Shown in pieces: positions 1-64,000 of a stretch of DNA of 64,000 bases; within the stretch, counting starts at the first letter, position 1, and every line of letters starts with the position of its first letter. The DNA is taken from the NCBI GenBank assembly GCA_000611775.1, contig KK106981.1:2789211-2853210 (forward strand). The letters are read 5' to 3'. Under the pieces are notes generated by a model. It was given only the letters and a program-made list of their open reading frames with translations, was not told the DNA's origin and searched no databases. Source of the DNA: Umbilicaria muhlenbergii (Eukaryota > Ascomycota > Lecanoromycetes > Umbilicariales > Umbilicariaceae). The position numbers and the translations under genes are program-made.

Positions 1-504
1 GCGGACTGATAACCACCTCAGGCATTAGCGGAGTTATCTCCTCAGCGGAGAGAAACTCCGTGACTGACTGATCAACGTTTCTTCCGCTTCGACACTATAG
101 GCAAGATCTTTCGCAGATATGCTCCCTTCGAGAGGGATCTTCTCAAGGACTCCTATTTCCAGAACAGCTCGCATGTTGCAAATCACCGCCATCTAGAAAT
201 GCATAGTCAAGGCAGGCTTTACATATCAAGGACGAGTCGTTTTCCGCAGATACAAGACGATCAGGGTGGTTAAGCATATGTGCATTAACTCGCTGAACAG
301 ACATACCTTCGTAAAATGATCGAACATTGCCTCCTTGGGCTCTTGCAACAGCTTACCGAGATGGCTCACCCGTCGAAGGAGACTCAATCGCTGCACACGT
401 TCGGAGGGGCCGTCAGAACCCGTTTTCGACTCATACCACTTTGTAGCAGTAAGAAGCTCTTCCGCGAGGGCCGTCAAACTCATCGGATTAGATGGCTTTG
501 ACAT
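1..504 (-). CDS. O-methyltransferase (winged-helix, AdoMet-dependent), N-terminal part
   Basis: This gene runs off the left edge, so only its N-terminus is present. I assemble exon 1 at 504-307 (66 codons from the ATG at 504; donor GTATGT), exon 2 at 192-69 (acceptor TTTCTAG, donor GTCAGT) and the first bases of exon 3 at 5-1; phases agree. The product starts MSKPSNPMSLTALAEELL, and exon 2 gives AVLEIGVLEKIPLEGSIS. This is the dimerisation and winged-helix region seen at the N-terminus of fungal sterigmatocystin-type and other secondary-metabolite O-methyltransferases (the family pattern is ...LG[IV]LDKIP..G.IS..DLA). The catalytic Rossmann domain lies outside the window, so substrate and activity cannot be judged. 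It is divergent from the CYC2-like gene and shares about 440 bp of upstream DNA with it. The family call is fairly secure; membership of a biosynthetic cluster is unknown. Confidence 0.72.
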
Positions 505-942
505 GTCTGGTTTTCAGAGTATGGAATCTAGAGCTCTGAAGCATTTCCTGAACCCATTGGAGTAATATAGGAGGTGAGACGGTGCTGTGCCTCCTAGCCA
601 CATTATCTCCATTCCGTCCTTTCTGGAGTAGTACAGCTTCTGGTGGATCCATCCTTTCGGGTGATAATAGCTGTCCAATACCGTTGAGGCTTTACGAAGT
701 CCCTTGCAATGCTTCGATGCATGCGAGTTCTAGTATCCGAGTGTCTATTGCTGGTCGGTTTTCTCATCGATGCCCTGAGCAGAAAACGGCTGTAACGCAA
801 TTCGAATTAGCGCGCTTTGCATGATGTCTTAGCAACATACTCCGATACTTGCCACCATGGCATGAATGAACGCCCAAACAAAGATGAAATCCGGCAGATT
901 TTGTAAGTGTACAAGTCTTCCGCAACGGTCCTTGTGTCATCC
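505..942. promoter_or_regulatory. Divergent intergenic region between O-methyltransferase and CYC2-like gene
   Basis: A head-to-head spacer of about 440 bp. Short open frames exist on both strands but none shows recognisable protein features or an intron-compatible structure. I see no clear TATA box or repeat; it presumably holds both promoters. Confidence 0.5.
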
Positions 943-2196
943 ATGGTTCCTAGATGCTCTACATGGGTGCTAGAGCGCTACTATGGACTTCGCTCGACAG
1001 CTCGGCCATTTCAGCTCATACGCGTTATAAGGGCACCTACCACTCTCATCTCTGCGTCCAAAGGTCATGCGCGGCTACAGTCGACCGTCAGCACTTCGGC
1101 AGGATCGCATCAACGTCGATGGCCTTGGTATCTCTTGACCTTTGCTAGTGGGTTTGGGTCGGCCATTACCTATAAATCATGGACGGAACCGGTGCCCGAT
1201 TCACCTCTGAATCCTCAATCGTTCTCACCGTATACTTTGATTTCGAGGGAACAAGTATCTTCGACGGGCAGCATCTTCACTCTCCGCCCGTCTCATTCTT
1301 CAGCGTTAAAGGACGGGGCAGACATATACAAACATTTCTGGAAAAGTGGCATATGGAGCGTTGAGGTCAAGCAACCACAATTGCAGATAGCGCGGGCTTA
1401 CACTCCATTACCGCCGTCAAACCTGCTGGCTAAAGGCGCCGAGGATGGGCTCGACCTCCACTTCGTTATCCGGCGTGACCCGAAAGGAGAGGTCTCCGGC
1501 TATCTCCACAAACTTCCTGAAGGCGCTAAGATTGATTTACGAGGACCGCATCTGGAATACAAGATCCCAACAAATGTAGGCGAAGTACTATTCCTTGCCG
1601 GCGGTACTGGCATTGCACCTGCTTTGCAAGCTGCGCACACATTGCTTTCTCACAGAACGTGTTCTGCTATTGAATCACCAAAGATACGAGTTCTCTGGGC
1701 GAACAGAAGACGGGATGAATGCATGGGAGGAACGAGCTTTCAACTCTCGGCCGCATCTGCAGCTTCAAATGTCCTAGCGTTATGGCCTGGCCCTGCGCAA
1801 CCGCAGACACTAAAAGTGCAGAATGAGAGTTTGAAACACGCTGATGGCACGCGCCAAGCTCCTTTGGTGAAAGAGCTTACGGCTTTGCAAAAGCAATATC
1901 CAAGCAGATTCAATGTCGAATATTTCGTGGATGAAGAGTACACTTATATCACCGAGGCTAGACTTGATCGATGCATCAGCGGCAAGGCATCCTGGGGAAC
2001 TGCATGTGGATTGCCACAAAGGGTGTCCTCAGGATTGGGTACCGAAAGGAAGCTCATCCTTATCTCAGGGCCCGATGGGTTCGTCGAGTATCTTGCCGGG
2101 CCAAAAGTCTGGGAGAATGGAAAGGAAGGCCAGGGAAGCCTTGGAGGTGTCTTAAGGACGCTGGACCTCAGGGGCTGGGAGGTTTGGAAACTATGA
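943..2196 (+). CDS. CYC2: Cyc2-like mitochondrial FAD/NAD(P)H oxidoreductase
   Basis: Single-exon gene, 417 residues. The open frame extends to 907 only through a GTG codon; the first ATG is at 943 (MVPRCSTWVL). The N-terminus is rich in Arg/Ser and poor in acidic residues, as in a mitochondrial presequence, and is followed by one membrane segment (WYLLTFASGFGSAITY, about residues 60-76). After it comes a ferredoxin-reductase-type module: the FAD motif RAYTPLPP (about residue 148) and the pyridine-nucleotide motif GGTGIAP (about 215). The C-terminus carries SGPDGFVEYLAGPKVWENG, typical of fungal Cyc2 relatives. In yeast, Cyc2 is an inner-membrane flavoprotein that helps haem attachment to cytochrome c. 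I infer the same role here from family similarity; a more general cytochrome-b5-reductase-like role is the alternative. Confidence 0.8.
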   Translation: MVPRCSTWVLERYYGLRSTARPFQLIRVIRAPTTLISASKGHARLQSTVSTSAGSHQRRWPWYLLTFASGFGSAITYKSWTEPVPDSPLNPQSFSPYTLISREQVSSTGSIFTLRPSHSSALKDGADIYKHFWKSGIWSVEVKQPQLQIARAYTPLPPSNLLAKGAEDGLDLHFVIRRDPKGEVSGYLHKLPEGAKIDLRGPHLEYKIPTNVGEVLFLAGGTGIAPALQAAHTLLSHRTCSAIESPKIRVLWANRRRDECMGGTSFQLSAASAASNVLALWPGPAQPQTLKVQNESLKHADGTRQAPLVKELTALQKQYPSRFNVEYFVDEEYTYITEARLDRCISGKASWGTACGLPQRVSSGLGTERKLILISGPDGFVEYLAGPKVWENGKEGQGSLGGVLRTLDLRGWEVWKL

Positions 2197-2644
2197 AAGG
2201 TGCTCTAGGTCCTTTCCGCTTCTAAAGACGGCGGTGCGCCGCCTCTTATAGCGAGGTATAAGGGCGCTTGTGTAGGATTATGGATAGAAGCTATTCTGCT
2301 AGAAGGAGATTAGGCTGCTCAATTGCGTTATGGAATATTCTGCTTATTTATTGTGAGCTACTCGTCCACAAAGTGGGACTTCGACGGCGATATCTGCTTG
2401 GAAGAAGTTGCCGACGTGTGTATACGACAACTACTTCATGATGTGTAGTTCTAGAAAGTAGGTATATGGCCAGTCACGTTAACACAACTCGTACCCTGAA
2501 GGACGATCGAGGGGGACGATGCAGGGATGGCAACCCAAGCCGCTAGCGCTCAGTTTAGTTTAGTGCTGTTCTCACTTGATCAATATCCATCAGGTCTGTT
2601 CGTGGAGAAGACAATCCACATGAGCGCTATGCATATCGCAGCAG
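2197..2644. other. Intergenic region with a 3'-flank hairpin
   Basis: Non-coding between two genes on the same strand. Near its start, 2236-2267 can fold into a hairpin with perfect stem CTTATA/TATAAG around loop GCGAGG, extended outward by GCGCC/GGGCGC. A weaker inverted pair (AACTAC / GTAGTT) lies near 2427-2450. The rest presumably holds the LeuRS promoter. Confidence 0.4.
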
Positions 2645-5600
2645 ATGCGTCCGGCAGGTTTCAAATACTTGCAAAGGCATTGGGTCCAATGTCAAAAGAT
2701 ATACTATCAAAGCGGTAGCCCTCGACGGTCTACGTCAACCGCGGCCGCTCCACAGTCGCTCAATCTCCTAACACTCGACGCGAAATGGCAGACGAGATGG
2801 GCAAAGGCCACAGAGCGGCTCACAGCTCCCGACCAGACGACAGGGCAGAAGCAGAAATGCTACGTGCTTCCCATGTTTCCTTACCCATCTGGCAACCTAC
2901 ACATGGGCCATCTTCGAGTCTACACCATCTCCGATGTCTTGGCCCGTTGCAGGCGCATGCAAGGATATAATGTTCTGCATCCAATTGGATGGGATGCTTT
3001 TGGCCTACCAGCAGAGAATGCGGCGATTGAGAGGGGTGTAGATCCAGCGGAATGGACGAAGCAGAACATTGGGAAGATGAAGCAGCAGCTACGTGCTATG
3101 GGCGTGAGCTTCGATTGGAGTCGAGTATGTTGCCATACTCAGTCTTGGGGGCTACAGGGCCTTGTCACTATGTATATAGAACTAATTGAATACGTTTCAT
3201 CTCCTAGGAGTTTATGACTTGTGACCCTAGTTTCTACAAGCATACCCAACGTATATTCCTACTATTGCATGAACGTGGACTAGCATACCAGGCAGAATCA
3301 CTGGTCAACTATGATCCCATCGATAGAACGGTTCTCGCAAATGAGCAGGTATTGCACACCTGCGGTGCAGTTTTGCAAACAGTGGCTAAAGATCTCAGGT
3401 TGATGCGGCCGGCTTTTCCTGGAGGTCAGGCGCGAAAGTGGAGAAGCTCAAACTGAAGCAGTGGTTTTTGAAAATTACGGCTTTCAAGGGGGAGCTCCTC
3501 CGGGATCTCGATGTTCTCGCGAAGGACAACCGCTGGCCTGAACGAGTGTTGTCCATGCAAAGGAATTGGCTGGGGAAGTCCGAGGGTGCGAGGATCAGGT
3601 TTCCGGTCTCTACGCCAGGTGTCAATGACCATGCGAACTTCACGATAGAAACCTTCACGACACGGCCTGATACGCTGTTTGGTGTCCAATATCTGGCGGT
3701 GTCTAGTACTCACCCGATCGCTGCAAGCCTGGCGAGAGAGCATCCAGATCTGAACGCTTTCATAGAGGCTATCCCTTCTCTGCCCGCTGACTCCAAGGCT
3801 GGTTTCCTTCTACCCCGGGTCTTCGCCATCAATCCTCTTAGTTGTTTTGATGATTCGCCCGAAGAGGTGAAAGTGCCACTGCCGATCTACGTTGCGCCAT
3901 ATGTTCTTGGGGACTATGGGGAAGGGGCAGTGATGGGTGTGCCTGGCCACGATGTGAGGGATCACGCGTTCTGGAGACAGAACCGCGGCGACGAAGACAT
4001 TCGCATTGTTGTCGAGCCTTCAAAGGCTGCCACGACTGAAAAGCAACACGCCTCTGTCTCCCGCCCTGTTGACGAAGTGTTCGTGCATCAGGGGGTTTTG
4101 ACCGCTCGATGTGGTAAACTGAATGGTATGTCTTCGCTCGAGGCGTCGCAAAAGATTATCTCTATGCTTGCTAAGGCTGGGGAATACGCCGTGCATGCGG
4201 AAAGCTGGAGGCTAAGAGATTGGTTGATCAGCCGACAGAGATATTGGGGAACGCCGATACCCATGGTCCATTGTCAGCAGTGTGGAGCTGTGCCTGTACC
4301 TGCAGAGGACTTGCCTGTGGAGTTGCCCAAGCTCGGTGGTGACTGGTATCGAGGCAAAGGAGGCAATCCACTTGAATTTGCAGAACAGTGGGTAAAAACC
4401 GCCTGTCCAAAGTGTGGCGGAGGGGCAAGACGAGACACTGATACTATGGACACCTTTGTCGACTCCTCCTGGTATTTCATGCGCTTCCCAGATCCCCATA
4501 ATGTCACGGCACCTTTTGCGCCTTCAACTGCAGAGGGCTTTCTCCCCGTCGACATTTACGTTGGTGGAGTCGAACACGCAATATTGCATCTTCTATACGC
4601 CAGATTCCTCTCAAAATTCATTGCCACTACCCCCCTCTGGCCTTCCGGTGGAGGTCCTCAAAACAATGGCGAACCTTTCCAGAAACTCATCAGTCAGGGC
4701 ATGGTCCATGGCAAGACGTACTCGGATCCAGAAACCGGACGCTTCTTGAAGCCAGAGGAAGTGGATCTACAGGATAGCGCTAATCCAAAGATTACCAAAA
4801 ATGGGGTACCGCCTAATATAAGCTGGGAAAAGATGAGTAAGAGCAAGCACAACGGGGTGGACCCAACCGTCTGCATCAAGAATTACGGCGCAGATACCAC
4901 TCGAGCGCACATCCTATTCCAAGCCCCTGTAACCGAAGTCCTAGAATGGGATGAAGAGCGCATCGTCGGCGTCCAGCGCTGGTTCGGACGAATATGGCGA
5001 CTTGTCAATACAGCCCGCCACTCCCGCCACAACGCCGACTCTTCCCAAGAAATCTCAACAAGCGAACCACCATCGCGGCCGCCACTCCCCGCCATCCCCA
5101 CTCTCACCAACGCAGAATCCCACATCTGGGCCGAAACCCAACGAACCATCTCCGCCGTCACAACCTCCCTCACCACATCCTTCACCCTCAACACCCTCAT
5201 CTCCGACCTCATGCTCCTGACCAACACCCTCTCCTCCGCCTCTCCCGCAACCAGTCCCGCACTCCTCTACCATGCCACCAGCGCTCTCCTCCGCATGCTC
5301 GCCCCCGTCGCCCCTGCCGTCGCGGAAGAATGCTGGGAGCGACTCCACTCCTCTCGAGCCGCGGACACCGACAACCGCAGCGTTCTCACCGAGCCCTTCC
5401 CCGTCCCCGACGGCTCGCTGGATATGCAGCACCGCCGACGCCAAGCCTGCGCTGTGCAAGAGAACGGGAAATTCAGGTTCGCGGTCGAGATCGGCGTGAC
5501 GCCTGCGGAGCTGGTGTCTTCTCCTTCCAACACCGATAGCGCGGACGAAGGCCCAAGTGGAGGGAGTCGAGGGGGGAAAGTGTTGAATAAGGAGGAGTGG

Positions 5601-5744
5601 GTGGAGGAGATGGAAGAGTGGGTGGTGGGGCAGATTGAGGGGACGGAGGAGGGGAGGACGTGGTTGGAGAGGAAGAGGGAGAGGGGGGGGTGGAGGAGGG
5701 TTGTGGTTGTTAAGGGGGGGAGGACGGTCAATTTTGTGGGATGA
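2645..5744 (+). CDS. NAM2: Leucyl-tRNA synthetase, mitochondrial
   Basis: Three exons: 2645-3124, 3208-3348 and 3399-5744. The introns are 83 and 50 nt (GTATGT..CCTAG and GTATTG..CTCAG), and the joined frame of 988 residues has no gaps against the family. The first about 50 residues ([15 protein letters not shown]...) are basic and Ser/Thr-rich, fitting a mitochondrial presequence. Class I synthetase signatures are clear: the HIGH-type motif [11 protein letters not shown] (about residue 82), [13 protein letters not shown], the CP1 editing region with [26 protein letters not shown], and KMSKSKHNG (about residue 684). It charges tRNA-Leu for organelle translation; yeast Nam2 also assists group I intron splicing, which cannot be tested here. 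The last about 60 codons are extremely G-rich while the preceding 400 bases are C-rich. Confidence 0.95.
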
Positions 5745-6258
5745 GTGGCGATGGGGATCGGGGCGGGGGCAGGAGCATGGGGAGGGGGGCGACGGGGTTT
5801 GTATGATAGCGTAGGTGTAGGATGTTTATATATATGATCTGTATCGGCACATGAATACGCTTCTCTCATCTGTAAATTTGATTCATTGTCATACACGATA
5901 TGCATATCATTCGTCGCTACCGAGATGATACTGAAAGCATTTCGGTGCCGCAGCCATGTGCGTACATGGAAACTTCCCCTTCATAAATCTCACATTCTAG
6001 ACCGGCTTCTCCAAACACACAGATGAAGGTTTATTTTAGCATCTGTCTCGGACTCGGTCTGTCTCAGAAGTTCGCGACTGCCGACGCTGCCGCCGCATAC
6101 CTACTCCGCCACAGTCCACCCTGCGCTTTAGAGAGTCGAGGCGAAAATTGGTAGATAAAGACATGTACATCGTACCCGTACAATCAGCACTAATCATAAC
6201 GAATCTCCCCCTTCTAATTACGTAACCCCCCCCCCTTCCCGGACCCCCAAGCATCATC
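5745..6258. other. Intergenic region
   Basis: Spacer between the LeuRS stop and the first secreted-protein gene. It contains AT-rich 3'-flank sequence (TATATATATGATC near 5829) and, at 6215-6245, C-tracts leading into the next start codon. No gene is supported; short frames on either strand look random. Confidence 0.4.
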
Positions 6259-6894
6259 ATGCTCATGCGAACCCCCCTCCTCTCCACAATTCTACTCGCC
6301 TTCGCCACCTTCAGCACCGCCCTCCCCGCCTCAAACGATCTCTCACTCGAAGAAGCCTTCGTCCGCCACTGCACCAACGACCCTAGCATCAGAGCCGGGA
6401 CGTAGGACTCCCTCATCCACCCCCCCATCCATCCGTCCACACATGCTCAAACCGCGACCATCCCATCCCCTCCCGCTGACCCCCCCTTCCTCACCAGGCT
6501 TTTCTCCCCCCGCCACCCCAGCGAAACAATCTGGTGCATCCCCTCCACGCGCACCTTCATCATCCTAACCTTCCCCACCGCCTCTCCCCCCACCCCCGCC
6601 CGCGCCTCCGCAATCAGCGACCTCCTCTCCACCGTCTCAGCCGGCGCGCAAGGAACGATCGAGCATACAGGCGACCGCAACATCGCGCAAGGAGCGTTGA
6701 CGGTGGCTGGAGCGCTGGGAACGAGGTTCGAGGTGCTGAATGCGAATAATCATCAGATCACGTGGGGGGTGTTGTTGGCGGCGGTGAGGGGGTTGCGGGA
6801 CTATATGGGGGGGAAGGGGTGGGTGGAGGTGGGGTTTGAGGTTTGGGATGGGGCGAATATGGTTGGGGTGGGGAAGGTTGGGGGGGTAAAGTAG
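6259..6894 (+). CDS. Small secreted protein, paralog A
   Basis: Two exons, 6259-6401 and 6498-6894, joined in phase 2 (donor GTAGGA, acceptor CACCAG), giving 179 residues. The N-terminus is a signal peptide (LLSTILLAFATFSTALPAS, residues 6-24; an alternative ATG lies two codons later). I do not recognise a functional domain. A segment near the C-terminus, NANNHQITWGVLLAAVRGL, is strikingly close to the downstream gene on the opposite strand (NSNNHQLTYGVLAAALSAL), and the intron sits at the same place in both, after a Cys-x-Asn/Thr..(A)GT sequence. The NNHQ.T.GVL..A pattern is one I associate with uncharacterised secreted proteins of Pezizomycotina. Coding-strand composition flips from C-rich to very G-rich in the last 200 bases. 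Secretion is inferred from the signal peptide. Confidence 0.72.
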
Positions 6895-7038
6895 GTGGTC
6901 GGGAGGGGGGGCGTAGTTTGGAGGGGAATCTGGAATTTCGGAGCGTCTGGGACGGGGGGAGCGGCGGAATTTGAGAGATTGCAGGTGTGCGTGAGTGTGA
7001 TTGGCTTCGTTGGTTCAGAGCGTGCGTGGAGTCTATCT

Positions 7039-7666
7039 TCATGAGATATTGCCTTTGCCAACCTCGTTGGGCCCGTCAAAGATCCAGAAGGTCGCGGCGC
7101 CCCAATACCTGGTGCTCATGTAGTTGGATAGAGCCGATAATGCGGCGGCTAGGACCCCATAGGTCAATTGATGGTTGTTGCTGTTCATCGTGGCTAAGGA
7201 GGCGCCGAATACAGACTTCCAGATGAATGCTCCACCTGAGACTACACCGTCGCCGCGGTTCTCAATGTGCCGTGTTACTGCATCGATTGCGTCACTTAGG
7301 ATGTCGGAAACGACATGTCCCAGGATTGCGTCGCCGGGCGTGAGGATTATATACGTCGAGCTCTCCTCAGCACACCATAGCACGGTTTTCGTGCCATGGC
7401 GAAGCGTGAAGCTGTTGGTTGAGGAGCTGCGGGTGTTCAGATTACTGGAGGTAAAGAATGTTAGCCTTTCCTTTCCTGACAACGCAGCTGGCTTGAGGAG
7501 AACTTATCACTCACGTTCCAGCTATGGTATCGGGGTGATTGGCACAAAGTGACTGACTCTGGCGAGAAACTAGTCGTAATAGAGAGTCACTGGCAATTGG
7601 CGTTGCCAGGCTGAGATTAAAGGCACAAGCTAAGGCTAGCAGCGTTGACAGATCCATGGCTCGCAT
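7039..7666 (-). CDS. Small secreted protein, paralog B
   Basis: Two exons on the minus strand, 7666-7515 and 7444-7039 (donor GTGAGT, branch GCTAAC, acceptor CTCCAG), giving 185 residues. The frame is open upstream to 7852, but MRAMDLSTLLALACAF at 7666 places a signal peptide exactly at the N-terminus, so I prefer that start. It shares intron position and the NNHQLTYGVL core with the gene at 6259-6894, and the two are tail to tail with only 144 bp between stops. Both products have a few conserved Cys and aromatic residues but no domain I can name. Paralog B shows ordinary base composition, unlike the strongly skewed paralog A, so the two copies have diverged for long or under different bias. 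Confidence 0.72.
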
Positions 7667-7863
7667 ACTCAAAGGTGGAATCAGCAGTACGAGAGGAAGA
7701 AAAAAGCGAACGTGTCGTCTGAAGAGGCTGGAAAATGCCACAGCTTCTTCTAGAAGGATGATGTACCGCTCGATGCGAGAATTCAGAGTGGGAGCAAGAC
7801 CTGCAAGACTCAAGCGTTCTGTCAATGGAGGAGACGTCCTCGAGTTATTCATATCTACCTTAG

Positions 7864-8178
7864 TTATTCAGTAGAAGCGCAGATTGCGAAAACATATCTG
7901 CCGCGCCCAGTCATGTAACACACTAGCACGCATATTAGGCACTCACAGGAGCAAACTCGAGCCTTCTCGACCGGCTGCGGTAATGCGCCCATCGTGGAGT
8001 TGGGCGTTCTGCCAGTAAATTCCAAACGCTCAGCGGTGATGGCATAAGAATTGCCGGGATCGGCCAATGCACGCGAGTCTGAGGCCCATGTGCCGAGAGC
8101 TTCTACTGCCGGGTCCTCGGATTGAAGGTAGAAGCGCGAGAGCTGCCGGCTTGCGCATAGAGATTGACATCCTTCCAT
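7864..8178 (-). CDS. Hypothetical short ORF, possibly first exon of an unrecognised or truncated gene
   Basis: An ATG-started frame of 104 codons (MEGCQSLCASRQLSRFYLQ...). The first about 73 codons look protein-like: amphipathic, no low complexity, and containing SYAITAERLEFTGRT. The sequence then meets a good donor (GTGAGT near 7946), after which the frame looks random, so the real protein may splice here or may be a remnant. No family recognised. It lies upstream of secreted paralog B on the same strand. Confidence 0.3.
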   Translation of the reverse strand: MEGCQSLCASRQLSRFYLQSEDPAVEALGTWASDSRALADPGNSYAITAERLEFTGRTPNSTMGALPQPVEKARVCSCECLICVLVCYMTGRGRYVFAICASTE

Positions 8179-8223
8179 TGAGCACGAAGGACCGTGAGCG
8201 GCGGTCGACGCTAGATGTCTGAT

Positions 8224-8340
8224 GACCGTTTGACCGTTTGACCGTTTGACCGTTTGACCGTTTGACCAGTTGACCGTTTGACCAGTTGACCGTTTGACCA
8301 GTTGACCGTTTGACCAGTTGACCGTTTGACCAGTTGACCG
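8224..8340. repeat. 8-bp minisatellite GACCGTTT / GACCAGTT
   Basis: Fourteen complete 8-bp units plus a partial one, perfectly in register. The order is five copies of GACCGTTT (A), then strict alternation B A B A B A B A B, where B is GACCAGTT. The alternating part is therefore a 16-bp higher-order repeat. The array lies about 0.4 kb upstream of the permease gene. Confidence 0.97.
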
Positions 8341-8717
8341 CTCGCTAGCTTTGAACTCTCACTGCCGATGATGAGTGATGGTTCCATTCGCATAACGGCT
8401 GACGATCCGTCATGATCAGCAGTGAGAACTGGTAGCTGAGGGAGTCTTCAGGTGGTGGAGGGCATGGCGGTGTGGTTAGGAGTCGACCAATGCCGGGGAC
8501 TCGCGCGGATCCGTGCCAAGAGTCAGTTGAATCCGTCGTCTGCAAGCAGCGAGTCTAGAGCACCACTCTCGAGCACCACTCTCAAGCACCACTCTCAAGC
8601 ATCACGCTCTTGCTCCTCTGCCCGCACCAGCACCACATCCAATCTGCACGCTGGCCATCCAGAACAATGACATAACAACAGACGTGCCCCTTGATCGCTG
8701 CCGGTACAGGGGAAGCC
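8341..8717 (+). promoter_or_regulatory. Upstream region of the amino-acid permease, with a 13-bp tandem repeat
   Basis: About 375 bp without a gene. At roughly 8560-8606 there are about three and a half copies of a 13-bp unit AGCACCACTCTCA. No TATA box stands out. This region and the adjacent minisatellite precede the permease start. Confidence 0.45.
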
Positions 8718-10565
8718 ATGTCCCGGATCGCCGACTCAAACCTCGACCCTGCCTTGTCATCACATGCCCCACGCGACTCCCTCGAACTCGCCTCTCTCGC
8801 ATCCTCCACCCCTCCCCCTGGCCCCAGCTCGCCCTCATCTTCGCCATCCGGTATCTCATCCTCTCGGAAAGCCTCTCTTGAAAACGAAGACCCGCTTTCC
8901 GCTTCCAACAACGCGAACACCCGACCTGATCATGGCGGACGATCTTACTCCGTCTCCTCCGCCTTTGACTTTGCCTCCAACCTCTTTCCCCTCTCTTCAA
9001 CCGCGGGGGGCTACACCGCACTCGGCGCCCCAACTTCAGGGCCGCTCGATGTCAATGGCGGATCCCTGGAGAAACACAAGTCGTTAACCTATCTCAATGG
9101 GCTCTCCTTGATTGTTGGTCTTATTATCGGCTCAGGGATCTTCTCCTCACCCAGCCAGGTCAACGCCAACGCAGGCTCACCGGGCGCTTCACTCGTGGTC
9201 TGGGCTGTAGCAGGAGTTTTGGCTTGGACGGGCGCAGCCAGCTATGCAGAACTAGGAGGAGCCATACCCTTGAATGGAGGCGCACAAGTTTATCTATCCA
9301 AGATCTTCGGAGAGCTATGGGGCTTCCTCTTCACGTGGTGCGCCGTCTTCGTGCTAAAACCTGGATCTGCTGCAATCATCGCCATCATCTTCGGAGAATA
9401 CGTGGTACGGGCGGCCATTGGAGCCGACGCAGTGAGCGTGAGTCCCTGGATCAACAAAGGGGTAGCAATCGGCGGCTTAGCAACCGTCACGCTTCTGAAC
9501 TGCGTCTCAACGAAGTTAGGCACTAGGATGGGCGACGTATTCATGTTCTTCAAATTCGTCGCCTTACTAGGAGTGACAATCACCGGCATCGTCGTAGCCG
9601 CCACAGGCTTCACATGGAAAGGCGAACCCAACACCGACTGGAAGACGCAAGGCTGGTTCGCCGGCACAAGCACAAACCCCTCCAACTGGGCCGTGGCACT
9701 ATATGCCGGACTATGGGCCTTCGACGGCTGGGACAATACCAACTACGTCGTCGGCGAATTCCTGCACCCCTCGCGCGACCTCCCCCGCGTCATCCACACC
9801 GCCATGCCCCTCGTCATCTTCTCCTACCTCCTCGCCAACGTCGCCTACATCTTCGTGCTCCCGCTCTCTATCATCGAAAGCAGCAACACCATCGCCGTCC
9901 AATTCGGCTCCGTCGTCTTCGGCCCCGTCGGCTCCCTCGTCCTCGCTTTGACCGTCGGGGGGAGCTGCTTCGGCGCCCTTAACGCTACCACGTTCACGAG
10001 CGGGCGGCTGGTGTACGCGGCGGGAAAGGAGGGGTTCTTGCCGTCATTGTTCGGACGGATTGGATTACCGGGGAGTGGTGGAGTCGAAATGGGAATGGGG
10101 CGGCTGAGAACGCGGTCTTGGTTTAGCAAGTGGTTGACGAGGGTTCTTGGGGATGAGGACGGCGGCTTCGGATATACGCCCATCAACGCTATGACGCTCA
10201 ACGGGCTCCTCACCGCGTGCTATATCGTTGTCGGCGAGTTCAGTACCCTTCTTACCTTCTACGGCGTCGCGGGCTACAGTTTCTATTTCCTGACCGTGCT
10301 GGGCTTGATTGTGCTGAGAGTACGCGAGCCTTATCTGGAACGGCCGTATCGGACGTGGATCAGTACGCCTATCATCTTTTGCTGCGTTAATTTGTTTTTG
10401 CTCAGTCGAGCCGTTTTCGCGGAACCGGTGCAGACGGTTATGGTGGTGGGGTTTGTGGGGTGTGGGGTGCCGGTTTATTTCTGGAGGGTTAGGGGGAGAG
10501 GGGGGAGGAGGAAGGGAGGGCAGGAGGGGGGGTGGAAGTTTTGGAAGAGGTGGGGGAGGGGGTGA
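8718..10565 (+). CDS. L-type amino-acid permease (LAT/Mup family of the APC superfamily)
   Basis: Intronless gene, 615 residues. The frame is open from a TTG at 8691, but the first ATG is at 8718 (MSRIADSNLD). A Ser/Pro-rich cytosolic tail of about 115 residues precedes the transporter core. TM1 carries the substrate-binding signature LIVGLIIGSGIFSSPSQV (about residues 129-146), followed by further hydrophobic segments such as SLVVWAVAGVLAWTGAASYA and NGLLTACYIVVGEFSTLL, about 12 in total. The pattern VGSGIF.SP..V...GS.G..L..W..AG.L fits L-type and methionine (Mup1/Mup3) permeases rather than the yeast AAT family. Substrate cannot be fixed from sequence; neutral amino acids are likely. The C-terminal tail (RGRGGRRKGGQEGG) is translated from an almost pure purine-rich strand. 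It converges on MTQ1 with 111 bp between stops. Confidence 0.88.
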   Translation: MSRIADSNLDPALSSHAPRDSLELASLASSTPPPGPSSPSSSPSGISSSRKASLENEDPLSASNNANTRPDHGGRSYSVSSAFDFASNLFPLSSTAGGYTALGAPTSGPLDVNGGSLEKHKSLTYLNGLSLIVGLIIGSGIFSSPSQVNANAGSPGASLVVWAVAGVLAWTGAASYAELGGAIPLNGGAQVYLSKIFGELWGFLFTWCAVFVLKPGSAAIIAIIFGEYVVRAAIGADAVSVSPWINKGVAIGGLATVTLLNCVSTKLGTRMGDVFMFFKFVALLGVTITGIVVAATGFTWKGEPNTDWKTQGWFAGTSTNPSNWAVALYAGLWAFDGWDNTNYVVGEFLHPSRDLPRVIHTAMPLVIFSYLLANVAYIFVLPLSIIESSNTIAVQFGSVVFGPVGSLVLALTVGGSCFGALNATTFTSGRLVYAAGKEGFLPSLFGRIGLPGSGGVEMGMGRLRTRSWFSKWLTRVLGDEDGGFGYTPINAMTLNGLLTACYIVVGEFSTLLTFYGVAGYSFYFLTVLGLIVLRVREPYLERPYRTWISTPIIFCCVNLFLLSRAVFAEPVQTVMVVGFVGCGVPVYFWRVRGRGGRRKGGQEGGWKFWKRWGRG

Positions 10566-10676
10566 GGGGGTAAGAAGTAGTTTTCTGGGAGACACCCGCC
10601 TGTGTATTGAATTATCTCCACATCGTCCATTTACCATACTCTCTTTCACCGTCTGATTCTTGGCAACGGGATGTCA

Positions 10677-11865
10677 TCATTTCCCAACCCGTCCTATCCA
10701 CCTCCCACCCCCTCCCCTCCAACAAACCACCGCCCTCCCATTTCCCTCCCCCTTAACCCTCACCCTCCTCCCACCCACATCAACCACCTCCCCCCCCTCC
10801 TCCCACCCCCTCCCCTCATCCACCCAATCCCTCCAAATCTCGCACCCATCCCACACCCCCCTCCCCACCACCACCATCCCAGCTACCCTTACCGCCTGCG
10901 CCATCCCTCCCACCTCCACCAGCACAACCTTCGCCCCCACTCCCCCGGCTATCTCCAGCACCCTTGGGTAAAACTCATCCCCCGCCTCTACCCCTCGACC
11001 CCTACCCTTACCCCTACCCAACCCCCCCTTACCCCAATCCTCTCCCGTATCCATCGGCGGCGGCACCAGCGCCCCCCTCGGCTCCCAATTCCGCACCCCG
11101 CGCTCCGTATCCCGCTCATACCCCGACGGGGACACATACGGCGGGTTCGACACCACTACATCCCAGTCCCCCCAGTCGTGGCCGTCCTTTTTCAACACAT
11201 CCGCGCGTTCGAAACGGACGGAAGAGGAGGCGGAGGCGGGGAGGTGGGCGTGGCGGATGTTGTGGTGCAGGTTTTGGCGCGCGAGGGCGAGGGAGCGGGG
11301 GGAGAGGTCGATGCCGTGGATGTGGACGGAGGGGTGGAGGGGATGTAGGTTGGGGGGGAAGAGGGAGGAAAGGTGGAGGAAGAGGAGGAGGGAGATGCAG
11401 CCGGAGCCGGTGCAGAGGTCGAGGATGCGGAGAGGACGGGGGAGGGGGTGGGGGTGCGTTTGGAAGTGGGTGAGGAGGAGGTGGGAGAGGTGGAGGGTGA
11501 GGGATTCGGTTTCGGGTCTGTGCCAGGGTTAGTATACGCAGGTTCGTAGGATGGAGACGAGATGGGTACCGGGGGATCAACACGCCGGGCTTACAGAGGA
11601 TTTCGAGGTCGCCGAAGGGTTGCGTGCCGAGGATGTATTGGAGGGGTTTTCCTCGCGCTCGCTCGATACACATTTGATGCAGTGAAGACCGCCATCTTTG
11701 CCTCCTGTCCGAGGCAGAGTTGGAGGCTTTTGCTTGGGCATGTTCGCGTAGCCAGCGGAGCTCGTTGCGGGCGGAGGGGAGGTCACGGCAGGTGCGGAGG
11801 AGGAGGGGGAGGAAGGGGTCAATGGCGTGGGCGCGGAGGAGGAGGGAGGTGGGTAGGCGGGGCAT
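10677..11865 (-). CDS. MTQ1: HemK/PrmC-type release-factor glutamine methyltransferase, mitochondrial (Mtq1-like)
   Basis: Two exons, 11865-11570 and 11517-10677, separated by a 52-nt intron (GTACCC..CACAG, branch TACTAAC), giving 378 residues. The start MPRLPTSLLLRAHAIDPFLP follows a short out-of-frame upstream ATG. Conserved parts in order are the N-terminal helical region with GKPLQYILGTQPFGDL, the split motif PR|PETE across the intron, the AdoMet loop DLCTGSGCIS, and the catalytic NPPY (VVSNPPYVSPSGYERD) that binds the target glutamine. Yeast Mtq1 methylates the GGQ glutamine of the mitochondrial release factor Mrf1. Compared with bacterial PrmC, this copy has a long Gly/Arg-rich insertion (about residues 230-260). 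The coding strand is C-rich in the middle and G-rich at the 3' end. Confidence 0.88.
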
Positions 11866-12112
11866 TCATGGTATTGTGAGGGGGTAAGAAGATGATGGTC
11901 TGGTGGAAGGAGCTCGGGGATTGAGTGGTGTGGATTGGCTGTCCGACTCGGAGCACTCGATGCATTTGTGGCTAGCCGAAGCTGCACCGGCATTAGCGTG
12001 CACGCTTGCGGTAGCGGCCCGCTCGGTCCGAAAGCTTGGTGCCTTTACCATAACTCAAGGTTAGCAGATAACAACCCTAACGACCTCTGCCTTACAGCCC
12101 GTCGCGGACTGG

Positions 12113-13234
12113 ATGCTCATGGCGGTCCCTGGTGCCATCTGGAAGCCACCATGGAAGACGGCACTCTGTGCTTCTTTCAAAGTCCCATGTCTGTCGTTCC
12201 AATGTCTTTCTCAGTCCCACCCACCTCCTCCTCCACCATTTCCCGCCATCAAAACATGTCCATCCCCCACATGTTCATGTGCTGCCACCCCCGCCGGCCT
12301 CGATATAGATCATCAAAGGCCTCTATCGGGGACGATGCCAGCTTACAACCAGCATGTTGTGATTTGCACGGGAAAAAATGACTGGCCAAGTCGCATCGAA
12401 GATGAGAAACCTAGAGGGTTATTCAGACTTCGACCCCTTGCTCATCATCTGAAACGTTGCTTGGGGCCAAAGGGACCTTTGCACAATGTGAGTCGAGCTG
12501 GGAGGGGGTGTCCGAAAACATGCAGGATACTGATGTCATGGGGGCTCTAGCCCTACAACAATGTCATGATCACCAACTCCTCCTTCCCATCAGATCGGGA
12601 TCTATGGCTGAGTCGGAGTTGGATCAGTTCAGTCTATATATTCCCCAGTTTTCAGTATTTAAGAAGGCTTCCCAATTGGTCACTAAGCGCGCAGGCAATG
12701 GCTAGCGCGTATCTATTAGGCCCAAACCAGGAAGATCGAGCTGCCGCTGCCACGTATGCTGACCGCTTTGCGAATACCCGAAAGGGTTTCGACTCTCTTT
12801 GCCGGGAAGTCAGCGAAGTCATTGTTCTCATTTGCGGCCACGGCGGTAGGGATCAACGCTGCGGCGTCATGGGCCCTTTGTTAAAAGCACAATTTTTACG
12901 ACTCTTAGGCGCTCGAGGAGTTGATACCTTGGGCGGCGGCGGAAGGCGGTTCCCATTGGTAGCCGACATAGATCATAGCATTGTGCGGGCGAGAGTGGGC
13001 CTGGTTAGTCACATTGGTGGACACGCCTTTGCGGGCAATGTTATCATCTACGTCCCACCTTCCTTCACTGTGGGAGGTAAGAGGAACCCCTTAGCCGGAA
13101 AGGGTATCTGGTACGGACGAGTTGAACCAAAGCATGTTGAAGGGATCATTGAAGAGACCATCTTTAAGGGTAAAGTCATTGCCGACTTATTTAGAGGCGG
13201 CATCGAGCAGGGTGGCAATATTTTGCGTCTCTAA
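12113..13234 (+). CDS. AIM32: Aim32-like thioredoxin-fold ferredoxin (sucrase/ferredoxin-like family)
   Basis: Two exons, 12113-12487 and 12551-13234, with a 63-nt intron (GTGAGT..CTCTAG), phase 0, giving 373 residues minus the stop. Exon 1 carries TCPSPTCSCAATPAGLDIDH and YNQHVVICTGKNDW. Exon 2 carries NNVMITNSSFPS, the Cys/His motif CGHGGRDQRCG, SHIGGHAFAGNVIIYVPPS and GIWYGRVEPKHVEGI, all hallmarks of Aim32 relatives, which are thioredoxin-like [2Fe-2S]-type redox proteins of mitochondria. The first about 45 residues are basic with no acidic residues, fitting a presequence. The exact start is uncertain (a second ATG is two codons downstream, and an upstream exon using the CTTACAG at 12091 is possible). 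There is a loop of about 18 residues before SHIGGH. It is divergent from MTQ1. Confidence 0.85.
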
Positions 13235-13966
13235 TAGTTGGGACCTTTCGATACTATCGATGTCGGTTATTATCAAACATTAGGGTTTCGGTATCTATTA
13301 GGCGTGTGCGGTAAGGTTTGCTCTTAGAAGCATATGGTATCTGGCGCATTCCACTCATGATGGGAGCTGGGTGCTAGTTAGAAGAAGAGGGCATCCGGGG
13401 CATTCCACTCAGATCATAACACCGTACTTATATCTTGGTATTGCTATCCGCATCACCTGCTATATTGTTTATTGGCCTTAGCAGAAAGAAGTTAGCAGCT
13501 GGCTTCATTCTCGGTGGTTAAAAGCCTCCCGCCATTGTTCTCAGGCCCACAGACCCTAAGTAATCTCCTAATCCCATTGCCATCTCTCCTGCAAAGGTTA
13601 TGACACTCCTCTAACAAGTCCGAGTACAATCAAGTCTTCTCTCTTGTGAACTTCTATGTGTTTCTCAACAGCTGTTGGCAGCAGCCAAGATCTGGTGTAT
13701 AGGGTCAGATATCTCCGCGAGAGAACGTCAAAATTGCCCGGGAGTGAAGCTGGAAGCTCGCAGTAGCCCATTTTCTATCGCCGGTGATTGCGATATGACT
13801 TGTCATTTTTGTGCGTGTTTAGGAGGAAGCACCTAGCGTCGTGAGGTCCGTGCGCTGGTTTAATGTGGTTAGGGCTGGCGTTGACAATGGACAATGGGGG
13901 AAACATATAAAGATCTGCAAACGACAAAGAAAAAGAACAAGAAGACGTGGAGCAGCAACCAGAAGG
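13235..13966. other. Intergenic region before the Cys-rich array
   Basis: About 730 bp with no supported gene; two overlapping minus-strand frames near 13775-14010 look incidental. It contains paired short similarities (GGGCATTCCACTCA-like text near 13345 and 13400). The 3' end grades into the first repeat unit of the array. Confidence 0.4.
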
Positions 13967-14043
13967 CAATGGCATTGTTGAAGCCTCCCATAGTCATCCT
14001 CAGCGTACAAAGATCATAGAAAGCACCTTAACCGTCTATAAAA
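13967..14043 (+). promoter_or_regulatory. Array promoter, copy A (palindrome, ACAAAG motif, TATA block)
   Basis: CAATGGCATTG (an 11-bp palindrome around a central G) at 13967-13977 is followed by TACAAAGATCAT near 14006 and ACCGTCTATAAAA ending at 14043. The same three elements in the same order precede the other copies of this gene family. Confidence 0.6.
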
Positions 14044-14192
14044 CCCGCCATGATGACCACTCCAGTTGGACCATCAACTCCTGATCTCCTCAACACACCA
14101 AATTCAGTCACAAACCCACAGCTAAACCAACCGACACATCCACAGCAAGCAGCAAAAAACTCACCCCACTCACCTCACCGTCAACCGTCACC

Positions 14193-14381
14193 ATGTGTTC
14201 GCAAACAATCAAGTCCTACACCTGCGGCCACTCCGGCTACTACACACTCGTTCGCTGCGGCAGCAGAAGCTGCACCGTCGTCATGTTCTACTACGAGTAC
14301 AGCAGAAACGTGTGCAGAGACTGCAGCCGGGTGGACACCAACGGCAGGCCAAACGGTAACAATTCTTCCAGATACTACTGA
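14193..14381 (+). CDS. Small Cys-rich 'MC..CGH' protein, array copy A
   Basis: A 62-residue intronless product starting MCSQTIKSYTCGHSGYYTL, with later RCGSRSC and CRDC. The spaced Cys/His pairs (CGH, then C..C, then CRDC) look like a minimal zinc-binding fold; no known enzyme or toxin family is recognised. The start is chosen because ATG-TGT opens copies A, B and E identically and copy C as ATG-TGC, about 150 bp after the TATA block. A longer overlapping frame from 14050 is Pro/Thr/Ser low-complexity and starts in the leader, so I reject it. The 3' flank (GTGAGTCTTTCC..., then TGTAGCTTGGGG-like text) is shared with the downstream copies, showing the copies arose by duplication of a unit of roughly 0.7-1 kb. 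Confidence 0.62.
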   Translation: MCSQTIKSYTCGHSGYYTLVRCGSRSCTVVMFYYEYSRNVCRDCSRVDTNGRPNGNNSSRYY

Positions 14382-15085
14382 AGAGGAAGGAGGAGGTGAG
14401 TCTTTCCCGTCCGGGTTTGCTTTTTGGCTAGGTGTCAGATCGTAGCTTGGGGGGATTAGACTGGTTGTGGCGTTTTGGGCTTGTGGGATTGGTAAGTTAG
14501 TTAGGAAAATTGATACTTTTTTTCAATCAGATGTTACGCTCCATTGATATTTAAATCATAAAAATCTCATCAGATGCACGTGCGAAGAGAGCAATTTCAT
14601 GTTCAGCAAGTATAATTGATTTTTAGGCCTCTTTTGTCTTCACAGAAATTGTTGCAGATGTAGGAATTGAGCTTAATCAGGGCCTATGAAGCAGTCACGT
14701 CACCCATTAGTAGCAGTAGCAGGAGTAGTATTTAGTTTGCTTTGCTCAACGAAGCAATGGAAGATCTCAACTCAGAATTCTACACAGACACCGATCTTGA
14801 CACACGCTTGCAAAAAAATAACTTTATTCAGCATGTTTTCCATCTGCGGCATCAAAAGAAGATCAATAACATTCAAAAGTATACTCAAGAGGGGGAAAAA
14901 AGACATTGTGGAAGCCTTCAACAATATTCTCAGCTACGAAGACTGTACAAAGGATCTTGATCATTTGTTTGAATCATCATAACTATCACTTTATCTAAAC
15001 CATCACCTCCTGATCTCCTCATCACATTCACAGCAAGCATCATCAAGCGTCCTACCAACCTCTTTCTCAACCATTAACTGTCATC
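14382..15085 (+). repeat. Array spacer A-B, including a segment repeated at 30.8 kb
   Basis: Contains the shared 3' flank, a TTTTTCAA tract with CTCCATTGA, then a segment (14686-14800) that reappears at 30785-30890. Copy B's promoter follows in decayed form: AGACATTGTGGAAGCC near 14904 keeps only half the palindrome, GTACAAAGGATC is present near 14946, and the TATA block has become CTTTATCTAAACC. The leader text CCTGATCTCCTCA is retained near 15008. Confidence 0.6.
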
Positions 15086-15295
15086 ATGTGTTTTGCAGAC
15101 TACATCTTAGACGTCCTCTACGCAAGTCATCAGTGTTGGTACTACGTCCTGAATTGGATCAATCGCAACGACGGCTTCCACCCCGCAAACGAGGAATACT
15201 ATGGGAATCTTCGACGAGACGGCTGCAGCAACTACAGCCGGCCAGACATCAGTGATGAGTATAAACGTAGCAGTGGTACCGAAGAGAAAAAGTGA
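15086..15295 (+). pseudogene. Degenerate array copy B of the 'MC..CGH' gene
   Basis: An open frame of 69 codons beginning MCFADYILDVLYASHQCWYY and ending in the family tail EEKK. The position, leader and 3' flank match the other copies, but the CGH motif has become ASH and most Cys pairs are gone; the promoter TATA block is also altered. It still encodes an uninterrupted short protein, so it is either a decaying copy or one diverged beyond the family's Cys pattern. I favour decay because promoter and coding signals are eroded together. Confidence 0.5.
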
Positions 15296-15774
15296 GAGGG
15301 GGGCGTGAATCATTCCCATCCAGGTTTGCAGTTTGAATTATGCGTCAGGTTGTAGCTTCGGGGATTGAAATGACTGTGGCGTTATGTTGTGGTTGGGGGA
15401 TGGGTAGGTTAGTAAGTTAGGTAGAAGTTTTAGAACTCTTTTTCAACCTTATTATTCTTCATTGACTTGGTGATGAACTTTGAATATTGCACAATAGACT
15501 CATTGTAATCATAAGAACTAAGAATTTTGATGTCTAGATCGTGAAATGACTCAACAGATGCATGCGCGTTAATTTGGCTCTGCGCAAAAAGCAACACCAG
15601 GGACCGCTCTTAGTAAACACAGAGAGACAATATTATAAGAGAGTAACCTCACGTTCAGCACAGGTATGATTAGTTTCTAGAGCCCCTTTTGCAAAACCAC
15701 GGCTTTGTTGAATACTTTCATCCTCAACGTTAAAGGAAGATCAATAACGTCAAAAAGCATCTCAAGGAGAGAAG
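15296..15774 (+). repeat. Array spacer B-C
   Basis: Shared 3' flank (AATGACTGTGGCGTT, GTAGGTTAGTAAGTTAG, CTCTTTTTCAACC) aligned by eye with the flanks after copies A, C and D, then ATTTGGCTC/ACGTTCAGCA text also seen after copy A. No gene. Confidence 0.55.
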
Positions 15775-15924
15775 ACAATGGCATTGTTGAACAGTCATCT
15801 CCAAAGACAAAGATCGTACGGAAAGCATATCAGAGGGGAAAACAATAACATTGTTGAAGCCCTTAACAGCGAACATTTCTCCAAAACCAAGACCGTACAA
15901 ACACCATCAAACTGTCTATATAAA
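15775..15924 (+). promoter_or_regulatory. Array promoter, copy C, with two palindromes
   Basis: A perfect 13-bp palindrome ACAATGGCATTGT at 15775-15787, followed by ACAAAGATCGTACGGAAAGC. A second, one-mismatch version ACAATAACATTGT lies at 15842-15854, then AAGACCGTACAAAC and the TATA block ACTGTCTATATAAA ending at 15924. The doubling of the palindrome/ACAAAG block suggests a local duplication of the promoter. Confidence 0.65.
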
Positions 15925-16050
15925 TCATCACACTCAGCTCTCTCACGGAATCATCAGCTCCTGATCTCCTCATCCCACTCACAAAACCACAGCCAACTCA
16001 ACTCAGACATCCACAGCAAGCACCACTCAACCCCTCTCTCAACCGTCAGC

Positions 16051-16290
16051 ATGTGCATCGCAATCGTAACCTTCATTTGCGGTCACTCAAACTACTTCGG
16101 GGTCTGTTGCGGCGAAACCAACATCGAATCCCACACCACAAAGTACTACAAGGCCCTCGAAGAGCTCTGCAGCACCTGCAGCGGGAGGCCAAACCTCTGC
16201 AGCGACTGCGCCCTGGCTGACATCAACCACAAAGAAGATGGTAGCAGTGCTCCTGAAGAAGGTAGCAATGCTACTGAACAGAAGAAGTGA
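16051..16290 (+). CDS. Small Cys-rich 'MC..CGH' protein, array copy C
   Basis: A 79-residue product starting MCIAIVTFICGHSNYFGVCC and ending NATEQKK; the frame is open further upstream to 15778, but that would start before the TATA block, so ATG-TGC at 16051 is preferred. Cys/His spacing is CGH, then CC, then CSTCSGRPNLCSDC, giving the best-preserved putative metal-binding pattern in the array. There is no signal peptide or membrane segment, so a soluble intracellular protein is likely. Function unknown. Of the five copies this one has the most complete promoter and Cys pattern. Confidence 0.65.
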   Translation: MCIAIVTFICGHSNYFGVCCGETNIESHTTKYYKALEELCSTCSGRPNLCSDCALADINHKEDGSSAPEEGSNATEQKK

Positions 16291-16540
16291 GAGGGTGAGG
16301 TGAGTCTTTCCTGTCGAGCTTTGCTTTTTGTTGATGCGTCAGACTGTAGCTTGAGGGAGTAGAACTGGCTGCGGCGTTTGTGTTTGTGAGATTGAGTAAG
16401 TTGATAAGTTAGATAAAATAAATCATGACTCTTTTTCCAACCTGAGTATTCATCATTATTGACAATGACTTTGTTGAACATTCTTTCATCTGCCACATCA
16501 AAGACAAACCAACAACATCAAAAAGCATAGCAAAGAAAAG
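16291..16540 (+). repeat. Array spacer C-D
   Basis: Shared 3' flank after copy C (GTGAGTCTTTCCTGTCGAGC, GCGTCAGACTGTAGCTTG), then CTCTTTTTCCAACC and a one-mismatch palindrome ACAATGACTTTGT near 16461. Confidence 0.55.
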
Positions 16541-16605
16541 ACAATGACATATTTGAGGAAAGATGCACAAAGACCGTGAGAGGAACACTAACCGTCTATA
16601 TAAAA
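16541..16605 (+). promoter_or_regulatory. Array promoter, copy D
   Basis: ACAATGACATAT at 16541 is a degraded palindrome. GCACAAAGACCGTGAG follows and the TATA block ACCGTCTATATAAAA is intact at 16591-16605. Confidence 0.5.
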
Positions 16606-16728
16606 CCCTCACACCCACCTCCTTCACAGAATCATCAACTCACTGATCTCCTCACTACACCCACAAACCCACAGCCAACTCAACTCACACATCCACAGCA
16701 AGCACCACTCTTCAAAAACACATCACCC

Positions 16729-16956
16729 CTGTGTTTCGCAGTCGTCACCTTCAACTGCGGTCACACTGAGCTGTACGCCTTCAATCGCTGTGAAACAGAC
16801 AACAACGGCTCACACGCCACAAAGTTCTGGAAGGCCCCCGAAAAGTGCTGCCACATCTGCAGCCCGCCCATCTGCAACTCCGGCTCTCAGCCCATCGCTG
16901 AGCGCATCGCCGTCGAGGGGGTTGAAGTTAGCACTGTTACCGAAGAGAAGAAGTGA
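16729..16956 (+). pseudogene. Array copy D of the 'MC..CGH' gene, conserved start codon replaced by CTG
   Basis: Where the other copies have ATG-TGT/TGC, this one reads CTG-TGT (16729-16734), followed by the intact family sequence CFAVVTFNCGHTELYAFNRC, then CCHICSPPIC, and the tail EEKK. The Cys pattern and promoter are well kept. The next in-frame ATG upstream (16576) lies before the TATA block and would probably not be in the mRNA. So either translation begins at the CTG, or a downstream start is used, or the copy is dead through loss of its start. Close similarity to copy C (VTFxCGHxxxY) suggests a recent split. Confidence 0.55.
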
Positions 16957-17564
16957 GAGAGGGTGAGGTGAGTCTTTCCTTTCCGGGTCGGCTCTTTGGG
17001 TTCCGCGTCAGACTGTAGCTCGGTCGGCTCGTTCGGGAGAGTGGGGAACTGGCTGTGGTGGTTTTTTGAGCTTGTGGGTGGTTGAGGTAATTAGGTAGGA
17101 AATCAACAAACACTCTTTTTCAACAGATGTTCTGCTCCATTCCATTGACTTGATGAAGGATTCTGAATGCTCTGAAAGCCCATTTGCGACAGTGATGACA
17201 TGTGTACTATTGAGTTACCTTGAGATCGTAATAAACTGACTAGGCCCAGTCGCGTTTGGTATGGCCTTGCGCAAAGAACGAATGTGAGGGAACCCCTTTT
17301 GGAAGACGCAGCCGTTTGGAAGACGCACAGAGTGACAATGTAGTAAGAGAGCAAATCCATGCCTACGCATAGAGACAATGTAGTAAGAGACTAAATACGC
17401 CTCCAGCAAGCGTGATTGGTTTCCGGGACTTCCTATGGCTGCGCTGAATATATTGCGGACAGAGAGCAGCAGAAAAGGCTGCAAAACGATGGCTTTGCCA
17501 ATGGAGTGTAGATCCACGATGTCAAAGGGAATTCAGCGACATCGAAGAGCGTGACAAAGGAAAA
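16957..17564 (+). repeat. Array spacer D-E
   Basis: Shared 3' flank (GTGAGTCTTTCCTTTCCGGG, GACTGTAGCTCGG), CTCTTTTTCAACAGATG with CTCCATTCCATTGACTTG, then an internal duplication with GACAATGTAGTAAGAGA twice (near 17330 and 17372). No gene. Confidence 0.55.
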
Positions 17565-17717
17565 ACAATGGCATTGTACGGGAGCTGCAGAAGGACACAG
17601 CGCCAAATTCATACAAAACAACCACAACAAAGAAAAGACAATGGCATTGTACACAAACTGCACAAAGGCAGAGTAGCATGTACAGAGACATCACGTCTCA
17701 CTTAACTAGTATATAAA
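17565..17717 (+). promoter_or_regulatory. Array promoter, copy E, with two perfect palindromes
   Basis: ACAATGGCATTGT occurs perfectly at 17565-17577 and again at 17638-17650, 73 bp apart. TGCACAAAGGCAGAG follows the second, and TATATAAA is at 17710-17717. The palindrome-to-TATA distance of roughly 65-70 bp matches copies A and C. Confidence 0.68.
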
Positions 17718-17856
17718 CCTGTAGAATCCCTCAAGTTCATCTCCATCGCTCGACTTCACCCTCAGCAGATCCTCAGCAGACACCAGAACACCACCAGCAG
17801 CCTCAACCCTCCCATCAGCCAGTCCGCCAAGCTCATCCCGAGCCCCCACCGCAACG

Positions 17857-18279
17857 ATGTGTAAAGGCTTCAACCGCCAATACACCCAATGCGGGCACAT
17901 CAAAGAGTACGTCATCCTCAGCCAGTGTCCCTTCGGCATGACCACCTCCAACCCCCCCTCCCCCGGCACCTGCGACGGTCCCAGACAAGAAATCCTCTAC
18001 ACCGAGATGCTGGAATCCCCCAGTATCTGCCGCGCCTGCTACACCGCAGAAGAAGCATTCATCTTCAGCGTGTACGCAGACGAGATCGAGAACATCAACG
18101 CGAGCATGGACGACATCCGGGAGATCCTGCGGATCGCGCTGGTGTTGGACGACGAAACGCGGAGGGAGTTGGAGGCGGAGCTGGTGCACCTCCAAGAAAG
18201 CTTGGACGACGCGATCGCGGACCGGACTGGCGCGCTGAAGGCCTACCGGAGATCGCAGGGTGTGTGGGGGGACGGCTAG
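17857..18279 (+). CDS. Longer 'MC..CGH' protein with C-terminal helical extension, array copy E
   Basis: A 140-residue intronless product starting MCKGFNRQYTQCGHIKEYV. It keeps the MC...CGH start and a later CRAC (about residue 59), but its spacing differs from copies A-D, and from about residue 75 it continues as a charged, heptad-like helix (DETRRELEAELVHLQESLDD), probably a coiled coil. It has the richest promoter in the array. It looks like the older, full-length family form from which the shorter copies may derive, or a related gene that seeded the array. No enzyme domain recognised; a small metal-binding adaptor is a guess. It is convergent with LYS4. Confidence 0.7.
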   Translation: MCKGFNRQYTQCGHIKEYVILSQCPFGMTTSNPPSPGTCDGPRQEILYTEMLESPSICRACYTAEEAFIFSVYADEIENINASMDDIREILRIALVLDDETRRELEAELVHLQESLDDAIADRTGALKAYRRSQGVWGDG

Positions 18280-18503
18280 ACGAGAGGTAAGTCCATCCAC
18301 GAGCCGCTCAAGGGCTGAAAACCGCGCAGGTTGTTTTCTCTCGGTACGGCTTCGGCTGGCGTTGGAGTAAGGTAAGTCTGGTACGGTAGGTTCGCTTGCG
18401 AGTCGAATCGCACAGATAGAGCAATCGAAACAATTCCCATCCAAAATGTTCCCACTAGTACTATGCACCCATGTGAATTGAACTGTAGGCCCTCTTGTAC
18501 TGG

Positions 18504-20999
18504 TCAATATGTAGAGGCTTCAATCTCTTTCTTCACCCATTTCTCCAACCCACCTCTGGCGATAATCTCCTGCACGTTAGGAGGTAGCTCTCCCACTTTC
18601 TGACTCCACCTTGCCCCGTCTTTGCCCTCTTGAATCTCGACCCTGCTTCGCCTCACATCCCATTTGAACGTCCAGCCAGTCCGACGTGTAAGCTTCCTCT
18701 CTTGACTTGGCGTGTTTTGAGGAGCTGGCGGTGGCGAGTCTAGTGACTCCCAGTTGCCTTTGGGTTCCTTGATGTCTCTCTGTGAAACCTCCGCGGGCGC
18801 ACCTGAGAATGTCTCTCTTAATCTGTGAACAAGTTTGGGTACTTCGACGCCCATTAGTGCATTGTTAATGCTGTTGCGGGAAAAGATGTTGCCAAAGCTG
18901 CCTGCCACTACCAGTGGGATCTTCTTGGCGAGAATCGCTGTAGCCGCCTGCTCTCTTGAGCTTCCGCATCCGAAGTTGAAGCCGGAAACAAGAATATCGC
19001 CTCCTTTGGCTATTGAAGCGAATTCGGTATCGTAGTTCTCCATACAGACTTGCGCCATCTTCTCCACGGTAACATCATCTTGATAGGTATACTTTCCAGG
19101 ATAAATACCATCAGTATTGATGTTGTCGGCATCACAAAAGACGATTTCTCCCTCGACCTTTTCGGGGAATCCAGGGAGCACCTCCGTTAGAGCAGCTTCG
19201 TCCTCTTTTGATGCGGCTTCACCTCCATGTATGTCCTTTTCCGCTGTGCTGACCAAATCGTCCATTTGCCCTATGATTTTCTCAAGCGCTTCTTCCGCGG
19301 TGATCATCCTGTCTTCTTCCCTTATCCCATCGCCTTCGCCTCGGACCACACCCGACCAGCCTTCAGGCCGCTCGTACCACCCTGGGCCGTTAATCTTTCC
19401 AGTCAGAGCGCTTGCAGCTACCACCTCTGGACTTGCCAAATATGCTTTCGCATCTGTGGAACCCATGCGACCCTTGAAGTTGCGATTACTGGCAGAAATT
19501 CCAACCTCTCCAGGTTCAAGCAATCCAGTCCCGAGCCCGATGCATGGCCCGCAACCGGCCGGTAATGGTTGAGCACCAGCTTCTAACATAGCTTGCCAGT
19601 CGCCTGCCTCTTCTGCGGCCAGTTGCTCGGGCGTCGAAGCCGCCGCAATGTAGAAATTGACACCTTCAGCGATCTTAGGGATTTTCCCGCCGTTCGTTTC
19701 TGCAGCATCTTTGAAGACCTTCGCGGCTGCTGCAAGATCGGAAGCACGAGAGTTAGTACACGAGACTAGATATGCCCTGTTAATTTTGATGTCTTGCGCT
19801 GCAAGCTCGTTCAAAGGTGTGGCAACTTTGACCGAATTGGGACCCGAGACATATGGGGAAAGCGTAGAGAGGTCAAGATGTAAATACTTTGCATACTTAG
19901 CACCCTTGTCTGCAGAGAGCTGGTTTGCTAGAAGTTCCTCCACTCGCGGATGCGTAAACCTCTTAATCGTGGACGCTTCGGTGAGTCCAGCATTGTTGTA
20001 TAAAGCGGCCTCTGTAGCTTTGTACCGTAGCCAGCCTGCTAGAACCGAGTCGATTGGGAACAAGCCAGTCAAGGCGCCCCATTCGGTGGTCATGTTTGCA
20101 ATCGCTAACCGGTCATCAACTGGCAAGCTCCTCATCGTTTCCTCCGATCCGATGAACTCAATGGCGTGATTCAACACTTCGTCTTTATTGAAGAGTCCAC
20201 ACAAAGCGACAACCACATCTTTCCCTGTAACGCCCACTGGTAGAATGCCGGTAAAGGTGACTTTGGCGATGGGTGGAATCTGCCACCATGTCCGCCCGGT
20301 CGCCCAGATGCTGGCTGCGTCCGTTCTCACAACTGGTGTACCCAGACAGCCGATTCCTCCGTACATGTTTGTGTGGCTGTCCGAAGCGACCGCCAACGTT
20401 CCAGGCCAAGCGTAACCCTCCTCAACCATAATTTGGTGTCCAATGCCCCTTCCAGCAGGGTAAAAATCGACACCCTGTTTCTTCGCAAACTCCTCAATCT
20501 GTCTGTATTTCTTCAAGTTGGATTCGCTCTTGTTCTGAACATCATGGTCAAGGGTCATCACTATCTGGTTCTTGTCATGAATCTTCGATGCTCCAATGGA
20601 CATGAACTTCAGGGCGACGGGCCACGAGTTGTCGTGTGTCATACAGTGATGTGGTGAGAGGGTGACATAGTCGCCAGACTTGACGAATTTGTCCTTGGAT
20701 AGACCAAGAGAATAACGCTGAACAATCTTCTCTGTAAGGGTCTGGGGTACGCGCGGTGATGTTTTTAGAGAGGACAGGATAGCAGCGGACGAAGGATCTT
20801 CCAGCTGAGAGTGAAAGACCTCTTGACGACGAGCGTTTGACGTCGTATATAACCGCGGCTTGTGATACAGGGCCCTTCTCAATGGCAGAGCCGTGGGTGC
20901 TCGGCATCGAAGCACAAGAGATGCAGTACGCCCCTGAACTCTGTGTTAGCGATTCGACACGGATGGAGATGCCAGGACCGAGAATTTGCTTACCAACAT
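18504..20999 (-). CDS. LYS4: Homoaconitase, mitochondrial
   Basis: Two exons on the minus strand: a 6-nt first exon 20999-20994 (ATG TTG), a 60-nt intron (GTAAGC..TTCAG) and exon 2 at 20933-18504, giving 811 residues. The joined N-terminus [20 protein letters not shown] is a good mitochondrial presequence; without the micro-exon the frame has no ATG in this region. Aconitase-fold signatures are present: [35 protein letters not shown], and the cluster-ligand cysteines in [11 protein letters not shown] and [10 protein letters not shown], with the C-terminal swivel domain ([15 protein letters not shown]). The enzyme converts homocitrate to homoisocitrate via homoaconitate in fungal lysine synthesis. 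It faces SER1 across a short divergent promoter that contains a Gcn4-type site. Confidence 0.95.
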
Positions 21000-21329
21000 G
21001 CTGGGCACTGAGTTGAGAGAAGTTTTCTCAACGATAATGCAGTTTGTGGACTGATGAAGTCAAGAGAGGATCCTCACACCAAATTTGGGGGAGCTCTGAA
21101 AAATAAAGTTTTGGGCAGCCGACGCGGCCGACGTCGGAGCCCTACAGGGCTAAAAAAGAAGCACCGCGGGGCCCCACATCCATAGTGAGTCAGTCAGTCT
21201 GATGATACTTCCAACGCGCGACCTCATCAAGCGCAATCCTGTTTGAATAGGAGACTCCTACTCGTTGATTCCACCCACTTCGGAAGCAGCACTCAACCCC
21301 ACCCAAGGCCACTCGACCCGACCCTCACA
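21000..21329. promoter_or_regulatory. Divergent LYS4-SER1 promoter with a Gcn4/CpcA-type site
   Basis: TGAGTCA at 21186-21192 is the exact core bound by fungal Gcn4/Cpc1/CpcA, the activator of general amino-acid control. It lies between two amino-acid biosynthetic genes read in opposite directions, about 190 bp from the LYS4 start and 140 bp from the SER1 start. A 10-bp palindrome CCGACGTCGG lies about 55 bp to its left. Confidence 0.75.
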
Positions 21330-22637
21330 ATGCCCACCCGCGAAGAAGTATCCTACTTCGGCGCCGGCCCCGCGCCCCTCCCCACCCCCGTCCTCACCGC
21401 CGGCGCCTCCGCCTTCCTCAATTACAACAATACCGGTCTCTCCCTCGCCGAAATCTCCCACCGCTCCCCGACCGCCACCAAGATCCTCAACGACACCAAA
21501 GCCGCGCTGACGGAACTCCTCGACATCCCCGAAGACTATACAATACTGTTCATGCACGGCGGTGGGAGCGGCGAGTTCAGCGCCGTAGTCTTCAACATGG
21601 TAGCGATATGGGTAGAAAAGCGACGACGGGCAGCAGAGCAAGAATGCGGCGGAGACGCAGAAAAGATACTAGAGAGAGTACGGAGAGAAGTACGGGAAGA
21701 CCTCCGGCTAGACTACCTAGTCACCGGCTCCTGGTCCCTAAAAGCCTCCCAAGAAGCCGCCGAACTCCTCGAACCCCTCGGCAAAAACCACATCAACATC
21801 GCCCTCGACGCCCGCCAATCCAACAACGGCAAATTCGGCACCATCCCCGACTCATCTACCTGGACCCTAACCCCCACCCCCGACGACGGCCGCCCCGGCC
21901 CCGCCTTCGTCTACTACTGCGACAACGAAACCGTCGACGGCGTCGAATTCCCCTCCTTCCCCTCCATCCTCGCCCCCTCCTCCCCCCCCTCCTCATCGGA
22001 CCGGTTAATCGTCGCGGACATGTCCTCCAACTTCATCTCGCGCCGCATCGACGTGAGCCAATACGCCGTCATCTTCGGCGGCGCCCAGAAAAACATCGGC
22101 ATCACCGACACCACCCTCGTCATCGTCCGCAACGACCTGCTGGCCCTCCAACCCGCGTCCCCCTTCCTCCACGCCGTGGGCATCTGGTCCCCGCCCACGA
22201 TCCTCAAATGGTCCACCGCCGCCAAGAATAACAGCCTCTACAACACCCTCCCCATCTTCAGCGTCTGGATCGCAGGCGAGGTCATGCGCTCGCTCCTCGC
22301 TGCTTACGGCGCCGCCAAAGTCTCGGGCCAAGAAGCGGTGTCGGCGGAAAAAGCGCGGATTATCTACGAGATCCTGGATCGGAATCCGGAGGTGTATACG
22401 GTGGTGCCGGATAAGAGTGTGCGCAGTCGGATGAATATCTGTTTTCGAGTGTATGGCGGAGATCCCGAGAAGGAGAAGGAGTTTTTGGAGGGAGCGGAAA
22501 AGAGGATGTTGCAGGGGTTGAAGGGGCATCGGAGTGTGGGTGGGATTAGGGCCAGTTGCTATAATGCGGTGCCGGTGGAGAATGTAAGGAAGTTGGCGCT
22601 GTGGTTGGTGGATTTTGCGCAGCCGCCGATGACTTGA
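21330..22637 (+). CDS. SER1: Phosphoserine aminotransferase
   Basis: Intronless, 435 residues from the ATG at 21330 (MPTREEVSYFGAGPAPLPTP); the upstream in-frame extension has no ATG. Class V aminotransferase features include the N-terminal NYNNTGLSLAEISHRS, FMHGGGSGEFSAVVFNM, and the PLP-lysine segment VIFGGAQKNIG (Lys about residue 254), followed by GITDTTLVIVRNDLL and the C-terminal GHRSVGGIRASCYNAVP. It makes 3-phosphoserine from 3-phosphohydroxypyruvate and glutamate (serine synthesis). Residues 100-125 carry a fungal insert rich in Arg/Glu. The coding strand changes from C-rich (21770-22220) to G-rich (22370-22620). It is convergent with the RING-IBR gene. Confidence 0.93.
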   Translation: MPTREEVSYFGAGPAPLPTPVLTAGASAFLNYNNTGLSLAEISHRSPTATKILNDTKAALTELLDIPEDYTILFMHGGGSGEFSAVVFNMVAIWVEKRRRAAEQECGGDAEKILERVRREVREDLRLDYLVTGSWSLKASQEAAELLEPLGKNHINIALDARQSNNGKFGTIPDSSTWTLTPTPDDGRPGPAFVYYCDNETVDGVEFPSFPSILAPSSPPSSSDRLIVADMSSNFISRRIDVSQYAVIFGGAQKNIGITDTTLVIVRNDLLALQPASPFLHAVGIWSPPTILKWSTAAKNNSLYNTLPIFSVWIAGEVMRSLLAAYGAAKVSGQEAVSAEKARIIYEILDRNPEVYTVVPDKSVRSRMNICFRVYGGDPEKEKEFLEGAEKRMLQGLKGHRSVGGIRASCYNAVPVENVRKLALWLVDFAQPPMT

Positions 22638-22948
22638 GTTGGGAGATGTTTGGTTCGGGGGTGGGTGCATGACGGTGGAGTTATGGGCGAGGGCTGGCAA
22701 TGTGCATTAAAAGCAATTGGGTCATTCATGATAGTGAAAGGAGACTTTCAACCAGTCTCGAGTCGCTGGGACGTATATACAGGAAATTTTAAGTTTTGAA
22801 ATGAGCGCACGCCCCTCATCGTAGTGACCGCTGATCTCAATGTTCTTCGCCGTGCTCCATGCTGTGACGCGCAACGACGCCGACGCTATGCAAAATCCGA
22901 GGGCATGTTCGTTCATTGAAGTGTACAATAGACCACGTAGGCCATGGG
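22638..22948. other. Convergent intergenic region SER1 / RING-IBR ligase
   Basis: About 310 bp of 3' flank for both genes. No gene or notable repeat seen. Confidence 0.4.
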
Positions 22949-24811
22949 TCACCGCACAGGTAACTCCCACCACTCCGCATCCCCTCCATCCTCATCGAAC
23001 TCATCACTATCCCACTCATCCTCCTCATCATTCTCCACCAACTGCAAAAACCGCTGCAGCCCCTGTGCCAGCGGCCTCCGATGTACCGGATCCGCAACAG
23101 GCGGAGCCTGACGAGCAGCCGGAGCGGGATTGTGGCGTGGTGCATTTCGAGCGCCCCGTACATTGCGCCTCGGTGCATGACCCGCTCCCCTCGCCGGCGG
23201 GGCAGGAGGAGGAGGCGGTGGTGGTGGGACCGGCACAACCTCATCGTCCTCGTCATCGCTCTCGTCATCGAAATCCAGAACCTCATGCACCCCCCCTGGA
23301 CCCATGACCCCGCCTCCAAACCCAAGCCCCACGCCCTCTCCTCCATCGCCACCTTCCAACTCCCACAGCCGCATATAACAAGGCGATTTCTCGGTATTAA
23401 AATGAATATACGGATTCTCCGCATCGAGCCAAGCGCTGCAGAGGTAGCAGAAATGGGTGTTGCATTTAAAGCAGATCATATGGTTGCAGCCCATAGTCTT
23501 CTGAGCGCGCGCGTCGCAGGTCGGACAGGGTGTGGTGTGCATTTTCATGTAGTCCTCCGACGCCTTTTCTTCGGCTGTGAGTTCGTATTTTCGGCGGGGG
23601 AAGCATTTGGCGAATTCGCCGTGCCAGCCGGCTTTGCAGACTTTGCAGAAGGCGAAGGCGCAGTCTTCGCAGACGGCGAGGCGCTCACTGGGGGGTGGTA
23701 GGGTGTCTTCGCTCGCATTCTTGTCGTAGGTCTGGGGCTCCTCAATGTCGTTTTCTGAGTCCGAGTCTGCAAATTGCGAGAAGTCGCCTGCTTTGGGGTA
23801 TTTCTTTGAACGCGCTGCTCCTTGACACCATTGCCTCGGGCAGTAGACGGTTGTTCGATCCGACTCGAGCATCTTCTTCCGCTTCAACTTGACATATCGC
23901 TGAACTGTTTCCTGCTCAAGCGGGATCTGGAGCAGTTCACTAGGATCCAGCGTCCTGTCTTCTTTCCGCCTCCGCTTTCTCCGTTGTGGCTCTTGCACTG
24001 CTGGTGGAGGATCTGAGCCTTTACCACAATTTGGAGTCAGGCACTTGACATTAGTGATGTCACCCTCGGTTATACAATTGTTGTAGAAGTCTTGCAAACA
24101 TGCCACGCAGAAGACGTGACCGCATAGGAGTAAACGATGGCAGACTGAGCCTTTCTTCGGTTCTAGGCAGACACCACATTCAAACGTCTCTTGCTCGAAC
24201 CTCGCACGCTTCGCCTTAATGTCGAAATCCAGAAGAGCAATTTTCATATCATGTCGGAGCTTCAAGGGCCCCTCCTCATCCGTTATCAAGTCGAATCCTC
24301 CCTCTGCTGCCTGCTGCAGATGATCTATATACGAGTAGACAACCTGGTCCCGACCTATCTCTTCCCATAGTGTGTTGCCAGCCTCTCTGAGCGTTTGTAA
24401 TGTCGGTTCGGGTAGCCATGATGGCTTAGTACGTAGATGAAAGACGGGAGATTTTTCAGTTGGATATCCTTGCGGTAGTTGAATTTGCAGAGTCAGAGGA
24501 GGCAAATGCGAGAGGTAGTACACATCGGGAACAACGTTGTCGGTACCAGGACCATCCGTATCATGCTCACGCCTTCCTGAGGCAACATCGCTGGCTTCGT
24601 CAGAGGTTGGAGGTGTTGGTAGCCCAGCCGGTGGCGCTCCCTCCGCAAGTGGCGGGAATAGAACCGCGAGTGGCTTTGTCGGTGTAACCGCGAGATCGAT
24701 TGTGGCACTGAAGGGATCTGAAGGATCAATGACTAGCTCAGGGAAAATGGCTGCAATCGCCGACAGTTCGACTGCGCGCTCATCGTCCAGAGCGTCAAGG
24801 TCATCGGTCAT
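22949..24811 (-). CDS. ITT1: RWD-RING-IBR-RING E3 ubiquitin ligase (RNF14/Itt1-like)
   Basis: Intronless, 620 residues. An RWD domain occupies about residues 10-165 (DERAVELSAIAAIFPEL ... YLSHLPPLTLQIQLPQGYPT). Then comes an RBR module: RING1 with CGVCLEPKKGS and LLCGHVFCVACLQDFY (from about 210), an IBR with the insert-containing YCPRQWCQGAA and CEDCAFAFCKVCKAGWHG, and RING2 with CPTCDARAQKTMGCNHMICF and CNTHFCYLCSAWL (from about 427), including the catalytic Cys position. This domain order is that of RNF14 in animals and Itt1 in yeast, where Itt1 modulates translation termination. The C-terminal about 110 residues are acidic and Pro/Ala-rich with low complexity, ending EDEWDSDEFDEDGG. Confidence 0.9.
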   Translation of the reverse strand: MTDDLDALDDERAVELSAIAAIFPELVIDPSDPFSATIDLAVTPTKPLAVLFPPLAEGAPPAGLPTPPTSDEASDVASGRREHDTDGPGTDNVVPDVYYLSHLPPLTLQIQLPQGYPTEKSPVFHLRTKPSWLPEPTLQTLREAGNTLWEEIGRDQVVYSYIDHLQQAAEGGFDLITDEEGPLKLRHDMKIALLDFDIKAKRARFEQETFECGVCLEPKKGSVCHRLLLCGHVFCVACLQDFYNNCITEGDITNVKCLTPNCGKGSDPPPAVQEPQRRKRRRKEDRTLDPSELLQIPLEQETVQRYVKLKRKKMLESDRTTVYCPRQWCQGAARSKKYPKAGDFSQFADSDSENDIEEPQTYDKNASEDTLPPPSERLAVCEDCAFAFCKVCKAGWHGEFAKCFPRRKYELTAEEKASEDYMKMHTTPCPTCDARAQKTMGCNHMICFKCNTHFCYLCSAWLDAENPYIHFNTEKSPCYMRLWELEGGDGGEGVGLGFGGGVMGPGGVHEVLDFDDESDDEDDEVVPVPPPPPPPPAPPARGAGHAPRRNVRGARNAPRHNPAPAARQAPPVADPVHRRPLAQGLQRFLQLVENDEEDEWDSDEFDEDGGDAEWWELPVR

Positions 24812-25142
24812 GGTACGCTATGGTGGCGGCGCAATAGCGTGAGAGGATATTGAACCTCTCACTTTTTTGTGGTAAGCTCTAAAAGAACAGGCAAGAGTGG
24901 AGGGTGGAGGTGAGAGTGCGCGCGCCAGGAAGATATTGAAATATTGACAAATCGTCTGACTCACCCTCTCTGTTGAAGTCTGGAAGGTGTCGAAGTCATA
25001 GAACCTGGAGGGCTGCGAGCCTGACAGATCATCCTTGGATTTCGAGAGCCGCTTTTAGGGCCCAAAAGCGGCGACTTCCTTATCATCCCACAGGGTTCTC
25101 TCCCCACCCACTGATAATTGATCCACACCCTCTCCCGCTGAG
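24812..25142. promoter_or_regulatory. Divergent promoter region ITT1-like / CAX4
   Basis: About 330 bp between two start codons facing away from each other. No distinct motif recognised. Confidence 0.45.
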
Positions 25143-25996
25143 ATGGAAGACGCCCCGCTGGCATCGCTGTCTCTGACACACGTCCACTACGTATGTCTCA
25201 CCATTCAACCCAAAGTCCCGACGCCAGCACTAACCACATCCACAGAACCCCTCCGACCCCATCTCCTACCTCTGCGCCTGGCTCGCCCTCGTCCCCCAAG
25301 GCCTCTGCGTCGTCTACATAACCCTAATATGGGCCACGCGGGAAATCGAAATCCTCCTCATGTTCGCCGGGCAAATGGGCTGCGAAGCGCTAAACCTCCT
25401 CCTCAAACGCCTAATCAAAGAGGAGCGTCCGAAACGTAGCCTCACCCCTCTCCCCCCCCCCCGGAGGGCCCAACCCCTACAACAACCCCAGTTGAGAAAC
25501 CAAAGGCTGACAGGTATGAAACAAAACAGAAATGTACGGCAAAGGCTACGGCATGCCCTCCTCGCACGCCCAATTCGCCACCTTCTTCTCCCTCTCCCTG
25601 ACCCTCTTCCTCCTCCTCCGGCACTCCCCTCACCCCTCCGCCACCCACACCCCCACCACCTTCCTCGCGCGCGCCCTCCTCTCCACGCTCGCCTGCCTCT
25701 GCGCCGCCGCCGTCGCAGCCAGCCGCATCTACCTCAACTACCACACCCCGAAACAAGTGCTCGTGGGTTGTGCGGCGGGCGCGGTGTCGGCGGTCGCGTG
25801 GTTCGCGGTGACGGAGGGGGCGAGGCGGACCGGGTGGGTGGAGTGGGGGTTGGATTTGCGGGGGGCGCGGATGGCGAGGATGCGGGATTTGGTTGTGGGG
25901 GAGGATTTGGCGGATGCGGGGTGGGAGCGGTGGGAGGGGGAGAGGAGGAGGAGGAGGGCGGAGAAGGGAAGGAGGACGGTGGAGAAGATGAGGTAG
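25143..25996 (+). CDS. CAX4: Dolichyl pyrophosphate phosphatase (PAP2 family)
   Basis: Three exons, 25143-25190, 25246-25435 and 25530-25996; phases close to give 234 residues. The PAP2 active-site motifs are all visible: KEERPK (motif 1, end of exon 2), YGKGYGMPSSHAQF (motif 2) and SRIYLNYHTPKQVLVG (motif 3), with four or so membrane segments (for example LALVPQGLCVVYITLIWAT and LARALLSTLACLCAAAVAA). Yeast Cax4 hydrolyses dolichyl-PP in the ER lumen to recycle the carrier for N-glycosylation. Intron 2 begins GTAGCC and contains a run of eleven C residues. The last about 200 coding bases are almost entirely G/A-rich and encode an Arg/Glu-rich tail (ERRRRRAEKGRR). Confidence 0.9.
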
Positions 25997-26559
25997 GATG
26001 GGATGGGTGGGGTGGTTGGTGGATCTAAACAGCTTTGGAACTATTTGAAGATACCCATTCCGCGTCATGGTTTCCAGATATTCAAATCTATGCACGTGGG
26101 GCTCGGCCGTTGCAATTGCCATGTCTTACTCAAGTCCGTGGGGAGGATTGCTTGGTGTGATCATCGTCGAAAATGGAGTATTATTCTCTAGCACTAGTGG
26201 TGGCACCAACCTCACCGTCCAGCCGCTGTATAAACTAACATGCAGGTAACGCTTAGCATACCCAGGAACCGCAACCAGAAGGATAATATTCGGTCTGAGT
26301 CCTAAGAGCCTTGGCTGACCGTTAAGATCGGACAGTAGCAATCATCAGGGTACGCCGAGCCGACCTTTCAAAGCGACACGACCGGATAGCACAGGAATCA
26401 GTCACTGAGAAACACATCATCATTTGATGCCCTGCGATGATATTCGTATACACAAAACACAAGTACCACGCATTGCTCTGATGACTCGATGTCCACATCA
26501 CCCGTTTAGCGTGTAGAGGGTGTCAAGCATCCATCTCCCCCTAACATTCACGAAAAGAC
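25997..26559. other. Convergent intergenic region CAX4 / FAR11
   Basis: About 560 bp with no supported gene. Short frames occur on both strands without domain features. No tandem repeat noticed. Confidence 0.4.
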
Positions 26560-29500
26560 CTACCACCCCTCCATCTGCAACGGCGCCCCATCCCACTCAC
26601 CACCCGCACCCGCACCGCCCGCACCCGCACCATCATCCACCCCCCCTTCCTCCCCCTCATCCCCGCCAAACCCCACCCCAACCCCCCACCCCATCCTCTC
26701 CAACTCCCGCGCAAAAAAGTCCCCCTCCGCATCCCTCCCGACATCCTCCCCCATAACCTCCGGATACCGCCTCAGATGCCACCAATGCACCAACCCGCGC
26801 ACCGCCTGTTCCAACGGCACCGCCTCCTCGACCTCGGCATCCACATCGCTCCCGCTGAGCCATTCGTCGCGCAGCTCCGGGCGGCAGTGCAGGTAAACGG
26901 CCGTGATGACGCGCATGTTGCTCTGGCGCCACTTGCGGCCACAGTAGCGGACCTGGGATTTGAAGAGCTTGAGCGTGTAGAGCCGGAGGTCGGGTTGCGG
27001 GATCTTGAGCGCTTTGCGGAGGATGGTGCTGGATTTGTACTGCACGAGGAGGAGGGCACGGTGGGCTTTGCGCTTGGTCACTTTTTGGAGGACGCGGAGG
27101 AGGGTGATGGAGGTGAAGAAGTTGCGGGCGGAGTAGGTCGTTAGGAGGGTGGTGGGTAATGGGCCCGCGGTTGGGTAGCCGAGCTCGTCGACTTCGGGGC
27201 GGGGGGGTAGTTCGGGGGGAGGGGGGGACGGAGGAGGAGCTGGGGATTTAGAGGTCGGTGAGCGGCGGTGTTTCAGGATTGGGGGTGGTTGGGCATCGTC
27301 GGAACTGGAGGAGGAAGAGGAGGGCTGGCGGGCGAGAGGCTCTGGCGGACGGTGCTTTGAGAGGGTTTGGCAAAAGTAGAAGAAGCTGAGTTATTTTAGC
27401 GACTGCATGTGCACAGGTCGCAAAGGGAGACGCACTTGAGGTCATCTTTGTCATTTCTTTGATCAATGGCTCGATCTACGTCTTGGTGTGCAAACAACTT
27501 GAGGACAAGTGGAAGGTAGTTGGAGTCCAGGAGTAATTGCGTCAAGTACTCGTATTTGAGAATATCTATTAAAGCGAGTTGTTAAAGCCGCCACTCCATT
27601 GCTATGCAATCGGGCACTTACGTGACAACTTGAACCATTTTAGCAACATTATTAGAATACCTGAAATGGCTTTTGCGGTGATCTCTCTCAGACGGACAGC
27701 GTTCAACTCCTCAAGTCCGGGATCAGTATTATCGTCAATATGACCATTTGGCCCTTTCGGTGCACCGTTCAGCTGCTGAGCCAGATTGAGGTTCGACTTG
27801 GGCTTGCCTATAACAGCATCACCGCCGGTCTCTAGGAAGGAAAATCCATTTTGCAGTCCGTTCTGTCCGTTGTTTTGAGTGACAATTGCGGTTACGTTTG
27901 CGAGTATCACTTTCAGCAAAACGATAACAACCGACTGAAGTTGCGGCATGGCTTGTCTCTGCACCTTGAATTAGCAAAAAATCCAATCAGAAATGGAGAA
28001 TTCGTACATAAAAATCTTCAACTGCGTCCAGACGTCTCTGGACCTCTTCATTGTCCGTCTCCTTGTTGACCTTGACTTCCTCCTCTGGATCTGCAAGAGG
28101 ACCTTCCTCGGACGATTCGTCAAGGCTTAAATCATCGGGAAGCTCATCCAGCGTCTCCGTGTCTTTAGTAGGGCCACCCCATCCTCTTTCGAACTTCATG
28201 AATTTCTCTCGTTCGTCCCATAATTGCCGTAAAGATCTCGTCATCCGCATCCGATTTGCAAACAGCTGGCCTGCTTCTGATATCGACGCTGGAATATCAC
28301 TTCCTTGCCACTTCGTCTTCGCCAGCTCACTTTGTAGGACAGCGCTACCCTTACCGCCGATAGAGTTACTCGTCTCATCAAGCGGAGGATATAGGAATGG
28401 GAAGTTTTGATTCGTCTGGTAATTTTGCTTCTTGCCTCCTTTACCACCTGGACCGGCAGGTGACGGTGGCGGGGAAGGTGCGGGAGTCGCGATATGCACG
28501 GGCTGATTCAAGATCGATTGGCCAACACCGTTTCCGTTGTTCCCAGCGCCTATGTACAGTCCATCGAAGCTAGCACTTCGACTTGGGTGATTGGGAAGTG
28601 GTGGAAGGATGGAGTTGTTTTCGAGCTCGAGAGGGACCAGTGGGGGTGGCGGGTTATACGCTGGGTACTTTGATGTAATTTCTTGGCGGAATAGATGGTA
28701 GTCGAGTGGCGACGCTGTTATAAAGCCCTCACCGCTATCCTCATTTATAGGGTCGGATTCGTCTCGAAGATCGGCTTTGCTCTCGTTGAGTTCTTCAGTG
28801 CCACCAAACAGCAGAAGCACGCTTTTCCAATACAGGAGGAGAACCTTGTAAAAGTCAGATGAGCTTGAAGTACTTGTGTGATGCATCATCTTTATAAACG
28901 TACTCTAGTAAGGGGAACGTTGGTGTAATCTTCCCACCGAAGATTGGCTATGAATCGTGTTATGAACAATAGAAAGTTGGGTTGTAAATCAGCTGGAAGA
29001 GCTCATTAGCGAATGCACAGTGGCGGAGACGTGCCATCATACCAAACGATTGCCGGATGCTGGGAGTCTGGCCGTCCTTGACCTGCCACCGTCCCACTTC
29101 TACCACTACGTAAAATAGTGTTAAGATGTTGTTCATCTCTTGGTGTTGGCTATAGCCCTGGAAGGCTGACGCTTCGCCATTCGCTTGTCCCTTGGAACCA
29201 GGTTGGGTCTCAGTTCTAGTCGCTGAGGGTCAGCTTAACCTTAGATGCATAAGGAGCTCGTCCGGTTACTGACCTTTCGTTGTCACATATCCTTCTCATC
29301 AAGTCAAATAACATTCCCAGAGCACCAAGCTTTCGAAGCAATTCAGCATCCTTCCGAATCCAGTCAATCTGCAAAGCTGATTTTTCGTAGGTGTCATGAT
29401 TTTGGTCCATACTATTTCCATCCGAGCGGGAGACGTCATGCTCAGACGAGAGCCCGGCGGTGTCACCCCATACCCCAAGAGCAATATAAGCTAAGCATTC

Positions 29501-30154
29501 GACACTTGTGGCCCGACGTAGCGAGTCCGGCTGATCAAGGTCTTGAAGAATTTTGCGAACAAACGCTTCCCGGTCCAACTCGCGTACCTCGATCCAACTC
29601 AACTGCTCCGATAGCATAGCTGCATTGGGTGCCCGGAAAGCCTTCCATTCTTCATCGAACGTAACCTTAGCCCGTGTCAACAGGTATCTGTCCTCTTCCG
29701 TGTATTGAAACCATTCGTCCAACTCCTCTGGAAATGCTTGGGTATCACTGTATGTAAATGCGTATGCGGTGGGTTCTAGTCGCGGTAAATCTGTAACGAG
29801 CCGTCTTAATTGCAAAAGACTCAGAGAATCGGTTGAGTTGCCAGTCTCTTCTTCCGACTGTTGCGGGGAGGGTGGAGGTGGCTGCTGAGGTGGAGGAGGC
29901 GCCGATCCCTCACGCCGGAGGATGGGGCGTGAGAGCGGTTTTGGACGGTCTGGAGCAGCATTGGCTAGGACCTTGGGGCTCGACACTGCCTGGGCATCCT
30001 GGGCTCTTCTCGATTCGATCTGAGCAGTGAATTCGCGGTCGGTGGCCGCGTCTGGAATGGTCGAAATGTCGGCGCCAGCCTCATCCACTTCATCCGCTTT
30101 GACAATAATCGGATCTGCACCCTCCGCCGCTGGCGTGGCCTCTTTGGCTTCCAT
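26560..30154 (-). CDS. FAR11: STRIPAK subunit Far11 / HAM-2 / PRO22-like
   Basis: Seven exons on the minus strand: 30154-29274, 29215-29043, 28992-28904, 28844-28008, 27964-27622, 27565-27436 and 27385-26560. Lengths sum to 3279 nt, an exact 1092-residue frame. The N-terminal N1221 region includes LPRLEPTAYAFTYSDTQAFP and EELDEWFQYTEEDRYLL; the middle has NILTLFYVVVEVGRWQVKDG, LLFITRFIANLRWEDY and VLLLYWKSVLLLFGGTEE; the C-terminal region has KYEYLTQLLLDSNYLPLVLK and LYTLKLFKSQVRYCGRKWRQ. These are diagnostic of the striatin-interacting (STRIP) family. In moulds this complex (Neurospora HAM-2, Sordaria PRO22) is needed for hyphal fusion and fruiting. A Pro/Gln-rich stretch lies near residue 95. 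The 3'-terminal 250 bases are G-rich on the coding strand and encode a Gly/Glu tail. Confidence 0.93.
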
Positions 30155-31551
30155 GATGGCTAATGATCTCAATGAACATTATGTTTTAGCTCTGGAAATG
30201 ATCGAGTGTGGCGTGAAAGTAGAGGAAAGAATGGAGTTCCATGTCTGCTGTGATCTCTACCTTTTGCTCTCGGCTTTCATGTGGAAGTGTCGTGCGGCAC
30301 CTCCATTAGATGCATCTCGATTTTGATCTCGGTCTCGCGCTGCCCGTAACTTTAGATCGACGTTGATCCCCAGGGTCCCGTCTCAAGCGTGGGGCCCACG
30401 CTAACCGGGATGGTGGCGGATTAGACTTTGAGCTAACCTGAAAAATGCAGATCTCACGTGACCATCAGGCTGAGGAGGCGTCTCATCGAACGTCTACCCG
30501 AGCGAGCGAGAAGGATAAGAATACCAGGACCAGCAGCGCATAAAATCATATCGATTAACGTTGCTGTTAGACTTGTATTCACTATCTGTTATATCAATAT
30601 CCAATCCACCAAGAGCAAATCAAGGCATGATCTGTACTGGTCATAGCCGAACCATGACATCTGGAGAGGTAAAGGATAAGAATAGAGGTGAGCGAAGGGA
30701 GCGACTACCTTGGGGTAGGCTGGCTTAGGGCAAACTAGGCGAGGATCAGCCCAAAGGTCGATAACGCAGCTGTGATATCGAATAAGCAGTCACGTTGCCC
30801 ACAAGTAGCAGTAGTGCTTAGTTTACTCGCGTAGCAATGGAAGATTTCAGCTTGGAATTCTACATAATACTGATACCTTCCACACGCCACAACGAAGCTC
30901 TCTCAGGATGTAGACCTATACGATCAACGTCCATTAAATCGCTGTACACACGGCAGCAGCGTTCGCTTTCAGATACTGTAGCGACTGGGAATGACTACCT
31001 TAGTGACCACCCTTAGTGACCACCCTTAACTAAACATCGGTAGCATTTACAGTTTGAAGCAACTTAGATCCGCTCATAGCTGGGGTCAGAAACCATATGA
31101 TCTGGGGAGAAAATTGGCGTAATAGAATAGAGCTTCTCACAGTACGGCACCCATTGTATGCGTACTGCGTTTCTGGTTATCCCCCATATTATTTTCCTGA
31201 GTGTTTATCCGCCGATGAGGACTGTCCTTGGTCAATCAGTTCGGCGGCCGGCCTTCAGTAGCACGAAAACAACGAGCAAAAAACGCTACGCAACCTAAGC
31301 CTTGTTCAAGAGCCCGTTCATAATCGACAGAGCGCACTTGCAGCTACTGGTGAATGGGTCTTTGTAACAAGCAATTACACCTAGCCTCCGCAAGCATGGC
31401 CTCTTGTACGCCACCATGACCTCAAGAACTCCTGAGAACCACAGCCCTCGGTGAAAACCTAATCGTGCTGTTCAAGAACACCTCAATTTTGCCCGAAAAC
31501 CCCTTCATCCTGTCCCTTTCGCCATATGACGCCTACCAGCCGGTTCGATGA
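30155..31551. other. Long intergenic region with repeat relics
   Basis: About 1.4 kb without a supported gene, containing the FAR11 promoter at its left end and CRT10 3' flank at its right. A segment at 30785-30890 matches the Cys-rich array spacer at 14686-14800. A 13-bp unit CCTTAGTGACCAC is repeated at 30998-31023. Confidence 0.55.
30785..30890 (+). repeat. Dispersed relic of the Cys-rich array repeat
   Basis: Shares with 14686-14800 the ordered blocks AGCAGTCACGT, AGTAGCAGTAG, TTTAGTTT, AGCAATGGAAGAT and GAATTCTACA, with small gaps. No coding copy accompanies it. Confidence 0.75.
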
Positions 31552-33705
31552 TCAGAACACCAGAAGTTCGTCCCCACCCTGTCCATTTGACTCATTTCCC
31601 GACGGACGACTCAGCTCATAGCTCAGCACCGTATGGTCGGAATAATAAAGCATGAGACGATGCCGGCGCGAACCCTCAATCGCGCGCCAGGCCTCCTTAT
31701 CTCTCCCCTCCGGCGAGCCTCCGACACCACCGCTCTCAGCTCTGCACTCCCGTCCTTGAATCGGTCCCACCGCCATTCCCAGTAAAGGTACCATTGGTCG
31801 TTCTCCTCTCGCCTCCTGATTCTTGGACGGTAGTATACAATCTAATCGGAATGCGAGATTCTTGGTGCCCCGCATGCGGGTGAGTGTCAGCAATGTGACC
31901 CGGCCAATCTGACTGGCAACGAGGACAAGACCAAGTTCGGGGACTTGGGTAACCATGTTTAAACGGTCGAAATGTGTGAGCGAATGAAGACTTGGAGGAA
32001 TGTTTTGAGCGAGTGGATGTCGGAGTAATATGGGGGTGGAGCGGAGGGCCGAGGACCGGAAGATGATGTCGCTAGCCGAAGTCTGGAGGATGCTGAGGGG
32101 AAGATTTATCGGAGGAAATGGTGCACTCAACGACAGGTCGTCTATGATGGGCGATATGTTCAGCACGTCTGTTATGGTTTCAAGGGCTGCAACAGTTCCT
32201 TGCGTTGGCGCGTTGTAGACGCTGTGTATACTGGCCGTAACTGCGACTTGATTGGAACCAAAGACCTGCAAGCCTGAATATTGAGATAAATCCATACCAA
32301 GATCGTCATCTTCGTCCACCTCCCCATCAATCCAGTCCTCGTCGTCCGACTCTTCTGGGAGACCGGCTTGAATCTCCGTCTCATATACCATTCCAAATGG
32401 CAATAGCGCTGCGGGCGCTGATGAGAAGCCTGCAGACAGCGGATGCCAGCTATTGGCGCCCTTGACGTAGTTGCGACTGGCTGAGATGTCCCAGACCCCT
32501 CGATGCTGTTTAGGTTCGCATCCATAAGTTTCGAGTGCGCCTTCGGTAAGCCTGAAGGAACGAAGGTCTAAACAGAGAACGCCCCAACCACGGCTGGCCG
32601 GGTTTGTCACGGATATCGTGATACCGCTTCCCTGCCATAGATCCCAAGTAAATGTCACACCATAGATGTCCGTGCTAACGAGATAACGTCCTGCTGGGTC
32701 ATCTTCCGTATTGCAGAAGGCGACATTAGGTACGTTTGCACCGTGGCCAGAGAGGGTAATCTCGAAGTTACTAGTGGACCGTTGAGCTGGCAGACATTCC
32801 TGGCTCGGATTCCGCGGTATGATGCCTAAATGAGGTCTTTTTTCCCACTCTAGAGTACCTAGATAAGGCGTAGTGGGATTGTTGGGGCCGTTATCGTCGT
32901 CATCTTCGGAACTGCTGTCTGAAGAAGTTTCGCTCCCCAGAGCAAATGCGAAGACCGTGACCGTTCTGGAATTCGCACTGACTGCAATCAAGCGGCCGGC
33001 CTTGTGTATGGCAACACCCCAGACACTCCTACCGACATTTCGATGGAGAAAGGGCCTCGCTGTTCCGTGTTCTTTCACTTTAGAAGATCCAAGGGGCTGC
33101 GCATCTTCCATGAGAGTTGCGAGCGTACGCGTAGCGTAAGCCACAACGTCACCGTCATCGCATACGCATACCAACAGCTCTTCGTTACCTAAATCACCCA
33201 CTATAATCTGGTTGATCGCATGGGAATGGACGAGGTCTATCTCGCCCATAAGATTGGGCCCCGAGATTGGCAGATGGAACGTGAGCCCTGGGCGGCGGGG
33301 GAGCGTCTGCTCGGGGAACTGTGGCTGATACACATTGATTTGGTCCACACAGGCGACGAACAAGAGGTTTCGACATTGTGATAGCGCGGTCTGTGAAGAG
33401 AGAGATTATTCTCGGCCTCATCTAGGTACGGTCTTAGAGAATACCAGATTGTTTCTCCATCGAGCGACTGGCGGCGGGCCTGGGTTTGCTTTACTGCGCA
33501 GGGTCAACAATGGCTTCCATCTCCTTACATTATGTAAAGAAGGCCTGATTCAACCTACCGAGGGAACTGATGAAAGTATCAGTATTTAGTTTAGTAGGCG
33601 AAGGTCCTAGAACCGGGGAGGCCTCGGACTCACTCTGGCTTTACCAAGTTGCGCGGCGCACTCTGTTACGTGCACTTCACGAAATCCCTTCCCCTCACCC
33701 TCCAT
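31552..33705 (-). CDS. CRT10: Crt10-like regulator (beta-propeller type)
   Basis: The main exon, 33390-31552, is secure (613 codons, acceptor TCTTCACAG). It is preceded by a 54-nt intron and an exon ending NNL at 33445, which joins to give NNLTALSQCRNLLFVAC, a good family match. The 5' end is uncertain: my best model has exon 1 at 33705-33634 (MEGEGKGFREVHVTE) and exon 2 at 33513-33445, giving 659 residues, but the acceptor of exon 2 is weak. The protein has WD-like strands (HRNVGRSVWGVAIHKAGRLI, GRYLVSTDIYGVTFTWDLW, RGWGVLCLDLRSF) and an acidic insert. Yeast Crt10 represses ribonucleotide reductase genes; the same role here is inferred. Confidence 0.78.
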
Positions 33706-34048
33706 GATTTCGATGCCGCAAGAGTTAGCTGTAGCTCATATTGAAAGATGTACATTTAGGAAGACGGAACACTTGTGCTGAAAGTGAACGAGGGTGGACT
33801 GTGGAGCTTGACGCTGAGGTGCCTCAGTAGCTCTGCCCTTAGCGGGGCGCTCTTATCGATAAGAAAAGGCGTCTGTCGTTTAAGGCATCGTGGGGATGTC
33901 GCAGCTGTCCCAACTTTTTGCTTCCCCTCGTGTGCATTCCCATAGAGGACACTTCTTATACTACCCTGATAGTCTTTCCAGGCAGTCTTTGTTCTTCGCA
34001 TTGGCTTCTCTCAAATCCTCGATTCTCAGAGCTCCGTCAGTCATCAAG
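33706..34048. promoter_or_regulatory. Divergent region CRT10 / TDA3
   Basis: About 340 bp, or slightly less if CRT10 starts elsewhere. It contains the inverted pair CTTATCGATAAG at 33852-33863 (a 12-bp perfect palindrome). No other clear signal. Confidence 0.45.
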
Positions 34049-35362
34049 ATGACGAGCAGCGGAGATCAGCGCGAAATCGTCATCATCGGTTCGCCACCTC
34101 CACCGTGAACCCGTCGCATGCGCTGGTACTGATGTGACGAACATCCAGGCGGTGGCATCATTGGCTGCACGACGGCCTACTTTCTCACCCGACATCCCAA
34201 ATATGATCCTTCGCGCCACAAGATCACGATGCTCGAAGCATCCAAGATAGCGGGTGGCGCATCAGGCAAAGCTGGCGGCCTTCTCGCCTTATGGGCATAT
34301 CCAAGCAGCATAGTTCCGCTCAGCTATCGTTTACACGCCGAGCTAGCGAAAGAGCATGGTGGCGAAGACAGATGGGGCTATCGTCGCATACACGTAGGGC
34401 AACTAGCTGCGAAAGGCCGATCTCTTGGACTGGCGAACGGCGCAAACGGACAGAAAGCGAACAATGAGTCTGTTTCGTTACAAAAGAGAAGCAAGGAAGC
34501 TATAGGAACACTGAGGGCCGCTGGTATACCGAAAGATCTCGACTGGTTTGCCGCAGAATCCGTGAAGGGGTATGAGGAAATGGGGGGTCCGGATACCACT
34601 GCTCAAGTGCATCCGTACCAGTTCACCACATCGATGGCAGAGCTGGCAGAGCAGAAAGGGGCCAAAGTTGTTCTTGGACTTGTGACGAGCATTGACAAGG
34701 CCGGAGGATCTGTCAAATCGGTTACCTACACCGACAAAGAAACATCTGAATCTCGCACGATTCCAGCAACGGATGTCATCATTTCAGCTGGTCCTTGGAC
34801 GCAATCGATCTACCCTCCCGCACCGATCTCTGCACTCCGGGCTCACAGTGTGACCATCCGGCCGTCCCGTCCCGTTTCGGCTTATGCTCTGTTCACTGAT
34901 ATCACTCTACCACCAGACTTCGGTCGCACAGGCGAGTCAACGAAATCGAAACGGGCGCACGGGAAGCAAGTGACTCCAGAAATCTATGCCCGGCCCAATA
35001 ATGAAGTGTACGCCTGCGGTGAAGGGGACACTCTGGTACCATTACCGAGGACGACAGCAGACGTTGTCACCGATGACTCGAGGTGTCAGGATATCATCGA
35101 CTACATCTCCTCAATATCGGATGAAATGCGAGACGGAGAAGTAACGGTCAGACAAGCGTGCTATCTGCCAAATGTTCAGGCAGCAAGTGGTGGGCCGCTG
35201 ATAGGGCAGACTGGTGTGAAAGGCCTGTTGCTGGCGGCGGGTCATACCTGCTGGGGCATCCAGAATGGCCCAGGAACAGGGAAGCTGATGTCCGAGTTTG
35301 TTTTTGATGGTAAGGCCAAGAGTGCAAGTATTGGGAGACTAGATCCGCAGAGGGTGCTTTGA
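34049..35362 (+). CDS. TDA3: FAD-dependent oxidoreductase (DAO family), Tda3-like
   Basis: Two exons, 34049-34088 and 34149-35362 (donor GTTCGC, acceptor ATCCAG, phase 1), giving 417 residues. The intron splits the FAD dinucleotide motif, which is restored as IVIIGGGIIGC (residues 10-20). The family follows with ITMLEASKIAGGASGKAGGL, and near the C-terminus ACYLPNVQAASGGPLIGQTG and GLLLAAGHTCWGIQNGPGTG, the flavin-contacting end typical of D-amino-acid-oxidase-like proteins. Yeast Tda3 is a putative oxidoreductase linked to endosomal traffic; its substrate is unknown, so none is assigned here. No targeting peptide or membrane segment. Confidence 0.85.
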
Positions 35363-35767
35363 TAGAGCAGCGGAATGAAGGTATCACGCTCTTAGCCTAT
35401 TCTACGTATTGACATGCAACATATGAAGGTGTTGGTATATGAATCTGTCGGAAGTCGTTCTTTGGTTTCTCACCAGTATCAGCAGGTATATGTGGACTCG
35501 GTGTAAGATGTGAATGCCAGAGGCGCAGCGTCGAAAGCAAGACTGTGAGGAGTCCTCCGTAACCCCGCCACCCCTCGACTAAGGTTCTGGACTCTGTTGC
35601 AAGCACCCTGCCTCGCTGCCTACCCTATTCCCCTACTCTGTGCAACATATCTTCGCAACAAACAAAGCTTCTGCCGCTCCAGCTTCATTCCTAATATACT
35701 ACCTGCTCAAAGTCGCAAAACTCTGAAGTTCTCACTCTCCTCGGGCGGCTGATGCTGCCAGGTGACA
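35363..35767. other. Intergenic region TDA3 / GYP7
   Basis: About 400 bp between same-strand genes. No gene supported; the right half is C/T-rich, as common upstream of fungal starts. Confidence 0.4.
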
Positions 35768-38527
35768 ATGACGTCCGCAGCTGCGCCGAGTAAAACCCCA
35801 GCATCACCACCTTCTCCTTCTGCCTCTTTCTACGATCTGAGCGACGACGAGGAGGGTGAATATAACACTATCATGCATAGCAGCTCTGGACGAGGGGTGA
35901 AGTTACTGTTCTCCAAGAGCAAGGTAAGCTTCCAGGCATGCTCCTACGCAGGCGCCTGCTCGGCGTGTACTGGGACCTATTCCACTTGATTTACGCCGGC
36001 GCTAACATGTGAAATCTAGGTCTATGTGCACCCTACGCCCTCGTCAAAAGACAATATTCCCGGCTTCATCGCGCTCATACAGCAGAAGCCGCAGACCGCT
36101 GAGCCTGCCCAACGTCCGACCTCATCCTCCTCTTCCAAAAGCCTAAAAGCGTCATCCTTTCTTCTCGCATGGGTGCCGGAATCTTCACTTGGTGATGCTT
36201 ACGACACTTACTTAAAAGTTGAGGTCTCAGACTCCTCCTCCCCACCCCGGCAGACCTACCTCGTTCCACCTCCGCCCACAACCACGACACATAGCAGCGT
36301 TGTCGGCACCTATGCTTTCGCCGTTCCAGTCAGCGAGATATACTCTTTGCTCGTCAGACCACCGAGTCTTGGATGGTGGTTTGGCAGTGTCATAATAAAT
36401 ACGCGCGCAGGGGACAGCTTCCCCGCACTGTTCTTCCATGACAGCGAATGCCAGTCGACAATCCTTCAGAAGAAGCGCATAGTACGAGAGAACTTTGACC
36501 CTTTTGGCGAGGGTGGAGGCACATTCTGGGGTGGTGATGAGGTTCTCAGGTGGCTCAAGAGATACGTGACGGTGGAGAAGTCTGGCGCAGACCCTTCAGT
36601 TTATCTCATTGAGCCGACTGCGGAAGATAAACTTGGCTTCGGCGGAAGTTCGTCATCCCCGCCCAGTGCTAAGGCGACTGAAAGCAGAGCTGCCGGCCAG
36701 GTGGGTGTAGTTGGGGGCGGATCCGGATCGGGAAGCCGAGACGCTGGCATGGACCCACTCACCAAAGCCCTCAAGCAAGCTAGGTGGAGTTTTTTGGAGA
36801 AGATGAGCCAAGTCACGAATTTTACCAGGCGGACTGCCGAAAACATCGTTGAGAATCAGAAAATACCTCCGCAAGTGAGGCGGTTAATGAAAAACCCAGA
36901 AGTTCAGACGCTGCAAGATGAGTTCGATAGCGCGAGAGTATACCTTGCAAGATGGGCCATGGGCATTGCTGAGCAGAGCGAAATAGACAAAACCCAGCGC
37001 ATTTGGACCGCCAAAGATCTTCTCGAGATGGAGGATTCTGATGTTGGTGAATTCGAGATCCTCGACATGGAAGCAGGGGGCATGTCCCTAGCCGACAAGA
37101 GAAAGCCGGTGACGCTGAAGGAGTGGAATAGCTTCTTTGACCCCAAGACAGGCAGACTGCAGATCACTCCAGATGAAGTCAAAGAACGAATTTTCCATGG
37201 AGGCCTAGACCCGACCGATGGAGTACGGAAAGAGGCGTGGCTGTTCCTGCTCGGCGTTCATGAATGGGATAGCACCACTGACGAAAGGAAAGCTGTCATT
37301 AACAGCAAGAGGGATGAGTTTGTTAGACTCAAGGGCGCATGGTGGGAGAGAATGGTGGATGGAAGCGGTACAGAAGAGGACAACGAGTGGTGGAAAGAGC
37401 AGAAAGGACGCATAGGTAGACCTTCCGGCTTCTCAAATTCCAAAACCCTGCAGGAAAGGCTGACATAACCCATTGCTTGGGGTCCGTCATATAGAGAAAG
37501 ACGTTCACCGCACCGATCGTCATATCCCACTGTTCGAGGGAGAGGACATCCCGCACCCTGACCCAGACTCGCCTTTTGCCGAATCCGGCACCAATGTGCA
37601 TCTGGAACAAATGAAGGATATGCTCTTAACATACAATGAATACAATCGTGATCTGGGTTATGTTCAGGGCATGAGCGATCTATTAGCCCCAATCTACGCC
37701 GTCATGCAAGATGATGCGGTTGCTTTCTGGGGCTTTGTGGGCTTCATGCAGCGTATGGTAAGTAACAAATGCTCGGGCTTCGTGCCAACAGACTGACATA
37801 CCATAGGAGCGCAACTTCCTCCGGGACCAGTCCGGCATGCGGGCCCAGCTCCTAACGCTAGACCATCTCGTGCAGCTCATGGACCCAAAACTCTACCTCC
37901 ATCTCCAATCCGCCGACTCCACCAACTTCTTCTTCTTCTTCCGCATGCTCCTCGTCTGGTACAAACGCGAGTTTGAATGGGTTGACGTCTTGCGCCTTTG
38001 GGAAACCCTGTGGACCGACTGGCTCAGCAGCGGCTTTCACCTCTTCATCGCCTTGGCGATCTTGGAAAAGCATCGAGATGTCATCATGCAGCATTTGAAG
38101 CACTTTGACGAAGTCCTTAAATACAGTATGTAAAACTCTTTGCCCGCGACCGCACGCCGTGTAGAGAGACACAAGCTAACGTCGCACAGTCAACGAACTC
38201 TCCAACACCATTGATCTCCAATCGACCCTCATCCGCGCCGAAAACCTCTTCCGCCGCTTCCAACGCACCGTCGACGCCATCGACAAAAAACACAACTTCC
38301 CCGCACCCAGCGTGCGGCAGCGCAAACCGGCGGAAACTGACACCGGGAAGCAGAACGCGGCCGCGACGGGCGCGGATGCGGGACCGAGCGTAGGTAAAGC
38401 TGTGGCGCAGGGTATCGGCGCCGAGAAAGAAAAAGTGGTCAGTCCCGAGCTGAGGCAGTTGCTGAGTCGGAAGGTGGTTGTGCTGGAGAAGAGTAAGGTT
38501 GTGGAGAGTGGAGGAGGTGTCAATTGA
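35768..38527 (+). CDS. GYP7: Rab GTPase-activating protein Gyp7-like (TBC domain)
   Basis: Five exons: 35768-35923, 36020-37415, 37495-37757, 37807-38125 and 38190-38527; 2472 nt, 823 residues, all phases consistent. The open frame starts at a GTG at 35762 but the first ATG is 35768 (MTSAAAPSKTP). The N-terminal half is a PH-like region (LLFSKSKVYVHPTPSSKDNI). The TBC domain starts near residue 440 with FHGGLDPTDGVRKEAWLFLL, carrying the catalytic Arg finger, and has the Gln finger in YVQGMSDLLAP (about residue 573); it ends near HLFIALAILEKHRDVIM. Yeast Gyp7 stimulates GTP hydrolysis by Ypt7 and other Rabs in vacuole traffic. The C-terminal tail is low complexity. Confidence 0.93.
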
Positions 38528-39232
38528 TGATTGCATTGTTGAGAAACAGGCGTGGATTTGGCATAGGCGTAGTATGGCGGTTTTTGTTTATTGTGGCGAT
38601 AATACTGTCATAGCTGGGGAAGGAGTGGTTTCGGGTTTTGTTTTGTCACAGTCTAGTATACCCTGACTCCTGCAGACACAAGCTGATGACACATTCTTTG
38701 GACAACTGGTGTGTATCTATCGGTCTCGGTGTCAATTCTTCCAAATATACCATTGTCCAGCATGAGACCGTTCCGTGTCTACAGACAACAACGTCTATGC
38801 AACAGGGAAGCTGAGTCCAAAGCCTGCAAGATATCATCCAGCAGACTCTCGGCAATCTTGGTTTTCCACTGCACTGTAGAAATGGCCGAGCCCGAACCCA
38901 TTACGAGGCATCATCTCAGATCACGCCGAAACTTAACCAGTGCGAGATGGATACAATAGTAAAGCTTAATGATTTTATGTACATCAAAGCACTCCTGTAT
39001 CTACCCTCTCGGTGTTCCGCCAGCATCTCAACCTTAAACCCAGGACCCGCCTGCCTTTTCTTCCTGCATTACACCCGCAAAGCGCCATATCCACGATCCC
39101 GCATCAAGGGTATACCCAACACCCCCCCGCGCAAGCCAACAAGCACCGTACCGCGCCCCATCCGCGTTCCTTCCCTTCCCTACCCTACGAACGCCCGGCT
39201 GTCCGCTCGGCTCCCTTTCCGGATCCCCACAA
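38528..39232. other. Convergent intergenic region GYP7 / GAR-domain gene
   Basis: About 700 bp of 3' flank. The right half (39120-39232 and onward into the next gene) is very C-rich on the plus strand. Frames here are low-complexity Pro/Arg/Ser products and are not accepted as genes. Confidence 0.4.
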
Positions 39233-42200
39233 TTACAACCCCTCTGCCTCACCCCCCCGATTGCCGCTCCCCCACCTCCCAACACCACCCCCACACTCAC
39301 CCCTCCCTCCCCCCCTCATCATAAAAACCCTCCTCGTCCCCCCGACCCTCCCCAATTCCCCCCACCCCTCCATTCCATCCCCCCTCTCCCTTTCCATACC
39401 CCTCTCCCCCCGCTCCCCCCTATCCCTCTCGCCCCCACTCGCACCCCCCTTCGCCCTCTCCATCAACCCATCAACCCAAGCCTGTTTCCTCGGCGAAAGA
39501 TCCTCCTTCCGACTTTTCGGCCCCGCCAGCCCAAGCGGTGGCGTATCCCCACCGCCGCCGCCGCTGCCATTACTGCTGGAAAATGGGTAGCGGGAGTGGA
39601 GGCCGACAGATGGGTAGCCGATGGATTCGACGGAGCGGGAGGGTGTGTGTTTGGATTTGGGTTTGGGTTTGCTGGATAAGCGGGTGGGGATGGGGGGGGT
39701 GAGGGGGATGGGGAGGGAGGCGGTGGAGGAGGAGAGGGCGGAGATGTACGGGGGGAGGGGGTTGGTGGGTGAAGAGCTGGGGTGGTGGGGTATTGGGGAT
39801 TCGGGTCTTTTGGGTGGAGTTGTTTTTCCGTTTCCTGGTGGTGTCGTTCCGTTTCCTGGGGTTGACCTTCCGTTTCCTGGGGTGGACCTCCCGTTTCCTG
39901 GTGTGGTCTTCCCATTCCCAAAAATTGCGGTGACCGGCGAAGTAGTTCGCGGTGAGGGAAGACCTTGGATCTCAAACCGGCCGTCTGCGACTGACCTCCG
40001 TCCATGATGGATCGCGTACTCTTTTAGATACTCTCCTAGATCCGCCCAGCCGCCGCCTACACGCACCATGACCCGCTCGCGTGCATCTCCGACGAGGCGC
40101 ACATAGAGCTTGATGGGTGCTTCTTTGCCGGGCTGGTGAAGGTGGTAGAGTTTGATATCTGGGTCGCTGCGTAGCGATTGGCGAGAGTTTGCGGATCTAG
40201 CAAAGGCGGGTGCAAGTGTAACTGCTGGTGATGCTGTTTGGACTTTATTTACACGCGTTGTAGGGGAAATGATGCCGAGACCTTTGGAGGTTGAGGAAGT
40301 CCCTAGAGGTACGGTTTCTGGAATGTCTACCTCAGATTCGGAGGTTAGTCGTATCCGCATTGGTATATCTGTTAAGATGGAGCCGATTTTGGCTTCTAGT
40401 TGATCTTCGGTGCTTCGAGAAGGGCTTGGTGCCTCATTGGATTCACCAAGGCTGATGTCTTGACTCAGCCGAGCTTGGCTGGTTTTCTGTTGTTGTGGCG
40501 TGATGGAAGAATATTCCGCTCCGAGGCCGGAGTAATCATCAAGCCGATTCTTGGGTTTAGAAATTGTTGTGAGCAAAGCTGAATTTGCCGCCGCAACTGA
40601 TTGCCGCTTATTGAAGGCTCGTACTGAGGGAGATTGCTCCAAACTGTCCTTGAAGGTAAAATAATCTGACGATTGGCCAACCCCTAGCACGTTCGGTCGG
40701 TCTCTGGACTGGAAGTGGCGCGATGTAACGTCTCGAGGTGGGCTTGCTTCATCTATGCCGTGACCAAACGCTGCTTCCAGAGAGGAGCTAATGTACTCGG
40801 GAATCGTGGGTTCTGGTGCAACGCTAGACGTACGGCTTCTCGAATATGGGGATGTCTGGTCCATTATATCCAAAGACTCCACGTTCCTGATGGTACTGAT
40901 GGAGCCTCGCTCAGTGCGACTTGATTTCCTCGAAACAGAGCCAGGTGGCGATTGAACAGGGCTTTCAGTTGAAACTTCCGTCGGTTTGCCAAAATATTCT
41001 ACGATCACAGCGTCTTGAATCTCCGGGCTTGACATGTTCGAGAAGTACTCGGATGTTGCGGATCCGGGATAAGACGTATCAGTTGAAACCTCGCTTTGGT
41101 TTCGCGAGTGATGAGATTGTATAGGTGGGGGTTGCCGACTGAATGCGCGCTGAAGACCGGCACTTAATGACGCATCGACAGCAGGTGATGGACTAGAGGA
41201 AGTGTTCTCCGGCCACTCAAGCTCTCTTTGAAGCTTCGCATTGTAGGACCCAGAATAAGTTTTGTATCCGTGACCAGGGTCATTACCTTCGCCTGCGGTT
41301 TGGCTAAGTGCATTGACATGAGCATATAGGAATGCTCTCATATCCGTTTCCGCATATACAGGGGAGCGCGGTGGGGAGGGTTGCACCGAGTTTGGTGACA
41401 AAATGAGGGAATGCAAGGGCAGATGCTGAAAATCACGGCCCTCTGAGACCTCCGATGGAACTTGAGATGGTTTACGGGAGATTGATGGCGTGCTCGAGCC
41501 AGCCAATGCCTTAGCAGAGGACGCCAGGTCGGCCTCGTTTATAGCTTTGTCGGGAGATGCTGGTTCGGCGAAAGATGATGACCTTGCAGCTAAATATCTT
41601 CCACGACCACGACTCTCTGTAGGCTTCGACTCCCGGGACAAAGGGCTCTGTTTACCCGGTCTCTGAAGGTCAGAATTCTTGTCCTTTTGTTGTGGTTCTC
41701 CTTGTATTACATGCACATATTGTAACGCAAGTGGCTCTTCCTTCTCATTCAGATCTCTTAACTCTTTCTCCATGACTTGCTTTTCAGCTTCTACAACCCA
41801 TGATGAGAACTCTGCCTGTACTCCCTCCATATACTCGATCCACTGATCTGGTAGGGTGTCGTCTCTACCCACCAGCGTGTTGTCTCTACTCACCAGAGTG
41901 TCCAACATACTGTCAATGCAGTGACCGAGATCAAAAATCTTTTTCTCCAGTTTGGATTCTATTTTGGAGAAGTCGGCTCTGCGGATATCCGACTGCGTCT
42001 TCACGGGTGTACCACCAGAGCCGCTGCCAATCGCATGCCATGCCGACTCCATCGCCCTCTGAACCTCCCCCAGCCGTTGCATAAAAAGGGGGACTTTCCG
42101 TAATACCGATAGTCGAATGTACCAAACTCCCAGTAATGTGTTCAGCCGGGAGTTATATGGAATTGCCTGTAGAATTGTGGTGGTAACAACCGCAGTAAAG

Positions 42201-42913
42201 TCATCAAGATGGTTATAGTCGGTAAGTGACGGATGACTCAAGGGCGATCCATCAGAGGAGGTAGGCCTCGATCTCGATGACGAATGCGCCTCGCGTACAT
42301 GCTCCATCAGCTCATCAAACCCAAGCGTCTCCATATCAACAGCGATCTCACTAATTCGCTCTTCGTAATGTTCTACAACCGATCTTGGAATACTGCCCCA
42401 ATACACGTCATCTTCCGCGCCAGCCAACGCTGCCGAGCCTGTATGGTCCGATAGAGCTTTGTTGATGTTGCCATCATGGTCATATTTCTTTGTGTTTCTT
42501 GCCCTTTCCGCTGCGTTTGGCGGCTGGAACCCATTAACTTTCGAACGCCCACCTGTTGGCCAATCCCATCCGCAGACCTCCTGATACCACTCCCTCAATT
42601 TCTTGCCCGCCAGTGCGGCCCTGATGCCGAGTGTCCGTTCTGACTCCGATGCATCAGCAATACTAGTGGTCAGCGCAGTTTGTCGTTTCTCTCCATCGAA
42701 CGATATAGCTTGTGTGCCTGTCAGTGCTTCGAGAGTCGACGTGGGAGACAAGTTGGAAAGCAATGGATCCAGCTCACGAGTGATGAAGTGTTGCCGTCGG
42801 TGTGGAGAGCGAGACGGAGAAAGCGACGGAGATCGTGAATAAGGATGGGAGTGAGGTATAGCGAAACGGGAGGTGGGGCTTAGGATAGTCGGATTGCTCG
42901 TTTGCCAGGCCAT
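39233..42913 (-). CDS. Large GAR/GAS2-domain protein, putative microtubule-associated
   Basis: Intronless, 1226 residues from MAWQTSNPTILSPTSRFAIP. The N-terminal third is ordered: LREWYQEVCGWDWPTGGRSK (about 105-124) and a helical part with LNTLLGVWYIRLSVLRKVPL. The middle is long, Ser/Pro-rich and probably disordered. Near residues 930-975, KLYVRLVGDARERVMVRVGG followed by GWADLGEYLKEYAIHHGRR matches a GAR (GAS2-related) domain, which binds microtubules in animal spectraplakins and Gas2. So a cytoskeletal or nuclear-positioning role is plausible but inferred. Downstream, an 8-residue unit of the GNGRSTP type is repeated about five times. The final about 75 residues are Gly/Arg/Glu-rich from a G-rich strand, so the annotated C-terminus may be poorly constrained. 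Confidence 0.72.
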   Translation of the reverse strand: MAWQTSNPTILSPTSRFAIPHSHPYSRSPSLSPSRSPHRRQHFITRELDPLLSNLSPTSTLEALTGTQAISFDGEKRQTALTTSIADASESERTLGIRAALAGKKLREWYQEVCGWDWPTGGRSKVNGFQPPNAAERARNTKKYDHDGNINKALSDHTGSAALAGAEDDVYWGSIPRSVVEHYEERISEIAVDMETLGFDELMEHVREAHSSSRSRPTSSDGSPLSHPSLTDYNHLDDFTAVVTTTILQAIPYNSRLNTLLGVWYIRLSVLRKVPLFMQRLGEVQRAMESAWHAIGSGSGGTPVKTQSDIRRADFSKIESKLEKKIFDLGHCIDSMLDTLVSRDNTLVGRDDTLPDQWIEYMEGVQAEFSSWVVEAEKQVMEKELRDLNEKEEPLALQYVHVIQGEPQQKDKNSDLQRPGKQSPLSRESKPTESRGRGRYLAARSSSFAEPASPDKAINEADLASSAKALAGSSTPSISRKPSQVPSEVSEGRDFQHLPLHSLILSPNSVQPSPPRSPVYAETDMRAFLYAHVNALSQTAGEGNDPGHGYKTYSGSYNAKLQRELEWPENTSSSPSPAVDASLSAGLQRAFSRQPPPIQSHHSRNQSEVSTDTSYPGSATSEYFSNMSSPEIQDAVIVEYFGKPTEVSTESPVQSPPGSVSRKSSRTERGSISTIRNVESLDIMDQTSPYSRSRTSSVAPEPTIPEYISSSLEAAFGHGIDEASPPRDVTSRHFQSRDRPNVLGVGQSSDYFTFKDSLEQSPSVRAFNKRQSVAAANSALLTTISKPKNRLDDYSGLGAEYSSITPQQQKTSQARLSQDISLGESNEAPSPSRSTEDQLEAKIGSILTDIPMRIRLTSESEVDIPETVPLGTSSTSKGLGIISPTTRVNKVQTASPAVTLAPAFARSANSRQSLRSDPDIKLYHLHQPGKEAPIKLYVRLVGDARERVMVRVGGGWADLGEYLKEYAIHHGRRSVADGRFEIQGLPSPRTTSPVTAIFGNGKTTPGNGRSTPGNGRSTPGNGTTPPGNGKTTPPKRPESPIPHHPSSSPTNPLPPYISALSSSTASLPIPLTPPIPTRLSSKPKPKSKHTPSRSVESIGYPSVGLHSRYPFSSSNGSGGGGGDTPPLGLAGPKSRKEDLSPRKQAWVDGLMERAKGGASGGERDRGERGERGMERERGDGMEGWGELGRVGGTRRVFMMRGGGRGECGGGVGRWGSGNRGGEAEGL
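39822..39922 (-). repeat. In-frame 24-bp tandem repeat within the GAR-domain gene
   Basis: Five imperfect copies of a 24-bp unit around CCGTTTCCTGG(T/G)GT (plus strand), coding for (P)GNG(R/K)(S/T)TP on the minus strand just after the GAR domain. Period is a multiple of three, so copy changes keep the frame. Confidence 0.85.
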
Positions 42914-44063
42914 GGGTGCGACGGATGTGAGGTTTGGAGGCGAACGGTCATGTAGCTACAGGCATGCTATGTTTGTTTACTGTATTTGTATTTTCGTCAA
43001 GAGCCTGGCACCGTTCTTCGCAGTGGATGATCAACAGCATCGAGGTCTGGTCCGTGAGGGTTGGGAGTTCCTTCTCCGGCAAGAGTGCGGCTCGATCGCC
43101 TTGGAAGGTGTAGAATGTTTATCGGGTGGCAGAGACCTGTCCGTCTCCGTGTCTCCGATATCTGATGGCAGACTGTAGGGAAGCTTTCCGCGAGCTGTTG
43201 AGCGTTTGCATCTCGGCGAGTTTCTATCGTCATAGACGGGTAGAGTGGACCAGGGCAAGGAAGATGTGAAGCGTGTGATAGCTCATTTTGGTTTGGGGGC
43301 GTGACGGCCCAAGCTCCGGGTGCCAAGTGTGGGATCCTTGCACTTCCACGTGTTGACGTGCTTCTACCTCTAAGGCACTCGTGCCTTATGCTTACAGGGA
43401 AGATAGGTGCATTCGGCTCCCTGTACAGCCTATACCTTGCTTCCTGCTCCTGGTACCTTACAGCGACCTCTCAGGCCCTTGCTCACCATCAGGCGCACTG
43501 ACGAAATAAGGGGCAGTGCCCAGCTGGGTCCTTTACGATAAGTCATCCACGGCTGCGATATGTGAACATATATGGCCAGGTGGTTGTAGCCTTTAGCCGC
43601 TTTTTGTTCTCGTACGTCTACATGAAGAGTCTGCCTGGGCATTTGGTTAGTCGAGAACCCCAGGTGAGAAACGTCACTTGTTCCGATCCCTACGCCTGCC
43701 ATGTCACTACGCTGTCAGTACATATTATGAGCAGAGCCCATTCTCTTCCAATAGATCCTTGTCTCTCAGACACCGTCCTGTGGATTGGCATCCCTACGAG
43801 CAGAATTAAACGAGTCGAGGTAGCATGGCTATCCTCAGGCTCGATTTATCAGTGCATGCTGTGTAACGTCGCACAACTTCAGCAAGAAAGGTCCACTTTA
43901 ATCGAGGCTGAGCTTCACGGCATCAGGCTGAGGCGCTACAGTAGTTTTTCAATTATGAAGAGACCTTACGCACTCAAAGTATTGTCGTATTGCGACGGAG
44001 AAGACATCAAAGTCTCAGCGAGCGCATGTCCTTCTCGCCGGTAGATCAGAAAGCTTCGCTGTC
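42914..44063. other. Intergenic region at the start of the accessory stretch
   Basis: About 1.15 kb. It holds the promoter of the GAR-domain gene and that of the orphan gene at 44064. A 16-bp inverted repeat AAGGCACTCGTGCCTT lies at 43372-43387. An open frame at 43562-44044 is not accepted: no start context, no domain, odd composition. Confidence 0.4.
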
Positions 44064-46400
44064 ATGCCCTTTACCACGCAGTTTTCGCTCTCACTTGAGC
44101 TTGCCAGTCTTGCGAGTCACCTCCCTGTCCGTGCAGGACTGAACTACACTGCCAACGCAATCGTCAACCTTGCCCGTGAGCTGAAACGATCGGGATCGGA
44201 TCTTCTGGTTGAAGAAGATCTGGTCTCTATTTTTGGTCGAGGCAAGATCGTTGCCTCGCTCGAGAACCATTTTCGCGATGTTGTTAAGATTGCCTCGATT
44301 GCTCCGACACCGCTCCACCCCGGCAGTGACATAGTTCTGGATGCTGGCCCTGGTGCTACTTTGCGCAGAGCCTTGAAGGAAGGCCATGACTATATGGCTA
44401 CAGTCATCCAACTTTCTTTTCTGTCATGGGTTCATGAGGATTCCACGCTTGCTGCGGCACTGGCCGGCAATATGCGCATACGCTACGACCTGGGAGTTAA
44501 AAACGCAGCTCCCGACCCCGACTATGAAGGCATTTTGGGAACCGTGCAGGCATGCAACTCACAGACCAGCGAGTACCCTTGGGAAATGCTTATAGAGCTT
44601 GTTGAGAGCAAGTTTCAGACAGCTGCGACGTGGTTTCGCCTTCCTCGGAGCCCACTCAAACGACTTTCCCCAAACCTGTTACTTGGAGCCATGGATTACC
44701 TTTACTCGGTTCAAAGTCTCCCTGAAAACCGAGTTATGGTAGTAGAAAACCAGATGGGACTGGTCCCGATCGTGGTATGGGCTCATTGTATTTTAGGCCT
44801 GGTGGTACTTGTTCAAGGAAGTCCTGACGGCGATATTACCTTTGGGACATCGGGCAATCCCCAAGTTATAATCAAGTGGGCTCATGACTGGAAGATGGAC
44901 ACCTATTACTGCACGGTTACAGACACAACGACTCCGGGAATTTATCTACTGGATGGAGACATGCATGTGCTTCTAAAAGCAGAACCTGTTGAAAATGAGG
45001 GTATGGAGATTGAGGGCCTGGAGCGACATCGCTTAAAAGGCTATGGCACGACCTCTTTACGAAGACTTCTGAACATGGACTCAATCATTGCCGATGACGA
45101 TCCAATTTACGCCGAGGTTGTGCAATTTGCCATTGCATTCGCTAGTGTAGCGGCGCAATACTCATATCGTCGTCCCATGAAACCAGGTCTCGGGAGCTTC
45201 ACGGATCAGAAGTTTGATATCCCAAAGCAGTGCTATCTACACACGGAAAACACACGTCTAATTGCGTCCAGTGAGATTTTGTTTTCGGGTATCCAATTTG
45301 ACAGGAGGGGAGTCAACGACTACGTTGAAAAGATAAAGGGCGTTAAAAAGGAAGACATGGCGCTTCCTCCTACTGTACGGCATTACATCGATAGGGTAGC
45401 AAGGAGGGGAGGAACGAAGGTTGCAGCCTACTTCATGGACAATATCCCGAGTCTAGCAGCATTGATAATGGTCTTCGCTCATGTTGTCAATGTCCAGACG
45501 TGCGCAAATATACCTCTCATCTACGATCCAGAAGGCTTGCCTCCTTGGTGTCCAATTTGCCATTGGGACGGCATCACACCAATCTCTGTCAATTCAGACG
45601 ATTGGTTAGTATCGATACTCAACCTTTTAGTGGGAGCTACCACTGTTACACAGACATTTCACAGTCCTGGGGATCAGATTTTTCTCGTAAGCAGCCGTGG
45701 TTGGAGTTGCTTCTACACCGTGGTTGGGGATAACGATCCCGGAAAGGTCAACTGCGAGCTAATCTCCCTTCAAAGAGGGATCCCTACAAATCAGCGAACG
45801 AATGAGCGTAAGTGCGTGATCTCTGATGCACCTCGCATTTCCCCGAAAGAGAAAATTTGGAGACCCGTGTTGATAGACAAGGGCAATTTATACGTTCCGA
45901 GGTGCGTTTCCCCGGTCGTGAAGCGTACAGAGCTCTACAGCACTAGAACAAAGGAGTTCTGGCTGTCCATCCGGTTCGACGTTGCTGAGGTACCGGCACC
46001 ATCGCGGTCAGAGCCAGAGGTGAAGTCCTCAATATACGTATCATACAAGCAATTCCATGACGCCCTTTGGAAAGCCATCAAAACTGAGCCCTGCCCTCAC
46101 TCAGGTAATGATATCAAGCCCGTGCAGCTGGATCTAGGTGTCAGCACAGCTAAAGGTTTTGATTGGGTGGCAGAGACCAATGACGAGTCGCTCAGTCAAC
46201 GCATTTGCATAAGTCTTGTGAAAGGAGACTCTCGGGCCCGCTGGCTGGTCCTTGCTAGTATCGTAAGGGACGAAGTTGATCTCCAGAGAGCCTGTGAAAC
46301 CATGAGAAGACGAGTGATGCTTCGTTGTGATGGATGTTGCGAAGATTGTGCGGTGAAGTCCGCTAGCGCCCTGGAGGGTAGATGGCTTGTCATTATTTGA
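44064..46400 (+). CDS. Orphan 778-residue fungal protein of unknown function
   Basis: Intronless, from MPFTTQFSLSLELASLASHL to EGRWLVII. I recognise no catalytic domain. It looks globular and real: even amino-acid composition, alternating hydrophobic pattern and no low complexity through 2.3 kb. Visible features are a CxxC with aromatic neighbours (PPWCPICHWDG, about residue 493), hydrophobic stretches that could be buried helices or weak membrane segments (VWAHCILGLVVLVQG, about 245; IPSLAALIMVFAHVV, about 470), and a Cys-rich C-terminus (RCDGCCEDC). Long intronless genes of this general kind are common in lineage-specific parts of fungal genomes. Its G+C and codon use are more balanced than the skewed housekeeping genes around it. 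No function assigned. Confidence 0.7.
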   Translation: MPFTTQFSLSLELASLASHLPVRAGLNYTANAIVNLARELKRSGSDLLVEEDLVSIFGRGKIVASLENHFRDVVKIASIAPTPLHPGSDIVLDAGPGATLRRALKEGHDYMATVIQLSFLSWVHEDSTLAAALAGNMRIRYDLGVKNAAPDPDYEGILGTVQACNSQTSEYPWEMLIELVESKFQTAATWFRLPRSPLKRLSPNLLLGAMDYLYSVQSLPENRVMVVENQMGLVPIVVWAHCILGLVVLVQGSPDGDITFGTSGNPQVIIKWAHDWKMDTYYCTVTDTTTPGIYLLDGDMHVLLKAEPVENEGMEIEGLERHRLKGYGTTSLRRLLNMDSIIADDDPIYAEVVQFAIAFASVAAQYSYRRPMKPGLGSFTDQKFDIPKQCYLHTENTRLIASSEILFSGIQFDRRGVNDYVEKIKGVKKEDMALPPTVRHYIDRVARRGGTKVAAYFMDNIPSLAALIMVFAHVVNVQTCANIPLIYDPEGLPPWCPICHWDGITPISVNSDDWLVSILNLLVGATTVTQTFHSPGDQIFLVSSRGWSCFYTVVGDNDPGKVNCELISLQRGIPTNQRTNERKCVISDAPRISPKEKIWRPVLIDKGNLYVPRCVSPVVKRTELYSTRTKEFWLSIRFDVAEVPAPSRSEPEVKSSIYVSYKQFHDALWKAIKTEPCPHSGNDIKPVQLDLGVSTAKGFDWVAETNDESLSQRICISLVKGDSRARWLVLASIVRDEVDLQRACETMRRRVMLRCDGCCEDCAVKSASALEGRWLVII

Positions 46401-46877
46401 GATTCATCACCGCTTCTGTCGTGCTTAGCTATAGGTAAGGGCGACGAATCAATGTGGCCCACGGAAAGACATCGGGAATCTGGTGGGGTGCGTTTGGCAT
46501 TGCGTTGTTTTTCACATCGATGCTGCATGATATCGTTAAATTTACCTCGTCAATTATGCAAGGCAGGATTCGTTACACCGTCATGGCTTAGGAATGAAAC
46601 ACCTTGAGCATTAAACCCTCAAAGAAAGTATATGCAAGCATGTTGCCTGCGCATTCTTGGAAGTACGCCCGACTTTGCAATGGCGCCTCGCCAGAAGCGC
46701 ATAAAAAGCCCTCATGTCCAACAGTTCGAAGGTATCGCACTGACGACTCTTTAGTGTAAGCTGTTTACTTTCATCACATGCAGTACACGGAGATTCCTCT
46801 AATTGACTACTCTACAGCCTATCCGACTCTTTTCGACGCGCTATAACGTACACGACACGCCTCTCGTCCTCAGCACT
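46401..46877 (+). promoter_or_regulatory. Upstream region of membrane protein A
   Basis: A TATA-like GCGCATAAAAAGCCC lies near 46698. A 5'-leader intron is possible: GTAAGC at 46756 to CATGCAG at 46783. No gene supported. Confidence 0.4.
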
Positions 46878-47242
46878 ATGGCATCCATCACGATGAAAAA
46901 CTATGACGGCGCACCAAACTTTACCATCACCGCGGATAACCAAGTAATCTTCGACTTAGTCGTCGGGGAGATCAAAGAAGCGGGCAATTTCTCTACACCG
47001 TCGCCCTCTGGTTAATTTGGATCATCATCTTTGTGATACTGATTTGCATCCTGTTCGGCGTAACGATGGTTCTTTGTGCGCTTTTGTGGTTTGCCGGCGA
47101 CTTTGTAGTGACCGAAATACGGGAGGCATGGGCTAGGAGAGCGGCCAGGGTGAAAGAGATCGGAGATTTGGAATTGAGTGGAGAAGGGGCGGGGATAATG
47201 AGTAATATGGAGTCTGGCTTGGAGGAAGACGCGGAGAAGTGA
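46878..47242 (+). CDS. Small membrane protein A of a tandem pair (frame interrupted or spliced)
   Basis: The N-terminal frame starts at ATG 46878 (MASITMKNYDGAPNFTITAD...) and stops at about 47015. A strong membrane segment (LIWIIIFVILICILFGV) and a charged tail (AWARRAARVKEIGDLELSGE) follow in another frame, open to 47242. Splicing 47011-47108 (GTTAAT..TTGTAG) would restore the frame to 88 residues but remove the membrane segment; alternatively one frameshift has separated the two halves. The N-terminal part matches the next gene (FTITADNQVIFDLVVGEI against LTISADCKLLVDVAVWAI), where the membrane segment is in frame, so the ancestral protein was probably single-pass. Function unknown. Confidence 0.45.
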
Positions 47243-47754
47243 GGACAAGCGGATGTGAGGAAGTAGAGTCTACGTTGGTATTGGGAAGCGTTAGGGCTAG
47301 GGTTTGTGCAACCACGCAGTGAGGCAGAGTAGGATTCCCTCACAGTCAAGTAACGTTATCTCTTTGTCCACGATCGCATTCGGTCTTTGTCAAGATAAAC
47401 AACTTCTACCCTGCCTTGTGCATGATGGTTGTACCGAACTGCATTACCGCATATGTATGCTGGCATATTTATGCAAGGCACATTTCCGAGTCTCGGCAGT
47501 GCCGAAAGAATGGGAGAGCTCGGGCATCGTTACACAAACCCTGCATATCCATAGAAAGTCGGATTACGCGCGATTTACGTCAACGGTGGCATAGAGAAGA
47601 TCTTGTAAAATGCCGCGTAGGCAATGGTGTGCTCCCCATCGCACTTGTCCTATACATACTGTAAGTCAAACTACAGCCACATTTGCACCCACAAAACACT
47701 GACTTTCTTATGACAGTCCACTCCGTCCAAGGAGAGATACAGAAGCTTGCCAAT
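47243..47754 (+). other. Spacer between membrane proteins A and B
   Basis: About 510 bp, no gene supported. A likely 5'-leader intron of gene B runs from GTAAGT (47661) to TGACAG (47716), parallel to the one proposed for gene A; both follow a CATCGCACT/TATCGCACT sequence, supporting common descent of the promoters. Confidence 0.4.
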
Positions 47755-48159
47755 ATGCGCTACACCACCTCCCTAGTCCTCCCCGGCAACGACACCCTCA
47801 CCATCAGCGCCGACTGCAAGCTCCTCGTCGACGTCGCCGTATGGGCAATCAGCTCTCCGCCTTCCAAACCCCCGAGCCCCAGCGCGCCTAACCGGACTGG
47901 TGAGGTCCTCATCATTGGTGTGATTTCATTTGCTGTCTACATAGGTATTGTTTTGCTGGCCCACTGGCTGAAGTCTTCTTTCATGCTGGGCGGAAATAGT
48001 ACTTGTTGTTGTCAGACAAAGGAGGCAAGAAGTTCTTCGGAAGGACTTGAGGAGTTGGACATGGGTGGGTGGAGCTCTGGTGATGACGAGGAGGTTGTGA
48101 AAGTTTCCGGAAGGGACGCAGAGGAGTGGGGATGTAGTGTTGCTACGTCTGGAAGGTAG
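47755..48159 (+). CDS. Small single-pass membrane protein B of a tandem pair
   Basis: 134 residues from ATG at 47755 (MRYTTSLVLPGNDTLTISAD); an ATG at 47710 is in frame but would fall inside the proposed leader intron. Layout: a short N-terminal domain, a Pro/Ser linker (SSPPSKPPSPSAP), one membrane helix (EVLIIGVISFAVYIGIVLLA, about residues 57-76), a CCC cluster that could be palmitoylated, and an acidic tail (DMGGWSSGDDEEVV). No signal peptide is evident, so topology is open. It is related to the broken or spliced gene A just upstream. No family name known to me. Confidence 0.55.
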   Translation: MRYTTSLVLPGNDTLTISADCKLLVDVAVWAISSPPSKPPSPSAPNRTGEVLIIGVISFAVYIGIVLLAHWLKSSFMLGGNSTCCCQTKEARSSSEGLEELDMGGWSSGDDEEVVKVSGRDAEEWGCSVATSGR

Positions 48160-48903
48160 GAGGTTGGGCATGTGGGATTGGCAGTGGAACAATTTTGAGT
48201 CAATTAGACTATATGTAGCTTTTGGGCAATATACGCCAGTTGTGCGTTCTCTCCCCAGTCCTTTGGGTTTCTATATTCTACCTCGCCCACGAATTGCAGG
48301 GAACCAGTGCTCGCAGTTAGTGGCCTAATGTAGCAGCGTCGTCGGGTTGCAAAACCCGAGTTATCTTGAAGAACCACCCTGACGGAGCAGAACCTCGTTC
48401 CGCGATAAGGTAGGCGTTTCATACGGAAGAAACATTCCAACTCCCCGTGCTGCAAGGTATAAACCCACATCAGTCCTTGAGCTGCCCGGTGTATGACGCT
48501 CCCTCAGTTACTACTCTATCATTCGGCAGTACGAAAAAGCTGAAGATCTGACATGGAAGGCGACGAGGAGATGGATCTCTACGCCAAGTGAGAGGTGTAC
48601 GAGTCCCCGTGGGAGAAGAGGACTATTTGAGCGTTGTTACGAATCTATGGAATTAAGTCACTTTTCACGCGTGTTTTACGAGATCTAAGTGTCCAAGTAT
48701 CTGTACTTCAATTGCTTTCAAAGTGCTACACGAACGCTTTCGACTGAATCGATTCTACCTGACAGTTGCGTGCTCAATGTTTATGAACTTTTTGCCAGTA
48801 GCTTGCACCCCCTTTTCGTGTAAACATTGTAACCAACTGCGCCCATCTTAGTCTTGATGCCCTTTCCATCCACTCGCCATGCAAGGCCGCTTGCCTAAGA
48901 CAA
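48160..48903. other. Intergenic region
   Basis: About 740 bp between membrane protein B and the convergent 2EXR-like gene. No supported gene or repeat. Confidence 0.4.
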
Positions 48904-49823
48904 TCAAGCAAAGGAGGTCGGTGGTACGGTGACGATTCGTTTGATTTCTTCGAGATCCTGCACTGCCTTGATCGTCCAAGAGCGCGGAAGGTTCTCCCCA
49001 AAGGCGCCTAGCCGTTTGACAGTCGAGAGAGCCAAAGTATCAGCTGTGCAGCATCCCATAGGACACTCAATTGCGGTAAAGTCGAGGATCACCTCAGTGA
49101 GCGTGTTGAGGCTAGTTATGTAGTCATACTTCTCGAGCCAGATTTGGTGGAGCCGCTCCGATTGATACACGTGGATAGTATCCTGGCGTTCGGCTATACT
49201 GAACCGTACCCGACCCCCGGAGTTGTCCATGTACGCATGTGCCTCCGCTTTTGCCATGGCCCGTTCTCTCTCGCTGAGATCGCCTGGGCAGAAAGGAAGC
49301 GCGATCGACTTGATGTACTTCAGCTTCTCATCCGGAAGCTCCGTGATAAATCGCATCGAATCGAAGAGGTCGCCCTCTTGGATAACGAATCGGTTTAGGG
49401 AGAGGTACATGGGCAACGCCTCGTCGTAGATCTGACCGCAAGTTTGGAGCAAGGCGATCGATGGGCGTTGGTAGATTAACTCCCCGCGACAGATGCCATT
49501 CATGGCTGCTGCAGTGTATTTGCGGCCGGTTTCAATGGGCTTTCCATTGGGATATACCTCGCCAGGACATAGAGCGAACATATAGATCCGCTCACGAACC
49601 TCCAAGGGAAGTTCTAATAAGTTGCACTAAGAACATCATTACATCATTAGTCATGCACAACTTACCAAAGGGAGTAGCTTACCTTCGTGATTGGCTTTTG
49701 TAACTTTTCAATTTCGTGGGCGGTTGAGGGAAGGTTTGGGACATATCGACCAAGTTGAGAGGTGTCCTTAGGTACGCTGGTGTTGAAAACACGTCCAGAG
49801 GACTGCGGAGAGTTAGATGCCAT
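48904..49823 (-). CDS. 2EXR/F-box-like protein
   Basis: Two exons, 49823-49683 and 49626-48904 (donor GTAAGC, acceptor TTCTTAG), giving 287 residues. The splice joins ITK to CNLLELPLEVRERIYMFAL, the classic N-terminal box of the fungal 2EXR family (LPxEVRxxIY), followed by RPSIALLQTCGQIYDEALPM, the second typical element, and a C-terminal part with ECPMGCCTADTLALS. The family is large and species-variable in filamentous fungi; biochemical function is unsettled (some members resemble F-box adaptors). The first 47 residues are polar and probably disordered. Fragments of a close relative lie 1-2 kb away (50.5-51.2 kb), so this is the surviving member of a local duplication. Confidence 0.8.
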
Positions 49824-50526
49824 ACCATCAATTAGGAGAATTGGTGTATCCGCCCTAAGTCAACACCCCTAGTGTCAGTCCGTCTTCCTAAGTTAGGGTG
49901 GTGTTCAGTAACAGCTGTCTTTGCTGCAGAGTGAGAATAGACTTACATTGTATAGTTGATCTTAATCAACTCACAGAACAGTACCAATGGTGCAGTCAGA
50001 GTTTTGCTGAAGGTGTGAGTTTTATGAACACATTGCAAGACAGTTGGCTGATGAGCCAAGATAATGAACTCAAAATCTATGTGTTATTGAAAGTGAAGTA
50101 CTGTAATGCAGTGTCGTTCAATCACAGATAAGATAGTATGGCCCGAACCACGCCATATGATGCGCCCCCAAAGCCTTCAGTGTGTAATAATTAAAGAGCA
50201 TCATCAATATATGGCCTTGAGTACGCATAACTATAAGATGCGTGGTTGTAGAACGTTGTTAACGCTACATGATCAGCAACAATTCAAGAGCACGGAAAGG
50301 TAACAGTCATGGCTCTCGAACAGCTTTGATATAAAAATCGGTCTCATGAATGCCTGTTGTCAGAGCCAGGCCTGGTAGTGCTGAGTTGCCGTAATGGCAG
50401 AGCCTAACACTGCTCGTATTCTCCCGTTCAACCGGCAAGAATGCCGTCATGAATATCCTCCGTCTAGGATTACGATAGGCCTCCAGGGGGCCTTAGTCGA
50501 CACTTCGAAAAGCTCCCCAGGTTTTA
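49824..50526. other. Intergenic region within the accessory stretch
   Basis: About 700 bp, fairly AT-rich, with the 2EXR-like gene's promoter at its left end. No coding potential recognised. Confidence 0.4.
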
Positions 50527-50680
50527 CTACAATCTGGTGAAACAAACACCACAGGCCAAGTACTTTCGACCGGTCTCGATTGGCTTTGAGTATATGTATA
50601 CTTCTCTGGAGCACAATGCAGATGCATAGATCCGCTCGCGAACTTCGAGATGAATCTTCATGAGAAACGTACAGCGAGAT
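50527..50680 (-). pseudogene. N-terminal fragment of a 2EXR-like gene
   Basis: Minus-strand translation gives IHLEVRERIYASALCSREVY then SKPIETGRKYLA, matching LPLEVRERIYMFALCPGEVY and GKPIETGRKYTA of the intact gene at 48904-49823. Similarity ends abruptly and the frame stops at 50527. The usual Leu-Pro before EVRER has become Ile-His. A truncated copy. Confidence 0.75.
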
Positions 50681-50777
50681 TATGGTCAGCGATGCCTTGC
50701 TTGCTTAAGGATGTAAACGGCCCACAGCCGCGCATTATCCACATGGCAGGGCTAGAAGAGAGTGACTCTAATCTGCC

Positions 50778-51210
50778 TTAAGACAAAATGTTCGGATTGT
50801 TGGTGATTACTTGCTCAATCGCCTCCTGGTCATGTGCTGCCTTGATGACCCGGAGACGTGGAATATTAGCCCCGTACGCTCCAAGCCATTTCGCTGTCGA
50901 TAATGCTAGTGTCGCCCCTGTGCAGCATCCGGTCGGGCACTCGATATTAGTATAGTCGGTAGTAACGTCGGCACTGGTGGGCATAGTAACAATGAAGTCG
51001 TACTTATCGAGCCATATCTGCCGTAACTGATCTGTGTACGTTAGTCTTTTTGTTCTGAGTCTATCGATGCTCCCAAGTTACTTATTGATTGATTAAGGCT
51101 CTCTTGCTGTATCCTGGCCTCGTTGAGATTGGGCGTCCCACAGCTTCGTGTATCTCAGTTTCGTGTGGAGCTAAGACCGAGAAGATAACCTACAACAACA
51201 ATTTCCTTCA
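50778..51210 (-). pseudogene. C-terminal fragment of a 2EXR-like gene
   Basis: From about 51035 down to the stop at 50778 the minus strand reads DQLRQIWLDKYDFIVTMPTS then TNIECPTGCCTGATLALSTA, matching ERLHQIWLEKYDYITSLNTL and TAIECPMGCCTADTLALSTV of the intact gene. An intron-like acceptor (GACTAACG..TACACAG) precedes it, and weaker similarity (FSVLAPHETEIH against FSIAERQDTIH) extends to about 51200. On the minus strand this C-terminal piece lies upstream of the N-terminal piece at 50527-50680, so the two are not one simple gene. Confidence 0.72.
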
Positions 51211-52551
51211 CCAGAATCCTCCGACTGCGCTATGCCCTCCATCATCCCCCACTTCTCTTTCTTTCTTTAAGCGCAGCTTTTGAAAGACGTTCCTCCATCT
51301 CACAAAGCCCATTATACCCTCAGTTAACTGCCGCCAAGACCTCGAGACGCTCTTCTTCGGTCTTCGCCTAACAACGTCGATCTTTCAGTACCACTTCTGG
51401 TATTTAGTCGGTGGCGTGAGGTATAGTGCGACAGTCACGGCCATCCGGTAGCACTTATGCGGGCAGAACACACCAGCGATGCTGTCAATTTTCAAGATGA
51501 TAGTTCGCAGACAAACGTAGCGAACAAATGGTTATAGAAGCACTAAAGCATCCCAGTGTTATCCAGCTACCACGAGGAAGGTGAATGTGTGCAGGGAACA
51601 AAGCAGCCAAATAATTTTTTGCAGACGCCGTTGATTGTTGCAGAGTAGGTAAGATAGGCAATATATAAGCTTGAGTACGTAATGCACGAGGGAAACTGTT
51701 ATAAAACGTTGCTAATGCCGCATACATGGTGGGATTTCAACAGTAGATATCACGTTCAGTGCAATATATGACATGCTGGGAGGCCGTGATGACATGACTT
51801 TGAGCTCAATTAAAGCAATTGTTCCAAAAGAGTATGATGTGGATTTGAAGAGCTTGACGGAGCTACTTGTCGACGAAGGCTTTGATGTACAGCCAGATCT
51901 TTGACCGCGTAAGGTTGAGTCAGAAAGCAAGGGACCATGTATCGGTATTTGTACTAAACATGTTTGATTTTAGCTGGTGAATCAAAGCAAGGTGTTGTCA
52001 GTGGGAGGTGTTGTCTATTGGAGGTATCATGCAGAGTTATAGAGACTTCACCGACCTGTGAATGAAGGGATAATCCAAATCTTCTCGGGTAATGATTGCA
52101 GCACAGGCAACAGCTCACTAAACGCGGCTCCATCATCTGTTACTTTAAGCAATGTGATACCCCAATGCATGGAAGCGTGGATGCGAGATTATCTTGAAGG
52201 CTCGTTCCTACGGGTACTTGGTCGCGTTGCGCGCTGCACATCATGCCCACTGCCGTTCGTAGTGTATGACCGCTCTGGTGTTATCGCCTTGCGCAACTGT
52301 GGTGTGATCTTCCCCCATTTCCTAGGCTGCCGCCTACAATTCCTGAATACTCCGCTCACTCCGACATAACTGGCTGACAACAGCACTGGTGAAGGAATAT
52401 ATTGTAACATAAAGACTGCGGAGAGCTTCCTCGACCCCATAAAACACACACTTGTAAGCTTTGCTAGTGATGGTGATCGCACATCTTCTCGTTCCTTGAT
52501 CCTGCAAACACATCTGTACGAATAGACTAATCCCTGGCGCAGGCGAGACAG
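51211..52551. other. Non-coding or decayed stretch
   Basis: About 1.3 kb. One plus-strand frame ending at 51904 (DITFSAIYDMLGGRDDM ... TELLVDEGFDVQPDL) looks protein-like for about 60 codons but has no ATG at its beginning and could be the last exon or remnant of an unknown gene. Other frames here appear random. Confidence 0.35.
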
Positions 52552-52659
52552 TCATACGCTCACACAACTCCCTGAAGTGCGGACGCTTTGCACATCACCA
52601 ATCGAGAATCCTCTAGCTCCGGCAACGGACAAATCATGCACTTGGCCTCTCGAAGTGCT

Positions 52660-52856
52660 GCTTTGGTTGTGCTGGACTTTCCCGTCGGGGAATCTGTGAC
52701 ATGATCCTTTGTTGAAGAGCGCTAGGCCAGCGGCTGTGCTCTTGCCCCAGTGGATAAAGTCTCCTTCGACATTGCTAGTGAGCTTCGGGGCAGCGGCCCC
52801 GCTCATGCTAGACTCTCCATTCGTAGAATCTGTGACATGATCCTTGTTGAAGTGGC
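52660..52856. repeat. Imperfect duplication with about 140-bp period
   Basis: GAATCTGTGACATGATCCTT and the following TGTTGAAG occur near 52690 and again near 52830, each preceded by a GCT(G/A)GACT-type block. The spacing of about 140 bp is not a multiple of three, so the copies fall in different frames. Confidence 0.7.
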
Positions 52857-53175
52857 GATCGGAGTACCAGAGAGCTCCTCGGCGGATGCCGTGGATTTGT
52901 CGGATTTCTGATTTGTGACCGGTCCCTTTTTCGAACCAGCAATTCGGTGAAACAGATGTCAGTAATGGGGTTTCGATCAATGGTGAAGGTGGTTTCTCTA
53001 GGTGAGCTGACCACATTGTAGGAGATAGAGTCTAATGGTTCTACTCCCACGGGCATCCCTGCCATTCCCTGACTCCCCATGGCCTTGGCGGAGTTCCTGG
53101 TTGATAAAGTTTTGATCAATTTCGGCCGGGTCCAAAGTTCTTTGTAACAGCTGTTCAAAGCTATTATGTGGCGAG

Positions 53176-53595
53176 TCACGCTTCTGCTGTAGTGATTACT
53201 CGCTCCATTTCGAGCCACTCGGCAGAATTGTAGGTGGGAAGCAGATCGTGAAGCTCAGTCGAGTGCCCAGAAGTGTTCCTCTGAGAAGTGGAAACACTGC
53301 TTCGGGTGTTCTCGGAAGTAGGCTTGGGTTGCCGCCGCTCTGCTGCGTTTGGTGAACAGCTTGAGCCCGTGTTCAGGTATGACCAGACAAGGAGCCCTGT
53401 AGTCCGAATAATCCTCACAGCGAGTGCTGAAGCTACCCCAGAAAGCCTCCAGATGTGCCTCCGATAAGCAATATTGAATTTCCTTATCTTGATCACTGCC
53501 TTGTAGGTAATACTCTTTTTCTGAAGCCTTGGCGACAGCTTCTGCAAAACTCCGTGGGTGATGTGCAGGATGTCATTGAGGCAGCCGGCTTTCAT
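53176..53595 (-). CDS. Hypothetical protein, weakly supported
   Basis: ATG-started frame of 139 codons (MKAGCLNDILHITHGVLQKL ...). The first about 75 residues look structured and basic; the remainder is Ser/Thr-rich. Overlapping minus-strand frames continue down to 52552 and might be later exons, but I cannot find a consistent splice path, and the 140-bp duplication there breaks the frame. No family recognised. Confidence 0.28.
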   Translation of the reverse strand: MKAGCLNDILHITHGVLQKLSPRLQKKSITYKAVIKIRKFNIAYRRHIWRLSGVASALAVRIIRTTGLLVWSYLNTGSSCSPNAAERRQPKPTSENTRSSVSTSQRNTSGHSTELHDLLPTYNSAEWLEMERVITTAEA

Positions 53596-54252
53596 AGGAT
53601 TTGTGGGCCCGTCTACATCCACAAAATATCAATGAAATATACCATCTAGAAAGATGTTTGTTTCCTCCGGCAAAGAAGGGATCAGTGCAGTATAGCTAAG
53701 ACAGATCGGGGAATGAGAGGGTGAACGAACGGCCGTATCTGCCAGCAAGTGATGCTGCTGTAGAAGGTAATCAAAGCCAGGAGAAGGCAGACATAAGACA
53801 TGTAACAGACAGGAAAGAAGAATACAGAGTGTATTTATGCAATGGAAAGAAACAGAAGGAAGAGCAGAGTGGTGGGACGTTAAAAAGAGGAGTATGACTT
53901 CTCTCACAGGCGCTAAAGACCATCTTCACCGCCGCGTTCACGCAAACAAGAGCATAATGTATGTGACAGCTTCACAGAGCAGTGAAGAAAACGAACTCAC
54001 GGCACGGCGTGACTGGTATTGGCAGAGTGTTTGCTTTGCTCTATTTCGCTGAAACCGGGTAAGATGGGGGTATGTGATCTATCTGGTGACTGAAAGTATC
54101 GGTTACATGCTTGCTTTTGTGCCTTTCTACTATAAACACGCTATGCATCTTCCTCCAACAGACCTACAAAGTCAGCAGCACAAGTCAACTTGGCGGATTA
54201 TATGTGTGTTTATGAACCCGATACCGTACGCCCCATAGATCCCGTGTCCCTT
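53596..54252. other. Intergenic region at the end of the accessory stretch
   Basis: About 650 bp including the 3' flank of CSE1. No supported gene. Confidence 0.4.
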
Positions 54253-57200
54253 TCAATTGTGCATGTACGATAGTAAGACCTCACGAGCATCTGGCGACAG
54301 CCGCTCCTGTACATATCCAGCAATCTGTCCCTTGTGCCTTGAATCTGCTGCTTTGAGATATTCTCCGACCCACCTCTTGACATCTGTGACTTCAGGCCAT
54401 TGGTCTCTTGCCGGTTTCTTAATAGTCGTAAGTTGTGTGAATCCAACGCCGAAGCTCATGTCATCAACATCGTGGTCCAAGATAAGCTCGTCTGTAGCCG
54501 CTGGGACCGGTGGATTCTCGAGTAGCTTGAGTAGAGCTTCGCAAGTGTAGCCCCATCCCTTCTTGTACTTCTCTGCAAAAGCAGAAGAGTCCGCCAATGT
54601 CTTGGTCAAGGATATAACGGCAGTCTTTCGGTCCAATGGGCGGGCTAGCTTCTGCGTATCCGGTAGTATAATGGTGAGGTAGAGAGGGACGAAGACGCTT
54701 GGTAAGTATAATCAGTGTACTATTCCAACCGAGCTTAGTAGGATGGTATATACCCTGATTGTATCTGATCCACGATGTTGATGAAAAAGTCGGCTCCGAG
54801 GCCAGCATCGTCCTTTGCACTCATGAAATGGTAGAATCGGACAAATCTTAGCGTAAATGTTTCCGTCTTGGAATTCTGGAGTCTGGTAAGCAGCATCTGC
54901 AGGATCGGTACATAGTATTTTTCAAGAGTAGTTCTGATCAACGAGATTAGATAACATGGCATTTTCGCAATGCAGCCACGAATAACTCACGGTGGAAAGT
55001 TGGAGATAATGCATTCAAGGAGCTCAAACGCATAGATCTCGTTTGTTCTGTTTGAAACCAGCTGCTGGAATATGCCCAGTATTGGTTCGAGCTGGTTATT
55101 CTTTATGATATCTGTTGCCCCCCGTGGTATAATCGACGTTAATAAGCGGACGAGAGCAGGAACATTGCCCTTTAAGACCCAGACTTCGACTGCCAGAATG
55201 GGCGAAATGAGGGACTGGTAGTATTCAGATAGCGAGGCGGATGGGTTAGCTTCCAGTAAGGCCGCGAAGAGCTGGAAAACATAAGGCGTGAACTCTGGTG
55301 TCAAATTAGTTGTAATCCATAAACGGCTGCGTGATCACCATACCGGAAACTTCGTTCTGAAGTATTCCCGCAAAGGGAGGGTATAAGCTGGTCTCCAGCT
55401 TTTCCGGCTGAGAAGGTGCGACAAATCTGTTATGTTCAGTGACATCCTTGGTAGATGGTAGATACAGACTCACCTAATGAATGCCCCTAGTGCTTCGAAA
55501 TGGTAATAATAGAAACGTGGGTTGCTGGGGTTGGCGCTGATGAGCTGGGTGATAGTGACGAAATGAGTAAGGACGTTGTCAGTGTATGGCATCACATCAT
55601 CTCTAATGACAATGAGAACCCGCATAACACATCTCATGAGGAACTCGTTTTCTTGGATCTTCTCGGGCACAGGGTCTTTTTCTATCAAGTGAAAGAGGTG
55701 TTCAAGGAGGTCCTTGGAAAGTGATGCAACATCGCTCTGGTCGACGATCGGTCGACGACTGTCATTAGCGAGAGCTAAAACGCGCTCAATGGCGATCGCT
55801 GCGTACGAGTACACGACGTAACTCGACGAGCCTAGGTGCTTTACCAACAAGGGGAAGGCATCACGCCATTGCTCTCTTGACATCTGGCTCCTGAAAGTAT
55901 ACAGGTACTTGATCGCATCGACCTTTAAAATCGGCTCAACTTCTGAATCGGTTATTAGATCGTTGGCGATGTTTGACTGGAAGAAATCGATAAGATTAAC
56001 ATATTCGTTGGTACTCTTGACGCCTTGACTAGCGGTGACGATGCCCTTGGCGGCGATTGAAGAGTAGAGAAAGACCGCCGTATCTTTGGATTTCCAATTA
56101 GAAGTTGGATTCTTGTTGTAGTCCGCTAAGTAATGGTCGACGTATTTCAGTACAACATCAGTCACCGTCTTCTCGAATTGCTCCATCAACTGTTTTAGGA
56201 AGTTCGTGGCAGCCCTCCGTCGGGTGTCGCTATCTGAGCCTTCCAGGTCTCTTCGGATGAACTCAATCGGCTCATCCTCGAACATCTCGATATCGGAGTC
56301 CCGTAGACTTAGATTTGGTAGGATGACCTTTTCGACGACGTGACCAAGGGTTGATTCGTCATTAAACCCTTGTGCATGCTGCTGGATCTTCGTCACTGAT
56401 GTCAAAAATTGTAAAGCTCGGCTTGTTAGTATGTCGTACTTCGTCTCCGGCCCAATGGTAGTGAGAAGGTGCCAGGAGCTGCTGATGAATTGTCCAACAT
56501 GCGCACCAAATGCGTCCTCGTACTTCTGCACATACAGCACCAAAACCTCGAATATGCCCGCTTTAACAAACTCCAGGGGGCCAGCTTCCGACTCATCGTC
56601 CGTGTGCAACAGTGGATTGTCGTATGTGAGGTATTTATGAAGTAGCGAGGTGATAGCTGGAAGATTGTCTTCGAAAATGGGAGGGAGGTCCTGGGAGGAG
56701 AGGTCGTAGAAGAGCTTCATTATCAGATGCAGAGTACCGAACTCCTGCTGTAACTTCATCTGATTGGATTGGTTGCTCTCAATAAGGCTGTCGGTGCTCT
56801 AAGGTTGACAGAGTTAGCTTCTTAACCAAGGTACAGGTTTCTGCGCCTTACTTCGAGAAGAGAGAGGAAGGGGTTGCCGAACTTGCTCAGCACGTGGTTG
56901 ATCTCTGTATATAGTTCGTCCGAACGATAAAGTGGACGCCATCGCTTGAAGATCGAATGGGCAACTTGAAGAACGCCGTTGTTTGTCACGGGCGAGTCAG
57001 GCGTCAGGCGGGCAATGAGGTCCTGCTCCAACATCAGTCTTCAAGATCGGCGAAACTTCCGAGTGAGAGAGGAGACTTACATCCACGAGGGTATCCCATC
57101 GCTCCCAGAAGTCGCTGTCAGCTATGACGCCGATCGCCTCACCAAGTTGTGACTGGATACTTGGGGGCACGGAAATCATGAGCCCAATAAGCTCATGTTT

Positions 57201-57582
57201 GATAGCAGCCACCTCGTTCTGCGGTAATTTGTAGTTGCCCTCTTCATCCTAAAGGTATGCAATCAGTAAAGCGACGTGATAGCCCGCGAGTCTGGTCGGC
57301 GCATACCGTCCAATTTCGCTTTATGAAATTCTTGAAGTACAAAGCGCTAGCAAGCCGGACCTGCTTTGCAAATGCCTCGGTTGCAACGATCTGAAGTAAG
57401 CACAGCGAGAAGCCAGGCTTTGTCTCCTCCTGCTGCATGGCACGCTCCGCTAAGACGATCATCAGCTTAGAAGCTCAACGTGAACGCCCTAGCAGGCATG
57501 GCTGTTGCTTACCCTGCTTCAATTTGCTTGGATCGAGGCCCGCCTCGAGTAGCTGAGCTACCCTTTGCAAGTCTTGAGCCAT
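54253..57582 (-). CDS. CSE1: Exportin-2 / importin-alpha re-exporter Cse1
   Basis: Nine exons on the minus strand: 57582-57513, 57449-57307, 57248-57081, 57022-56852, 56798-55474, 55426-55344, 55294-54991, 54933-54754 and 54697-54253. They sum to 2889 nt, a 962-residue protein, the normal length for the family. The start MAQDLQRVAQLLEAGLDPSK leads into the importin-beta N-terminal domain (LASALYFKNFIKRNWTDEEG). The Cse1 HEAT-repeat region includes LHLIMKLFYDLSSQDLPPIF and EYVNLIDFFQSNIANDLI, and the C-terminal CAS part includes PRFYYYHFEALGAFIRF and LRFVRFYHFMSAKDDAGLGA. Cse1 with Ran-GTP carries importin-alpha from nucleus to cytoplasm. Essential in yeast. It is divergent from TSC2. Confidence 0.95.
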
Positions 57583-58199
57583 GTCGGAAGGACTCACACG
57601 AAGATGAGCATGGACGACGTGAGCTTGACCAGTGGAGCCAGTATTTGTTGTTTTCCAGTAGAAAGCGTGAAAGCTTGTCCTAAGCCCGTTTGCTTCGGCG
57701 AAATCGGGCAAACGTTGTTCCTAGCGGCGGCAGCTACGCGGGAGCTTAAATAGACGGTTGGTGTAGAAGGCTGAGGAGGCTATCGTAGCGCAGGCCTTTC
57801 ATGCATCCTTTTCTTCCCCGATCTTCAAATCCCTCTGGTGCAGAGCATCGACATACAACATGAGGACACTATAGCTACTATACAAACGTGACCCAGTCAC
57901 CAGTACTCCAGCCGAGAGCCCAACAGAGCTCCATGTTCCTGAAATACAGCTTAGATCTCGCTATCTATATTGCGGGGCCGCCCATCGCCCCTATGGTTAA
58001 GGAAGGCTTTACTGTAAGTAGTTGATTAGTTGGACAATGCTGTGATCCTTTTTCGAAATCGTCTCTCTCTTGTACGGATCGTCTGCTCGTTTGACCCCCG
58101 CTAGCTCCGTATGCTATGCATTGACCGCCCAAGAGCTCGCTTTCAAGTTTGCAAACTACCCCAATCGCCTTCTAACCTGTCCTTCCACTGCTGACTGCC
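57583..58199. promoter_or_regulatory. Divergent promoter region CSE1 / TSC2
   Basis: About 620 bp. The CSE1-side frame stays open without stop to 57711, but its extra N-terminus is unlike the family, so the 57582 start is kept. No TATA box or repeat stands out. Confidence 0.45.
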
Positions 58200-61100
58200 A
58201 TGTTTCACCATCTAGGCCGCACCATTAAGAAAAAGGCCCAGGGCATCAAGCATAAGATCGTGGGAAGACGCCGCAACCAGGGGAAGCTAAAGGATAGGCG
58301 CAGTGCCGACGACAAGCTCAAGACAAAGCGCCGCAGCAAAGCTTGGCTTAAGAAGAAGTTCACGAGATTCACCTCGAAGTCTATGAGTTCATCCGCTCAG
58401 GATGCACCCGACACGCCTCATACCGGCGTTTCGAGTTCGAGCTTGACAGATAGAGTCAGAGGACAGGCAGCCGCAAACACACCATCAACACACACACCCT
58501 TGCGGCGAAGACAGAGTCGAGGCGAAGGACCAAGTAGAGCTGGCGATCCTCGTGTCTCAAACCGTCTGGAGAGCAATTTTCGGAGACGGTCCGATCCCGA
58601 GCAGGCCTTTAAAGAGACATATCTTCGGGAACTCCAGACCCCACGGCCGTTAACAGAGAGGATTCAGGCAGCGAGGGCAGCATGTCGAGAGATACAGATA
58701 TATTCCGTGGAGACTCTGATAGAGATTTGGAATGCAGCGGAAGACCTAATAGCAGCAGACTCACCTGTGGAAGCTCGGAAGGCTGGATTTGAACTACTGG
58801 TAGCTTCCGCCGGGCATTCAGGATTTGATGCTCAGGAGCGAGTCAAGTTTTTCGATGCCATCACCGCGTCATTCGATCCGGGTGAGGCTGTATTTCGGTT
58901 GAGAGCTTTGACGAATCTTACCCGCAATGGCCGTAATACCTATCCCTTTGAATCCCGGCTGGCAGCAACTCTCAATACCTGGCTCCGCGATACATTTAAT
59001 GCTATTGTTCCTGTACGCGCCGCGGCCAAGTCGAAGTCTCCACCGCGAGCGACAGGTCAACCACGCTCAGAGGAGGGCCTTCGTCCTCTTCCTGGAGCCG
59101 TCACTCAAATAGAGGAGGGCCTTACTCTTCTTTTTAGACTCGTCACTCAAGTGATTACCCATAGCCAAGAAACCTTTCAAGGCGATCAGCAGGCTATCAT
59201 GGTTGATCGAGCTCTTTGGATATGCAGGAGAACAACAGAACAGGCCGATATTGAGAAAGGAGTCAACCTCATCGAGGCTATGAGAGAATTTTCGCACCTA
59301 CCTGAGTCCTGCTTCGAGGCCTACATTGAAACTCTCTGCGCTATTTCCTGCACCGTTCAGACTGTTGGTCCAGAAACTAGGCAGATCCTCCTCCGTCTGC
59401 TAAAGTCTGAAGATGGACCGCGGACGGTAGATTCGCTGTTGAGGATACTATTAGAAAGTCCTCCTGACAAACCCTCCAATACAATTCGCGGAGCATTGGC
59501 CATGGTCAAATATCTTGTTATGCGCAACGGCACCGGCAACTATCCCGTTATACATTTCATACCACTGGTCGATGCTTTGTCAAAGGTCCCTTCAGATTTC
59601 AGTAGTCGTCTTGCGTTAGAATGCCTACAAACGATTCGGTTTATACTTAACGACGAGGTCATTGTTGACACCATTTTGCACGAAGACTGGACGGTACTTT
59701 TCTCGATTATTGAACGAATTGCTCTGAAGTCATTGCCGGAAGAAGACAGCGACGCTCAGAGCTCAATCCATTCACTCGCCTTCGCCACTGAACTAAACGC
59801 AAGGCAGAAGAGGCTTAAGGTGGTCAAGAAGCTTGACAACGAAGACGCATCACGCGAACTAGTACACATTGCCAAGGTTCTCGATTCGCTCTGGCATAGG
59901 CTCGACGCCCCTAAGCGGTCTTTGGCTGTGTATCTCACTTGGATCATGGACAATGAATTAGATACTACTGCTTTCGAACACCTGTTAGAATTGGTTGCCG
60001 ATCAGGGCGCCTGTTTCCCTCCGGCCGAGGAATGGGCGGCCAGCTTCCGAATCGTTCTGGATTCGTATTTTTTGGATCCCAAGAAGCCATCCCCGACACG
60101 CTGTCGGGTATTGGAGATGGCCAAAGAGATCCACAAGACCGTGAATAACCACAGTGACCAGAGAGATTACACCGACACGATCCTATTTCTTTTGGACCAG
60201 TTGAAGGAGGAGAGATCTTTGCCTGTCATCAATAGCTTTGCTGACCTCCTCAGTACATGCACGGCTGAATTTGATGACGCTTCCTTCCGCGAGATTGTTA
60301 CTTTCCTTCAAACCATGGTCGCTGTGAAAGAGGAAACAAGTTCCGCTGCTTCGATCGACTACAGACCTACGTCGGGCTCGGATTCTACAAACAACAACAC
60401 CGCGACGTGCTTAGTACGACTCTTCCTCCGGTGTCTTGAATCATCTGCCGAGAAGACCAAAATGGTGCACGAAGCCTTGATGATGATCGCCTCATCGCAG
60501 GAAATACCTACCAGTCCCAGGCTGGCGGCTATGAAGCTGCTCACTAGAATACGATGCGATTCGGATTCCGCAGTCATCGTAACTGATGTTCCTGACTCCC
60601 AAGGTTTGGCATTCGCACTTGGAAGAGTCGAGACCTCGATCATCGCACACGGATCCGAACAGTCGCTTCTCTATCGAACGTCCTTTGTCGAGGAGTCCCA
60701 AAGTGGCCGAATTGGTCGGAGCACCTCGGTAAATCGCTCGAACCCGAATACATCAAGGTCAGGTACCAGGTCAGCAAGTGGACTTGATGCAGCCGCAAGG
60801 GCAACGCATCCGCTCTGGATATACCCAGAAACCAAGGGCCTACCGGAAGATTCCCCACGTAGACCAAGTCCTGTCGTTCGGATATACACGAACGGCCCAA
60901 GAGAGGAGCCCACATTGAAGCTCAGTATTTGGTTGGAGAATATGATCGGTATCCTGCAGCAAGGCAAAGACTGGGAGATTCAAAGTTACGTCTTGGTTCA
61001 TCTTCCATCTCAGCTCAGTAATCCTTCACTATTTGCTGGTGCGCTACCTTCCATCAAAATGCTGCGCAACGTGGTATGCGAGCAACTGAAGAACGGAAGC

Positions 61101-63143
61101 TTTATTGAGCCACCGAGTACCACTGGATTGAAGAGATCGGACGTTGCCTTATGCCTATTCCATATCTTGATCGTGCTGCTAGGTTACCATGATCACTTTG
61201 CTAGGAGTGAAGAAGACGACATAGTCAAAACGTTCCTTACCGGCATTGACTTTAGGGATAGGACAGCCAAGTGCTGCATCCACGCTCTTTCGGTGTGCTG
61301 CCACGAGCTGCCACTGTCAATCACGAGGTCACTCAATTTGATTCTTCACAAGATGTCCCAGATCATCACCCAAACGCACCTGGCAATGGATACGCTTGAA
61401 TTCCTCGGCGGCCTTGCAAGACTGCCAGATGTGTATGTCAATCTTGCAGAGGACGAGCTTCGTCTGGTTTTTGGCATTTCTATTCGTTACCTGCATCATT
61501 CACGTGAGCAGCGGCAGAATCCCTCAAATCCTGTGAGCGTTCGGACTGGTCACAGCTCAGTCAGACTTAGTGGTACCTCGGCGGATATTGCTGCGGCTTC
61601 AGACATTGACCGCAACTCTGATGCGCACAAAGATCTTCCGCAGTATGTATTCGCATTAGCCTATCACGTCATAACGATCTGGTTTTTGTCCTTGAGGTTG
61701 CAGGATCGAAGCAAGCATGTTGGCTGGATAACGAAGAGCCTTGCAGCCAAGGACGAGCTTGGGAACGAGATCATGGAAGAGCAGAGTCAGGTTACTCTCG
61801 ACATGATGCATAGAACTGCGTACTCAGATCTTGGGGAAACCAAATCCAATCCCTTGTTTACTTCCGCAGACGGAGACGTGATAAAGAGGTCATGGCTGGT
61901 AGGCATGAGCATTGTCACTGTTGAAACGGCAGTAAGTACTGGAATGAGCCAGATCACCAAGAGGCAGGCATCTGGGACCACCCACGCGATTTACCAGCAG
62001 CAAACGGCTCCTTTACCACCCCATCACGTACCTGCCCCGACAGATTATCATTCCACATTTTCCAGCGGAGCCCATCCCATGAACGTTTTCCCGAACCATG
62101 TCTTCCTCCAACTTACGTCCACTATTGCTCCAACGCCGATTCCGATGCAGCCGATTCCTTTACCGGAGGACGAGGCCACTAAGCGGGCCATAAGCACCTT
62201 TGATCGCAATGACACGGTTGATGGACACAAGGTTGGCTTCATCTACATCGGCAACAACCAGACTTCGGAGGCCGAGATTCTCGCCAACACCATCGGTAGT
62301 GAAGCGTACAACACCTGCCTCCGTGGATTAGGCACCGAGATCCGTCTCAAGGACGCGATCTTCAACACTCAAGGCCTCGACCGTCAGTCCGACTTGGACG
62401 GCCAGCACACTTACGCCTGGCGTGATCGTATCACCGAGATCATCTTCCATGTCACCACTCTGATGCCGACGCACATCGAACAGGACGCACAATGCGTGAA
62501 CAAAAAACGCCACATCGGCAATGACTTCGTCAATATCATCTACAACGACTCCGGCCTCCCCTTCCGCTTCGAGACTTTCCCCTCCCAATTCAACTACGTC
62601 AACATCATCATCACGCCCGAAGCGTCGCTCCTACCGCGCGAAACCGTCCAAAAGCCGACCCAGTCCCGTGACAGTATCGCTCCTCCAAACGCATCAGAAG
62701 TCGAGACGCACAGCATATACCCGGCCAAGCAACAGTACTTCAAAGTCCAAACCATCTCCGCCCCCTCCTTCCCACAAATCTCTCCGGCCGCAACCCCCAA
62801 ACTCATCTCCGCCTCCGCCCTCCCCGGCTTCGTCCGCCAACTCGCGCTCAACGCCTCCGTCTTCAGCCTCGTGTGGGCCAACCGCGAAGGCGGCGAACAC
62901 GTCTCCAGTTGGCGCAACCGGCTACGCGAAATCGTCAAGTTGCGAGATCGCTTTGCGGCTGGCAGGGCTGGTGCGGGGGCGAGCGGGAAGAACGAACTCT
63001 ATCCTGAGATGGGAGGCGGGGCGAGGGGAAGGTTGCAGCCGCGCGTTGAGGGGGAGCGCTGGATGGGTACGCTGGCGATGGGCGGGTTGGCGGATGAGGA
63101 TGGGTTGGTGCAGGGGATTGACTTTTCGAAGTGGGCGACTTAG
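58200..63143 (+). CDS. TSC2: Tuberin-like Rheb GTPase-activating protein Tsc2
   Basis: Intronless, 1647 residues from MFHHLGRTIKKKAQGIKHKI. A basic, disordered N-terminus (about 1-140) precedes the long helical tuberin region (YLRELQTPRPLTERIQAARA onward, about 140-1200). The catalytic Rap/Ran-GAP domain spans about 1335-1520: VGFIYIGNNQTSEAEILANT, TEIIFHVTTLMPT, and HIGNDFVNIIYNDSG (about residue 1438), which contains the catalytic Asn thumb, then FNYVNIIITPE. Tsc2 turns off Rheb upstream of TORC1 and, in fission yeast, controls amino-acid uptake. A 42-bp in-frame duplication lies near residues 290-318. I did not see a Tsc1 gene in the window. Confidence 0.94.
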   Translation: MFHHLGRTIKKKAQGIKHKIVGRRRNQGKLKDRRSADDKLKTKRRSKAWLKKKFTRFTSKSMSSSAQDAPDTPHTGVSSSSLTDRVRGQAAANTPSTHTPLRRRQSRGEGPSRAGDPRVSNRLESNFRRRSDPEQAFKETYLRELQTPRPLTERIQAARAACREIQIYSVETLIEIWNAAEDLIAADSPVEARKAGFELLVASAGHSGFDAQERVKFFDAITASFDPGEAVFRLRALTNLTRNGRNTYPFESRLAATLNTWLRDTFNAIVPVRAAAKSKSPPRATGQPRSEEGLRPLPGAVTQIEEGLTLLFRLVTQVITHSQETFQGDQQAIMVDRALWICRRTTEQADIEKGVNLIEAMREFSHLPESCFEAYIETLCAISCTVQTVGPETRQILLRLLKSEDGPRTVDSLLRILLESPPDKPSNTIRGALAMVKYLVMRNGTGNYPVIHFIPLVDALSKVPSDFSSRLALECLQTIRFILNDEVIVDTILHEDWTVLFSIIERIALKSLPEEDSDAQSSIHSLAFATELNARQKRLKVVKKLDNEDASRELVHIAKVLDSLWHRLDAPKRSLAVYLTWIMDNELDTTAFEHLLELVADQGACFPPAEEWAASFRIVLDSYFLDPKKPSPTRCRVLEMAKEIHKTVNNHSDQRDYTDTILFLLDQLKEERSLPVINSFADLLSTCTAEFDDASFREIVTFLQTMVAVKEETSSAASIDYRPTSGSDSTNNNTATCLVRLFLRCLESSAEKTKMVHEALMMIASSQEIPTSPRLAAMKLLTRIRCDSDSAVIVTDVPDSQGLAFALGRVETSIIAHGSEQSLLYRTSFVEESQSGRIGRSTSVNRSNPNTSRSGTRSASGLDAAARATHPLWIYPETKGLPEDSPRRPSPVVRIYTNGPREEPTLKLSIWLENMIGILQQGKDWEIQSYVLVHLPSQLSNPSLFAGALPSIKMLRNVVCEQLKNGSFIEPPSTTGLKRSDVALCLFHILIVLLGYHDHFARSEEDDIVKTFLTGIDFRDRTAKCCIHALSVCCHELPLSITRSLNLILHKMSQIITQTHLAMDTLEFLGGLARLPDVYVNLAEDELRLVFGISIRYLHHSREQRQNPSNPVSVRTGHSSVRLSGTSADIAAASDIDRNSDAHKDLPQYVFALAYHVITIWFLSLRLQDRSKHVGWITKSLAAKDELGNEIMEEQSQVTLDMMHRTAYSDLGETKSNPLFTSADGDVIKRSWLVGMSIVTVETAVSTGMSQITKRQASGTTHAIYQQQTAPLPPHHVPAPTDYHSTFSSGAHPMNVFPNHVFLQLTSTIAPTPIPMQPIPLPEDEATKRAISTFDRNDTVDGHKVGFIYIGNNQTSEAEILANTIGSEAYNTCLRGLGTEIRLKDAIFNTQGLDRQSDLDGQHTYAWRDRITEIIFHVTTLMPTHIEQDAQCVNKKRHIGNDFVNIIYNDSGLPFRFETFPSQFNYVNIIITPEASLLPRETVQKPTQSRDSIAPPNASEVETHSIYPAKQQYFKVQTISAPSFPQISPAATPKLISASALPGFVRQLALNASVFSLVWANREGGEHVSSWRNRLREIVKLRDRFAAGRAGAGASGKNELYPEMGGGARGRLQPRVEGERWMGTLAMGGLADEDGLVQGIDFSKWAT
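59069..59152 (+). repeat. In-frame 42-bp tandem duplication inside TSC2
   Basis: Two copies of a 42-bp unit starting AGAGGAGGGCCTT and ending CGTCACTCAA, offset exactly 42 bp. They encode EEGLRPLPGAVTQ and EEGLTLLFRLVTQ. Confidence 0.88.
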
Positions 63144-64000
63144 GCCAGGCGGTGGGTGGGTGGATGGAATGGATGGGGGTGGATGGGTTAGGAGGTGTGA
63201 GACGCATTAGTACGTGCGAGGTATGCAAATTGGAGGAAGTACATATGGGATGGGCATCTTGAAATTGTCAGTACAACAGAATGCATAGGCATCAGCGATG
63301 ATGCGGTGGCAGCGGCGGCGGCAAAACAGTTTGTCGATCTAAAAGTTTTCTGATTTTTGTCCCTTTTTTCCTTTTCTTTCTCTTCTCTGCATATGCGATG
63401 GCTGGTCGGCGGTTTTTTGCGTGATTGATGGAGGAAGGATATGGAATGGAATGGAATGGAATGGATCTCGCGATGGAGTCGAAGGCTGCACGGACGCATC
63501 AGAGATACCCGGATCGGATGGCGGACTTGGGAGTATAACTGGATAAGTGTCGTCGACCGCCCGTTTGTAGGCGGGGTCGGGATTCTTCTCCTCTTCTGTG
63601 CTGCGATAGCTAGCTATGGTTTTGTAGATATCAGATAGTGGCAACACAAATGCGTGCTTTTACTTTGATACCTCTTCCTCCAAGTTGTTGGTCGATAGTT
63701 GATAGGGGCTTGTGCGTCACCGACAACCAATTTGAAGACCTCAGAAAGAAATAATGCATGGTGAGGGACCGGTGCTATTTCAATAAATATGTAAATTTTC
63801 GTTCCATTGGATCATTCATGTAACTTTCACCCCCCCCACCCCCCCCATCACTCCACAACCCCTCACTCCACAACCCCTCACTCCACAAACTCCACTCACT
63901 CCCCTTCCCCTTCTGTACCGAATAGCTAGATTTGCAACCATCACTGCTTCGCCGCATTATCCACGCAAAACCCCATACTCACGCAAGTATCGTAAAGAAG
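63144..64000. other. Intergenic tail with simple repeats
   Basis: About 860 bp downstream of TSC2, no gene supported. It contains a GGAAT pentamer run (63440-63464), pyrimidine-rich tracts (63357-63390), C-runs at 63830-63847 and about two and a half copies of an 18-bp unit CACTCCACAACCCCT-type at 63850-63900. Confidence 0.6.

What the first reader, a model, noticed from the sequence alone, without database searches (positions are those of the whole stretch)
13960..18300. Tandem array of a small Cys-rich 'MC..CGH' gene family with shared promoters
Five units in the same orientation each carry the same leader or 3' flank and encode (or once encoded) a short protein starting Met-Cys, with CGH and later Cys pairs. 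Copies range from intact (A, C, E) through a lost ATG (D) to a lost motif (B). Copy E alone has a long helical C-terminus. No known family is recognised. A local expansion of a putative small metal-binding protein under common control is the best candidate here for an undescribed system.
Basis: partly seen in the sequence, partly recalled or inferred. Interest (0 to 1): 0.78.

Follow-up and report, generated by a model that had tools for sequence, protein, structure and literature searches.

The report
Palindrome-marked MC-CGH small-protein gene array
In what is probably a lichen-forming fungus, five neighbouring small genes for cysteine-rich proteins share a 13-letter mirror-image DNA element that also sits in front of similar genes elsewhere in the genome, which suggests one small set of jointly controlled, fast-changing proteins of unknown job.

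Summary
The array is real. Units A-D (13.96-17.1 kb) are old duplicates (flanks 57-76% identical); A and C are intact, B has lost CGH, D has lost its ATG. Two more units lie on other contigs (C2, C5). Unit E has the same Met-Cys...Cys-Gly-His...Cys-x2-Cys skeleton but no alignable DNA; its family (26 database proteins, the named ones from Lecanoromycetes) has an invariant C-terminus QGVWGDG and no Pfam match.

The new result is the promoter. Intact units carry a 13-bp palindrome, ACAATGNCATTGT (A with one mismatch), about 70 bp upstream of a TATA box; B and D have degenerate copies. Genome-wide there are 16 perfect sites (about 5 expected). Eight precede MC-CGH ORFs, including two ORFs (C1:3.169 Mb, C1:6.157 Mb) that homology searches did not link to the array. 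The palindrome thus looks like the shared control element of a small dispersed gene set. Its CATTGT half-sites suit an HMG-box protein, which is inference.

A-D coding sequence diverges faster than its flanks; the skeleton persists. AlphaFold gives E a stranded domain with the Cys/His residues, then a helical hairpin. Metal binding, regulator and function are untested. The species, probably Umbilicaria muehlenbergii, is inferred.

The parts
13966..13978 (.). palindrome of unit A, GCAATGGCATTGT (1 mismatch)
   Evidence: 227 bp before ATG, 70-71 bp before TATA
14036..14043 (+). TATA box of unit A
14193..14381 (+). unit A ORF, 62 aa, intact MC-CGH skeleton; nearest to the C2:3564772 copy
14897..14909 (.). 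remnant of palindrome in unit B (3 mismatches); no TATA match
15086..15295 (+). unit B ORF, 69 aa, CGH replaced by ASH; degenerate
15775..15787 (.). distal palindrome of unit C, perfect
15842..15854 (.). proximal palindrome of unit C, ACAATAACATTGT (1 mismatch to ACAATGNCATTGT), 75 bp before TATA
15917..15924 (+). TATA box of unit C
16051..16290 (+). unit C ORF, 79 aa, intact; best protein match elsewhere is C5:849604
16541..16553 (.). degenerate palindrome of unit D (3 mismatches); TATA at 16597 kept
16729..16956 (+). unit D reading frame, 75 codons from CTG, no ATG, skeleton otherwise kept
17565..17577 (.). distal palindrome of unit E, perfect
17638..17650 (.). proximal palindrome of unit E, perfect, 72 bp before TATA; the surrounding stretch resembles upstream readings of homologues P0001 and P0002
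17710..17717 (+). TATA box of unit E
17857..18279 (+). unit E ORF, 140 aa: MC-CGH domain, helical hairpin, C-terminal SQGVWGDG; family with named members in Lecanoromycetes

Best explanation
The region is a birth-and-death array of small genes whose products share a skeleton of five Cys and one His (M-C-x7-9-C-G-H-x6-10-C...C-x2-C, usually with one more Cys or His between) and which are switched on together by a dedicated promoter module: one or two copies of the palindrome ACAATGNCATTGT, the proximal copy about 70 bp upstream of a TATA box. Shown: the array, copy states, element spacing, dispersed copies, the element before two further MC-CGH ORFs, loss of the element in the two degenerate units, and E's relatives in Lecanoromycetes. 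Inferred: a dimeric DNA-binding protein, most likely of the HMG-box type, occupies the palindrome; the proteins are small zinc-binding folds (Cys-Gly-His plus Cys-x2-Cys as one site, Cys2 and the middle Cys/His as another); E is the long-lived member whose helical hairpin and invariant tail contact a partner; A-D are fast-changing lineage-specific versions of the N-terminal domain.
For: ACAATGGCATTGT occurs 10 times in 34.8 Mb against 1 for the reversed control; with any centre base there are 16 sites (read) against about 5 expected from 3 in 20 Mb random. Eight of 16 precede MC-CGH ORFs by 216-426 bp: C, E twice, the C2 and C5 copies, L019 twice, L021. The ORFs in L019 and L021 find only themselves by protein search and were not found with C. 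Flanks outside the 13 bp differ between unrelated loci. Proximal element to TATA: A 71, C 75, E 72, C2 70, C5 71 bp. B and D have three mismatches, and B has no TATA match. E reaches 51% identity to an Umbilicaria vellea protein, with conserved Cys and tail; upstream readings of P0001 (MALYKTYTRAE) and P0002 (NNGIVRNLHKGRA) parallel the window's DNA around its proximal palindrome (MALYTNCTKAE, DNGIVHKLHKGRV). E model: mean pLDDT 89, strands 2-9, 15-22, 44-52, helices 59-93 and 99-134. Three zinc-domain Pfam families match one E-family member each, weakly (E 0.047-0.098).
Against: No expression data. Six of the 16 sites lie in the array or its C2/C5 duplicates, so they are partly one inheritance; outside them 10 sites at 7 loci compare with about 5 expected, and only 2 of those 7 loci have an MC-CGH ORF. 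One-mismatch sites add little: 1 of 45 examined (unit A itself) precedes an MC-CGH ORF, and 23 of 68 were not examined. L021's perfect site is 426 bp out with no TATA within 200 bp, and L019's nearest is 172 bp from its TATA, so spacing varies. Profile similarity of E to A-D is weak (25 columns, probability 16%, E 0.0015 for this one comparison). Cys/His residues beyond the skeleton vary, and single-pair tests of C/H conservation are marginal (p 0.037-0.054).
Confidence: 0.58

Rival explanations
1. The palindrome is only ancestral sequence carried along by duplication of one unit; there is no regulon.
For: A-D, C2 and C5 flanks are alignable over hundreds of bases; the site at C5:850345 lies just past a duplicated D-E spacer without an MC-CGH ORF after it.
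Against: E, L019 and L021 have the element without alignable flanks; L038 has two copies before an unrelated ORF with TATA 63 bp away; the element itself is lost in B and D.
Confidence: 0.2
2. The palindrome's ATG is a conserved translation start or upstream ORF rather than a DNA-binding site (ACAATGG resembles a start context).
For: Predicted protein P0001 starts with it and P0002 and P0003 read through it; unit C's long ORF from 15778 is in frame with MC.
Against: Its frame relative to the MC ATG varies (0, 1 or 2 over 7 sites); at E's proximal site a stop follows; it lies upstream of the TATA box; A/T-centred palindromes keep both halves.
Confidence: 0.07
3. A-D are decaying non-coding repeats; the reading frames are accidental and only E is a gene.
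For: pN/pS is 0.55-1.23 over 15 pairs and coding parts are less conserved than flanks in 13 (upstream) and 14 (downstream) of 15 pairs; no relatives at E <= 10 among 138 candidates from 5.8 billion proteins; B and D are broken.
Against: A, C, C2 and C5 keep open frames and the whole skeleton at 40-44% identity for the closest pairs; skeleton ORFs did not occur in 20 Mb random DNA.
Confidence: 0.2
4. The proteins are secreted small cysteine-rich effectors acting on the algal partner.
For: Small, Cys-rich, fast-changing, probably lichen fungus.
Against: By eye the N-termini (MCSQTIKSYTCGH, MCIAIVTFICGH) lack a signal peptide's hydrophobic stretch; no signal-peptide program was run. Cys with a fixed His suit metal as well as disulfides.
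Confidence: 0.1

Closest known systems
Palindromic SOX (HMG-box) dimer sites of vertebrates (PMC4445065, PMC6265484; passages seen)
   Same: Half-site CATTGT / ACAATG in inverted repeat; a test probe in PMC4445065 has aacaatg-4 bp-cattgtt
   Different: Spacer is 1 bp here against 3-5 bp enriched for SOXE (0-2 bp still bound, about 10-fold less cooperatively); fungal regulator unknown
Uncharacterised Lecanoromycete proteins ending QGVWGDG (Umbilicaria vellea LQ347_006284, Lasallia pustulata FRX48_02011 and FRX48_09050, Pseudocyphellaria aurata MMC07_001931)
   Same: E is a relative: MC start, Cys/His skeleton, helical part, identical tail
   Different: Named only hypothetical protein in the sources; no function known
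Treble-clef / RING-like zinc domains (recalled)
   Same: Cys-x-His turn between strands and Cys-x2-Cys at a helix start in the E model
   Different: No Pfam match over cut-off for A, B, C, E; metal never measured
Metallothioneins (recalled)
   Same: Small, Cys-rich
   Different: A has 6 Cys in 62 residues, several Tyr, a fixed His and no Cys-x-Cys

Membership tests
QGVWGDG MC-CGH family (defined here; unit E) | full-length similarity to Lecanoromycete homologues | tested here: met
   26 proteins at E <= 1, best 2.6e-89; not every one covers the whole query
QGVWGDG MC-CGH family (defined here; unit E) | invariant C-terminal QGVWGDG | tested here: met
   invariant in 27 aligned sequences; one exact place in this genome
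QGVWGDG family, for units A-D | C-terminal QGVWGDG and helical part | tested here: not met
   tail absent from A-D translations; profile link only over 25 columns
MC-CGH skeleton group (defined here) | M-C-x7-9-C-x-H-x6-10-C-x3-40-C-x2-C | tested here: met
   7 of 7 MC-CGH ORFs: A, C, E, C2, C5, L019, L021; B fails, D lacks Met
HMG-box (SOX-type) dimer site | CATTGT half-sites in inverted repeat | tested here: met
   sequence; half-site from PMC4445065 passages
HMG-box (SOX-type) dimer site | 3-5 bp spacer between half-sites (SOXE) | tested here: not met
   1 bp spacer
HMG-box (SOX-type) dimer site | HMG-box proteins encoded in the genome | tested here: met
   8 matches to PF00505 over cut-off, one only with its neighbours in the frame
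HMG-box (SOX-type) dimer site | binding of such a protein | not testable with these tools
   needs a DNA-binding assay
Known zinc-finger families (Pfam) | profile match over curated cut-off | tested here: not met
   A, B, C, E and C2, C5, L019, L021 (none at E <= 0.1); for E relatives best E of any family 0.023, zinc families 0.047-0.098 in one member each, cut-offs not printed
Treble-clef zinc fold | structural match | tested here: inconclusive
   see tried and rejected
Secreted small cysteine-rich effectors | N-terminal signal peptide | tested here: inconclusive
   none seen by eye translations; no program run

The most novel reading that the evidence does not exclude
A lichen-fungus regulon in which a strict 13-bp palindrome, read by an HMG-box dimer, is kept across loci while the proteins it controls turn over: several unrelated-looking MC-CGH zinc mini-proteins, an S/Y/D-rich protein and perhaps a divergent amidoligase pair, with the conserved QGVWGDG protein E as core member.
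Probability: 0.35. Interest if true: 0.7.

Novelty: new variant of a known kind. Interest (0 to 1): 0.56.

Why it matters
If true, a sequence tag of 13 bp would give a handle on a set of small orphan proteins in lichen fungi that similarity searches cannot assemble, and on the regulator behind them. If the species is Umbilicaria muehlenbergii, it can be transformed (PMC3999499), so the switch, its regulator and the role of E are directly testable.

Tried and rejected

Papers. CAATGGCATTG: 18 papers, titles seen, none on a fungal promoter element, none opened. GVWGDG: 0 papers. Lichen small cysteine-rich proteins: listings only, 20 of 200 and 15 of 38 papers shown, no title on these proteins. 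SOX/HMG palindromes: 0 papers with two sets of terms, 90 with a third, 10 listed, two seen by passages. CAATGACAG with alpha1 and mating: 3 irrelevant papers. N-degron idea for the Met-Cys start: 0 papers, not pursued. PMC10620189: term search found no mention of cysteine, effector, secreted protein or HMG in the main text. tRNAs in the window: 0. The palindrome ATG as a conserved start codon was rejected on frame.
Full report
Setting. The window is G000:C1:2789211-2853210 of a genome of 34,788,950 bases in 7 contigs. E's best named homologue is from Umbilicaria vellea, and the paper PMC3999499 (read except the end of its reference list) reports 34,812,353 bp in seven scaffolds and 47.12% GC for U. 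muehlenbergii. That species is likely, not proven; the window's own GC is 52%. The array lies between a Suc_Fer-like ORF (12566-13234) and an aconitase-family ORF (18504-20642, minus strand).

Array. Units A-D share upstream and downstream sequence. A and C are open from ATG; B keeps an open frame but reads ASH for CGH; D's frame starts with CTG with no in-frame ATG. Two further units were found by protein and DNA search: C5:849604, which resembles unit C and the spacer between D and E, and C2:3564772, which resembles unit A, mostly at about 70% identity. Such searches give lower bounds. All copies look old, so this is a long-lived birth-and-death family, not a recent burst (inference).

Selection. 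Over 15 pairs of A, B, C, D, C2 and C5, upstream flanks exceed coding identity in 13 and downstream flanks in 14. pN/pS is 0.55-1.23. Yet the skeleton is kept in A, C, C2 and C5. Tests of all C/H columns in four overlapping pairs gave p of 0.037, 0.04, 0.042 and 0.054, so the support from conservation alone is modest.

Unit E. It has no DNA match elsewhere in the genome and its protein finds only itself there. The 140-aa protein has 4 relatives at E <= 1 by single search and 26 by profile search; the named ones are from Lecanoromycetes, most are unnamed. Among 20 aligned members Cys12, 24, 39, 58 and 61 are invariant and Cys2 and His14 nearly so; QGVWGDG is invariant in 27. AlphaFold predicts a three-stranded N-terminal part and a helical hairpin, mean pLDDT 89, lower (56-68) between residues 21 and 40. 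The order of strands and possible ligands resembles a treble clef (Cys-x-His turn, Cys-x2-Cys at helix start), which is my reading; the fold searches were inconclusive (tried and rejected).

Promoter palindrome. ACAATGGCATTGT occurs 10 times genome-wide (7 forward, 3 reverse) against 1 for the reversed control. With one mismatch the list has 100 rows against 25; 32 of the 100 rows are perfect ACAATGNCATTGT sites counted on both strands, which gives 16 perfect sites and 68 others (my reading). Random Markov-1 DNA gave 3 per 20 Mb, about 5 per genome. The 16 perfect sites: C distal, E distal, E proximal, C2 unit, C5 unit, C5 orphan past a duplicated spacer, L019 twice, L021, L038 twice, L020 twice, L015, L037, L039. 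Eight of 16 precede an MC-CGH ORF. Of the 7 loci not belonging to the array or its duplicates, 2 have one (L019, L021). Among 45 of 68 one-mismatch sites examined, only unit A's does; 23 were not examined. In 209,761 bases scanned, made up of the window and these loci, the only MC-CGH ORFs are the seven family members.

Architecture. The proximal element is 70-75 bp before TATA in A, C, E, C2 and C5 and 209-227 bp before ATG. In L038 two elements stand 95 bp apart, the nearer 63 bp before a TATA box and 199 bp before a 271-aa S/Y/D-rich ORF without Pfam match. B has only a three-mismatch remnant and no TATA match; D has three mismatches and keeps its TATA. Thus the two broken genes are also the two with broken elements. 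Outside the 13 bp, unrelated loci share nothing obvious. Upstream readings of P0001, P0002 and P0003 contain the element's letters as MALY, NNGIV, or MALLN and NNGIV, which matches the window's DNA in the corresponding frames; this is indirect evidence that relatives keep the element before E.

Regulator. SOX HMG domains recognise CATTGT-like sites and SOXE proteins dimerise on palindromes with 3-5 bp spacers, and less cooperatively with 0-2 bp (PMC4445065, passages); SOX18 uses AACAAT inverted repeats with a 5-bp spacer (PMC6265484, passages). The fungal element has a 1-bp spacer between ACAATG and CATTGT. The genome has 8 HMG_box matches over cut-off, two of them neighbours that may be one gene. 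An HMG-box regulator is therefore a reasonable but untested guess.

Verdict.

Noticed in passing
L041 (C1:847600-851700), 2036 and 2141: Two one-mismatch palindromes 105 bp apart lie between divergent ORFs that both match Amidoligase_2 (PF12224).
   Followed up: partly
L038 (C4:3003000-3007100), 1981 and 2076: Two perfect palindromes and a TATA box in front of a 271-aa S/Y/D-rich ORF with internal repeats and no Pfam match.
   Followed up: partly
window just after the stops of A-E; L013, L014: A splice-donor-like GTGAGT or GTAAGT begins within 15 bases after the stop codon in A, C, D, E and C5 (variants in B and C2): a possible 3'-UTR intron.
   Followed up: no
C7:666007-666065: Three ACAACGGCATTGT sites spaced 23 bp, a short tandem repeat.
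   Followed up: no
window 17325-17408 and 15617-15660; C5:850190-850260: A repeated spacer stretch with the words GACAATGTAGTAAGAGA or GACAATATTATAAGAGA carries single ACAAT(G) half-sites.
   Followed up: no
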